Source: Polytrichum commune
Lineage: Eukaryota; Streptophyta; Polytrichopsida; Polytrichales; Polytrichaceae
Reading direction: 5' to 3'
DNA length: 64,000 nt
Assembly (NCBI GenBank): GCA_950295325.1
Contig: OX485807.1
Coordinates: 34,130,440-34,194,439 of the forward strand
The notes under the pieces were generated by a model, which had not been told where the DNA came from, ran no database searches, and saw only the letters and a list, made by a program, of their open reading frames with translations. Of this stretch, positions 1 to 64,000 are shown piece after piece; position 1 is the first letter of the stretch, and each line of letters opens with the position of its first letter. Position numbers and translations under genes: made by a program.

Positions 1-920
1 TTTGAAAGATTGTAAGTATCGATGTAGCATCAATATAAAATCCATTTTATTAGTGTATACTTAATCATTAGTGTTTATTTCATTCATAAGACAGCCTAAT
101 CTGAAACCTAACACATTATAGATAGTGGGGCATGGTGTTTTCTACCCATGCTAAATTCTTGCTTTGATAAATAGGTGTGAATTGTGTAGTGCTTGCATAA
201 ATGATACATAAACAATGATAGCCAATTTGAGAAGGTGTAGGCCAAAGGATTTGGGCATGCTTATGGCCTCTTTAGGAGGCATATGTCTAATTGCATGCTT
301 CTTATGATAACTAGGCTGAGTTATTGTGCATGCATGCTTAAACTAGTCCATGGATGATATATATGAGCCGCAACATATTTTCTTCCCTATGGAGATTACT
401 TTAGATAATGGCCATTTTGTGGACCCAACTACTCATATCCAATGCTCACATAATTGATGCACAATCAATGATAGCCAATTTGAGAAGGCCAAACAACAAT
501 TATGGATACAATGGTGACTTCATCTAGGGGGTGTTAGTTTAATTGCAACTTTCAGGGGAAGTTTACACTATGGACCATGAAGTCGGACTGTGGAAGAGGG
601 CTTTTTTCAATGGTCTGACTTCATGGTCCAACTTCCATGGTCTGACTTCTTAAAAAAACAATTTTGAAAGCCTTGGGCCCCTCATTACGTGTAAACCGAA
701 TGTGGACCAAGAAGAATGACCATGCACCAAAAAATGAATGCGCTGATTTTTTTTAATACATGCCCAAAAAGGGCAATTTCAAAAAAGATTCAAGTTTGAC
801 CATTCTCTTGTCTTCTCTTGGGCTTCATTTTGTCTTCACTTCTTGTTAAATGTGTCAAAGATGTGGCTTGCAAATCTTCTCACAACAATTTTTTTATTTT
901 AAATAAAGCGATTTAATTTG

Positions 921-971
921 TACATGTGACATGTAATTTACATGTGACATGTAATTTACATGTGACATGTA
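921..971. repeat. 18-bp tandem repeat, nearly three copies
   Basis: The unit TACATGTGACATGTAATT is repeated at 921, 939 and 957 (the last partial). Each unit contains an ACATGT palindrome. It lies inside transposon copy 1. The homologous place in copy 2 (about 4975-5010) has only one diverged unit, so the array expanded after the copies separated. Confidence 0.85.
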
Positions 972-985
972 CCTTGTGTTGTCAC

Positions 986-1310
986 TACACTAAAGAGGAT
1001 ATTTAGTGTTTGTTTAATTTTAATGTAGTTACCACTGTACCTTGCTCAACACTAATTTTCAATTCTTTGATAATTAGTGTTAGAAGATTTGCTAGAAGAT
1101 ATGTTGGAATTCTCCTTTTATCATTTTTATTTTTATTTTTTCATATCCGTACTAACACTAAATTAATACATGTAACTTCCACATATCACCTTAGTTGATA
1201 TTTAGTGTTTAAATTTACATTCAATGTTACTTACTTTCATAGGGTTATTGATGTTTAGTGTATGCATTCATATTTAGTGTTTGACACACTAAATATCCTA
1301 TTTAGTGTGG
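986..1310. mobile_element. TACACTAAAT-family MITE nested in TIR copy 1
   Basis: The left end is TACACTAAAGAGGATATTTA and the right end carries the complement, ending in TTTAGTGT. The interior is AT-rich and non-coding. A sister element sits at the homologous position in the inverted copy at 4633-4959, so the insertion predates the spread of the larger transposon, or is now part of it. Confidence 0.75.
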
Positions 1311-1438
1311 TAGAAAACTATGCAAAAAAGAACTGCAATCATTTTCCCATTGCGGTTCTTTTGACCACCATGATCTACAATCGCTGCACAACTACATTTT
1401 TTTCTTTGTCAACTGTAATGTTTAAACTTTTGGGGTGT

Positions 1439-1489
1439 GTAATACACCGTTGGAAAGGTATTTTCAAGACCTTTCCAACGGTATATTAC
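1439..1489. repeat. Perfect-stem hairpin inside TIR copy 1
   Basis: Two arms of about 20 bp (1439-1459 and 1469-1489) are near-perfect reverse complements around TTGGAAAGGT / ACCTTTCCAA, with a 9-bp loop. The same hairpin is preserved in the second transposon copy at 4464-4512. It could be a nested foldback or a small-RNA-like structure; the sequence alone does not decide. Confidence 0.7.
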
Positions 1490-2340
1490 AAGCCCCCCAA
1501 TTTCCAAACATTTCAGTTGGTAGACCAAAAAAAATAAAAATCTGCACTCAAATTCTTGAGTTCTTAGATGACCCACATTGTTTGATGAAACATGTGGGAT
1601 CAAGTTTAAGGAGTAGGGCATGGAAGAAATGGTATATCTCATGGGTTATGATATGATCTAGGCACATAGAGGGTGGACTTGCTTCTCATTACGTCATTAC
1701 GTCATATAGATGTTGACAAGTGAGCCTTGCCTAGTAGGAAGAGTTCTATATAAAGCCCCCAAAAAAATTCATTAATTATTTATTATAACAACATTTCTCT
1801 GCCATGGGCCCCTGCCTTTTCCTACCAGACCACCTCTCTTGCCTCTCTCACTACACAACCCATTGGACCATGTCAGTGCATTTATTAGGCCTTGAAAAAT
1901 GTAATTTGGGGACCTCGACCTCCATGGCCTCTCTGCCATTTTTTCCTTAGTGTAAACTGAAGTGGTCCCGGGACAAGTTCAGCAACCAATCATCGCTCTT
2001 ACAACGCCCTGGTTCAACTTCGTGGTCCATAATGTAAACCGCCCCTCATATGTCAATCAAACCGAGTTCTCGTACATGCATGTCCAAACAAATCCTTGAA
2101 TGCCATACATTAGCCATAACAAAATCTCATCCTGATGGAAATTACATTAGATAATGGCCCTTTAACACACCCATGTACTTATTCAATGATTACATAGGTG
2201 ATGCACAATCAACCATGGCGACTTTGAGAAGGCAAACAACAACATTGAACGCCTCAATGACAATTTTAGGAGGAGAAAATTCGATCGCAACCTTCTTATG
2301 ATAATTAGACCAAGTTCTCATGGATGCATGGGCCCAAACC

Positions 2341-2511
2341 AATGAATGGTTGCAATTGAAATGGTATTATTTGAGAAATAACCGGTTGAAGTCCAAGACT
2401 TTAGGGAGATTACCGATCGTCATAGAGGAACATATGGAATACTACCCAATTCAATAAAGAAAAAACCGAAAAAACATCAACAAGTTACCCCAAGAATCTC
2501 CCCACACACTA
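2341..2511. mobile_element. Short MITE with about 10-bp target duplication (copy A)
   Basis: The segment is bracketed by direct repeats GGCCCAAACC at 2331-2340 and 2512-2521. It is similar in sequence to 5229-5431 and, in reverse complement, to 38393-38571. The right end contains TCTCCCC as in the sister copies; the left end is more diverged. The duplication length (8-10 bp across the copies) fits Mutator-like elements, an inference from TSD size. Confidence 0.75.
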
Positions 2512-2612
2512 GGCCCAAACCAATCCTCAAATGCCCAAACATAAAGCACAACACAATTCTCTTCCCGGTGAAACTACTTTACGTTACATAATAGTCATTG
2601 GATGGACCCAAC

Positions 2613-2954
2613 TACACTAAATAGGTAGATTAGTGTTAGATGAAGATTAGTGTTAGATGCAATAGTTACCTAAAACACTAATTTTCAACCGATATTACAA
2701 TTAGTGTTTGAATAGGGTTTGAACAAATTATACCTTTTACGAGGTTCTCATATTCTTCTTCCTTCAATTCTTCATTCCAAGATTTACAAAATATCATCTA
2801 ACACTAAATGCGCTCATGTAAATATTTGAAGTTACTACTTGGTACAAATAGTGTTAGAGTTGACATTTAGTGTTCTAACACTATAGAGACAATTTACATT
2901 TAGCGTTTTCGTCGACTATTAGTGTTTCCAACACTAATCTACCTATTTAGTGTA
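2613..2954. mobile_element. TACACTAAAT-family MITE, 25-bp perfect TIRs
   Basis: Positions 2613-2637 and 2930-2954 are perfect 25-bp inverted repeats starting TACACTAAATAGGTAGATTA. Comparison with the tandem unit it interrupts suggests insertion at TA with TA duplicated. The interior is AT-rich with several ATTAGTGTT motifs and no ORF. Confidence 0.85.
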
Positions 2955-3654
2955 CCTATTCATCGAATGCTCACATTATTGACACATAATCAACCATGGC
3001 TACTTTAAGAAGGTGTTTGTTTGATTACAACCTTCTTATGGTAGCGAGACCAAGTGTTCTCGTCCATGCATGCATGCATGCCCAAACTACAATAGTCATT
3101 GGATGCCATATGAACCACAATACTATTTCTCTCATTCTTTTTAAATTCCCGATGTAAATTAAGCTAGATTTTTCGCAATCGGTGGAGCCCGTAACTCAAC
3201 CCTTGCATAATTGGCGCACAATCGGTCATAACTTTGCCACTTTGAGAAGGCGAGGCCAACAATTTGGGCAAGCGGGTGGCTTCTTTAGGAGGCGATAAGT
3301 TTGATTGCGGCCTTCTTATGGTAATTAGACCGAGTGTTCATGCATGCCGGCCCCGACCAATCCGTGGACGCCACGTGGCACCATAATATTTTTCCCGTCC
3401 ATGAAATCCGTTACCTAGCACATGGGTGAAGCATAATCAGGCTCCCTTGAAACATGCTTGTGTCGTACTATATTACTTATTCTTGGAGGCAAACCCTAGC
3501 TAGTATTGCATTTTTAAAGTGGATGATTTAATTTACTGCTAATTTTACCGTATGTTTTGAAGTTGAAGAATCGCATTCAAAGCGTGTAGTATTAATTGTA
3601 CCCAATGGAATGCTACAGAAACATTGACATTGGGCGGACTTTGGTGTGTAATGT

Positions 3655-3885
3655 TGTTCCCTCACATTAACTTTCTTCCTTGCATTGGGCCGTGGGAGAT
3701 GATGAATGAGGGTGGCTAGCTAATCGAGGAGCTTTGACATCCATAAGGCAAAGACTTTTCTTTGACTTTCACATCCCATGTTTTTTTCTTTTTTTTTCTT
3801 AATTAATTAGTCCGTTATTGGGTGGATTGACTTGATTTCATGAAGGTTGTTTTAACGGTGAGATTTTTCTTGATATCTTGTCGTG
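3655..3885 (+). repeat. Inverted repeat arm flanking TIR copy 2 (left)
   Basis: The segment from 'tccctcacatta' through 'gaggagctttgaca', a T-rich run and 'gatttttcttgatatcttg' reappears in reverse complement at about 5755-5965. The arms are diverged but colinear over about 200 bp. The left arm abuts the start of transposon copy 2. Confidence 0.6.
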
Positions 3886-4158
3886 GAGTTTACACTATGG
3901 ATCATGAAGTCGGACCAAGGCGTTGTAAGAGCGTTGATTGGCTAGTGAACTTGTCACGGGACCATTTCGTTTTACACTAAGGAAAAAATGGCAGAGGGAC
4001 CATGGAGGTCAAGGTCCCCAAAATTTAATTTTCAAGGCCTAAGAAATGCACTGACATGGTCCAACGGGTTTTGCGGTGAGAGAGGCAAGAGAGGTGGTAT
4101 GGTGGGAGAAGGCAAGGGCCCATGGCAAAGAAATGCCATTTTAACACTTTCTTAATGC

Positions 4159-4192
4159 TTTTTTTTTGGGGGGGGGGGGGAGGGGGGGGGGG
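4159..4192. repeat. Homopolymer tract T9-G13-A-G11
   Basis: A run of T is followed by 13 G, one A and 11 G on the plus strand. It is a strong G-quadruplex candidate and a likely site of length error in sequencing. Transposon copy 1 lacks this tract. Confidence 0.9.
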
Positions 4193-4632
4193 CTTTATAT
4201 ACAACTCTTCCCACTAGGTAAGGCTCAACCAGGCACACTTTTGAGCACCTACATGATGTAATGAATCTTGAGAAGCATGTCCACCCTCTATGTGCCAAGA
4301 TCATATCACAGCCCATGAGACATGACATTTCTTCCATGCCCTACCCCTTTAAACTTGCTCCCACATGTTTCATCAAACAATGTGGGACATCTGAACTTAA
4401 GAATTTGAGTGCAAATTTGTTTTCTTGGTCTACCAACTGAAATGTTTGGAATTTAGGGGCTTCTAATATACCGTTGGAAATATCTTGAAAATACCTTTCC
4501 AACGGTATATTACACGCCCCGAAACTTTTAAAAATTACAGTTGCAAAACGAAAAATAAAAACTTGTAGTTGTTTAGCGACTGTAGATCAGGGTGGTCAAA
4601 AGATTGCGGTTCATTTTCACGCAATTTTCTAC

Positions 4633-4959
4633 TACACTAAGTAGGATATTTAGTGTTTGATACACTAAATACAAACGCATACACTGAATATCAATAACCT
4701 TATGAAAGTAAGTAACATTAAATGTAAACTCAAACACTAAATATTAACTATGGTAATATGTGGAAGTTACATGTTTTGATTTAGTGTTAGTAATTAAGGA
4801 TATGAAAAAAAAAAATAACAATGATAAAAAGAGAATACCAACATATCTTCTAGCAAATCTTCTAATACTAATTTTTAAAGAATTGAAATTTAGTGTTGAG
4901 CAAGGTACAGTGGTAACAACATTAAATATAATCAAACACTAAATATCCTATTTAGTGTA
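4633..4959. mobile_element. TACACTAAAT-family MITE nested in TIR copy 2
   Basis: The ends TACACTAAGTAGGATATTTA and ...ATCCTATTTAGTGTA are inverted repeats. The position is homologous to the 986-1310 element within the other transposon copy. Confidence 0.75.
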
Positions 4960-5228
4960 GTGACAACACAAGGTACATGTCATATGTAAATTACATTGAA
5001 CATGTACAAATTAAATCGCTCATTTTTTATGTACAAATTGTTGTGAGAAGATTTGCAAGCCACATCTTTGACACATTTAACAAGAAGTGAAGCCCAAGAG
5101 AAGACAAGAGAATGGTCAAACTTAGAATTTTTTTTCAAAACTACCCTTTTTGGGCATGTATCAAAAAAATCATCACATTCACTTTTCGGTGCATGGTCAT
5201 TCTTCTTGGTCCACATCCGGTTCACACC

Positions 5229-5431
5229 AATGATCGGGGAGAACCGGCAGTTAGTTACAAATGAACCGGTTGAAGATCAAGACTGCAAGAAAATTACCAA
5301 TCATTTTAGAAGAATTTATAGAATATACCCCGATTTAATAAAGGAAAACCGGAGGATGTCAACCTGTAACCGGTTGGACTTGCATACACTAGGATCTCAA
5401 CCGATTCTGCCCAAAAATCTCCCCGATCACT
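5229..5431. mobile_element. Short MITE with 10-bp target duplication (copy B)
   Basis: The 203-bp element starts AATGATCGGGGAGA and ends with the complement TCTCCCCGATCACT (one mismatch). It is flanked by perfect direct repeats GGTTCACACC at 5219-5228 and 5432-5441. Transposon copy 1 has the empty site near 690, confirming insertion. It is related to 2341-2511 and 38393-38571. Confidence 0.88.
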
Positions 5432-5754
5432 GGTTCACACCTAGTGAGGGGCCCAAGGCTTTCAAAACTAATTTTTTAAGAAGTCGGACCATGGAAGTTG
5501 GACCATGAACTCGGACCATTGAAAAAGGCCCTCTTCCATGGTCTAACTTCATGGTCCATAGTGTAAACCGGCCATTAGAGAAAGGTTGGTCACAAAAATC
5601 TCGTGACAACCATATTTTAACAACCATAGCTCTTCATAACTTAGCTAAAAAGTTAAGGTCATGGGATTTGGAACCCAAGGCCTCATCATGGCCAAGCCCT
5701 CCTTGATGGACTAACCGACCCTTTTCTCTAAGATGCTTTCATGGCAAGATATTG

Positions 5755-5965
5755 AGGAAAATCTCGCTCTTAGAAAAATCTCAATGAAATTAAGTGAACC
5801 CGCCCAATCATAATCCTATAAAAAAAGAAAAAAAAAGAAAAAAGAAAGACCTCGAGACAAGAAAGATGGGGCGTTTATTGAGGAGATTCATGCCTTATGC
5901 GTGTCAAAGCTCCTCGACTAGCCAAACTCTTGTTCATCTCCATAGCCCAAGTAATGTGAGGGAGT
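5755..5965 (-). repeat. Inverted repeat arm flanking TIR copy 2 (right)
   Basis: Diverged reverse complement of 3655-3885, including the poly-purine run at 5820-5850 and the 'caaagctcctcga' block. It is separated from the transposon end by about 180 bp of unmatched DNA. Confidence 0.6.
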
Positions 5966-5969
5966 AGCA

Positions 5970-8500
5970 TTTGTGACCCATGACTCTCTCGCCAACATAG
6001 TTGTTACTCCACCTATAGGACTTTTAACCTAGCAAGATGTGGGTTGCCTATTTATCCATAACCAATCGCTCATCCAAGAGCAAAAGGTTTATAAGAACTC
6101 ATCATATTTTTTGCATCTGTGCAGACACAATATCAACTATAACTCTCATATTTTGTTCATAAACCCATTGTTCATGATTGATAACCAACTTTGATAGGTG
6201 GATGACTCGTCACTCCTGAGTAATGTGGATGTGCCTAAATCGAACACAACAACAATTTGAACACCTACATTTGAGTGATATGGTGTGGATCTAAATCATG
6301 ATTAATTCTAGTAAATTAAATCATAATTAGTTCCAGTAAGTAAAATTTATCAATAATTAGGCTTAATTAATTTGGTAAGCATGCTTTCTAGTTTAATTGG
6401 GCTTAATTATAATTATTCAAGATTAATTAGAATTAATTACATTCAATCACACTTAATTAATCCAAATGCATATGAAAACTTTGTGAAAGTAGAAGGTATT
6501 AACTAAAATATTATAATATTTAACATACTATGAATAAATCACTAATTTTAGTTCCATTCTAGAATGACAAAGACCCTTGCAATGGTAAGTCACAAAAGTC
6601 ATAGCCTCGGTCCTAATGAGGGTTTTGTAACATTTTTTACTTCCAAGTTATTTACATGCTTTATTGGCGGTTTCACTTTGAAAATGAAATCCCGGTCAAT
6701 TGCTTATTTATTCCATGGAAGTGAACATATATATTGGATTTTGGACCTTGAAGGTGAAGTGCACTCAATATGGAATTTGTGGATAAGTGGCCTTCAAGAG
6801 TGCAAGGGCAATGGTTTTTTTGAAGTTGGGCGGGTGGGCAACAATTTTCGGTTGGGTCCAAAAAATCTAGACTTTCTGGATGGGTAGTTGCCCCTACCCG
6901 AATCTACCTCCCACTATAAGTTCGTGAGGGGAACTTTAACGTCCCCCCTAAACTATTGGGTGATAGTGGAGAGGAACCCATTTCCGAATGGATTCGTTGG
7001 CAGTTCGATTCCCGCTATGAAATCTTCTCACTACTTGACGGAAGCTATGGTAGGTAGGAAGCCAAGATTCCACCCACTGTAAGGTAGGCAATACACCCCA
7101 CCAGCCTGCACCAAGAGGATTCTTGAGCAGAGTAAGGCCAATGGACTCGAATTCACATCGCATTGCATGACGTTGGTTATTTATTTATTTATTTATTTTC
7201 ACATCTTTTGATATCAATAGAATATGAATATTTGAAGATGTTTTTGTTGTCAATAACATTCGGGTCTATATACCATGCAAGAACATTCATACCTAGGTAA
7301 CATCAACTTAGTATCAATAATCTAGTTTAGAATGGTGTTGACCCAACTAATAATTCGGGTACAGAAAGATTCACTCACTCTAACATACCCACAAAACATC
7401 AAAACTAGACTGGTGCTACAACGGGTTGGTTCTTTGATACTATTATTGATGTTGATTATTGATAGCTTGCATTCACATGTATTATATGGGTCCAAAAATA
7501 TTGGATCATAAGTTATATGGCAAGACTACTCCACCCGAGTCGTGAGAAACACACATGCTTTAATCGTCTCACCTTTGTCATCTACTTCGCTTCCACCTAA
7601 TTTGTGTCAAGTTTGATCGAAAGGAAACTTGACTTTAAGGTAGAAGGGTTTGAAATGGTTAATTTTTCCGACTAGCCAACTTGTCCTAGGATATAAAACA
7701 CGCAATTAATATGAGATGGTTAGCAAATCCAAATCGAAGTTGATCCGCTTTCCTCATAATTTATGGAGCTCATATGAATATCTCATTTATTGTCAAAGTG
7801 AAGATTCCCTTGCTCATTAAGTGGTCATATAGGTCTCGTCAATTATGTTGACTATTGAGTCGAAAATGGTTTTGTGAGCTTTTATGTTGTATTTTTTGAG
7901 TTTGTAGGTATTGCATGGTTAAAATGGGTAGCTAGCTCAAGAGTTGGCAATCCCTCATTTGGACTAGGTTTTTGGTTTCTTTGGTGTGGTTGATGACCAT
8001 GTTGGGTTGGGTGATGAAGTTTGAGAAAAGGATTTGGGTTTAACTTATAATTTATGGTTTCCCATTGAGCTCATGGACAACCTCCCAACCGGTGAAAGTT
8101 TTTTTCCTAACAAAATCGCTATATCTATGAAAACTATTGACTTCCAATCTACAATTCTTTTTATCACCATTGAAGAAGAATTGTTGAGATTTTTTTGGGT
8201 CTATTCAATCAAAAATTTGAAAAATGATTAGAAAGTTGAACTCATTTGAATATCATCTTTCAGAGCACTAAATTGAAAAAAATGATAAAAGAAATGAGAA
8301 TTTCATCATTTTTGTTTCAAAATGTAGTAAGTGTATCATTATGATGAGTACGTATGCATGATAATTCATTCAGAAACAAAAATTCATCTTTGATGAACTG
8401 AATGATAGGTTTTGCAATTTCATTAGCAAATGTTGTTTAAATTGTTTCATTTCAGTCGTCATACAATGAACACATCTACAAATATCTAAGTTAGGTAACC
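5970..8500. other. Non-coding stretch without a recognisable gene
   Basis: Positions 6290-6470 are an AT-rich run dense in ATTAATTA. Around 7003 is GTTCGATTCCC, which resembles a Pol III B-box inside a more GC-rich block (6830-7170); no convincing A-box or cloverleaf is seen, so I do not call a tRNA or SINE. Open frames of 60-107 codons at 6564-7082 are unrecognised and overlap on both strands. 7800-7880 resembles the dispersed repeat at 34760-34985. Confidence 0.4.
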
Positions 8501-8541
8501 TAATGTGATCTTCCTTCAATGCAAAGTTTTTGATTCTTCTA

Positions 8542-8698
8542 CTTCAGCAATCAGCACAGGAACCTGCGACTGTTCCATTGCAAGAGGACCAAAAATACAA
8601 CCGACTGCCACGTTTTGTGACGCCTGCAGGCCTTGCCTTGCAAAATGCGCATTGGATTGAGCGAGACTCAAGTAAACCAACAAGAAAACGGTAGAACC
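8542..8698 (+). other. Possible terminal coding exon, unrecognised
   Basis: After a CAG at the end of a pyrimidine-rich run there is an open frame of about 50 codons that ends in a basic tail (KPTRKR) and TAG. Composition looks protein-like, but I find no upstream exon and no family match. A chance frame is quite possible. Confidence 0.18.
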
Positions 8699-8935
8699 GT
8701 GAGGTTGTGTCCTTTACTATGAAAGACTATAATTATAGCTGTCCACTTTGCTCATGCCAATCCATGGCTATTCACTATACCAAACCTTTCTTGGATTTTG
8801 TGCACCTTTTTCTCAAATGCGCGTCAAGAATTGAAGCTACTCAATTATCACCCGAAATTTTTAAAATGAATAATCAAGAACTGCCGTCATAACTACAGTT
8901 AACTAAATTTCTTTCAATGCATTTTAGGGAGCAAT

Positions 8936-8953
8936 CAGAGAGAGAGAGAGAGA
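8936..8953. repeat. (GA)n microsatellite
   Basis: A run of alternating G and A of about nine units. Confidence 0.85.
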
Positions 8954-9156
8954 CCACATTAAATAGAGTGGACCAAAAATAGCAAGAACAAGGTAACGTC
9001 CAAGTGTGAACGCAAAGTGGTTAGGAAATTTGCTCTTGAAACGAAGAAGTCGATGCATAGTCTATGTCCTACATACAGAGCCAACAAACGAAGATGAAGG
9101 AAACGAATTGTATACTACCTCAGCACGAACACTGGATTGAAGCGATGCCGACGACA

Positions 9157-9432
9157 TTAATTGCAGCAAACCTCCTCGAGGTTGGACGTGATGGATGCAG
9201 TCCACCGCACCTGGTGGCCGTTCCTGAGATCAGAGGAGGCCGTGTCGATTGACCCCAATCTTTGGTCGAATTGATTGATATTTGTATCGTTCTTTTGGCT
9301 GCCAACGATGGTTTTTGCAGTTATATTACCCAATACTTTCTCCCACGCTCGATCGCTAGCTTGCTGATCAGGAGCTTGTGCCAGATGGTAGTCTATCTCC
9401 ATCTTCGAGATGTCTTGGAATTCGAATGACAT
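9157..9432 (-). other. Open frame of 91 codons, unrecognised
   Basis: ATG-initiated on the minus strand, acidic at the N-terminus, with a possible splice donor (GGGTAATATA) after about 35 codons. The block 8900-9450 is more GC-rich than its neighbours, which would suit a small gene or first exon. No family is recognised and no partner exon was found. A 106-codon plus-strand frame at 9660-9980 is equally unassigned. Confidence 0.15.
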
Positions 9433-10689
9433 GAATTTGTTTCAAAACAATAAGTTAGATGCCACTCAGTCTGCAGAATGTTCCCCTTGTGCATGCTGAC
9501 TGCATCGACCAGGCTCTGACATGCAAGAAGGCAGGAGCAACCAACAAACTGCAGAACATCTGAACAGCAGGTTGGGTTGTCTTCGTCCCTTTTAATATTC
9601 TATGTTGTCTCCATGTTACTGCAGATGTCGCATAAATTCTTCAGTTTTGTTTTGTAGCAATGACAATTCGTGTGTGCATTGGGGGATGCAAGGTAGATGA
9701 GGCTAACGTGGACACCTCGAGCTCTGTGGAATCATCCAGCCGATGGACTCAAGACATTAGAAGCATGTTAATCAATCGCGAATCAAGACCAAAGAATATG
9801 AAATCGTTGAAATTTGAGTTGAGGAGGGGGGTTCATCTAGGCTCTGGAATCAAAGATTCTCAATTTTCCAATGTGGTGTTGGGGGGCGGGGGGGACTCTT
9901 TTAGTGTTCCATGTTATGTAAGTGGACAACATCATCAGTTGATTCACCATGGGTCATTTGCCAATGAATACCAAGTTTAAATGTCAATATTGGTTGTGTC
10001 ATGTCTCTAAAGTGGTCACATGTAAGATAAAATGTTGCCGGATTTTTTTTTCATTGTAGAATACCCACAATACAAGTCGGTCTGCACCTCATAGCCACAT
10101 GTTGCCTCCTGATTCGCACAAGTTGTTGTCTCCCAATTTGCCCATCTCAAGCACAAAACCCAAGCGTGTCATAGCTCGGTGGATAGCACTCCTCATGATG
10201 GAGGATGGTGGGTATAGTTTGACTTTTGAGAAGATGACAAACCCAAATATCATCAAGGTGGTGGCTAAACCATCATATATTACTCACCCACTGAATTAAG
10301 AGCAACTATACAACCGATTAGCAACCAAAAATAAGTGTCCAACTAAGGAAGCTAACTGAATTAGCCTCATCTTCCTTAGGCTATTTGTCAATCCAAAAAA
10401 CAGGCTAAGTGCATCATTACCCAAAACTAATATTGAAAACAATCTCTCACTTGTTATTGTACTACACATGAATTTGCCATGGTACAATTTTTATCCATCT
10501 ACTACTCTACGTGGCCTCACGGTGGTCACTTCCAACTCCACATGCAACTTTACCCATTGGATTGGATCGGATCGGCAATTGTCTCGTATAGTTAGCAATC
10601 GTGAGTCATTCAAATTTCAGTATTGGAGATGAGGATGCAAAATTTATCAAAAATCCAATGAAAAAATTCTTAATCTTTAAATGGTCATA

Positions 10690-10880
10690 GAAGCCCTCCC
10701 AATTATGTTAGCTATTGAACCTTGAAAGTTAACAGATGTTGAACACATAACTCAATCTCATTGTAACACATGTCTTGTTGGTATTCATTCCCGGAGCATT
10801 ACCAGATACCACTCAAAATATAGGTAGGTGTCCTATGAAGAGTAGCGACCACATAACGCCCACATATATACCTTGAAGTT
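10690..10880 (+). repeat. Dispersed repeat (CCCTCCCAATTATGTTA family)
   Basis: The block 'gccctcccaattatgtta...ctattgaacct...tcaatctcattgtaacacat...gaccacataa' recurs at 13025-13230, 16905-17130 and 34760-34985, with weaker pieces near 7800, 11860 and 36050. No terminal repeats are evident, so the class is open. Confidence 0.65.
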
Positions 10881-10994
10881 GACGAAGATGTTGAACAACA
10901 ATTGCTTCACGGGTTTTGGCAAAACCCACACAAAACGTGAACCACCCTAGGATGCAGCTCCAGTGTCAATGATTAAACATGAAGGCTCGTCAGT

Positions 10995-11015
10995 TATATA
11001 TATATATATATATAT
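10995..11015. repeat. (TA)n microsatellite
   Basis: An uninterrupted TA run of about ten units. Confidence 0.9.
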
Positions 11016-11019
11016 GTAC

Positions 11020-12018
11020 ATGTACGGCTGGTCTGAAATCGCTCCCGAAAATCGCTTGGATTTTACTTGGTATCATGATAGGCTGAGGTTATTTGCCTGC
11101 CACCATCATGGCCAGCCAGTGGGGAGGTAGACAAAAGCCTGTGGAAGAACAATTCGACACCTGACGAGAAGGAGAAGACATAACCGTTTATTACGGAGCT
11201 TAAAATGGACATGTTGAGCTCTGCACTCGCTTCTCTAAGGATATGAAGCACGCGATTAAGGTAGAAATACTATAACTCGTTAACCACCCTCTAGCCGTGC
11301 ACTTGACCGCCGTCATAATGGTGAAGTGCCATTTCTAAAATCGATCATGATTCAGCGGCAACTTCAATGCATGTACACTTAGTGTAGCCAATGGGAGTCA
11401 AGAGTTAATGTACTCATGAGGTAACTGATTTAGGCGATGTTTTGTATGGTAATGGGGAGTACCGTGTTCGGTGTAGGGAGAATCTAGTGAACGAGTAGGG
11501 GTTTGGACAACTTTCCACTTTGAGACATTGTAGCATTTTTTGTGTAGGGGCAGAAAAATATGAAACAACTTGCATTCTTCATGAATCCTTCTCGTCTATC
11601 TTGGAAAATTGTCTCATGATTGTCAGACCAAATCTTCAATGCGAATCACCTTATTTTCACGGGTTATGGTATTTCTACCTTAGTGCAAGAGATGATTACC
11701 ACATCCAAACTGAGGTTGCAACCATTCTCCTCATAGTTTCGGGAGCTCATGTGGATGTTTTTTTTCTTTATCAAACGGAGAGACGATTGTCTTCTTAACT
11801 GCTCATTTAGATTCTCTCAAACATGTTGGATTTGATGAGCCTAGACTGCATAACAAACCCTGAGCATGAAATCCGATCTCTTCTAATACATGTATTTTTG
11901 GTGTCCATACTTGGATCCACACCACTCAAATATAGGTGGCCGGTTAAGATATGCCAACCAAAGTAGGCATGGTTGCCTTAATTCCAGCTATTTCAGATGT
12001 ACAAATTTTTTTTGGTAC
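11020..12018. other. Non-coding stretch
   Basis: No convincing gene. 11860-11960 carries a partial copy of the CCCTCCCAATT dispersed repeat. Short frames at 11063-11251 and 11520-11798 lack recognisable features. Confidence 0.4.
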
Positions 12019-12245
12019 TACCACATTGAGTATCCCATTTAGTGGGTGTTACTATTCGGAGTTACGCAGTGCACTGTAACTTTTTAATGAAAATGTGATT
12101 TTTCTACCAAGCAAAGTCATTTATGTTCTATATGGTTTGGGCAACCTATTGAACTTTGGTTGGTTCAAATTGAATTCCCGAGTAAGACATTATTGCATTC
12201 CGTAATTCCAAATAGTAACACACACTAAATGGGATAATTAGTGTA
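12019..12245. mobile_element. TACACTAAAT-family MITE with about 50-bp imperfect TIRs
   Basis: The left end (TACCACATTGAGTATCCCAT...) and right end (...CACTAAATGGGATAATTAGTGTA) are imperfect inverted repeats extending about 50 bp inward through a TTACTATT block. The total length is 227 bp and there is no coding sequence. Confidence 0.75.
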
Positions 12246-13020
12246 GCTAAGTTATCCACCTTGGTTTATCTTCCTAAATGGTTTGCTAGGAAGGCAGTCC
12301 CTCCTTGCAACATGTAAAGTTTCAGTAGCTTTATAAAGAATATTCTAAATTTATGAAAATTATATTAAGTAGGCCCAAAATGCATGTGCAGTGTGGTTCA
12401 TGCTCTAAGATTAGGCCCTTTACTGATGGACTTGTGAATGGTCACTAATAAAGAGTGGAATCCCCAGGGAGAAGGTCATATTTTATGCCCTACAATTGAG
12501 GAAACATGAGGTAATGGTTCCGAGAGCAAACAACTTGGTTGGCAAATTACTTCGTGAAAAGTCATACTGGGAATTGTATTTTTCTTATTTTTTTTAGAAC
12601 TAATTTGGAATTGACATGTCAACAATTTTTCTTCCTTTTAGAATTTGTTGCTTTTCTCTGGGTCCAAGCTAAGTATCCCTCGAAGAACCAGTCATGAAGC
12701 ATGCTATTAAGGAATCAATAGGATTTATGTGCATATTCTTAAGTTTCATGAATTAGGGTTCCAAAGGTCAAAAGACATTTACTCCTAAAATACAATGTAT
12801 TTGCAAACAACTAAAAAAAGATACACTTAATGAAGACCTGAATCAGTTTAAAATTTTTGCTTGGAGCTGTAGTTTGTGTTGTGAATTAGGTTTGAAATTT
12901 CAGGTGTCGATCCAATGTGACTTCTCTTAATTTTCTCACCCAGTTAGCAATTTCAGATTACACAGAGTGTCATTGCAAGTTTCAAAAAGCAAAGTTGAGA
13001 TGTAAGAGCAACACGTGTGT
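12246..13020. other. Non-coding stretch
   Basis: AT-rich and without open frames of note or recognised repeats. Confidence 0.4.
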
Positions 13021-13024
13021 AATC

Positions 13025-13830
13025 AGTCACATAGGCCTTCCCAATTGTGCTAACATTGAACCTAGAATAATGTCTATATTCTAAGCACACACTTCAATCT
13101 GATCGGAACACATCTTTTGGGTGTCCATCCTTAACTATACATCTTGCCATGTACTACTCAAATGTAGTTGTCCGTTTGAGAAGAGTGACCACATAAGGCC
13201 TACCCACCTTAACATAAATGGATATGCTTAGGAATTTAGAAATTGAGAGTAACTGGTTCTTGGATATCTTGCCTGTATCAAATACCAATTGGCGAGCCAG
13301 ACAATCTACGATAGAACACATCACAAACCTCTAAACCCATGTATCTTCAATCACATCAAACATAGGGTGGTTTCAATTTCAATCACTTGTTTCCACATTT
13401 TGTAGTTGCAAGATCTAAAAGGCTGAAATGCAAGTCAAATCAGTGTTGAATGAATCATTGGCACTGTCAAGATACATAAACCCTCAAGGGGGTATGGAAT
13501 GACACTAACTTAACATTTAAGCACCGGTCACTAAGTTGCACTTTGAGATGCACAAGGAGTACAAAACTTCAGGATTGACATTGATTACATTTTACTTACA
13601 TTGATTTAATCACATCAAATTCCAACATTGATTCAATTTCGACCTTTAGTTTCCACATTTTGTAGGTGCAGGATGTAAAAGTCTGAAATTGGAATTGAAT
13701 CAGTGTTGAATGAATCATTAGCTCAATGTTGACACATTGGCACTGTCAAGATAGTATAATCTGAAGGGGATATGTAACAGTGCTGACTCAACATTAAACA
13801 CTGGCCACTTGTACAAAACCTTAGAATTTG
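13025..13830 (+). repeat. Composite dispersed repeat downstream of the PQ-loop gene
   Basis: The first part (13025-13230) matches 16905-17130. The second part is present twice in tandem (about 13370-13580 and 13620-13820) around 'ttccacattttgtag' and 'cactgtcaagata', and matches 17345-17570. The same two-part order in intron 5 of the PQ-loop gene indicates one element of about 550-670 bp with copies at both places. Confidence 0.65.
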
Positions 13831-14115
13831 ACAATGTAATGCCCTCCCAGAGATGGTTGTTTTTGTCATAGAAAATCTCCAAAATTGATGGCAAAGAGCC
13901 TATTTGAGTGGATCCCTCTCATCGCAGTTTTCTTCAAAGCTTTCGTGCCTTCTTGAGGCTTCTTGGATTGTAGGCAGAATCTTTACAGCAGCCCTCAATG
14001 CTTGCTTTCATTGATATGAGTGCAATCTCTTAGGCAACTTAGGCATATTGACCCACATAATTTCAAAGTTACCAAAATACTGAGAATTCAGGGGTCTTGA
14101 TCAATATAAGTTAAG

Positions 14116-17100
14116 TTACTCAAGGGGCTTGTATACACCATGTTCGTCAGCCGGCTCTTGTACATTAACTTCCCTGGATTGCTTCCTGTAGTAGTATCCA
14201 AATTGGCACAATATCTGCACAAGTATGCGAGGTCAAGGAGCCCCACAACGCACCTTATAACCTAATTTTTTTCCTGGAAATTATTAATATGTCCAATGTT
14301 TCCATTATTAGTAATATCATCTATTTAGAGTAATTTTGTAGATTCCATTCCTATCTTAACTCCCAACCAGATCTTATTTAGAGTTATCCTTTGACTCAAC
14401 GTGACTTATGGTTGGGAGTTGGTTTTTGGCATCCCAAGTGTTAGAACAGACAGCACTCTATGGTTTCTGTTTCCTAATACTCTTGGGGATGCATAACAAT
14501 CCAACTTGTGGGTTACATGAACATGAAATGAGAAAGTGAACAAAATGTCGAAAGGATACGAAGCAGTCGAGCAAAACACAGACAGCTGCATCTACCAGCC
14601 ATGGCAGGTTGGGCTTCAATTGACTCCAATCCAAACTTCGCACCAAGATACTGCACACACCCACGGATTGACAGCCAAAAATAACTTTGTTAGGAGATAT
14701 TACTTCAAGTCATGAAAATTATTGGTATGTGAGTTTATTCCTTTGGAATCAGTTTTGTTCCCTTGAGCTTTACAGGAAAAGTGCACTATCTTCTTTTGGA
14801 TATTGAATCACTAACCTACTTTCTACAAAAAAAAAATTGATTCATAAGCAACTTGTAGTATTTGTGAGGGTCTATGCTGAAACTAATAAGGTAATTTAGG
14901 CACTTTAATTACCGAAATTGAATTTAAACTCATGCCACATCAACTTTTCCACATATTCCTACCAACCACTAAGTGACATGTGGCACTCTCGCTCAAGAAT
15001 ATATTTATTTTGTGCCAAATTTGATAGAGTAATATGATTCCAATCTGTCTGTTTCCATTACCTTCCGACGTACGTAAGGTTGCCCACAAGCGCAAACATA
15101 AACATCATTGGGTTAAGACCCTGCCAGTAATACAAAAACATTGTCAAATTCACTGTAACCTCAACTTCCAGGTATGCAAATTCTGAAGCTCTACCAACAA
15201 GTTTGTGAAAATATCTACAATATTCAACAGCAACTTCAGTTTTTAAGATGGATGAAATCATACACACTTTGTGACAACACTCAGTTCAATCAGTAGTTAT
15301 GATCCTCAACTCACCTCCACTGACCCCCTTTGCATCTGCACAATCCCCAAGACAAAGTGCCGGTTAAATTTTTAATAATTAGAGTCTGTGTACATGAGTA
15401 TGCAAACATTTCTGGAAATGTATAAAGGAATATACACTATGGCTTGCACCTATGGTCATTTTTAAGTTGTAAAATTCTAAAATTTCATGTCTTCTAGTCA
15501 TTCGTATAGATTTCTATCTTGCACATGGCCTTTGTACATCAACAGTTAGGGAGGGTGTAACATACATTCAACCATATTTGAGGAACACGCCCGCCCATGT
15601 AGATTGCAGCCATAATCCATCCAAACACTTCACCCTTCACAGATGTTTCTTGACCAACAGAGCTCTGCAAGGATTTTCAGACAGCGATTGCACAAGTTTT
15701 GCAAGGTGAGCATTTATCTTACACATTTGTATTATATTTTATTGATTCTTTATTAGATGAATACATCTCAAGTTGCAGGTTTCAACCAAGCATATGAAAT
15801 TGACAATTATGATATTTTTGACAAGATATTACAAGATATTCACTTCGATTTCATAAAGGTGGAATGTACTCACCTGTAGCATGGCACCTAAACCAGCTGA
15901 TTTAGCAAATTGGGCACTTAAACCCATGGACCCAACAAGAAGTGTTCCCGCAGACGCTGCCTGTTGATAACAATTTTTTTCTGCACTTAGAATCAACATG
16001 TCACCCTAAAGATCTTCTAAATCAATCCACCCATGAATGTATCTTTCCAGCAAAGAATGGACTACGTGGCACTGTGGAAATATATGTGAACAGAATGTGA
16101 CCGAGTGGAAAGTAGAATATAAACATGCCTATTCTCCTCGGTAACAATTTCTTACAGACAACATGAGACCGATTTGTGAGCATGTTCATTAAAGTAATAG
16201 GTGAGACCATTCTTTGAAAGCCAGAGATTTTGTGTGGAGTGTACTATGAACTTATATGCTTATACTGTGACCAATGCATTCGTTTTGCAATCAATTTCAA
16301 TGCCCTAGAGCAAGATGGGCACAGGGCAGACCAAGCAAATAGCAAGATTAAAGAGCAGTTTTCAAGAAGTGGTTGAACATAAAGCACATATTAAAAACGA
16401 TAGAATATATATTTTGGATTACTCTATCAACTAGTACGTTTATGCCATGATCATTAAACCAAAAAATCAAATAAATAAAAATTTGATAGAACCTGGTATA
16501 TTATAAAGAATACATTTGATTTGCAGACAGTTTGAAAGCCCTAAAGCAAGATGGGCAGAGGGAAAATGAACTAAATAGCAAGAATAAATAGAGGTTTCAA
16601 GAAGTGGTCACACATAAATTTAGCACATTTTGGGTGAAGGATAGTGTAGTATACCATTCGAATTAAGCCTGAGGCAGATAATTTGTGACTTCCACCCCTG
16701 CGTGAGTGACCCGAATTCAACGCAGACAAAGAGCTAGGCTCTTGCAAGTAGCTACCAGACTGATGTGAGCCAATATACGACCCTGCTCCATGCGATCCAA
16801 CCAAACTGTATGTGCCAGGTGTCGGCGTACAGCTACTTGCCAGTGATCTTGCTGACCTGGAAATATATGCACATTTGTCAGTCACACCCAAGAAACTATC
16901 AATGAATATAGGCCCTCCCAATTGTGTTAAGATTCAAACCTACAATGGTGTCTACTTTGAGCACATAGTCCAATCTCATTGTGACAATGTCATTTTGGTG
17001 TCCATTCTTAACTACAATCCTTGCCATCTACTACTCCATTGTAGAAGTCCAATTAAGAAGAGTGACCACATAAGATCCACATACCTTAATATACATAAAT

Positions 17101-20100
17101 ACATTTATGTATTTGAAGGTTGAGAGTACTTATACATGGAAGGCTATTACCTACATTTTGGGCTCAGTCCTCTCTTCATGAAGACCATTTTAGGTAACAT
17201 CAGCTAAGGTTTAGCCCTAAAGTGACAAAACCTCTTCAACATCTTGGTATCGAGGTAACAAGTGGGAAGCCAGACCATCTATGATAGAACACACTACAAA
17301 CCTCTAGTTAATACATCATCAACTGTTACACTTGATTCACATTGATTCAATCACATCAAAGTACATCAACATAAAATCAATGCCTACCAGACACAGGGTT
17401 ACAAATTTTAACCTTTTGTTTCTATATTCTATAGTTGCAAGGTCTAAAAGGTTGGATTATGATTTGAATGAAACATAAGTCAAATGTTAAGTTACCACTG
17501 AAAAAATTAATGAACCCTGAATAGTAAGTATCAACACTGACTCATCAACATTAAACACTGGTCACTTTCATCTTGAGAAGGAGGAAGAGCGGCCTACAAA
17601 GGCCTGAATAGTTCACATCATACATAGTGTCTACAAGGTGCCCACATTGGGCAGATAGGAAATAAGGGATAAATTGGAGTACATGAAATAAAACTCTTTC
17701 GTAGGCAAAGGAACGCGAATGTTGGTAGGTGCAGCAGCTCCCTCTGAAACACCTGTGGGCTTCTGTGATTCCGTGTCCACTTGCTTTGCCTGGACCCATA
17801 ATATGTCAGCACTTAGTCCTCAAAAGGGCCACTTGACACTATGGCCAAGGGCCATGACCATGAAATTATGAGGGCCCTTGAATCCAAAGGCCGTATCATG
17901 AAATTTTTATATTGAAATTTGTGTGGTCATATGGCTTCAAGAGTAGTGTAAAGATATACAGGACAGGCTCTCAACTGAAGGCGATTTCATAAAATACTAT
18001 TCACATGGGCCCTTCTACACAATAAATTACAATACATCAAAGGTTGTGTGATTTGAGCTGTCATGGTCTACCGGTTCTGTGTTAAACCTATCTCTTTGAA
18101 GGCTGGCTTGACACAACAATCCAGTAGATCATGAAACATTAACCATTGCATGCCATATAGGACTCCATGTAGGTTTTTCATCAATTGAAACTCCCTTCGT
18201 CCCTTAAGCCCCTCGTGCTCTAGTGGAAAGTGAAGTGGGGCAGTCTTGGCATTTTCCACCAATGAGAGGTTTTAGATTTTGATGATTACGGGCCTCAAGT
18301 TCTAGTGTAAAGTGCCCGTTAGCCAAAGGCACAGACAAGCTCAGAAATGGAATCACACAATCTAGTACCTGATCCTTTTAACATATTGAAGGTTGATGGG
18401 TCGCTATATCAAACCTATGAAGCAAAATGGTGGATCCTTCATGTGATTGTAATCTATTACCAAATTATGGGTGACTGGCGCTAAGGGAGGAATATGATGA
18501 TTTTGAGAGCCAATTTCTCCTAGAAATATTATTTTATATTCAACAAAGTTAAAAGGGTTAACCTGATTCAAAACCCACCTCTGGTATTCCATCCACAGGC
18601 CTCAATTGGAGCCAGGCACGTATGTGTTCATAGTAGATCGTTTGGCTAACCAGTATAGCTGTTGTAATTGTGTATAACTGGAACAGAGATGTTCACTTGT
18701 TAGAACAAGTTGTAATTTCCTCGTAACATGTTCAGTCCACACCTACAATTGATAGACCTTCATTTGATGCAAGAGTTGCTTGATCAACTACACAGACATG
18801 CTACAAAAGGCATCATGTAAAAACACATTGATGTTTGAAAGCTTACAAGTGCCATGTAGAATTGTGTCGGTAGCTGTCAGTCACCATGCACACACCAGAT
18901 ATTAGAAACAAACTCTACTTTCCATATAGGATTCGATTGGGTTTCATGCAATGTGGAAAATTTCAAGAAGAATTATTTATGAAAAGCTGAAGTACAAAGC
19001 ACTCTACAGTATATCATACGAAATCCCAAGACCCAAAATGTACTGAGTTCTCAACTGAACTTGATTATATAGTATCATAAATAAAGTGTAAATACCGTAG
19101 CTGGTTCAAGGTAGCAACCTGCCACATTGAAAAGATCCCTGCCAGACACAAAATCTTTAGCTTAGTATTGAAAAATTACGAAAGCAACATAAATTGCAAT
19201 TTTTCTCTTCACCCTTGAGCTGTCCATCTCTCAAGTAGCAAGAAATTAAAATGTACACACAAAGTGGTAATAAATGTATAGCAAATTGTAATTGCAGGTA
19301 TGTATGCAATTGGTCATGGTGTACTATTCTATCATAATGTCCGACTAGTTGCCATTCCTACAGAAAATACAAGGTCTTTCCTCAATGGCCAAAGAGCTAG
19401 AAGATTGAGAGCTCAAAGAAAGGAGCGTTCACATTAGCAGGGAGCCTCTTACGCATGTTTGTTCACTCAAGTCCACTTTACACATGAGCTTTCAACTTGA
19501 GAGCCATGGATTCCCATTTGTTTAGTATCATTCCTCCCTTGATATCTCACTTTAAGCACATTCACCACTTCACACTTGCTCAAACTATCGAGAGCTTGAG
19601 CAATGGTCAAGAAGCTCTCCAAGCCTTGAATGAAAGCTTGTCATTTGCAAGTTCAAGCTCTCAACTCGAGCTCTAATCTACAGGGGGCCTGAGTTACATT
19701 TCTATTAAAAACTTGTATGAACTCTCCTTACTGTGGAATCAGATCCAAAGATCAAAAAGAGGAGGGAAATGCCCTCAGTGCTCTTCATCTTGTAACTTGG
19801 AAGATTTAGTAGGAGGCAATTCCTCCTAGACAAAATTTCCACTAGAACCTATATATTAATTGTCTCCACTCCACGGATTGCACCAATAGGAGGAATGATA
19901 ATAATCGACGTCAACCCCGCTCTTCAACTACACCTAGGTCTTGTGTGTAAATTAAAAAAAATCAAAGGTGTGCTTAAAGTGCGCACAAACCACAACCACA
20001 ACCACTCAAGTAGTTAGGTGTAAACACCCATTCAATCTCCTAATACACCACTCACACAAAAGGGCTGGTGAACTCAAAATGGCAACCAACACATAATTGA

Positions 20101-20818
20101 TTAATGTTTGTCTCTTTCTTGGGTTTGGCCAATGGTGACCATTCAAGTTGGCCACCATTGAATAAGCTTCTTTGAATACATGGGTGACATAGATGTGAAG
20201 GATAAAGCATTCTCTCTTTTTGGTATGTTCTGTGCGATTCTGTGTTTTATATCTAGGTCTTGATCTTCAAACCATTCAGAATGTAGCAAATATTCGATAA
20301 CAGACCAGCTAAGATACATTATGAGTGCATGATGAAAACTAGGTATATGTAAGGGAATCATGGCTTAAAGGGCTTTGAGCTTTGAGAACCATATGAGTAT
20401 TTGGATGGTTCTTAACTTCTTACATAGCAGCTACAACATCAAAGGTACTGCAGTTGAAGCCAAACGGATTGTGCAGAGACTAAAGAATTTGCTAAGACAA
20501 AGTGCAAAATGAAAACAGAAGTATAGGAGACGCAGATGTTTACCCAACAACCCATGTCATCAGAAAGAGGAGGGAAATGCCCTCAGTGCTCTTCATCTTG
20601 TAGTTTGTCAGAATTTGTGGAACCTCGGCCACACCCCAGCTGAAGACACTGAGGAGCCCCAGGGTTAAAGAAACCTCATCGCGCCGGCTGCACACACAGT
20701 CCTTAAGGTAGACTTCCACCCATTTTAAACAGTTCTTCTCCACTGGGCAGCTGAAACTGCCAAGGGGCCCCTCCATCATCTCTTTGAGGGTGAACCCTGC
20801 TTGCAGCAGTAGTAGCAT
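14116..20818 (-). CDS. PQ-loop repeat transmembrane protein (YPQ/PQLC2-like transporter), 12 exons
   Basis: Exons in transcription order: 20818-20544, 19138-19096, 18873-18847, 18677-18579, 17789-17683, 16856-16655, 15960-15874, 15664-15566, 15335-15315, 15120-15062, 14650-14560, 14214-14116. All introns are GT-AG and phases agree throughout, giving 402 residues and a TAA stop. The first PQ-loop (VAEVPQILTNYK, P67-Q68) and second (GRVPQIWLN, P308-Q309) are the family signatures, each next to predicted helices. Residues about 150-250 form a Ser/Gly-rich hydrophilic loop, as in plant relatives. The family (yeast Ypq, animal PQLC2) exports cationic amino acids from vacuoles or lysosomes; a tonoplast role here is inferred. 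Start: ATG at 20818 follows an in-frame stop eight codons upstream; the ATG at 20776 is an alternative. Exons 3 (27 bp) and 9 (21 bp) are microexons. No frame damage is visible. Confidence 0.93.
16270..16645. repeat. Tandem duplication in intron 6 of the PQ-loop gene
   Basis: The block with 'gcaagatgggca', 'aaatagcaagat' and 'ttcaagaagtggt' occurs at 16270-16410 and again at 16508-16645, offset about 235 bp. The second copy ends almost at the exon 6 donor site (16654). Confidence 0.75.
16905..17570 (+). repeat. Composite dispersed repeat in intron 5
   Basis: Colinear with 13025-13580: a CCCTCCCAATTGTGTTA block, a 'gaccacataag' block, 'agaacacactacaaacctct', then the 'tagttgcaaggtctaaaagg' block. 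About 190 bp in the middle is unique to this copy. Confidence 0.65.
17825..18320 (+). mobile_element. GGGCCACTT-family TIR element in intron 4
   Basis: The left end AGGGCCACTTGACACTATGG and right end CTAGTGTAAAGTGCCCGTT are imperfect inverted repeats. The interior matches the elements at 25968, 33212 and 37584, including 'ccatgaccatgaaatt' and 'ccaccaatgagag'. It is non-autonomous, with no transposase. Confidence 0.75.
19430..19690 (-). repeat. Dispersed repeat in intron 1
   Basis: The reverse complement of this Ser/Leu-codon-like, GAGCTC-rich block ('agagctcgagttgagagctt') matches 35640-35880 on the plus strand. It is diverged and the class is unknown. Confidence 0.5.
19756..19794 (-). repeat. 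Copy of part of exon 1 inside intron 1
   Basis: Thirty-nine bases are identical to 20564-20602 within exon 1, covering the PQ-loop segment around KMKSTEGISL. The flanks differ on both sides. The copy is in the same orientation as the gene but is not flanked by usable splice sites that I can see. Confidence 0.85.
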
Positions 20819-20899
20819 TAGTAGTAGTAGGGCCTTTTTCGTTGATTAAATTTCCTCTTCCAAGTCTTTCAGGATGTCTTGGTGAAGTCAAAGCCCCAC

Positions 20900-21390
20900 G
20901 GACCTTTTTATGTGAAAGAATCGATAGGATATGAACACACTACATTCCCACTATATAAACATCTGCAAAGAAGCTGTGCTTTTGTCAGTGCTCCTTAACA
21001 ACCAAGTCAGTGAGTACTAAAATAGGGGGAGGAGGATTGCTTCTATGGTTTGATATCCCTCTCTCTAGAAACCGAAGAAACTATGCATAAAAAGCACATC
21101 AGAAAATGAGAGCAAGGAAACCAACAACGACGTAATTATCTAACCCTTCCCCATGGATCATCTGTAAAGAACCGATTAAGGGACCACACTACATCTCCAC
21201 TTGCACAAAAATCTGCAAGGAGGTTTTTCTTTTATTAGTGCTCTGCAACAAGTTCTTCTTGGTCAGGTTCCTTAACAACCAAAGTAAGCATTAGACCGAG
21301 GTGAAGAGGGAATGCTTCTGTGGTTTGAGATCTCTATCCAAAAAAACCCAACAAACTATGTATAGAAAGAAAACAACATAATCATCGAAA
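20900..21390. repeat. Tandem duplication just upstream of the PQ-loop coding start
   Basis: A block of about 230 bp ('cacactaca...aaatctgcaa...ccttaacaaccaa...gcttctatggtttgaga...aacaacata') occurs at about 20930-21130 and again at about 21190-21390. The position suggests duplication of 5' UTR, first-intron or promoter DNA. Confidence 0.7.
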
Positions 21391-22149
21391 ACCCTGAACC
21401 CCCCACACCACCGCCTTCTTCTAATCATCCTACGTTAGAACCGGAAGCAACATCTACCTCTACTTACAGAACACTTAAGAATGGTCTGGAACATAACAAC
21501 TTAGGCAATGTGACGAACGAAGAACTTTAAATTGGTTGGACAACCTTCGAAGCAGAAATGGAAGTGAACTCCAGAATTGCAAACGCATGCTACTTCCTGT
21601 TTTTTTTATTGCTTCCGGCCAGGTTAACCTACCCCAATGAATTACGACGAGTTCACAGCAGAATCCACACATGTAAAATCTATGCTCACCTCTATGGGGA
21701 AAATGGCAGAAGAAAAAAATTTGTCGATGCTCTGAACTGCAATGTACCAACCACGTCACAAAATGCAATGAGCACTCGGAAAAAAATAATTGAAAAAAAA
21801 TCTTCCGGATTACCCAGTTCGTGTGGAGCTCAATCAGAATTGCTCATCTTACCGAGAACACAGTAGGAATGTGGAGACATTCATAACCCTCTCAAAACAT
21901 ATCCCTCTGGCTCCGAGCTTTTGATCCTATCTACTTCACATTCTACAACAACACATACCAAAATATCCGTGAATTGCTACCACCATTCCCCGATGTGTAT
22001 CTTCACAGTACAGGTCGCTACCAGTGTGGAGAGGAGTGGGATAGAGTGGCCCCTAAAGACGTGGTTGCCGAGACAAAGGTAGGTCGCATTGGAATTGGCT
22101 CCGGAGACCGACGATCACAGCTTCCGGTTGCAGCGATAAATGCATGTGG

Positions 22150-22470
22150 AAATGTAAGTAATAAGTTGAGCAGGTTGATATGCATACAAAAGTTGTGAGT
22201 GCCGGAAGAATGGTCGATGGGCCGGGCGGCGAGCTTGATCGCTTGGCGCCGAGAACTGGATCTCCCGGCGGAGGCTGGACGACGACGAAGACGACAAAAG
22301 GGCGGAAGACGACGAAGAAAACCACGCGGCAGGTCCGCGCGTCCTCACCCTCCGAAACGCCGGGTCGCCGCTTCCCGTGCCCTGTAGCAGGGCGGCTCAC
22401 CACGCGCCGCGCGGTCCCACCCGGTGAAAGGCCGGGTGGGTCTCCACGACCTCCGGCTTGGGTGTTGGTA
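22150..22470. promoter_or_regulatory. CpG-rich block, likely promoter or 5' UTR of the PQ-loop gene
   Basis: This is the most GC- and CpG-dense stretch of the first 40 kb, with many CGACGA and GGCGG motifs, in an otherwise AT-rich setting. It lies 1.3 kb upstream of the coding start of the minus-strand gene. Overlapping open frames on both strands here are Arg/Pro-rich shadows of the base composition. Transcription start sites are not visible, so the assignment is inferred from position. Confidence 0.45.
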
Positions 22471-22559
22471 GCCAGGTCGATGAGTAGACGGTTGGATGAA
22501 AGTTGGTGGATGAAATTTGGGGTACATGTCCAAATGTTTGTATGTTAAGCTTAATTAGA

Positions 22560-24222
22560 TATCGGAGTCTAGTTAGGGATTTGTGGTGTCTACTTAAACT
22601 CATATGTTCCATACGTGAAAACATAGTGAATTATATTATAGCCTATAAATGATTATTTTATATTATTATATTCTAAAAATAGCATCGTAGATCCCAAATT
22701 AGTGGAGCAAAGTTCAGTTGGAATGAATTGACCCTCAAATTTATAAGGGACTTGTTCTTACTAGAGCCCCTTCATCCACAAGGCATGAGTTTACATCAAC
22801 GCCATAAATCTCAAACGATTGGAGTCTGACCATGTATAATGATCCATGTGTATAGAGTATCTGAGAATTTATCATATATTTGTTGATTCCAAAATGGCGA
22901 GTGACGTCAAGTCATGTGTTCGTAACTAGGAAAAAAAGAGGGAACTGTCGTATATGAGCATACTTTCCATCCACCCACATAGAAACTTGACCCCATGTAT
23001 GTTTGTGGTTGATTCATCATAGACACATTGGGTCTCTGAAGCTGATTTTGGTGCTACGTCAACTAGCAATTTTATAATATTCCAATTGTTTACGATTTTT
23101 AGGGTTCTTATGCTAGATGAATGAGAGGTGTGTCCATATGCAATAATTCTCTCTCTCCCCCCCAAGAGATCTTGCTCCTCAAGCTAGTAGGTGAACATTC
23201 ACAACACCTATTGAAGGGGAGGGTGGAAATCTTACTGATATTGTAAAGCAAGTATATTGGTAAATTTAGCCATTTTAACATCAAAATTGTGGTGGGAGAC
23301 TCCTAAATAGTTTAGTGAGTTTAAATAGGGATGATCAATAACAAACCTATAAAAGCCAAGTATTCACTATTCGCCCTTGGTAGGTGTTATGAAACAAAAT
23401 CCTAAGCTAGGCCCTCACTAAATCTTACTTAAGGTGAAAACATGTATATTTATAACACATGGAACGTATGTCTTGGTCATAGGATTATTAAAAGAGTGTT
23501 GTGCATTCTTATTGGCAGACACTAAAGCACCCCCATTGAGCTTATTTGGGGAGGGGTCTACTAATAGGGTCCATAGCCCTCATGCAACTTGGGAAAACTT
23601 TTATGAACCCAACCAAAAAACATTGCCTACCATGCCCAATTTCAATTTTTTATTATTAATTACTTATAAATATATATAATAAAAATTTAAAAAAGCACAA
23701 GTTGCCCTTGCATTCTTGAAGGTCGCATTCTCCACAAAACCCATATTGAGTGGACCTCAATTTCAAGGCCTAAAAGCCAATAATGTTGTAATTAATTTTG
23801 GAAGTTTAAAATATGACAAAATCCTCATTAGCAATGTTTTTGGGTCACATTTTTTTATTTTTTTTCACGTGTGTATATCATTTTAGGGCTTTCATTATGC
23901 ATTTCTTGTGTAATTTTTATTGGTCATTTCCATGTAGGAATAAATCTGGGGATCAAACTCAAAGCCCGTATTGTTTCAACTCTTTGTAACTTTTGCATGT
24001 CAAAATACACATTGCACAATCATGTGCAAACACCAAGACAAAACCAACCAAAAATTACACCAAAATAAAATCCTTCCTCTTCCGATCTCGATCCACGATG
24101 GTCTTCTTTGCGTATGAAAGAAGCCTTATAGAAATGAGAAACCTTAGCTTATTAGATAATGAACCCACTTCATAGGCTTGATAAGGAGGCCTCATTTAAA
24201 GGCACAAACCACAACCACTCAC
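22560..24222. other. Non-coding stretch
   Basis: No recognisable gene or terminal repeats. The interval is AT-rich with scattered short open frames on both strands that show no motif. Confidence 0.4.
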
Positions 24223-24590
24223 TACACTAAATATGATATTTAGGGTCACCAATTCTAATTGTCTTGCTCAATGCTAATTGTAAACCACCCGTGTAGTGTC
24301 ACCACCACTAAATGTAAACCTAACGTTATTTGTCATCCCTTGTAGTTTTTTGGCATTATAGATTTACAATGTTGCAATACACGGCCACTTACTACATAGT
24401 TTTTCATCCACGACATCATCTCATTACAAAACCGTTAGGATGTATAATGTACCAGTTTGTAAAAGTATTTCACTACAAAAACGTAAGTTGGAACGACAAT
24501 ATTTGTAAACTTGTTCATGAGAAGTGTCATTAGAAAAGTTACCATGATGACATTGAATACCATGTGACAATGAACACTATATTTAGTGTA
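24223..24590. mobile_element. TACACTAAAT-family MITE
   Basis: The left end TACACTAAATATGATATTTA and the right end ...ACTATATTTAGTGTA are imperfect inverted repeats about 28 bp long, in a 368-bp AT-rich element without an ORF. Confidence 0.75.
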
Positions 24591-25967
24591 GTCCCACCGG
24601 AGGATGAATGGGGGAATACTACGACGAACAAATAGATGGATGAATGCGTGCTAGATAGGTTTAATGTGGACCCAACATTTTGGAGGCACAAATGGTGTGG
24701 TGTGGGCCCTTTTTGGAATACAAGCACTCGACGGTTGAAATTGCAAGGGAATAAGGACGAACCTTTTACTTATAAGGGATATCAACAAAGTAAAGGCCGC
24801 TTGGGAATCAACACAAAGATTCATTTGAAGCCCAACATAAGGTATGTGGGCCTTATGTCATCACTCTTCTTAACTTCTAAATGCTTTTTTGGGGACTTAC
24901 ATGCCCCAATTTCTATGCATTTTGTATAGTTAACCTATCCAAAATGGTACAATTCTTTTTATCATAAGTTAGATACGATGACGAAGCATCTTCTTCCCGT
25001 ATTTGTTTCTTTGAAAAAACAATATAATGAGTGGCTTAAAGAATTTTCATTGTGGGAAGAGGTTACACCGTCCAGTCAGACCACGTGTCCATATTGGTAC
25101 TAATTGGCACGTCAACAAATCATGGGGTGACACCTCACCAACCCAATGACCTTCTAGTCTAGGAAAATATTTGAGGTTTCACATGTCATAGCGTGATTTC
25201 ACATAGCATAGCTCGATGAATTGAGCCTTTTTAATAGATATATTATAGTGATTTAAGGGGTATATGACAAGGCTCGTGGTTAAGATATTACACCATAAAG
25301 ACATGTGTTGCAATAAGATAGGGCTCTATATTTTGAATGTAAACATATAGGTTTGATAAGTAGTATGACTTGGAGGGTCTATGTGATTGCACAAAGAGGA
25401 ATAAAATCCTCACTTTGTCATGTTATGTATATTTTGTGTCTCAACTTTAAATTTGGAACCTGAAATGATAATCTTTGTGACATGCAATGGTTAACCAAAG
25501 ACAATTCCCAAGCCAATCCAATGACAACATTGTCTGTGGGTTTGGAAGTTCCCACATACTTTAGGTCGACTCTAGTCGAACTTCTTCCATCCAATTGTTT
25601 GCAAGTGTAACAATTCTAAGTCCATCCAAAAGTGGGTATGGTGTTCAAGTGGTGTTTGCAACTTCTTAAAGGTTGATTGACTAATTTATGGATGGTCTAC
25701 ACATGTTTAAAGCGTCTTCATCAGGAATTGCACCTCTCTGTTCTCAAATATATATAAGAATCACCATGCCAAGTGGGAAGTTGGGATGATGATGTGATGG
25801 CAATGTAGAATACATACTTGGCAAGAGATGATCCCTTGGGTCACACGTGGACAAGAGTTACTTGACACTCTAATTTTTTTTGGGTACTATCCCCACCCAC
25901 AAAGCCCATATGTTTTCAAAATCGTTATTTCCAAACATTTGCACTCCATAGGTGGGACAAGCATCAT
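24591..25967. other. Non-coding stretch
   Basis: A 97-codon frame at 24636-24929 has no recognisable domain. No repeat was matched elsewhere in the window. Confidence 0.35.
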
Positions 25968-26440
25968 GGTTGCTTTACACACAGACCAAGAGCCGTGACC
26001 ATGAAAAATCTAATGGCCCATAAAAATCACCCAAAGGCCGTACTATGGGAAATAGAAATCCAACTTTTTATTTGATGGGCCCTCAAGCTTACTGTAGAGT
26101 GAAAGTGGAGGGACCACGACATATGTTTGGGTTCGGGGCCCCACCATGACAAAATAATATTTCTAGTAGTTATCGACAATTAATTGATTGCCATGGTCCC
26201 TAGTTTTGCATGAGATCCACCTCTTTCGATGGACCCCAGTGCAATATATGGTAGACCACGAGGCATTATCCTCTCGATGCCATGTAGAATTTTCATCCAT
26301 TCAAATTCCTTTGGTCCCTCATGCTTTCAAGAGTCTAGTATATTGTGAAGTTGGACTGTCTCCAACTTCTTGACCAATTACATAATTTGTATATCACGGG
26401 GTTAAGGGCCCTCAAGCTCTCATGTAAAGTGGCTTTAAAC
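25968..26440 (+). mobile_element. GGGCCACTT-family TIR element, degraded left end
   Basis: The left end is 'ggttgctttacacacagacc' and the right end is 'catgtaaagtggctt'. The interior shares 'gagccgtgaccatgaaa', 'aaaggccgtac' and the 'ccatgtagaattttcatcc' block with the copies at 17825 and 33212. Confidence 0.7.
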
Positions 26441-26497
26441 CTAGAAAGCCGATTACTGAGAGAATATTCATAGAGAGATAATTGGAGACAAGGGCTC

Positions 26498-27270
26498 CTA
26501 CAATCTAACCTCGTTAATACGACACTCGTTTATATGACACCCTCGATATTACGACACATTTTTGCACAATCAAACTTTTTAGTGCAAAACTCCCTCTTTT
26601 ATACAACTACAACACTCGATAATGCAACATTTAGAATCTCCGTTTTGTCATATTAAAGAGGTATTTAATGCTAAAATTCCTTTCATCTATGTTATGTACA
26701 TCTAGAATACATCCATTTTCACTTGAGAATTACTTGGGAACTTCACTTATCATTGGGAACTTAAATGAGAATTAGGGTTACTAGTGTAGAATGGACATGG
26801 TTAGGGTTAGAGTGGCCTCCTACATAGTATACTGCCTTATACACGGGTGATATAGTATCACCAATATCTTGATGCGAAACGTCATGCATCATTTTTGTCC
26901 AGTTTCTTATCAGAGAACTCCTCATATTTTGGTGTTGATGAAATTATTAGTTTCCAAAAGTTAGTAGGGAATCTAGATAAGATGATAGTTGCTAACTCGG
27001 GCATGCAACACCATAGATCTTTAAACTCTTATTTCAAGAGTTCGTAAGAACATTTGTTTGGAGTTATAAGTTATTGTTTCATACCATCTATATTGCTTAA
27101 ACTCATTGTATATATATATTTTAAAACTCATATTACTTATGTTTTTGTATTCCCTCAATAGTACAACAATTTTATGCCATTTGTCATATCAATGAGAAGA
27201 CGACACCTCGATAATACAACTTTTCTTTTGTGTTTCCCAACCGTGTCATACTAAAGAGGGAGAATAGTAG
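26498..27270. mobile_element. Putative pogo/Tc1-mariner-like non-autonomous element
   Basis: Imperfect inverted ends of about 28 bp (CTACAATCTAACCTCGTTAA... at 26498, and the complement of CTACTATTCTCCCTCTTTAG ending at 27270). Inside each end are iterated TCGATAATACGACA-like motifs (five or more near the left end, three near the right). Motif-rich AACCTC-type ends are known in pogo-like plant elements; the assignment is by resemblance. No transposase is present. Confidence 0.55.
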
Positions 27271-28478
27271 TAGACTCAATATCCGATATCAACCGATATT
27301 GCTTCTCATCCACAATACTTTCTATAATTGGTGCTCATCAGTCAAGTGGATTCGATGTACTCATGGAAATGCCCTTCTACTTGCTCAATGTACTACTTGC
27401 CACAAGGGCCAAATGATTTTGGGGTTGTCGAAATTTCCCACATAACTAAATATAGCTTTAAAAATCGAGGGGCTGCCGAGTGAAGACATTGTTTAGTATA
27501 TGAAAAGTTTCAAAGATCTTTCAAGTCGATCCTTGTGTGCTAGGATGTATCTAGTCACCCGTCAATGGATACATGCCACTTGGTGAATGCCCATAGGGCC
27601 TTGGGGTTCGTGGCATTTATCTATCTATCTAAACTTGTCCATTGTGGATGAAGGGGCTCTGGTAAAAACAAGTCCCTTACGAGGTTGAAGGCTGGTTTGT
27701 TCTGATTGGGGTTCAATAGATTGATTCGGAGTCAAACGATTTGCAGATACTTGTTTTCGTGTTATAAAATAGTTCGTTGGTGTTTCCACCTTGTTAATGG
27801 ATGCATTTACGTAGACACCAGAAACCCCTAGCCAAATCCCACCGACTGCAGGTAGGTGTGTAACCCTGTTGTGGGCACTTCCAACTCCACCACCGATTTT
27901 GACCATTGGATTAGCTCGAAATTGTTTCATCCTTCCAATTATTGTTCGGAGAGGTTGGAAATAAGAGAATGGGGGTTTCCAATTCACAACACTTACCAAG
28001 GACGATATAAAAATATGTCTCCTATAAGTTTATGGTTAATTTAAACCAATTTAAACTCGCTAGATTTATAGGAGTACGGTGGCTTAGAATAGAAACCCTC
28101 GTGCTCCGCATAGTAATCAATGTTCTCACCCTCCTCCTTGGTTGGTGTCACGGAGCTTTACTCAAACAATAATGGAGTTATTCGTTGCCTGCTATAGACA
28201 TGAAAAAAAGCAAGTTGTAGGTAGTGTTCTATTAGCAATTGTTGTTTTAGCACACATAATTTTCATGCGACTTGATGTCAAAGAGTCTACGTCGATATCC
28301 AAGTGGTAAGTGTATCTTATGAAGACTATATGCTTGTTGGTTTAGGTATTTACCATTCATTATTCAATCATTTTTTGGTGAATTTCTTTTGGTCATATAT
28401 TTTTTCTTTTTTTCTTTTTTCTTTTACACACATGGAGGAGGAGACAATGATTGTGACAACAACCCCACGGTACTATAC
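27271..28478. other. Non-coding stretch
   Basis: A 124-codon minus-strand frame at 27625-27999 shows no domain. The 27880-27960 area weakly resembles 10500-10600 ('acttccaactccac...cattggatt'), probably an old repeat. Confidence 0.35.
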
Positions 28479-28700
28479 TACACTAAATATGATGTTTAGT
28501 GTCACTAACTATTTGGAGTTATACATTCCTATATCCTTTTACTATTCATGTAAGTTTTTACCAAGTAAATATGTTCATGTTCTAGACTGTCCAAACAACC
28601 AACTCGACCTTTGTTGGTAAAACAATGAGATGTACAATACACGGTTATAGCATTGTGTAACTTCAAATAGTAAGTGACACTAAATATGATGTTTAGTGTA
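28479..28700. mobile_element. TACACTAAAT-family MITE, about 26-bp near-perfect TIRs
   Basis: TACACTAAATATGATGTTTA at 28479 is mirrored by ...AAATATGATGTTTAGTGTA ending at 28700. It is the shortest member (222 bp), with the best-preserved ends beside the 2613 copy. Confidence 0.85.
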
Positions 28701-31700
28701 GTTTTGAATGGAATCCGTTATTGGATTAACACTCCAATATGAAGATTATGTTTCTCTATAAATGATCAAACATGCACTCTCAATCACACCCACTATCCAA
28801 CCTATAACAACAATGCGGTTTGTACAAGATTTCTAGTTAGTATTTCCAACTTGGACTTCCAACTAGAGAATATTACACCCGGGCTTAATCACCTAATCGA
28901 CTCCACATCGAAATTAACACATGTACCATAGCTCTCTAGTAGTATGGGCAACATTTTGCCCGCTAATTGATTAAGGTGCAAAAGTAAATTAGGCAACCCA
29001 TAAAATAATAGTTTAAAATTGGGCATATTCAGAAAGTAATTTAAAACAAGTTAGACATTCGTTCAAGTCATTTATTTAATTTATGAATGGATTTCCTAAT
29101 TTCATCTATGGCGGCTACGATTAACCTAAACACTTCCCTTAACCAACATTTCTTACCCTAAAGTTTGTCTTTTACTTATATATCAAGGTTTTGCTTGGCA
29201 ACAAATTTTGCTTTGATTTGATGCTACTTTGTTGGATTCTAGTGAATGTTACTTGCGTTATTGTGATTTTAGACACTTTTTGAATGTTATTTCTTTTTTT
29301 AGACACTCAACAAAATGAGATTCCCAAAAATTTAGGCACCTTCCAAATTAATTATTTTTTGCCCAAGCTGCTAGAGAGCTACGGTATGTACACGGTGGAA
29401 CAAATTATCACTCTTGAGATGACAAAAAATGGGACAAAGATACACAAAGAAAACTCTAGCCAAACTCAAAAATTTCAAAGTGATCGGCCCATTGAATTTG
29501 CATGCGGCATGCTTTGGGATGACGTTATTTGGCAAGTAACAACAAGCTTCAAATTTGAGGTAGACTTTGTTAGAAATTTGGTGCTCGAGTGGGGTGCTTT
29601 GTACGGACAACTCCTTGCACCTCTTATGCAAATTGAATCTATTTGAATTACTTAAGATCAAAGTGTAGTTATTTTGAGTATGGATGGACATTACCATAAG
29701 GAAATAAACTTGGATATGTTCGTGCCTCATTTACTCAAGTGTTATGTGCAATGACCAACCCATAACATGGCTCAACAAAGTCACAAACCCTCATGTGAGT
29801 GGGCCTAATTTGGTTACTTATCTTGATCAAACACGTATATTTGACATAGACATCAGATTACATGCTTAGACTTTTATTTAACCATGTACCAATGAATGTT
29901 CTCATATGTCCTCTATGGGACCTATACGATCATTATATAAGAAAGAACATATTCACTTTGATGATGAACGAGCTATTCATATCATCTCCAAAATTACTCA
30001 TATAATGGTTACAACCATTATTTGGATATGCTAATCATCTTGTACTAATCATGTGTTTCATATCCTGTGAGAAGTGAGTGCATAACTAAAAGTATGTGTG
30101 TTTAGGCTCACTTACAAGTTATTGTACATGAAGATTCATTGTTAGTGTGGTATGTTACTCACCCAATTTAGTCTTCTTGATATTGAAGTATTTATGAATA
30201 GAAGGATGTTAAAATGTCATCAAAAGACTCTTACAACTACAATCTGCAATAAGCAATGGTATGGTAAATATAGTTGGCCACACTATCAACAAGGGATTCA
30301 TACTAAGAAACATTGGGGATAATATGTGTGTGCACACCATATACGAACCCACATTAAATAACATCATAGGTCCAAGGAAAAAATGATGATATCTCCTTTG
30401 TATCTTGCTCATTCTCCACAAACAAATTGTTTGTCTTGTAAAGCTTCTCGTGCTCTTTCCACGAGTACCAAGATTGCCTCATAGTTTCTAACCATTTGGA
30501 TGTAGTGACCATTTAGAGGTAAGTTGCATCTACCTTCAAGAAATACATCCATGTTGATTTTTTAATGTTTTCTCCATTGATTCTTACCTAGGAAGTTTTA
30601 TTCAAAATTGCAGTTGCTTCCAATTGATACCTTACCAACAACTAGAGGTGAAAGAATGAGAACCTAGTGAGTGGTTGACAATCCAAGTTTGACTAGTGTT
30701 GCATGTTGCTTTGGAGCATGACGGTGTGTATTGTGGGCCACAATGTAGGGATGGAAAGGGTAAGTTACACTATAATATGGTCCACCGTATTACCAAAATC
30801 AATGCAGCAAAATTTGCATCTACATACAACCCTTTCTTTCCAAAGGGAACCATGCGGGCTTTCTCTCAAAAGAGAAGCCGCCATGGAGCCACTTCATGTC
30901 TTCATACATGGGGAGGGAGGGGGGGCACTCAGCATGGAGATTCTTGAATGTCTCAAAAATAAAAAGGTGCAAGTCGCGTTCAATTTTGTTTTCATGTGAA
31001 GGAGAACAATGCTCTGAAGTTTCTATGAAGCTCGTAGAAGATCACTGAGGCTTGAAGGAGGAAGCAAATCTTGAAGCCCCATGTGTTGTCCATTGTAAGG
31101 ATCGAACCATCTTAAGTAGTGTGGGGCAACACCTTAAACCAAAAATGTTTCAAAAGTGACAGTCAAGTTCATTGTGAGAGGCTTTCATCATCTAGTTAAT
31201 GAACTTTGACCACCTCTAGAATATGCATATGAACTCCAAATTTTGAAACACAACTTCTCGCATATGTTAATCCTAAATACACAAAATTTTTTTTTTTCTT
31301 TCATTGAGCTTCCTCATCTTAACCATCATCCAAATCTAGAAAAAAGGGAAACATCATTTCACTAGTTGCCCCAACTCGGGAACTTAAACTTTGCAATTGT
31401 TGGATCTTCTCATATTTTGTTGAAACAAAAATATTTCTTCCCCATATTTTCATAATGGAGTTGGTTTCCATGTATATAAAATGGAAACCATGGTTATGCT
31501 AGAATGTGGAGGGTCATGGACACATGCCGTCAGACTTCGATGTGTCCACTAAAGAGTCTTTAACCTACAAGTGTCAGTCACCACGTGGTTGAAGGCCGGT
31601 GTTGGAAGGAGGAGGAGGAAGTTAAGCTTAGTAGGTGATCCCGGATATGAGAAGATGGGCAGAGCTAGTTGGCACATACAAACCCTACCCCATTGGATTT

Positions 31701-32330
31701 CATCTACATTTAGGCAGGTTTGTCCTTATTCACACTAGAACATGGTCGACAAGTGACCTACATGGAAACTCACCCTTGAACCAACCCTTCAACCAATTTA
31801 GTCTATTTTTAGAAACCATTTAAAGTAATGCTTTGCATGATTGACTTAGCAAATTGACTTAAACATAATAAAAAATAATAAAAAATTGTGAGCATGCATT
31901 TGTGATGCATTGTCCACATGAAGAATAATGAATTGGTGACTCACCTCCTCAAACTCAAATAAAAAATCTAGCGGTGAAACCATTCATGAAGCTCCGTGTG
32001 GCCATGTGTCTAATTGTGAGAAGAATCGTAAGAATGAGCTCAAAAAGTTTGATGGGATTCACAAAAGATTCAAACCTATCAAGATTGTTCAAGAGAAACC
32101 AAATTGGCACTTGTGGACAACAATCAAGAAGCGTGAATGGCAGATTTTTTTTTGGTTGCATGGGAAGTTGAAACGTTTACTTTTGGTATTAAGAAATGTG
32201 TTCACACTTGCGTTCATCTATTAGGGGATATTATGCCATACATTTAGGAATTACCATATAGATACTTGCATCGTTAACAAACATGACATAAGATTACTCA
32301 ACATCGGTCGAGTGTTCATTTATGTTTCAA
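28701..32330. other. Long non-coding stretch
   Basis: No gene is recognised over 3.6 kb. The best open frame (29284-29646, 120 codons, overlapped by a minus-strand frame) has no family features. No terminal repeats or matches to other repeats in the window were found. Confidence 0.4.
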
Positions 32331-32681
32331 GTACACTAAATAGTGTGGGTCGCACTAATCTCCTAGAGTCCACACTAATTCTCATAATGAGAATTCATGT
32401 GGGCTACATTGATTTCCAACCCACACCAAATTGATAGAAAATTAATGGGGCCCACATTTTTTAGAATGTAGAATAATATTGTGGATGATTATTGAGATTC
32501 ATTTTGCTTTTGTCCTAATAGTAATATCCAATGCGTTTGGTTGGAAGTCTTCATGAAGACTTCGGAGGAGACCCGGGTTTTGGACCCATGTTAATTCCAC
32601 CTTGACTAGAAAATTAGTTTGGCCCACGCTAAGTATTTCCACGCTTGTTTTCCACCCACGCTAATAGGATTATTTAGTGTA
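32331..32681. mobile_element. TACACTAAAT-family MITE
   Basis: TACACTAAATAGTGTGGGTC at 32331, and ...GGATTATTTAGTGTA ending at 32681, give short imperfect TIRs. The interior carries repeated 'cccacactaat' style motifs also seen in the copy at 42253. Confidence 0.7.
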
Positions 32682-33211
32682 CTTCACTGCTGTGATGTTG
32701 TCACAAATGTTTGTTATTTGTTGTGCCTATTTAGGTGCGAGATACATTATTCAATTTGTTGAAACTCATGAGACTCTCAACATTGTCACAACTAAATATT
32801 AGCATCTCGTTGTTGGTGAATGCTCGCTTGAGAAAACATGCTAACATTGTTGAATAATGTTCTAAACACTTTATAATGTATTTTGTTAACAAAATGTTGA
32901 TATTAAATTCAATCATTCATGTTTGATTGATTGTATAACGAATACTTCTAACATTGATCATTGCATGAACCAATTTATGGAAGTTGTAAGTTGGACACAA
33001 ACACACCGCACCTCCTCCCTCCTATCATTCAAAACGAGAGTCTCGAGAATGGGTGGTAGCTAAGGTTAAACGAGGACAAGTCAACTCTCATTGATGGACG
33101 GAGAATCTACATGGAATCACACATAGTATGAGTGGATAGCGTTGCTCATGATTGGAAGCTAATAATTTATGGCTTGTTTCAAGGGGACCACAACCGATGA
33201 ATATATAACCA
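32682..33211. other. Non-coding stretch
   Basis: AT-rich DNA between two transposons, with nothing recognised. Confidence 0.4.
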
Positions 33212-33718
33212 AGGGCCACTTCACACACAAGCCAAGAGCCGTGACCATGAAATTGTGAGAGCCCAAAAGCAAAATGTCCAAAGGCCGTCCCAACACACCT
33301 CCAAAATCATGTAGTGTGGTCACGGACCCTCAAGTGTGTAGTGTGAAATCATATGTGATCGGGTCCACAACTGAATCTTATTCCAATGAATTCTATTCAT
33401 GCGGGTCCTCATGCATGATAAAATCAAATAAATCAATGGTTGTGAGCATTCGGAGTGCCATGATCTCCCAGTTGTGTGTTAGGCCTACCTCCAAGAGGTG
33501 GTTTTTCAAAATAGTCCAAGTGACCATGAAACATGATCCATTCGATGCCATGTAGGAATCCATGTAGACTTTACATCCATCTTACATTCACAAACTATGT
33601 TGGTCCCTCAAGCGTAGTGTGAAGCGAACTTGGACTAGCTCCATCTTTTCCACCAATGAGAGTGCTTGAAATGTAGTGGTCACGGGCTCTCTGTCTTGTT
33701 TGTGAAGTGGTCCCAAGC
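33212..33718 (+). mobile_element. GGGCCACTT-family TIR element, best-preserved copy
   Basis: AGGGCCACTTCACACACAAG at 33212 and ...TTGTGAAGTGGTCCC at the right end are inverted repeats. The 507-bp body contains no transposase. It serves as the reference for the copies at 17825, 25968 and 37584. Confidence 0.8.
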
Positions 33719-34759
33719 TTAAGGCCCTTCTTCACTTGATGCTAAATAGAGGGGTTTTAAGTTGGAAAGAGAGTTGTAGAGTAGAGGCGTCCATAACCGA
33801 TCACTTAAGAGATTTTTTGCCAAATATGGAGAAGTATAAGGTGGTGTATTTTTTTTGTCATGTGTAAGTAGATAGAAATCAAGAGGACTGCAAATTTTGT
33901 AGTTAGTTTTCTTCCTCGATTGAAATTACTATGAATTTTTGAAGCCAGAAGTTGGCTTGAGCATATTACCAATCTCTAGAGTATGCCATTACCGCTCATT
34001 CCCCCTCCCTTTAACATCAAAACCAAGGACATGTGTCCATGGCATTATTGGTTCCGATTTGATTGAACTTCAATCCCAATTTGATCAAATTATGACACTA
34101 TAGGTTCTCAATGGGGTCGTGATTAAGAATAGGTGCTTCGAATATAGTTATTTTGTATTCCAAGCTACTACTAGCAACACTTGCCAATCCTAGGTTGATA
34201 TCCAATGTGGCAAATATAATACTTGGTTTAGCAAATGCTGAACCTATAGCTACTACAAGATGCCCCCCCTCGGTTCTATGTAGTGGTAGCTTACCCACTA
34301 CCCTTGACCTCCAGTGACTGACGTTGTAATACTTGGAAGTTTTATAGAAAAATTGCCTTGCCATGTTGTTTGTTAACAACGGTGGCCCAACATTACACCT
34401 GGGGTAAATGGGAGGTAAACGAAATTCATTCGGTCAATGATCTTATTCAACAACCTATAATTAAGTGGTGTGTGGTTAGGTGTGGATCTAAAAACAACAA
34501 TTAGAGAGACATGTGTTTAAAAGTGATTGGACTACATGTTCAATAATTGATAATCATTCTAGGCTCAATATACACATATTTGGGGGGGGGGGGGGCAAAG
34601 GCAATACATGAACGAACTGTTTTACACACATGTCTTTTTGTTTTCCTTTTTGATAGCAAATTGCACAAGGTTATCAAATCCAAATTGAGGCCATAATTGC
34701 TTTCCTCATAATTTTGGAAGATCATATGAATATCTTAATCATTATGAACTCCTCTTGTA
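33719..34759. other. Non-coding stretch
   Basis: No gene. A 93-codon minus-strand frame at 34098-34379 is unassigned. A run of 14 G lies at 34582-34595. 34430-34570 resembles a reversed fragment of the CCCTCCCAATT dispersed repeat. Confidence 0.4.
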
Positions 34760-34985
34760 GTCATTTAATGGTCATATAGGCCCCCTCCCCCAAATTATGT
34801 TGATTATTGAGCTTAGAATGGTTATCATATTTTGAGCATGGAGTACAATACATTTTGGGCACATGTTTTTTTGATGTCCATTCTTAAAATCACACCTAAC
34901 TACATGCCACTTAGATATTAGTGTCAAATCAAGATAAGTAAATGAATTAGGCACATCTACCTTAGTGGATGGAGTTTTAAATAAG
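34760..34985 (+). repeat. Dispersed repeat (CCCTCCCAATTATGTTA family)
   Basis: 'ttaatggtcatataggcccc', 'aaattatgttgattattgag' and 'gatgtccattcttaa' match the copies at 10690, 13025 and 16905 in the same order. Confidence 0.6.
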
Positions 34986-36182
34986 ACCATGTGAGAATGT
35001 GCACCAAAAAGCACTCAAGTTTTGATGTTGTGGCAGCTTCTTTGGATAAAAACCCACGCCATGTGGGAAGAGCCATTAAAATTCTTAAATTGGTGAGGCC
35101 TGGGAACTAGTTCATCCCACCCGTTGTGTGAACTCACATTGTGAATAAAAGGTTCATAGTTTTTGCAAAGATGATGGGGTTTAACTAGGGTTGAGTGGGG
35201 AGAGACCTTTAGTGTATCACTTGGAGACCTCGCGTGACATGCCTTCACTTAGCCAACATCTCCTAAGGGTTGTTTTAGACTACGTGAGGAAGTGCATAGG
35301 TTGGCCCAAGACAACAATATTTGAGGTGGACATGATGGAACAACAATAAAAACAATGCCTCAAGTTGGAGTTCTCCAAAGGCCAAGTTTCTTGTCCGAGG
35401 GTTTGGGGTTGCCCAAGAAACTTGACCTCTGGAGAACTCTCCTAGCAAAATGTGTTGCCATGTTGGCAATCATGTCATTTTTCCATTCATGCTTGAAGTT
35501 CTTCACTAGAGAAGTCTTGGCCGTAGTGCAAACCCCGGCCAATGAAGAGCCCATTTTATAGCCAATCATATTGCTCCATTTCCCTAAACATCTTGATTGG
35601 TGCACTTCTTCACCGTAGTCTAAACCAGCCATGAAGCCCCCTTTGCACTAAGTATTTCAGAGCTCGAGTTGAAAGCTTGAACTCACAAATTTTGGGAGTT
35701 TGATGCTTGGATTCAACAAGCTTCCTTCCAAAGCTCGTACTATTGAGAGCCTTCAAGACTCAATAGTGTGAAGAAGTGTAAAGCATGCATGTTTAGAGCA
35801 AGCTATAAGGGGGCATTGAATTTAAACATTGAAGATTTCATGACAAACCAAAGAATGCTCAAAAGTCCATTGACTTGGGAACCACAAAATGGGAGTTCAA
35901 CCTCTTGACTTTAGGAATCGACTCCCACGAGTTAGATTAGGATTTAGACCCTCCGTAACTAATAAAAAATGGGCTGAGAAGTTGTTCATAATCGTTCCAC
36001 ATGGAGTTCATCAAGGCGCCATCTAAGGTAGATGTGCTTGATTCGGCACCTCATCTTGAACATGCACCCGCTTCTAAGTGGAGAATGGTTGGGTGTGTAG
36101 ATCTAAGACGGACACCAAAAAGGCACGTGTTTAAAAAGGTTGGACTATGTGCTCATAATTATTTAACCATTCTAGACGCAAG
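34986..36182. other. Non-coding stretch with a dispersed repeat at 35640-35880
   Basis: 35640-35880 is the plus-strand relative of the intron 1 repeat at 19430-19690. The frames at 35355-35632 overlap on both strands and show no domain. 36050-36182 contains a reversed partial CCCTCCCAATT-family repeat. Confidence 0.4.
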
Positions 36183-36319
36183 CATAACATTATTCAGATC
36201 CATAACATTGTTTTGTGGGACTCACAGTATTTCACATTTAGTCCGAAATTGGGAAATATCAAGGAAATATTCCATGGAATACTGTGAGTCCCACATATAT
36301 GGATCTGAATAATGTTATG
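36183..36319. repeat. Foldback element, 137 bp
   Basis: The outer 20-22 bp arms (CATAACATTATTCAGATCCA at 36183, complement ending at 36319) are perfect inverted repeats. A second inner pair (GTGGGACTCACAGTATT) also matches. Nearly the whole element can fold into one hairpin. It may be a MITE; no target duplication is obvious. Confidence 0.8.
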
Positions 36320-37583
36320 AGAGGGCATGTAATTGGGGACGTTGTAGGGGCATTCAATAACTTGGAAAATCCGCACTTTGACATTGAATAAGATATTTAG
36401 ATGAGCTCCCAAAATTTGAGAAAGTGGCTATTGGCATGGATGAACATATTAACCATCTTGCACAAATTGTGTGTTTCACATCTTACAAGAAGTAGGTGCA
36501 TAGAGAAAAAAAATGTTTGTTTAAAATTCACTTATGTGAAAGCATTATAAGCATGATAAGAAGTTGAAGATCTCGAACCGAAAGCTCAAAGATAAAAGTG
36601 AACCTGAGTGAACAAGCATCAAAATGAGTCTCCCCGCCAATGAGAAGGCAAGTTTCTTTGAGGTCCCGATGTTGGTTTGGTATATAGGCGAACACATGGT
36701 ATAAATAATCAACATCAATTATGGTATCAAACATCCTACATGTGGGTATCAAAATTTTAATCCCCTTCAAAGATTGATATTTTGTGGGTGTGTCAAGGTG
36801 AAAAAACCTTTGTATAACCAAGTTATTATTCAGATCAAAGCCATTCTAATTTATAATGACACTAGGGCGATTTCCGCCTAGCTATGTAGTTCCTTGCATG
36901 GTATATAGTTCCAAATCATATTGAAAGCAACGATAGTGTCAAATATCGTTTACCGAATGGTACGGAAAAAGGTGAAATCCTTGTTATAAATACACAACTG
37001 GTATAAAGAAAATGACCGTGCCACACCAACACTCCTCTCAACCTCTAGACTAGTATGAAGGGGGCTAATATCTTCACTAACAAAGTGATGGTGGCATGTG
37101 GTTGAAGATAACCTCGATGTCCTCGAGGTTGTTTAAAACAAGAGACCATTTCATTCCATGGCCACAACCATCTACTCGGGTAAATTGTCCTCCAAGAATA
37201 TTGGGCATGGGGTACGTACATAGCCCTTTTTGCAAGTTTTGATGCTAACTTACCCCTTGAAGTTTGTGTCTCCTAACTTACATGAAAAAACAATGGGGTG
37301 AATGCTAATTTCAATGACTTGAGAAGTGTCCATTTGTTCTATCAATTTGTGTACCCTACTACCTAGTTGTGCTAGTTTATCCTAATATTACAAGAAGAAG
37401 AAGAACTTGTGTGGTGCCTTCCATCATTCAATATGTTCATAAGTGTCGTTTGATAACTTTCTCCTATATTCTCAAGGGTTGGAGGAAAATTGGTCAAAGC
37501 TACCACAACCAAATGCATGTGGATATCTCTTATGCAGATATTTGTTGGCTTCCAAACAATGAACAGAGAGAACTGTTTGTGTT
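36320..37583. other. Non-coding stretch
   Basis: No gene or repeat recognised. The 97-codon minus-strand frame at 36528-36821 is unassigned. Confidence 0.4.
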
Positions 37584-38190
37584 AGGGCCACATCACATAT
37601 GAGACATGAGACTGAGAGCCCGTGACCATGACACTTCAAGCATTCTCATTGGTGGAAAAGGCGGAGCCGGCCCAAGTTCGCTTCAAACTACCCTTGAGGG
37701 ACCAACGGAGTATGTGAATGCAAGATGGATGTAACACCTACATGGATTCTCACATGGTATTGAATGGATCATGTTTCATGGTCACTTGGACTATTTTCAA
37801 AAACCATCTCGTGGAGGTAGGTCTAAGGGCCACTTCACACTCGAGCCAAGAGCGGTGACCATGAAATTGTGAGTGTCCAAAGGCCGTCCCAACACACCTC
37901 CAAAGTCATGTAGTGCGGTCACGGATCCTCAAGTGTAGTGTGAAGTCATTTGTAACCGGGCCCTCAACCAAATGCTATTTCAATGAATTTTTATTCATGC
38001 GGGTCCTCACACATGATAAAATAGAATAAATCAACAATTGTGGACATTCGGAGTGCCATGATCTTCCGGTTTTGTGTTAGGCATACCTCCAAGAGGTGGT
38101 TTGTGAAAATAATCCAAGTGACCATAAGACATGTTCCATTTGATGCCATGTAGGAATCCATGTAGACGTTACATCCATTGCCTCACTTCT
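37584..38190. mobile_element. Two GGGCCACTT-family fragments in head-to-head arrangement
   Basis: 37584-37825 is the reverse complement of the 3' half of the 33212 element. 37826-38190 is the direct copy of its 5' three-quarters. Both meet at 'gaggtaggtctaagggccac', so each keeps one outer terminus and the shared interior appears twice in inverted order. This looks like insertion of one copy into another, or a rearrangement. Confidence 0.7.
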
Positions 38191-38392
38191 ACCTACAATG
38201 AAATTAGTCACACTCTTTGATAGTTGCACTTTATTAGTTCATTACAAAATTTTAAATGAATTTTGTAACTATCATATTAGGAGAAAACTTAACCGGGTCG
38301 ATACATTGTTCAACATATTCTTGATTTCCGTGGCTTTGTTTGGAGTAATGCATGTACTCTAGCCTCTAATATGGGCTCCACAATCTGGGCCT

Positions 38393-38571
38393 CAGTGTCC
38401 AAGGAGATTTTTGGGCGTAATCGGTCAAAATTCTAGTGTTTCCAAGTCCAACCGGTTACATGTTATGATCTTTGGGTTTTTCTTTACTAATTCGAGGTAT
38501 ATTCTATAGACTCCTCGAAAATGATCGGCAATCTTCCCGAAGTCTCTTAGAAGATTCTCCCCGTTCAATTG
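38393..38571. mobile_element. Short MITE with 8-9 bp target duplication (copy C)
   Basis: Flanked by direct repeats CTGGGCCT at 38385-38392 and 38572-38579. Its reverse complement matches the 5229-5431 element, including GGGGAGA at the end and the 'aaccggttggacttg' segment. Confidence 0.78.
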
Positions 38572-38654
38572 CTGGGCCTACATTTGAATCATGTAGAATC
38601 ATGCAGAATTGTGTGCAATTTTTGTTGGGTTGAACTAATCGTTGAATCGATGTC

Positions 38655-41575
38655 ATGGCTAATTCGTACATGGCACATGCCTCATTGGATGCTAGATATG
38701 TACCGCTTGTTCAAAGAGGCAAATGTCTGCAAGAACAAGTTTCTAAGTCGTATTTTCCAGAGAAATGGAAGGATGGCGACACTAATTTGGATTTATGGTC
38801 AAATGGCAATGTAAATATGTATGTATATATCCTAGAGATTCTCGCACATGAATGCGCCCGAGATTCACATGTTTGAAGGAACTCTTAGAGTTTGTTGTAA
38901 TGGGGAAACTGGACTGTTGGGATACGTCAAAAGCTCGGAGCTACATGGCTCGGAGAGCATACAATTACAATACACTGAACAAATTGCAGCACTAAGGATT
39001 GAGGCTCTACATCCAAAGAGTGAGATTGAGAACCAACGAGTTAGCTTTCAGGATGTTTCTGCATTCGTTCAAGAGATTGAAAACTTACGGGCTGAGCAAG
39101 TATCTTATGATGAGCGCGCTTGCACACTGTACAAATGCTTGTTGATGTTCGAAATGTTGAGAAGCTTCGTCTAGAATTACAGTGCCAAATAATTATGTAA
39201 GAAAAAGAAAATCTTCTAATTATTCATAAACAAGATTTGCAATCCATTCATAAGGAACTTTCAGAATCAAAGATGGCAATAATTAAAGCGTTGAACGATG
39301 AGGTTTGCACGATTGAAGGAGACTCCTGTACGATACCGAGAGCAAGTTAGGAGACGTCGTGATGTGAGTACATTATCACAATCGGGAGGAAATGCTAAAG
39401 CACAGAAAAAACTCACAAGAAATATTATTGGACTTGAAACACCAATGCGAGTTCAACGAAGAAATGCAGAGGAGGCTCACTCTGGTCAAATATATGGTGA
39501 TAGAATTTCACATGTAGAAACGGGATGGGTATTTGCGAGCCTTTTGTCTCGGACAGAAATGGAGTCGATATTCGAGACTCCAAAGATGATGGCTGTCGGA
39601 GAAAAAAAATGGTGACTTCATACTTAGATAAGTTTGGGAAAATCTGTCGGTCTACAAAAAAATCTTGAGATATGCAATGGAAATGCCATCACTGCTATAG
39701 GTTATAGTGTTGTTTATAAGATTTTCAAAGGGGCAGTGAGATCTGCAGGCAAAGCGCTACGAATCAGTTGTTTGCCAAATCCGCATCAAGTAAACTTACT
39801 CCAGATGCAGATGAACTCACAATTGGAAGAATTGATTGGCAACTTCTATGGCATTCAAAAGACCTTTGTTGTCCCTGCTAATCCTAAGGCCAAAAGCAAC
39901 GAGCCTGTCACGATTGAACTAAACCGTATGAAGTCGTTCTTTGCTGATGTAACAATGGTGCAAGCAACTATGGTGCGGCTTTACGGGATTACACCGGAAG
40001 GTATGTGCTTTTACCGATCAACCATGCAAAACTGCTCTTAAAAGTGGATTTAGAATGCAGTATGAATGTTCCAGTAAATTTTGAATATGGGTTTCATGTT
40101 TACAAAAATCCAGGGGGATCCTCAAGCTGGATGAGGCCAAGATAATCTACGGTCAGAAGATGGAGAGGGTATCTATTAATTACTTACCTTCATGAATTGC
40201 GCATTAGATCCAACATTTAGTGGTATGAGTAAGAAGGAATTAAAAGAGAATCCTCAATACTTCTCTGTCCAGAGCGAGAGAGAAGTGGCCGATTGCAAGT
40301 TTCCAGGTCCCCAAAGAAACACATGTTCTTTTAGAATGTTGTTTTCAAAACGACCAAGATACCTGCCTTGGTTTATGCGCAATTGATTGATCAGCTTCTA
40401 GTGTTGCCAGATATAGGTGAGTTCAAAGTGGAATGGCACCTCAACGCCGATATGAAGACTATAAAGGTGATGTATGGTTTGAAATATGGTGCAAAATTGC
40501 ATGCATGCTTATATATACTGCAATCAAGAGATCTCAAAGCCAAACATTACTACTGCAGCACAAGCAATCTTGACTTTAAGCAAGAAGACACAGTCATGGG
40601 AGGGCAATTTGTTCTCAACAAGCATTCAGGCCAAACCTTGGATGGGTGCTCAAACACTGGGACGTTGGGAAATTGATATGCACTAAATCGAATAGTTGAA
40701 AAAATCATCCACCTCCATTTCATTTTCACCTGGACAATGCGGGGCAAGGAGTTGCAAAAAACAACTATTGAGGAAATGCAACGAGTTTTATCAACTATTG
40801 GTGCCCACGGTGGCAATGTTGTGATATTTAAGGATGTAAACCTTTCTGGCAAGTCAAATTTTGTTCCAAACAAACCTTCCTTGAGTGGTGCTAACTGTGC
40901 AAAAATCTTCCCGTCAAGCACCCTTCCAGGAGGCTTGGATAAGGTGTGGAAAGATATGTTCATCCTTTTCGAAATTTCATTGATAGAGGTGCAACAAAGA
41001 GGTCACGACTAGAGACGTGGAACGCACTAGACGACATGAGACAACATTTTATACACTTAACACTTACAAATGACCAAGTAGCAGAGTTCTTGAGCTTTGG
41101 GGTCGCCTAGTCTTGAAATGCTTTGGTGAAAATCATGTCACACAATATATGGTAAGTGCTTTTGTTTCCACGTTTTAAGATGATTCAGTTCAAACTCTGG
41201 AGATGTTAGAATTCAGTAAATCCACTGGTGGAACTCGTGCTAACAATTAATTTCTCTTCATTTTGTCTACAACACGCTATTATCAAGCATGCAGTTTGGT
41301 TTGTTCAAGAGTATGGATCCTTGTCAGTTTGGTCCTATCAACGTATGGAAGCATTGCACCATGCAGCGAAGGCCACGAACCATCGCCATATATACACAAC
41401 AACATTGAGGAGGTCAAACAAGAAAAAGTCCATTCTTGCAGACTTTTGAGCATTGATACAGAATCATACAACATCGACTGCGCAACAAAGAAGAGTTTCA
41501 CAAGAGAGACGGCTCCACTGACCTCACCAACAAAGCGGCAATTCGGGCTAGACGTGAAAGAACAGTGAATTCCAG
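38655..41575 (+). pseudogene. Broken, probably transposase-derived gene of unfamiliar type
   Basis: A chain of plus-strand open segments reads as one decayed protein: 38655-38813 (ends at a possible GT donor), 38870-39170 and its frame-shifted continuation to about 39350 (Glu/Leu-rich coiled coil), 39634-40041, 40192-40380, 40368-40570 with continuation in a second frame (40486-40686), 40737-40970, and 41050-41570. Notable blocks are a C-x2-C pair after KYGAKLHA (read across the frame change), 'LHLHF', and a C-terminal WFVQEYGSLSVWS...ME...HHAAKA block. The last resembles the region around the final acidic residue of cut-and-paste transposases, by inference. At least three frameshifts and several stops are needed, so no functional product is expected. 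A host gene remnant is the alternative. Confidence 0.4.
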
Positions 41576-42252
41576 TGCTTCAGCTCACTGATGAGAAGAG
41601 TGGCGTCGTAATTGTACAAGACAAGGTTCATGGTGGGTTCCCGATGAACTTGAAAATGCCCATGTATCAACTGAAGATCCTCTTGAGGCTCCTACTGAAA
41701 GTATTAATTTGGTAGGTTAGCCTCCAAATCAAACATGGATTGTCGCTTTGAAACAATCTTAAGCCTTCTTGTCGGCAATACGTTTGATGCTGTCTGCATA
41801 ATGAAGGCTAATGGTGAGAAACCATTAGGGGAGTCTGCTATTAGGGTTGTGAACATTCTCATAATCAAGAAATTAACATTATTTCTCGTGGTTATCATCG
41901 GCGGTTTGAAGACCATGACCAAAAGAAATCACATCATCTTGAAAAACACTCTTGATCACGGGACATAATGTAAAGCAAACCTAGATTGGGATGTAGTTTT
42001 TAAATAAATAATAAAACAATAGTTACAAAAAAAAAAGCTTCACCTTCATTTTATATTGAGACAACCTACATGGGTTCTCTAAACGTAACATTATTCAATT
42101 TTGGACATGTAGGATTCCATGTCACTTCTCCCCCATTCTTTGACATGGTCACTCTTATTTTTGGTGACCTTGTGTACAACAAAGTGGGGACTGCCACTCA
42201 TTTCTCAACCAATGAGAAACTTTTAAAAATGTTGGTCATGGACAATGGTCAC

Positions 42253-42593
42253 TACACTAAAAAGTCCTATTAATACGGGAGAGAAATCAACGTGAAAATA
42301 ATTAACGTGAGCCACTCTAATTGCCTATGCATGGTGAAAATAACATGAAACTTAAAACCCCATATCTTTCCTTCATGCCTCCTTGAGACTTTTGACCAAT
42401 ACCTTACAATAGCATAAAATAAAACAATCACTACATCAATTTCCTAGAAATTTTTTACTATGGTCCCCATAAATTTTAAAGTGAAGATTTGGCCTAGATT
42501 CAAATCTACATGAGCCACAACAATTCTTATTACGATATTAATGTGGGCTCTAGAGAATTGTTGTGGCCCACACTAATGGAACTATTGAGTGTA
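42253..42593. mobile_element. TACACTAAAT-family MITE
   Basis: TACACTAAAAAGTCCTATTA at 42253 is mirrored by ...GAACTATTGAGTGTA ending at 42593, with mismatches. The body shares 'cacactaat' and 'gtgggc' motifs with the copy at 32331. Confidence 0.65.
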
Positions 42594-42979
42594 GTGTGAA
42601 CATGCTCTTAGTTAATGTAAACGGAAAAGAAGCAAGGAAGGAGTGATAAGCTCCTACAATGTGAACGAGGATTGCCACCTATAAAACCCTAACCCTAATG
42701 TTAATCCCAGGAAGAAACAGAGCCCGCTCCAGGAAACGAAAGCGGAGCCCTGACCCTATGGGGATCTGTGCCTTGATGCAAGGTTAGGGTTTTGGAAAGT
42801 GAGAGTTTTGATTTGATTAGATAGCTGACAACACCAAAGACGGAATAGTGCAGTTGATAGTGAAGGAAACTTGCGATCTGAAGGGTTCACCAGATCGCGC
42901 CAAGAGCTTTGTCTTCTGATACGTCAGATCTGCGAATCACAACGATAGATCGCGACAAAAAACACCAAAAATCAACGAC

Positions 42980-45135
42980 ATGGGAGAAGTCCGGCAGATG
43001 GAGACGTTCGCCGAGAAAGTCATATCTGGCGGAGGAGCAAGATTCGATCCAATGCTCGAGGAAAAAGGTGGTTGGGTAGTAGGAGAAGATCCAAAACGAG
43101 ATGAAGAAATGGTTGTGATCGAAGTGCTTGCTCAAGCAAGCAACCATGTCCATGAAGGACATCTCAACCCATTTAGGGTACAAGTTGGTGAGATCCTCCC
43201 AACAAATCTTGAGAGGAACTTTAGTGGCTTTCTATTTAGAAAAGATGCCATTACTTTTAAAGTGGATCCGATGAAAGTGAGTGCACGCATTGCTCTCTTG
43301 AAGGACCAACTATTGATTGCAAAGTTTGTAGGCCCTAAACCCACCCTCCAAGACATGGATCGGTAGTTGCAAGTCCTCAACCAAAGAATAAGAGATAGTG
43401 TGTTAACATTTTGCATGAATGTGGGCAAATGATACTTCTTCCTCAAATGAGAGGATTCGGATGCACTCAATAGAACACTAATGTTGTCACCATACAAATC
43501 CAAGTGGGTAACATGCATGATTCAAAGCTGGGTTCCGGGATTCAATCCGGACAACCCCAGCAACCTTGTTTTTCTCACATGGGTAGCCTTGAGAAGACTT
43601 CCATTTGAGCATCATGATCAAGCACTTGCCATAGCGGAAACGCTAGGGGAAGTGATTGGCATTGATACATAAAACGAATCAACAAGAGATCCAAGGTTTT
43701 GTGTGAACCTCATGGTCACCAAAGGTTGGGTGACAAGTATAGATCTAGAAACGGAAGATGAAACACTTCCAACCCAAAAAGTTCTAGTTGATTATGACAA
43801 ATTACTAATGCGATGCAAAGCATGCCATAGTTGGAAACATAGAGTGAGGGGTTGTAATGAGATTCAGAAAAAATCCGTGAGAGGTGGGAGAAGACCAACA
43901 CATACACCACACATGTATTAGCAAGACAAAGGGAAAAACATTGGAATCGATGAAGATGGCTTCCAACAAGTCAAAATCGGAAAAACACAAAAATAAACAT
44001 CTTTAATATCGTTAATGATGAGATGAGGTCAAGTGCCTTAGCTCTAGCGGAGGAGACAATAGCAGTAAGGATCCGATCTAAGCCGCATGAAGGGGAGGCT
44101 AGCCGAATGCGAGGAGGGCAGACTGCCAATGTAAACCTAGTAGCAAAGAGCCAGGAAGGGCCGGAAAGAAGCAAGATCCAAGCCAGAGAGCGAGGGGTCT
44201 GGCACGGAGGGCCCAGGTCGGAAAACAATGGAGTAGAAGGTGAGTCGCCGAAGGTTGACACTGCCACAGTTATGGAGGAGAGCGCAGAAGGTCTAGCAAC
44301 ACTAGTTGAGGGCCAGGGCGACCAAACATCCACTATGTTTTGGTCGCCCAGGAAGCATGCAGGGCATAATAGGCCTCTGGATCGAGTGGTGCTAGAGGCC
44401 TCGGAAGAGGATGCAGCTGAAGTCGAAATAGACAGGATGGTCGAGGAGGCAAGAGCAACTAGGGGAGCAGACTACGACATGGGCGAGCAAATGCAAGTTG
44501 ATGAAAGGGAGGCTATTGAAGGAAAATCAACGCCCAAACTCCAGATAGAGGATACAGCAACCGAGACGACACCCATGGCAGTCGAAGCCCTTGGACAGAC
44601 CAATGAAGGGAGAGTGCTGCCGGAAAACAGAGGAGGGTTAGAGAGCCTCCAGATTGAGACAGAGGAGTGGCGAGCTCAGACAACGACTGGTGTGAGAAAG
44701 GCAACCAATAGCCCACAAGGTGAGACGGCACAGGCAGGTCGCGAGAAGACTTGGGTAACGCCGGAGGAAGTGGGAAGAAACAGCAGCACAGAGAGCGGAG
44801 AGGCTGCGAACGGAGCAAGTGAGGCGGCCCAGCTAGGGCAGGTGGCGAAACGAGGGCATGTGGAGCAGCTGGAGCAGGTGGCTCCTAGGAGTCGAGAAGG
44901 CCACCGATTTGTACCGGAAACTCCCACCAGCGGCAACCAAAGAACGACTGCAATGGTAAGTGAGACCAGTACCGGCACCCAGCATGGTAAAATAGAGAGG
45001 TCCAGGGGAAGGGAGCCCTCGGAAGAACTCAACGAGCTACGAAAGGCAAGGTGGTGTGAAGAGACAACGAACAAACCAACCTTCACGGAGGCAACACTAC
45101 TACAAAACCATGTCACAATGGCTCGGCACAATTGA
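42980..45135 (+). pseudogene. LINE ORF1 (DUF4283-like, CCHC zinc knuckle), decayed
   Basis: From ATG at 42980 one frame runs to about 44000, interrupted by six stops (near 43364, 43434, 43446, 43670, 43919 and 43994) but without indels. It then shifts to the frame open from 44023 to TGA at 45135. The first 240 codons resemble the DUF4283 domain of plant L1-type ORF1. A CKACHSWKHRVRGC knuckle (C-x2-C-x4-H-x4-C) follows near 43816, then a DGFQQVK motif. The last 370 codons are Glu/Gly/Thr-rich and disordered, as in many such ORF1 tails. ORF1 proteins bind element RNA. No ORF2 follows directly; a related ORF2 fragment lies at 58050. Several stops could come from TGG or CAG codons by single transitions. 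Confidence 0.75.
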
Positions 45136-46720
45136 CTCTCTGTGTTTTTCCGACTAAGATAGCCAAACTCAAGGGTTCAGATGTTTTTGTTGATTGCTCG
45201 TAGTCCAAATCACACTTGGTTTTTTTGACTCAATAACTCAATCACACATTTAGACTAGACATAGTCTTAAAAATTTAAGAGACTCACACCATCGGGATGA
45301 AGCAACTTATCAATTACCTTTGTTTTATGGCACTCATTAATCCTTACACACATGTGGACTAAACATAGTCTAATTTAACATAAAGAAACAAACATTATTG
45401 GTAGCATGCAACCTATAACATGCATGCAAACTTGCCACATGATCCTACATAAAAGGTCCATATATGAAATGCAATAAGAAATGGAATGACTACGTCCTAC
45501 CTATTTATGTGCACTATGAAATATTCAGAAATGGGCAACATATGATTGAAATTCACCAAAGTGAACCCATACTCATTGCGTTTTATAGTAGCCCCTGCTC
45601 CTCTATAATTGGCTCTCACCCAATGGCACAACAACATTATCACACATGTGGTGCCATAGTTCAACTCCACGATCTCTTCAACATATCCTACATATTCAAC
45701 GTCAACGTTGACAGGGTTCTTGTCATTGACATTTGAGCGACACGTGGTTCCAAATACAGCTGCAACTCCCGAATCCATTGTAACTAGATGCGTCTCTGCA
45801 CTCTTCACACGGATGTGATTTCCAGATGCGAACATAGATCGGTATGCTGTAGCTTTCAAGGTAGGAGGTATGCTCAATTGAATTATCTCTTTGTCAATTT
45901 TCTCTCCATCATTGATTGCATCAAAAATGGTAGATAGTATCCACTTTTCATAGGCTGGCAACGGCCTTAACTCCTCTGGATATTGCACCCTTGCTGTGAG
46001 CCCAAAATGGTGCCCACATGTGGTGATTAACTCTTCGAAACCAATTTTAGTTTGACTTTGATGAATTATGATTATTCACAAAACATAAAAAGAGTGAAGT
46101 GTGGTGTGGATTTAAGTTTAGGCTTTAGAATGTGTTGTGTGATTATTTCAAGGTTGAATTCAATAAGAGTATGCCTTGATAATGTGAGTAGGGGGTAAGG
46201 TGAAGCAAGGTGAGCTCCGCGGGTTAAATGCCCACTTTTGGATCCACCTTGGTAGTTTAGGAAGAAGGAAGCTTGGTGGAAGGGGATTAGTCCCTACTTT
46301 GAAGGTGAAGGTTAAGGGATTGTGATTGGAGGTGCTAATCCTCTCACCCTATCTCACCTCTCTCTCCCTCTCTCCCTCTTTACTACTTAAGGTGTTTTCT
46401 CTCTCATTTTCCTCTCTCTCCATCAAGCGCTCTCAAGGGAGCAAGCTCTTAAGAGCTTGAGCCACGTGTGTGGATTAGTAGTTTTTAGTAAAGTTAAGTA
46501 GTTAAGCTCTCTCTCCCTCGATACCTCCCAAGTGAGTGAGCTCTTAGAGCTTGAGATTGCCTAGGAGGATTAGGGGTTAGTTTAGTGAAATTAGTGGGAT
46601 ATGTTCATTCATTGGTTAAGGGACTAGAGGAATATTCGCTTAATCATTAGGGGTTGAGAGTAGTTGTTAGGACTTATTAGACATCTGCCTAAACACTGTT
46701 GGGGAACCGAGTTTATTTAT

Positions 46721-46912
46721 TGCTGGGCAGCTGGACTGCACCGAGTTAGCGCTGCTGGGCAGCTGAGATTGCACAAGTTAGTGCTGCTGGGCAACTGGAC
46801 TGCACCGAGTTAGCGCTGCTGGGTAGCTGAGATTGCACAAGTTAGCGCTGTTGGGCAGCTGAGATTGCACAAATTAGTGTTGCTGGGCAGCTGGACTGCA
46901 CCAAACTTATTG
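46721..46912. repeat. 32-bp minisatellite, six units
   Basis: Units start at 46721, 46753, 46785, 46817, 46849 and 46881, each beginning TGCTGGGCAGCT or a close variant. Two subtypes occur (GGACTGCACCGAGTTAGCGC and GAGATTGCACAAGTTAG) in the order A-B-A-B-B-A, implying past 64-bp dimer expansion. Confidence 0.92.
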
Positions 46913-47159
46913 GCTGATCTCAAGTTAACCAAGGGACTGCCGGTAAATAGGCCGGATTTGGACCGATAGGTTAATTAACTGGTTGGCTAGTTTAGCGAGC
47001 TAAGGTTAAGATTAAGTAGAGGATGCCACTAAACTAGCCATGAGGGTGTTAGACCATTTGTAGATTAAAATAGTTCCTAGACAAGTGTTAAGCTCAATAG
47101 GGTAGGCGATGTGTGGGTGAAAGTCACATGTGATTGCATTTAATATTGACTATGGAGTA

Positions 47160-47504
47160 AAGTGTTTCTTAACACTTGTACACTCTCAGTCAGCATAATT
47201 CACGTGCACAATCAATGGAGAATGCGGAGGATTCTTGCAATGGCAAGAAAAAGGAAGTGAAGATTAAAAGAGTGAGGGGAATGTCCTTAAGGGCATGTGT
47301 GGCCAAAACCGCGGGTTGGACTCTTGAGAAAGCCAACTCTACCACAAGCCAAGAGGCTAACATTAATAAAGCACAATGAGTGAGACAATATGTGAACATG
47401 AAAATTACCTTGCACACGGTTCAATGTTGGAATAGACACATGTGATTCTCAAAGACATCACCCGGACTAGGACGCTAAAGGGGGGTGGATTTGGCCTCAC
47501 ACTT
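47160..47504 (+). repeat. Inverted duplication, left arm, with a conserved open frame
   Basis: This arm matches the reverse complement of 49571-49930, ending at 'ggcctcacac'. It includes an open frame with SLRACVAKTAGWTLEKA that ends in TGA at the same place as in the other arm. Outside the boundaries the two sequences diverge. Confidence 0.8.
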
Positions 47505-47529
47505 GCCCTCCATCCCCTTCTCCTATGAT

Positions 47530-47605
47530 TGTTCTGATACTGCAATCGAGATGCGTCTCGAGCTTTCACGGCATCCTCGTACCTCCTGCGATCAAGAATT
47601 TGAGT
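47530..47605. repeat. Repeat block shared with the 53.5 kb tandem array
   Basis: The block 'ctttcacggcatcctcgtac' followed by 'ctcctgcgatcaagaatttg' occurs here, and in permuted order at 53530-53580 and 53685-53730. The permutation is what a former tandem array would give. Confidence 0.7.
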
Positions 47606-49570
47606 ACAAAAGTCTTGTCAAATGTCTAAATAATATTTTATGCTAAAACTTTCTATAAATTTTAGGGTGTGGGACTATTAAGTGCTCCAAGCAGGACCAT
47701 TATTATTCACTGCATGCACTATAAAATTACAACATGCGATCATCAATGAAGCACAAACCACCTATACCAAACTAAAACGAAAGCCACATAAGTACAGTAG
47801 GCCATTCTCTTACTTCTTCCAAGGTTGTAGTGCGGCCGCATTCTTCAAGACAAATGAGTGTTCCCAATCCCTCAAATTTGTTGGCATATGCCTGTCATGA
47901 CCCTCTCCTTCTGGCATTTCATCGTACATCTTTGGATCCTCACAGTCATCCCACACTCGTGTCTTTGTGCTCTTTGACTCTTTTATATACTATGTACAAA
48001 ATCCCAGCGATTCTTCAAAGGAATACCCCTTAGCCATGCTTCCTTCCGGCCTTGCCTTATTTCGTACAAAATTCTTCAATGTCTTCATGTACCTTTCTAT
48101 AGGGTACATCCATCTGGTGTGCACAAGACCACAAAGATCCAACTCCTCCACTAGGTGATACATCAAATATGTCATTACGTTGAACAAAGAGGGGGGGAAC
48201 TCTTTCTTAAGGATACACAATGTCATTGCAGCCTCCTCTCTTAAGTCCTTCATAGTGGTTGGGTCCAAGGTTTTGGCACATATTCGTTGAAAAACGCGAC
48301 TCAAACGAATTATTGCAAGCCTTGGTCCTTTGGGTAGTATAGTGTGAACACATAAAGGGAGGACCTGTTGCATGAGAATGTGATAATCATGGGCTTTTAA
48401 GCCCTTCAATTTTTGAGTCTCAGGATGTATCCGTTTCTTCAAGGAACTTGAGTATGAACTAGGGACCTTCAAATTTTGTATTATACCCACAAATGTCAAT
48501 CGATCCTCTGGGGACATCACATAGGGTGCAAGAGGTAAATAAAGGTCTCTGTTTCCATTGGGAATGGGCCATAAATTTGAATGTATGTTCATACCTTCCA
48601 TGTCTTTCCTTACAACCACCTTATCTTCTTCACCAAACATAACGTTCATTAAGTGTTCAATGAGATTTTTCTCGCAGTGCATTACGTCCAAAGTGTGGCG
48701 AATGAGTAGGTCCTGTAAAACCAACATAAATGATAAGATTTTGAGCATGGTGTTGCATATGTTACATACTTACATCATTTATACTTTAAAGTAACTTTGG
48801 ACTGCAGCTAGTTTGAAAATAAATAAACATTTTGGATTATACTCAACATTTGACTACAAGTAAGTGGAAAATGTTTTCATAGACTAAGAATGGGTTTATT
48901 TGACTTGTGCTTGCATCAAAAATTGATCATACTAAAAGGAAAAAGCTAGAGACCAACTAACCTGCCAATAAGGGAGTTTCCATAGAGCACACACTCTCTT
49001 CATTTCGTGCTTGTGTACAAGGTCTCTCTTAGCTCTAGCTTTTCCCCCTTTTGTAATCCATTCATCCCGTTCTGTGGCATTTTTTAAAATCTCATATGTA
49101 AGGAGAGCTCGTGCTTTTGTTCTTTTTTCCACCTTGCCATCAAACCAACTTTTCTTTTTTCGATAAGGATGTGAGTGAGCAAGTAGGCGTCTATGGCCTG
49201 TATAGGTCATTTTCCGCATAGGTTTGGAGTACCTTGCAATCATGTTTGGCCCACAATTTGGACAAGCCTTATAACCCTTGGTTACACACCCTGAAACAAG
49301 CCCGAGAGCTGGGAAATCATGTATGGTCCACATCAAAATAGCAGGTAGCAAGAACCGTTGGTTACCATTAATTGCGGCTACATCATATGCCCACACTCCT
49401 TGCCATAGCATGAGAAATTCTTCGAGAAGAGGTGCTAAATAAACATCAAAATTTTCATCCTTCACTGCTTCTTTCCCGGGAATGATAAGAGCCAACATGA
49501 CAAAAAAATCTTTTTGTCACAAGCCACAGAGGCAAATTATAGTTTAGAAGTACCATTGGCCATGTAGAGT

Positions 49571-49930
49571 GTGTGAGGCCAAACCCACCACCCTTAAGCG
49601 TCCTAGTCCGGGTGATGGTTTTGAGAATCACATGCATTCTACTAAAACTTGTAGTAGTATGAAATGTAACTTCCGTATCCGGGGACATCCACATTGTTTA
49701 AAGTCATGATGCTTTATTAATGCTAGCCTCTTGAATAGATGTAGCGTGGGCCTTCTCAAGAGTCCAACCCGCGGCCTTAGCTACACATGCCCTTAAGGAC
49801 ATTCCTCTCGCCCCTTTAGTCTTGATTTTCCTTGTCTCAACATTGCGAGAATCCTTCACACTTTCCATCAACTCGTGTACTCGGTTTATTTCCGAGTGTG
49901 GGTACAAGCGTTGACAAACACTATTTTCTA
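49571..49930 (-). repeat. Inverted duplication, right arm, with a conserved open frame
   Basis: Reverse complement of 47160-47504. The frame carries SLRACVAKAAGWTLEKA. Several differences between arms fall at third codon positions, and both frames stop at an aligned TGA. It abuts the Transposase_21 fragment at 49570. Confidence 0.8.
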
Positions 49931-49949
49931 TTATCACAAACCTACACAC

Positions 49950-51540
49950 TCTATTAAAAACTCAACAATTCTCCCATCCAAGTTCATCCCTTTCACCCAC
50001 TATCTAATGCCTCTTGTTCCCCTAGTTTGCTAATAAACTAATTTAGTCTTAGCACGACTAGCCCAAGTTTCTAATTAAGCCCAAAGGCTTGTCACAAGCC
50101 TAACCCCTAATTAGGATGGCCCTTAATTAACTTGGCCTCTAATTGGCCTGCCTTTAATAAGTCTGGCTTCGGATTAGCTCTCGGCCCAATGCCAGCAGCT
50201 CCCAGTAATAGAAGCCTTGTAGTGCAGTCCATGTGGTACTTTTGGGCCACCCCCTTTCGAGGGAGCCTAAAAGTATCACACAAGCCCTTCGGTGAAGGTG
50301 GCCTGCATTTGCAGGCGCCCAAGCCGAACCCGGATGATAGGTGTATAACGTGAGTAGTTAGATTTTTAAGGGAGATTAAATATGCGTCGTAGTACCTCCG
50401 GAGGTTAGGCCTTAGTTTTTTACTAGTGTGGCTTTAAACTCCACTAACCAATTTCATATCTAGTTCTAACCTTAACCTACAACCTATTCTACGCGCAGAC
50501 GCACCAGCCTTGAAACCAAGGCAATCCTAATTTGTGAATTGGGATGGTTCTGATACACCCAACCGGGTGTGACTCATACCACCCTAACTCAACGAACGGA
50601 ATAACGACAATTTGATGGACCATTCAATTCTTCCTATTTCTTTATTTAGTTCTATTTAGTTTTCTAAGCGGGGGAACTTGGCCTAAGTCCCACCCTTCAC
50701 ACAAATTCCTTCTTAATTACTTACTTTTGTTTGCACGTCTTAACTTACTACATTAACATATTAGGCATCACCCCTTACCTCGGGTCTCTTGCCAACAAGG
50801 GTTTACGATTTATTTTGTATGTTTTGATTGTTAAATGTGTTTACACTGGATAGACCACGAAATGCAACTCAATGGGACCAGGGTGACGGGCGACCTGTAG
50901 GTTCAACCTGTTGCGCAATCTTCATAAATTGGGGCCATTACTCCCAATCTATGGGGCCAACAACATAATAGTGGATTCGCGGGTCATTAACCCCACCTTT
51001 CCACCAACAACATTCAGAGTGGTCGTGTCGGTGATTAATCCGACTTACCACACACGAAACTTGCTAATAAATGAAGCTACTACCACAAAACATACCAAGG
51101 GCCCCGAAAACAATGGAATTGGGTACTCCCTTGGCGGTCAAGTGGTCAAGCCACTTGACCTTACGAGATAGGTGAGTGGGTTTAGAGATGCGTACCTTAG
51201 CCGTGCTCCCTCCAATCCTAAATGGAAGGCTTAAGGTTAGTTAATTTACCTCAATTTTCCTCGGTTGATTTGGGCTTGATGTAGGCCGAGCCGCTACCTC
51301 CTTTCTTGCTCCACTTTCCGAGCGTCGACCTTGCCTCCTTCTTTGTAACTAGTTTGGTAGTAAGCGTACCTTAGTTAACAATTAAAATATAAAGTGTTAT
51401 TCTGCCCTGTAATTTAATCCTAAGCATAATATTTATACTTAGTGCACCAAATTATCTTTCCAATGATCTAAAAATCACTCTAATCGGATAAGAAATGCAA
51501 AAGTTATGAGGGTTGGAAGTGTGAGGTCGATTCAACCGAC
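49950..51540. other. Non-coding transposon-like DNA
   Basis: No domain-bearing frame. 50383-50428 holds the proposed CACTA terminus with a CCTCCGGAGG palindrome near it. The rest (promoter-like, pyrimidine-rich, with 'cttacctcgggtctcttgcc') is probably untranslated element DNA of unknown class. Confidence 0.35.
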
Positions 51541-52240
51541 CCTTCCAACCCACCTATCTACCTTCTAACTTCAAAAATTCATAGCACATTCCTTACTACT
51601 TGGATCTAGGCTTTCCTTATACCATTGGAAAGCTATGAACAAGCTCTAACTAGAAAAATTATGACATCAGCAGGTTAAGCTAATAGAAATTCAGCGGACT
51701 CCTTGTAACACAGCAGTCAATCAAGAAGGCTTAAACTATGTATCTCGCCTTCAACAATTCATATCTAATTCAAATCTTAGTCAAATCAAACGTTCTATAT
51801 GACCCTGGAGAGATATTAAAAAGATGTATTTGATAAAAATATGTGATTAGAAAGGTAAGCCGAAGTGAACCCAGCAGGTCCTCTGTAATGCAGCAGTCAA
51901 CCAAAAGTTCTCAAACTATGTGTCCCATCTTGCACAATTCATATCTAATTCAAATCATGCTCAAATCAAATGTTCTAAGCCATTTTGGAAAGCTACACAA
52001 AAGTTCTACTTGGGAAAAATATAATTTCTTGGAATCAAAATTCCTATTGGGCTCGCAGGTCTGATCCAGCAGCCGCTACCCACAAGACCACCCAGTTTTT
52101 CTACTCCATCTTTGAAAATCCATAACTAATTGTCATCTCAACCAAATCATAAATGGGAAACGGCTATGGATAGCTATATGAAATCTCTCTAAGAGAAAAA
52201 TGATAAGTATCTTGTTCTAGCTTTTGAACTAAGCCTTCAG
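51540..52240. repeat. Diverged tandem repeat, unit about 170-175 bp
   Basis: The motif set 'gcagcagtcaa', 'aactatgt.tc', 'caattcatatctaattcaaatc' and 'tcaaatcaaa.gttcta' recurs near 51715, 51885 and 52060, with an older copy near 51545. Divergence is high. No coding frame. Confidence 0.65.
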
Positions 52241-53200
52241 GGCATTGGCAGATGAGGTCTATAATGCCTCTACTCAAAATTCTACCATCCAACCTACCTC
52301 TACAAAAGAAGGAATAATTTTGTTGGTGTGTTAATAAACACACAACCTAACTAGGAGAGAGAGAGTAGAGGAGGTTCTCAAGCCTTTCTTTTAGACCATT
52401 GAGAATACATGCTAAAGGATTTTTTCCTAACTACATTGAAGCAGGGCTTCGCCCAAAAACTAGAGAAAGAGAGAGAGCTACAAGGTGGAAGGAGGGGTTT
52501 TTAAACCCTCTCACAAAAGGGTTGGACCCCTCCTCCACCGGATCCATTTTTCAAACCCTTTCCCGAAATTTTGGCTCGGGGGTTTTCCCGGTTGAGGTTG
52601 CCACCCTCTCGCCGAGGTGGCTCCGACAAAAAACCTTTAGAAATCTTTCTAATTTTTCCGCCATCGAGTTGGCAAGGGGGCAAGTGGGCAAGTATCCCCC
52701 TTGCTCTCTTTCTTTTTTGTCTTCAAAAGTCTTCACGCCGATTTTATCTTCTTACGTAAAACACCTCCAATAGTCTTGTGTGCCTCACACTAACTAATAA
52801 ACTAACACTTGCTTAGCTAGCATCTACTAACATTTGCTTAATAACTAGCATCTACTAATATTTGCTTAGCTAGTTGTTTTTACTAGCTAGCACATTTTTT
52901 CTACTTTGCTATCTTCTAGCACTACTTAGTTTCATTTTGACCTTCCTTCTTCTAGGCTAAATGCTAAATGAACTAATTTTTTCCTAAATTCTCTATCAAT
53001 TCTAACTTTTAATGCTAACATTCGAACTAAAAGTGATCCCGCAGAGTGGTGGACCACTCAAAGGGTTCACATATGTCGGCCATCAGGGGAGCTGCTCGTT
53101 CGAGCGCTACGAACACCAGCTCTTGCTCGCACGCCAATCCTGGGTAAGAACAACGCGTTCCTAGCATCATTGAATCTTCCGACGTTGGTGAAGCCGCGGT
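52241..53200. other. Non-coding stretch
   Basis: Contains a GC-richer block (52440-52740) whose overlapping frames on both strands look like compositional shadows, then CTAGC-rich DNA with repeated 'gcttagctag' (52790-52890). No gene. Confidence 0.4.
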
Positions 53201-53429
53201 GCGTCTAATCTCTTTGGAGGTTCATCCACTTACCCTCAGTTCAAACCCTTGTGCACTTGCACGGTGGAAGAGCGCAACCAAGGCAGGCCAGATCCTCTTC
53301 GGCCCTTTTGTCTTTGCGAGTGCTTTGTATTGCCGCGTCTTTGCTTTGTCTTGCTTTCTGCCTTTGCTTGTCTTTGCTTTGTGCCGAAACCTTAGCGTCA
53401 AAACCCTTCTGTCAAAACCCTCAAGCCAC

Positions 53430-54020
53430 CTTGTGTCGAAACCCTTGTGACAAAACCCTTGTGCCACCTTCTTGGTTTCTTTGTCTTGCTTTGTGCTTTG
53501 TCTTGCTTCTCCATTGCTTCTCTTTGCTTCTCTCCTGCGATCAAGAATTTGAGCTTTCGCAGCATCCTTGTACCTCCTGTAAATCCAGAAACCCTTGTGC
53601 CGAAACCCTTGTGCCACCTTCTTGAAACCTTTGAAGCCGCTTTGTGCTTTGTTTTGCTTCTCCGTTGCTTCTCTTTGCTTTTTTCCTGCGATCAAGAATT
53701 TGAGCTTTCACGGCATCCTCGTACCTCCTGCAATCCAGAAACCCTTGTGCCGCAAGGGTTTAGGGAAGTGTAAACCCTTTTGTTTACCCGCCCTCCCCCC
53801 CCCCCCTTTTTCCCCCCAAGTCCATGTTCATCCATCATTATGTTCCTTAGTTCATGATCATCATTACTAAGGCCCCTAATCATCGCATGGGGTCCAAAAC
53901 CCTTGAAACCTTTGTCTTGCTTTGTGCTTTGTCTTGCTTCTCTTTGCTTTGCCGTTGCTTCTCTTTGTGCTGAAACCCAATCCAGAAACCCTTGTGCCGC
54001 AAGGGTTAAGGGAATCATCA
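53430..54020. repeat. 151-bp tandem repeat rich in AAACCCTTGTGCC
   Basis: Two full units are offset by 151 bp (TGCGATCAAGAATTTGAG at 53536 and 53687), each preceded by 'tttgtgctttg', 'gcttctctttgctt' and followed by 'aaacccttgtgcc'. A shortened third unit lies at 53890-54010. The Cys/Leu/Phe-rich open frames over the region simply translate the repeat. Confidence 0.85.
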
Positions 54021-54049
54021 CATGGGGTCCAAAACCCTTGAGCTGAACA

Positions 54050-55079
54050 TGACAAAGTAGATTGATTTGGAATGGGGCATCCAATGGATGTGAATGGATT
54101 TATTAGAACATTGGCTAACATGTGTCGCGCACCTCTCCATGAGGAGTGCCCGAAAGACCATGGGCACAAGGGGGACCCCGGAGTGACACCTGGGACTTGT
54201 GGCGCCGTCGGTGAGAGGGCCCAAGTGATCCTAGTGTGGGTGAGGGCCCTGGGCGTTGGGAACGCCTCCCACCCACGGATACTAGGAGGCATGAGGGTAA
54301 GGCCAAGAGCTATGCGTAGCTCATGGCGTGGTGATTCTAGAATGCTCAAGAACACCTAAATCGGAGGTGTGAGCTAGGAGTTATGGCCATTTGAGTGGGG
54401 TGCTGTCCCGGGACAGCGCCCTGGTACAGCAGTGCCTGGGAGTGATTCCCGGGACTGCCAAGGTTCAAACAGGCATAACTTCCTCACTACTTGCCCAAAT
54501 GGGGCAAGTGAGGCATCCATCAGCATTTACGTGAAGCGTAGATGAAGATGGAGTGGTTGTTTGTTAGCATCAGACATCATACAAGGAAGTTATGATGGTC
54601 TGAAGCTGCTAGGGTTTAAAGGAAAATGTCTACTTGGCCCCAACTCTTGGTAGAGAGACAAGAGGTTTCTTGAAGGTGGGGTAGAGGCCCCGCGTAGAGT
54701 CCTAGAGGCTTATATGGGTGAGGTGGTGTGGCCTCACCCACCCGAGGCCGAACAACAAGGCCTCCATGGGCATTGGCCCATTGTGAGGCCATAGTTGCCT
54801 AGTATGCTTCGGGTTGTTGTAGTGTTGCTCCGGCAACGCGATGATCAACGTAGGATTGGACTTCCATCCATGGAAGTCCACATCGAAGAAATGGGTTACC
54901 GATTAAGGGGCGAGTCCCAAAAGCAAAGTGGGAGGGTTGGTTCCCTCCTATGAAGTATAAGGTCCGGGGTAGGAGGAGCTAACCATTAGCATGGCGGAAT
55001 GTGAAGGGTTAGCGCTCGTAACCTTTGCTAGAAAGGAAAATTGGCAAGATTGCTAAGGGGGCTAGTGAGGGTTGCGACA
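54050..55079 (+). mobile_element. Probable 5' LTR (right boundary only) of a gypsy-type element
   Basis: The boundary is inferred from the primer-binding site two bases beyond a CA at 55078-55079. The preceding kilobase is non-coding and moderately GC-rich, with a CGGGACAGC-type palindrome region near 54400. The left boundary is not defined, and the partner LTR would lie beyond the window. Confidence 0.4.
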
Positions 55080-55081
55080 CG

Positions 55082-55093
55082 TGGTATTAGAGC
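55082..55093 (+). other. Primer-binding site, initiator tRNA-Met type
   Basis: TGGTATTAGAGC differs at one position from TGGTATCAGAGC, the usual plant LTR-retrotransposon site complementary to the 3' end of initiator tRNA-Met. Minus-strand synthesis would start here. It probably belongs to the gypsy element whose gag appears at 59.9 kb, with CACTA and LINE DNA inserted between. Confidence 0.6.
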
Positions 55094-55300
55094 AGGGTTC
55101 CAATTTTTGAGCTAGCACTTTGAGGGAGACATGGTTATCAAATGTGCGGGTTATGATGGTGAACCCGTCTAATTTTGACCAACAAAGTGTGTTCTTTGCA
55201 TTGAGTAGGTTTCCTTCTATTCATCAACCTATTCTTGATAAAGCAACTTCAGAACTTGTAAACACATTCCAATTACAAGTTTGTTTACCTCGATCAGAGG

Positions 55301-57607
55301 GTGTGTTGGAAGGAGTTTCCACACCTAGACGTAGTAGGCGATTGCAAAGAGGAAGCTGTAAAAAAACTAGTGGTGGTAGAGTCATTAGACGATGACAAAA
55401 GAAAATCTGATGTTGATTTTGAAGTTGATGCAAGTGAAAAGAGTTCTAGCAGCTCCACAAAAGATACATCCCAGCCTAATAAAAATGTACACTTTATTTT
55501 GCTAGTACATTCATTTATTTTATGTCTTTGCTAGTTACTCATTTATTTTGTTTGTATGGTAGGTCATGACTTGTCAAATGTGTGATCTGTATGTTTAGGA
55601 GGTGGTTGTGCAACATTGGAAGAAGAGGAGCAGAGTGAAGAATCCAGGCAATAAAATGGCAAAAAACAAAAGAAAAGTAGTTGAAGATCCATTACTTGCC
55701 GATGTTGGCGAGGATGATGAGTTGTGGTTGGGAGAATTTGACTTGGACGATGAGGATGATGAGCTTGATGACCCACCACCTGCTCAACCCAATCCACATG
55801 TATTTAGCTTCTTTCACTGTATGTCTGCTGTTGGCATTGTAGCTCTGATATAATACCTCAAGAGTCTTAGATAAATATTACCTTATACCCACCATGTGAA
55901 GACGACTTAATCAATAAGATACTTGAAATGCATTGTTGTATAATGCTCAGTATTTGCTTTGAACATATGCACCATATGTAGCCGCTCCCTCAAATGCAAA
56001 ACCTACAGAATCCGCAATTGGCAATGTTACTTCAAGCACTGGGACAACAACCACCTCCACCACAACATGTAGCCTATCCTAGTGTCGGTAAAAAATCAGG
56101 GCAACATGCTAGGAGCTCTGATAGTTGGACTACTCAATCAGGTATGTTGGAAAACATCTGCTTTATTTTTTTCTCTACTTTGTGTACCCCGCGTCATTAA
56201 TTCTGATCATTATTTCTGCATTTAAGTATTCCTAATCATTAATAGGTTTTGCAGACATCGGCCCCACCCATACCTGCACCTACCATACTAACATCCAATT
56301 TGGAGCCGATGTCGACACCGATTTTAGAGTCCAAATACCAGGAGAGTCTGCCTTGGAACGCACTGTAAGATTGAGAGCTCGAAGGAGGAAAATTGAAGCG
56401 GATGGAAGAGCTGAGGCAATTATCCGGAAAGCAGCGGGGAAGAAACCTTATTGGGTGAGGTGTAATGCCAGAGGTTGTCCTACTAGCAATAGATTGTATT
56501 TGTGGGAAGCGACACTTCGAGGATACTCCCATGCGTTGGATTTCAGCATTGTTGACCTACACGATCAACCTGCCACGGCAATTGAAGCAATCAGACGTCG
56601 GTTGGATGAGTCATGGGAGTATGTGGATTATAATCTACATAACATGGCTTTTGAAAAACACCTGAAGCAAATTTTGAAGAACAAAAAATATCTAATTAAA
56701 TCTCGCATTGAGGGTACCAAAGAAAAACCAAGGACATGCACTCAAGAGCATTGGGAGAATATGAAATTGCTCATCAAGCGCCCAGAAAAAATTGCAGAGG
56801 CAGAAAGGTTGAAGGCAGCACGTGGATGCCAGCAAGCAACAACGAGGTCCGGTCATGGAGACTTTATCCGAGAGGGTTTGGTAAGTGATGTTGTTTGTTG
56901 GTTGGTTGGTTGGTTGGTTTATTGTCTTTCTTATTTGTTTAGTTGTTATAAATTATTTATGGCATTGTAGAAGGAAGAGCTTGGCAAGACATCCACAAAT
57001 GAGGAAATCAATGTTGAAATCAAGAAATTAAGGGGTGCCAAGAAACAAAGAAAATGTACCTCAGGGATCTCTGCAGTCTTACGGGTAAGTTTGGATAGGG
57101 ACGATAGTTGGGCTTTGTTATTTGGGATGTGTTGTGTTCTTAGGTATTTTGATTTGGGTTGTGCTGGTACATATGTCTACTTGGTCATTGGATTTACTTG
57201 GTACATATGTCTACTTGGTCATTTGTGTACTTGGTCATATGTCTCTTTACTTGGACATATGTCAACTAAATAACTTTAGCTGATGTGTGTGTTTGAACTG
57301 TTGTAGGAGGTAAATTCTGAGGTTGGTGGAGGTGAAAGAGCCTCAAATCATGAAGCCCATGAATCTGGTAATCGAACACTAGAGGGGAGGATATCCCGAA
57401 TGGAGGGAAAAATAGATGAGATGTTCAATTTGCTTTCAACGTTCGATCCAAGAATGATCCAAGAATGTAAGCATGTGTGTGATGCATGTGAGATTTGCTT
57501 TAATTTTTTTTTAAATTAACAAGATCACTATAAATTGAAACTAATATGTAATTTGAATGGAACATGCAGTCGAAGAGGTGTGCAAGTGTGAATGTAATGA
57601 ATTCTAA
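55301..57607 (+). CDS. CACTA-associated Transposase_24-like protein (Ptta/En/Spm family)
   Basis: Exons: ..55486, 55599-55799, 55982-56141, 56255-56880, 56971-57084, 57307-57466, 57570-57607. Donors and acceptors are GT/AG and phases agree, giving roughly 490 residues ending TAA. Order: charged N-terminus, Asp/Glu-rich block (GEFDLDDEDDELDD), Pro/Gln stretch, then in the fourth exon the Transposase_24-type region (IRRRLDESWEYVD..., EHWENMKLLIKRPEK, AARGCQQATTRSGHGDF), and a C-terminal coiled coil (GRISRMEGKIDEMFNLLS). Such proteins accompany tnp2 in plant CACTA elements and probably bind element ends. The start is unclear: another frame (55120-55395) with TPRRSRRLQRG overlaps the first exon, suggesting a frameshift or missing first exon. 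From exon 2 on no stop is seen. Confidence 0.7.
56898..56919. repeat. (TTGG)n microsatellite in a transposon-gene intron
   Basis: Five or more GGTT units, just after the donor at 56881. A looser repeat of 'acttggtcatatgtct' fills the following intron at 57175-57265. Confidence 0.9.
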
Positions 57608-58049
57608 TTTTGGGTTGGTTGCTCAAGGCATAATTGAAGATTGTCTAGGTGATAAGTGCAATGGAGATGAGATTCCAGAGTGATGTTTTGATATCTTGAT
57701 ATATAAAATGTAGGTACAACATATGAAGCTACAGTATCCACAGTCCGGGGGATCCTCCACAAATACGCATGAAGGATGCTAAATATGCACCAATTTTATG
57801 GAGAAAATCAAATTTGAATCTTCTTAGTCAATTTGCCCAATTTTTGTAAAAAAAGTGGGAAATTCATTTTAGAATAGAGAGTCTATATTTTGACTATATA
57901 TCTACTAAAGCAATGTTCATATACATGTTTTCTATTTACAATTATTTAAATTATTCTATGTTTCCGGTTGGATATGTTCTAATATCACATGCATGGTTGA
58001 CGCATATTTATTGGCCAGTGAGAAGTTAAAATGAAGTTGGCTCAATCCC

Positions 58050-59464
58050 AATGCAGCCGGGAAAATTGATGTAGGAATTTTCCTAGCCAATAAATATACT
58101 AGGTTAGTTACAACATCGGGATCCCTTTATCACGATAGGGTAATTTGGGTTCAATTGGAACGAGCAGAAGGGAGTATTGTTGGGCTTGCATGCGTACCTA
58201 TACACAACATTCCCACGGATAGCAGGCACTTATGGCACATCCTTATAGATTTCTTCCCTAAAGATTGTAAATGGATTATCGGAGGTGATTTTAACACGAC
58301 TAAGCGTAACGAAGATAAGTCGCACGATTGCGGGTTGGCTATTAGTGACATAGAAAGGTACACTTGGAAGGAACTACTAAATTCCCTACAAGTAGGTGAT
58401 AAGTATGTATATTAAAGAAGACCTCGATTCTCTTGGGACAACGGACAAAAATGAATAGGCCTAGGACTAGCACAGCTTGATAGTCTCTACACTCCCGTTT
58501 GAAGCAAACTAAATATACATCAAATAAAATACTTCATCCACGGCTGCTCCGTGGAGTCGGATCATTCTCGGTTCACCTTGAGCTACATATAAGTACTGGG
58601 AAAGGTAGGAAAACTCATTTTAAGTGAAATATATCCTACCTTCAAGGCAACATAAAAATAAAATGGAGGCAATTTGAAAAGCCTTACCGGAGGATGCAAC
58701 TTTTTCCTTCAAGCTTAGGAATGTTCTTAGATTCTATAGATAACCAGAAAGTAAAAAAAAAAAAAAAAAAAAATTGAATTAGATATACTAGCTAAAATAG
58801 AAATTGTCACAGCAAATGTTCATAAGGATATTAACAATTTCGAGAAGTAAAGAGAAGTTAATAGGCTTAGGGCAGTTATGGTCAATATTGAAAAAATGAA
58901 AGCAAAAGGGGCCACTATAAGATCACGAGTCAAGTGGCAACAAGTGGGTGATAAGCGCTTAAAATAAATTTTTATGTTAATAAGATCAAAGATTACCCCA
59001 GCCGTGATATTAGAACTCCAAGATCACTGCGGACGGCCAGAGGCAAAACACCGGATTACAATGGCGTCATGGTGAAATTCTTCCAAAAGATGTGTCACAT
59101 CAGAGGTGAGGATCTTCACCTTCTGAATCTCCAAGGCATAAAATAGAGACAATTAAATGAAAGAACGACAAAATGGTTAATTTGTTTGATACCTAGGTAA
59201 GGTCATACTGAAAATTTTAATTATTGGAGGCGTATCACCTTCTTTTCGTTAAATTATAAAATATATCCCAAAAAATTATAAATTAAATTACAACCAATGT
59301 TAAAAGATGTTATTAGCCCGGAACAAACGGCCTTTCTATCATTGAGGTTCATACTAGGCAACGTAGTCCTAATTCAAGAAATATTACATTGGGCTAGGGC
59401 CTCGAAACGACCTTCTATATTTTTTAAGCTTGATAACTCTGAAGCTTACGATAAAGTGTCTTAA
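58050..59464 (+). pseudogene. LINE ORF2 fragment: endonuclease and start of reverse transcriptase
   Basis: One frame from 58050 to about 58590 encodes an APE-type endonuclease remnant: IIGGDFNTTKRNEDKS (GDFN metal-site motif), PRFSWDNG and, after three stops, SDHSRF (the conserved SDH triad end). After about 600 bp of decayed linker, 59219-59464 gives NYWRRITFFSLNYKIYPK, ISPEQTAF and LDNSEAYDKVS. These are the N-terminal reverse-transcriptase blocks, including the first catalytic-Asp region (family form LDFxKAYDxV). ORF2 normally nicks target DNA and primes cDNA synthesis. The copy lacks both ends and is non-functional. It could stem from the same LINE family as the ORF1 at 42980, which cannot be tested from the fragments. 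Confidence 0.8.
58753..58773. repeat. Poly(A) run, 21 bases
   Basis: Uninterrupted A tract inside the decayed linker of the LINE ORF2 fragment. Confidence 0.95.
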
Positions 59465-59897
59465 TATTTTTTTCATCCATGTCATGAACCTTCAATCTTA
59501 ACGCTAGGGACGTAAACCAATTCTTCTACAATAAAATAGCAAAAAAACTAGAATATTGAAGTAATATATAAATCTTATGATTGTATAGAACATAATCTTA
59601 TGTAATTTCGATATAAAGAATTTATTATTCTAATGACAATTTAGAACGGCTCCTTAGATTGGGCGTGATAGCAGTCGTTAAAAGATGTGGGGCCCTGAAT
59701 ACGCCTAGCAGAAAGAAGCCATTTGAAAAGACCTTCGGAGGCGATAAACATGAATTTGCAAAACAATAATATGAGGCAAAAAAAAAATCCGAGGGAGGAT
59801 CGAGTAGCAAACAAATCATTCCCAAAATTTACAAAGACATTAAGGACGTTAAGAACGCGACGAAGAAATGGTTGTACTTCCACAATGATAGGCGTCG

Positions 59898-61060
59898 GTG
59901 GATATACCATCCAACCTTCCAAAATTTTATGGAACAAAAGATGAGGATGCTTCGAGGCATTTGGCGAGGTTTATTAAGAGAGTGATTAGTTTGCTCATCA
60001 CCAACCAAGTATATTGGTTGGTTTGGTTTCTTACTACCTTAGAGGGCGAGGCATATGAGTGGTATAGGCATCATGTTGAGGGTCATTTTAGAGCTTGGGA
60101 TCAATTACAAAGAGAGTTTGTGAATGAGTTTAGACCCGAGGTCGGTCAAAGTATGGCTTTTAGAATTTTAATGAATATGAGGCAATGAAGAGAAGAAGAA
60201 ATCTCCGCTTACATTAGGAGGTTTGATTGGGTGTGTGCAAGGTATGTAGGAACTTTGCTTAATGACGAAACACTCAAACAATTCTTTATGTAAGGATTTG
60301 TTAAAGCGGATACTATTTGAGGTGTTTTAGAAAGGAACCCTCGCACATTGGCAGAGGCTAAGGTGGCCGCTAGGAATATGGAGCATATAGATAGAAATTA
60401 CGAGAGATTATGGAGGAGAGAGGATGAATTGATCCCGCTTCTACCAAGGTCGGGAGTGGAGCCAATTAAGCCACTCAGCCCATCTCCATATGTTTCCATT
60501 GAAGCAGTTTTAGCGGTGAGAAAACTTATACCAATGTTAGCATTGCCAGCCCCTAGAGTGGATCCTTAGAGTCAGGCAGTAGAACAGAGATTAGGTGCTA
60601 CTAAATTAGGATTTCAGGAGGCAATGATGAAGCAATTTTAAAGTCTCACGTATCAAATGTTTTTGTTGATTAGGAATCAACAGCCTGGTCCTCGTCCTCA
60701 GATTTAAGTCGAATAATCATTCGTCGGGATTTTGGTATACTCAGTGTCAACAACATGGCCACACTCGTTAGTTTTGTAGGAATGGACCAAACCGTGATCA
60801 AATAATGAACGGTAATGGTCCTCAACAAAGCCAAAGAAGTTAGAATCATAACCAAAATCAAGGAAACATTAGAGGTCCTCCTCCTCGAGGACAGGCTAAT
60901 CAAAATGCCGAGAAGAAGGAGTTCCACCATATATGTGGAAGGTATCATGTCGTAGGTCAATGTTGGTCGGAGAACCAAGGTCAAGGTTGTAGTATTTGTG
61001 GAGGTCCATATCCGTCTAACCAATGTTGTCATCCTGATAAGATCAATGGTATGCCAAACA
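59898..61060 (+). pseudogene. Ty3/gypsy gag (Retrotrans_gag and zinc knuckles), decayed
   Basis: 59898-60569 in one frame resembles the retrotransposon gag core: LPKFYGTKDEDASRHLARF, GEAYEWYRHH, WDQLQREFVNEFRP, then after a stop ISAYIRRFDWVCARY and LAEAKVAARNME. Stops at 60186 (TGA), 60291 (TAA) and 60318 (TGA) break it. Around 60913-61040 come knuckle-like blocks (ICGRYHVVGQCW and CSICGGPYPSNQC) in which some ligands are replaced (H for C, Y for H), as in plant Tat/Athila-type gag. Gag would form the particle and bind RNA. The start is not an ATG in this frame, and the N-terminus is probably lost. Confidence 0.78.
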
Positions 61061-61369
61061 CTCTAACCAACGCACAACGACCGGCTCAAGATGGCATGAG
61101 AGGATCATGACCAGATAATGAAGGAACTAATGATCTTAAACCATCAAACTTCTATTATAATTATGGGAATGCGAACCTTCCGGTACAAGGAGGTCAAGTG
61201 ACACAACCACCTAGACAGATGGGTCCATCTACATATCAGGATGTCATATTTATGGATGTCTCCACCATTCCGGTAGCTTTAGAGGTGTCTCCTACACAAG
61301 TAACATCTACCGATGGTCAAGGTCAGTGTTCTCCGCATGCTAATTCTATATAATTTGTATGAGTTGAGG

Positions 61370-62604
61370 AGTCTGGAAGGAGAAGTTGTGCATGAAGCTC
61401 CAGCATTAGCAGTTACCACTAGAACGATGAGAGGTAAGATGCCAATAGAAGTGGATGTGGAGGAAGACGAGGAAAATCCCTTGGGAGATGTCCCTTATTT
61501 TTCGGATTTGGAGAATGTAGCTAGGAGGCCACTAAGGCACTAGAAAGGGAAAATGAGATTGTTCATGATAGGGAGAGGTCTAATGTCGTCCATGATCTAG
61601 ATGGTAGTGATGTCGGAGATTGGGAAGGTCCATGCATTCCGGTAGATGAGTTTGATAGTGTTAGAAGGACTAAGGCCGATAGAGTAGATGGATATGATCT
61701 TTGGTCCGATCTTAGCTCACTAAAAGCTGACATCACCTTTGATCAGTTGTTAGAAATCTCACCAATGGCTAGGAAGACTTTGAAGGAAGGAATGCCGGTG
61801 ACTAAAAGGACTCGAAAGCCCAAGACTAGAGTGTCTACATGAGTTCAAATGCAAGGGAGGATTCGAGAGGTTAAGGCGGTGGAGATCGAGGTTACGGTAC
61901 TGGACAAGGTGGTTCCTAATGTATTGGTTGATGGTAGAAGTAGTCTCAACATTTTATCCGAGCACACCATGAAGAAGTTGGGATTGAGTTTGACCGGTCC
62001 ATCACCATTGGTCATCAATATGGCGAACCAAAGTCCGGTGGTTTCAGTGGAAATTATTAAGGATTGTCGACTTAGCACGGGTGGCGATGAGTACGTTGTT
62101 ACCTTTCAAGTGATTAAAATGCATGACAACAAGGATGCATTTCCCATCTTGTTAGTAAGACCTTGGTTAAGAATGGCCAACGCCGTGGTAGATTGGGGAG
62201 GACAAAAACCTTCCATCACTTATGGTCCTGATGATAATAGAGTCAAGGTCTCAATAACATCCTTGAGTGGTTGGGTTAGAGAGGAGATTGATCCTATTTC
62301 GGATGATGAGGAGAATGGTAAGAGTATTGGAAAGTTTGATGATACATTGGTGGGGGTAGTTCAATTGAACGATGAGAAGGCTAAGATGTATTCAAGTTCA
62401 GGTTTTCTAGGTCCTAGCTTTTACAACCAAGAGGATAATGGGGATTTTGCATCTTGGTTGAGACAATATCCGGAGTCCATTAGCGATGTTATGATGATGT
62501 CCCATAGTTGTATTCTCCGAGATGATATGTCTAGTTCGCAGAGGGAGTATTATTTGTCTTTAGAGCCATGTGAGGTTCTCACGGAGGAAGAATGGGTACA
62601 ATGA
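61370..62604 (+). pseudogene. Gypsy aspartic protease segment, tandem copy 1, inactive
   Basis: The upstream part (61370-61543) loses frame at RRPLRH near 61540 and continues in another frame (LERENEIVHDRERSN...YDLWSDLSSLKADITF) to a TGA near 61840, where copy 2 has an open codon. The frame 61849-62604 then gives the retropepsin fold: LVDGRSSLNIL at residues 26-36, KKLGL, CRLSTGG, and FPILLVRPWLRMANAVVDW as the C-terminal flap and hydrophobic region. The active site should read D-x-G; here D28-G29-R30 replaces the essential glycine, so catalysis is unlikely. It is related to 62644-63909 throughout. Confidence 0.82.
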
Positions 62605-62643
62605 TGACTCACTCCATAGATAGGTGATGTTGAAGTTAGTGAT

Positions 62644-63909
62644 GTGAGTTTGGTACATGTAGATGAGACTCAACAGGAGAGGGCTATCTTGGAGGCTTCT
62701 AAGTTAGAGGAACCTTTACATTTTAGGAGAGGGAAGGCCCCATTAGAGGTAGGAGTACAGGGTCAAGAGGAGTATTCTTCGGATGAGGCTCCTAATCTTT
62801 CCGAATTGGATAAGGTAGCTAGAGTAGCTAGAAGGGCCACTAGAGAGTTGGAGAGGGAGAATGTAATTCTTCATGATAGAGAGAGGCCTAATGTCATTCA
62901 TGATTTGGAAGATAGTGAGATGGGAGAATTGGAAGGACCGGAAATTCCTTTGGATGAGTTTGATGGTGTTGGCAATGCCAAAGTGAAGAAGTCGAGTCGC
63001 TACGATTTATGGGCCGATCTTAGCTCACTTAAGGCCTATATTACCTTCGGACAATTGTTGGAGATTTCACCCGTAGTTAGGAAGACTCTCAAGGAAGGAA
63101 TGTCAGTGACTAGGAGAACTAGGAAGGTTAAGCCTAGGATGGTGGCTATAGTTCAAATGCAAGGAGGAATACGAGATATCAAACCAATTGAAATTGAGGT
63201 TTTGGTGGTCGACAAGATGATTCTTAATGTGCTAGTGGATGGAGGTAGCGGACTAAACATCTTGCCGGAGCATACCATGAAGAGGTTGGGACTTAGTCTT
63301 ACGGGTTCATCACCTTTCATCATCAATATGACGAATCAAAGTCCGGCCGTGCCTTTGGGGATGATTAAGGATTGTAGGATTAGCACTGGAGGGGAAAAAT
63401 ATGTGGTCACCTTTCATATCATCAAAATGCATTCTAATAAGGATGCATTTCTCATCTTGTTAGATAGGCCATTGTTGAGAATGGCGGATGCCATAGTGGA
63501 TTGGGTAGGAGTCAAGCCATCCATTACTTATGGTCCGGAGGACAATAGGGTCAAAGTTCCCATAGGGTCGCTAGGTGGTTGGATTAGACAAGAGATTGTT
63601 TCATCTTCGGAAGATGAACGTGATGCCAAGGAGGATGGCAATAATGATGAGGCATTGATAGGAGTAGTTCATTCGGGTGGTCTAGGTCATAGTTTCTATA
63701 ATTATGGGGATGATAGGGAGTATGCCCAATGGTTGAGAGATTATCAGGAGTTCGAATTCGATGTTATGACCACGTCCCATCATGCATGTTTGAGGGATGA
63801 CATTGTTAGTTCAAGGAACGAGAAATATTCCTTGTTAGAACCATATGAGGTGCTCACCGAGGAAGAGTGGATTTTAGGGGAATTAACACTTTGGGTTGAT
63901 AGTATGTAA
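62644..63909 (+). CDS. Gypsy aspartic protease segment, tandem copy 2, open
   Basis: An uninterrupted frame of 421 codons ends TAA before a third repeat begins. Residues 1-160 are acidic and linker-like, with RELERENVILHDRERPN and YDLWADLSSLKAYITF as in copy 1. Retropepsin follows: LVDGGSGLNIL with D199-G200-G201-S202 (intact D-x-G), then RLGLSLTG, CRISTGG, and LILLDRPLLRMADAIVDW. The C-terminal 100 residues are acidic and end PYEVLTEEEW. In gypsy polyproteins protease cleaves Gag-Pol; here no reverse transcriptase follows within the window. The first codon in the frame is GTG and the true N-terminus would be fused to upstream Gag, so the segment is probably not translated alone. Confidence 0.82.
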   Translation: MSLVHVDETQQERAILEASKLEEPLHFRRGKAPLEVGVQGQEEYSSDEAPNLSELDKVARVARRATRELERENVILHDRERPNVIHDLEDSEMGELEGPEIPLDEFDGVGNAKVKKSSRYDLWADLSSLKAYITFGQLLEISPVVRKTLKEGMSVTRRTRKVKPRMVAIVQMQGGIRDIKPIEIEVLVVDKMILNVLVDGGSGLNILPEHTMKRLGLSLTGSSPFIINMTNQSPAVPLGMIKDCRISTGGEKYVVTFHIIKMHSNKDAFLILLDRPLLRMADAIVDWVGVKPSITYGPEDNRVKVPIGSLGGWIRQEIVSSSEDERDAKEDGNNDEALIGVVHSGGLGHSFYNYGDDREYAQWLRDYQEFEFDVMTTSHHACLRDDIVSSRNEKYSLLEPYEVLTEEEWILGELTLWVDSM

Positions 63910-64000
63910 GAGAGTGACGTAAGTTTAGTACATGTAGATAGGACTCAAGATTATGATGCTATCATAGAAATGGAGAAGTTGGAGGAGCCTTTACACTTCG

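What the first reader, a model, noticed from the sequence alone, without database searches (positions are those of the whole stretch)
61330..64000. Tandemly repeated retropepsin segment inside a gypsy element
The protease-bearing segment (about 1.3 kb) occurs at least two and a half times head to tail, whereas gypsy elements normally have one protease between gag and reverse transcriptase. Copy 2 keeps an open 421-codon frame with an intact D-G-G-S site, while copy 1 has D-G-R-S plus frame breaks. One copy seems kept open as another decays. Tandem amplification within the element, before or after insertion, could be a feature of this lineage or local satellite-like expansion. Seen: repeats, motifs and breaks. 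Inferred: significance.
Basis: partly seen in the sequence, partly recalled or inferred. Interest (0 to 1): 0.7.

Follow-up and report, generated by a model that had tools for sequence, protein, structure and literature searches.

The report
Double protease in dead retrotransposon
A decayed jumping element carries two diverged copies of its protease segment side by side; both seem to have been kept working for a long time before the element died, so the pair is not a recent local repeat expansion, but whether a living element family uses two proteases cannot be told from here.

Summary
The repeat is real. Two protease-bearing units lie head to tail at 61429-62723 and 62727-63998, 71.8% identical (900 of 1253 aligned bases), behind a decayed gag (Pfam Retrotrans_gag). 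The divergence is coding: dN/dS between units is 0.21 (bootstrap 0.14-0.30), 0.12 in the protease core, dS about 1.1-1.4; shifted frames of the core give 1.0 and 3.5. So both units evolved under purifying selection for most of their separate history, which speaks against recent satellite-like expansion and against one copy decaying from the start. Core spacing is in frame. Two origins remain: fusion of proteases from two already diverged elements (slightly preferred, because near-identical direct repeats are lost often in retroviral reverse transcription), or an old in-frame duplication kept by an active lineage. No relatives were reachable (no genome held; collections of prokaryotes, viruses, plasmids), so this is open. 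A plant survey removed elements with duplicate domains as likely mispredictions (PMC6317226). Interest modest.

The parts
59898..61428 (+). Decayed gag: Retrotrans_gag match at the start, cysteine-rich stretch near 60920-61030, at least seven stops and two frame changes along the frames followed by eye
   Evidence: PF03732 E 1.7e-5, 25.4 bits against cut-off 24.1, for 59898-60185; frames and stops read
61429..62723 (+). Unit 1: linker, retropepsin-like domain (D-G-R-S) and acidic tail; one frame change and four stops
   Evidence: homology limits; Asp_protease_2 E 0.055, below its cut-off
61849..62601 (+). Open frame holding the unit 1 protease core and tail (251 codons)
   Evidence: 156 of 252 aligned positions identical to unit 2 (62%)
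62602..62726 (+). Junction of units 1 and 2 (3' end of unit 1), in the same frame as the end of unit 2, with three stops
   Evidence: 75 of 101 bases identical to the window end; 0 of 2000 shuffles as good for 62641-62726 against 63916-64000
62727..63998 (+). Unit 2: linker, retropepsin-like domain (D-G-G-S) and acidic tail; part of a 421-codon open frame (62644-63906), stop at 63907
   Evidence: gag-asp_proteas E 0.042 and Asp_protease_2 E 0.052, both below their cut-offs
63916..64000 (+). Window end: counterpart of 62641-62726, the 3' end of unit 2; not proof of a third copy

Best explanation
This is the gag-protease part of a dead Ty3/gypsy-type LTR retrotransposon that holds two complete protease units head to tail. 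Shown: two units, core spacing that is a multiple of three, divergence that bears the mark of purifying selection, and many lesions. Inferred: the lesions came after that selected phase; the units diverged first, as the single proteases of two related elements, and were then joined by unequal recombination (template switch between co-packaged RNAs, or ectopic DNA recombination), giving gag-PR(A)-PR(B). The copy seen here has since decayed. If the joined form was ever active, its polyprotein could have run on either protease, each working as an ordinary homodimer.
For: dN/dS 0.21 over 370 codon pairs (bootstrap 0.14-0.30), 0.12 in the 130-codon core (0.05-0.21; 17 of 1000 replicates had infinite dS and counted as 0), 0.15 in the 97-codon linker, 0.40 in the 111-codon tail: linker and core both constrained. 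If a fraction f of the divergence had been neutral, f could be at most about 0.2-0.3 (my arithmetic). Identity is even along the unit, 0.68-0.78 in windows of 100 aligned bases and 0.64 in the last 53, so no recent conversion. Direct repeats are deleted often in retroviral reverse transcription, but below 82% similarity the deletion frequency falls to under 1% (PMC3187697, passages seen): a fresh identical 1.3 kb repeat would be unstable, a fused diverged pair would not. Unit 2 has fewer lesions than gag plus unit 1 (p 0.03, post hoc), as if of another age.
Against: No single-protease relative of either unit was found, because no plant collection could be searched. The in-frame core and 3' spacing (1308 and 1275, multiples of 3) would come about by chance in one random join of three. 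The lesion contrast is weak. The direct-repeat data come from animal retroviruses and vectors, not from plant elements.
Confidence: 0.48

Rival explanations
1. Old in-frame tandem duplication inside an active lineage: gag-PR1-PR2-pol elements transposed for a long time with both proteases needed, for example with divided tasks or as a covalently linked pair, before this copy died.
For: In-frame core spacing and matching unit ends; strong constraint in both units. A large plant survey removed every element with multiple copies of one domain as likely mispredicted (PMC6317226, section 6 read), so such lineages could have gone unnoticed.
Against: The same survey's authors looked further into such elements and judged them mispredicted in every case. 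A fresh identical 1.3 kb direct repeat should be lost often in reverse transcription (PMC3187697). Neither unit shows relaxation strong enough to raise the pairwise dN/dS. No relative was seen. Literature listings (capped lists, titles and abstract starts) showed no paper on it.
Confidence: 0.38
2. Local tandem or satellite-like expansion after insertion, in a dead element.
For: Head-to-tail arrangement; the unit 2 homology reaches the window end, so further copies are not excluded.
Against: Differences are concentrated at third codon positions (91, 58, 175 for positions 1, 2, 3; p about 2e-15) and dN/dS is far below 1; neutral copies would give about 1.
Confidence: 0.04
3. Assembly error: two different related elements misjoined at the junction.
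For: Raw reads are not available; nothing here excludes a misjoin at 62640-62730.
Against: The junction matches the end of unit 2 in length and frame. The longest run of identical aligned bases between the units is 18 (gaps ignored), short for a misjoin through the repeat.
Confidence: 0.1

Closest known systems
Plant Ty3/gypsy LTR retrotransposons (order GAG-PROT-RT-RH-INT; PMC6317226, section 6 read, other passages)
   Same: gag of the Retrotrans_gag family followed by a D-x-G retropepsin-like segment on the same strand
   Different: two complete protease units instead of one; the rest of pol lies outside the window
Clan AA peptidases: dimeric LTR-element proteases and two-domain pepsins (PMC2642776, passages seen)
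   Same: single-domain retropepsin-like units; that paper says pepsins are normally assumed to come from duplication of such a dimeric form
   Different: here each unit brings a long linker and tail (about 424-432 codons per unit), and one has a changed active site; nothing shows a fused two-lobe enzyme
Tandem LTR-retrotransposon structures (PMC11899658, only title and start of abstract seen, in the listing)
   Same: retroelement sequence arranged in tandem
   Different: there, judging by the title, whole elements; here an internal coding segment without any LTR between the units

Membership tests
Ty3/gypsy LTR retrotransposon | Retrotransposon gag domain | tested here: met
   PF03732 just above its cut-off (25.4 against 24.1 bits) at 59898-60185
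Ty3/gypsy LTR retrotransposon | RT-RH-INT order after the protease | not testable with these tools
   window ends at 64000; no genome held
Ty3/gypsy LTR retrotransposon | LTRs and primer-binding site | tested here: inconclusive
   no good match to five recalled tRNA motifs at starts 58001-60000 (best 3 mismatches of 12); 3' LTR outside the window
Ty3/gypsy LTR retrotransposon | one protease between gag and RT | tested here: not met
   two protease-bearing units; RT not in the window
Retropepsin-like aspartic protease (clan AA) | D-x-G active-site motif, unit 2 | tested here: met
   D-G-G-S
Retropepsin-like aspartic protease (clan AA) | D-x-G active-site motif, unit 1 | tested here: not met
   D-G-R-S, a changed site
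Retropepsin-like aspartic protease (clan AA) | profile match | tested here: inconclusive
   both units match aspartic protease models independently but below the curated cut-offs (E 0.042-0.055). With a two-row profile, 7 PDB sequences at E up to 10: 6 named protease, most of HIV or SIV, best E 0.23, matched in residues 41-97 of 99, not where the active site lies (recalled), and one phosphatase. Unit 2 alone: one esterase, E 2.4
Retropepsin-like aspartic protease (clan AA) | fold | tested here: inconclusive
   AlphaFold models had mean pLDDT 33 and 44; not used
Satellite or recent tandem expansion | copies nearly identical or diverging neutrally | tested here: not met
   71.8% identity, dN/dS 0.21

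The most novel reading that the evidence does not exclude
A lineage of plant Ty3/gypsy elements whose active members carry two proteases in frame between gag and pol, both under selection, perhaps acting as a heterodimeric or covalently linked pair, as in the duplication that is thought to have given rise to pepsin.
Probability: 0.25. Interest if true: 0.6.

Novelty: new variant of a known kind. Interest (0 to 1): 0.32.

Why it matters
The plant survey read here treated elements with duplicate domains as prediction errors. In this window the two proteases carry the mark of long selection, so some such cases may be real. If a living family with two proteases exists, it would be a natural experiment on how a dimeric protease becomes a linked pair. 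If not, it is a clear case of unequal recombination between diverged elements.

Tried and rejected
Relatives: viral contigs with unit 2 (1 pattern match, 0 confirmed), with the two-unit core alignment in viral contigs (52 pattern matches, 0 confirmed) and genome contigs (50 pattern matches, 0 confirmed), a degenerate active-site pattern in both (0), plasmids by tblastn (none). These hold prokaryotic and viral records, so the misses say little. NCBIfam and PHROGs gave nothing for units 1 and 2. PDB by sequence: nothing significant. Structure prediction failed, so no fold search was made. No tRNA or Rfam match in the window. No further copy in the window of unit 1 pieces, unit 2 or the first 96 codons of gag (tblastn at E 1; the only extra match is the window end, 63919-63999).

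Papers: for a doubled protease, listings (20 of 3,307; 0; 10 of 3,867; 12 of 44; 0; 0; 5 of 5) showed none by title and abstract start. Searches (9 of 9; 12 of 13) were searches on repeat deletion and on retropepsin duplication. Opened: PMC6317226 (section 6 and passages), PMC3187697, PMC2642776 and PMC9916801 (passages only; the last concerns another matter). None was read whole.

Rejected: nested insertion of one element into another (no LTR or foreign sequence seen between the units; the junction matches the end of unit 2). Rejected: post-insertion expansion (dN/dS). What the dN/dS leaves out: local alignments kept 97 of 99 codons of the linker piece, 241 of 253 of the core-and-tail piece and 32 of 48 of the first piece; stop codons, gaps and the codon at the frame change of unit 1 near 61541 were not counted. 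This favours conserved stretches somewhat. dS above 1 is near saturation, so its size is rough.

Full report
What is there. The last 4 kb of the window hold a gag-protease fragment on the + strand. The gag stretch begins at about 59898 (PF03732, E 1.7e-5) and has at least seven stops and two frame changes by 61428, along frames that I followed by eye. Two protease-bearing units follow: 61429-62723 and 62727-63998. They align over their whole length, 900 of 1253 aligned bases identical, with local alignment score 958.5 against a best of 46 in 200 shuffles. Each holds a linker, a retropepsin-like core and an acidic tail. Core and tail are identical at 156 of 252 aligned protein positions. The window is eukaryotic and probably from a land plant: this is inference, from the transposase pieces of CACTA type on the other strand (Pfam, the type name recalled) and from the look of the element. 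No genome is held for it.

Boundaries and copy number. By blastn, homology with unit 2 starts in unit 1 at 61429. Upstream, 61345-61428 is not convincingly like the matching 62641-62726: 66 of 2000 shuffles score as well at the nucleotide level and 635 of 2000 at the protein level; against the window end the numbers are 785 and 1116. For 62641-62726 against 63916-64000 they are 0 and 0. The 66 of 2000 is borderline, and the local alignment ran weakly on to 61354, so a much decayed homology is not excluded. Taken at face value the unit runs from the R-G-K linker to ...K-L-E-E-P-L-H-F. The window ends at the end of unit 2. Two copies are shown; more are possible.

Age and selection. Over 370 codon pairs dN/dS is 0.213 (1000 bootstraps, 0.14-0.30), dS 1.15. 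The 130-codon core gives 0.124 (0.05-0.21, 17 of 1000 replicates with infinite dS), the 97-codon linker 0.149, the 111-codon tail 0.395 and the 32-codon start 0.399. Differences by codon position are 91, 58 and 175 (chi-square p 2e-15). Reading the core in the two wrong frames gives 1.04 and 3.5. So the units diverged as working coding sequence. If one had been neutral since they separated, with branches of equal length, the value should be near 0.5 or higher (arithmetic). The spacing of 1308 at the core and 1275 at the 3' end is a multiple of three; at the 5' end it is 1298, which is not, because of the frame change inside unit 1. The stops at the junction (62602, 62605, 62617) and at 63907 are read as later decay, like the other damage; this is inference.

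Decay. Lesions are 9 in 59898-61428, 5 in unit 1 and 1 in unit 2 (counted by me; one-sided binomial p 0.029 for unit 2 against the rest, 0.11 against unit 1 alone). The test was chosen after seeing the data. Unit 2 also differs at positions that are usually conserved (recalled), so an open frame is not proof of an active enzyme.

Origin. Two histories fit. (a) The units diverged in separate single-protease elements and were fused by unequal recombination. (b) One element duplicated the unit long ago and its lineage kept both. Against (b), direct repeats are deleted often in retroviral reverse transcription, more so with length, while similarity below 82% reduces this to under 1% (PMC3187697, passages seen); a new identical repeat of 1.3 kb would have to survive until it had diverged. 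For (b), the core spacing is in frame and the unit is constrained in both copies. I lean slightly to (a), 0.48 against 0.38. A comparison with relatives would settle it, but the searches of the collections at hand found none, as expected since they hold prokaryotes, viruses and plasmids.

Known context. Plant Ty3/gypsy elements have the order GAG-PROT-RT-RH-INT, and the survey of PMC6317226 looked further into elements with multiple copies of one domain type and removed them in every case as likely mispredicted (section 6 read). This can be read both ways: as a place where such elements were missed, or as expert judgement that they are errors. LTR-element proteases dimerise and pepsins are normally assumed to stem from a duplication of such a form (PMC2642776, passages). 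I found no paper on a doubled protease in an LTR element in the listings, which cover open-access papers only and were capped lists.

Limits. The protease assignment rests on the motif, on sub-threshold Pfam matches in both units and on position after gag; the structure models were too poor to use. The superfamily rests on gag alone, a match just above its cut-off.

Noticed in passing
45500-49498: Parts of a transposon, of CACTA type as I recall these families, on the - strand: Transposase_21 (E 2.3e-35), DUF4218 (E 5.2e-31) and a DUF4216 match below its cut-off (E 0.00024).
   Followed up: partly
561-5568: Long inverted repeats facing each other: 689-2039 against 5227-3888 (82% over 1397 columns) and 561-697 against 5568-5432 (90%), like the arms of a foldback or long-TIR element.
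   Followed up: no
46721-46902: Tandem array with 32-, 64- and 96-base periods, about 5.7 copies of the 32-base unit.
   Followed up: no
53438-53964: 151-base repeat, 2.1 copies (53438-53752), with shorter pieces of the same motifs nearby.
   Followed up: no
33211-33696 and 37609-38178: Related sequence at two places (85% over 371 columns), with an inverted piece at the second place.
   Followed up: no
58155-59480: Pieces that read by eye like a LINE endonuclease and reverse transcriptase just upstream of gag (name recalled); no Pfam match for the two pieces tested.
   Followed up: partly
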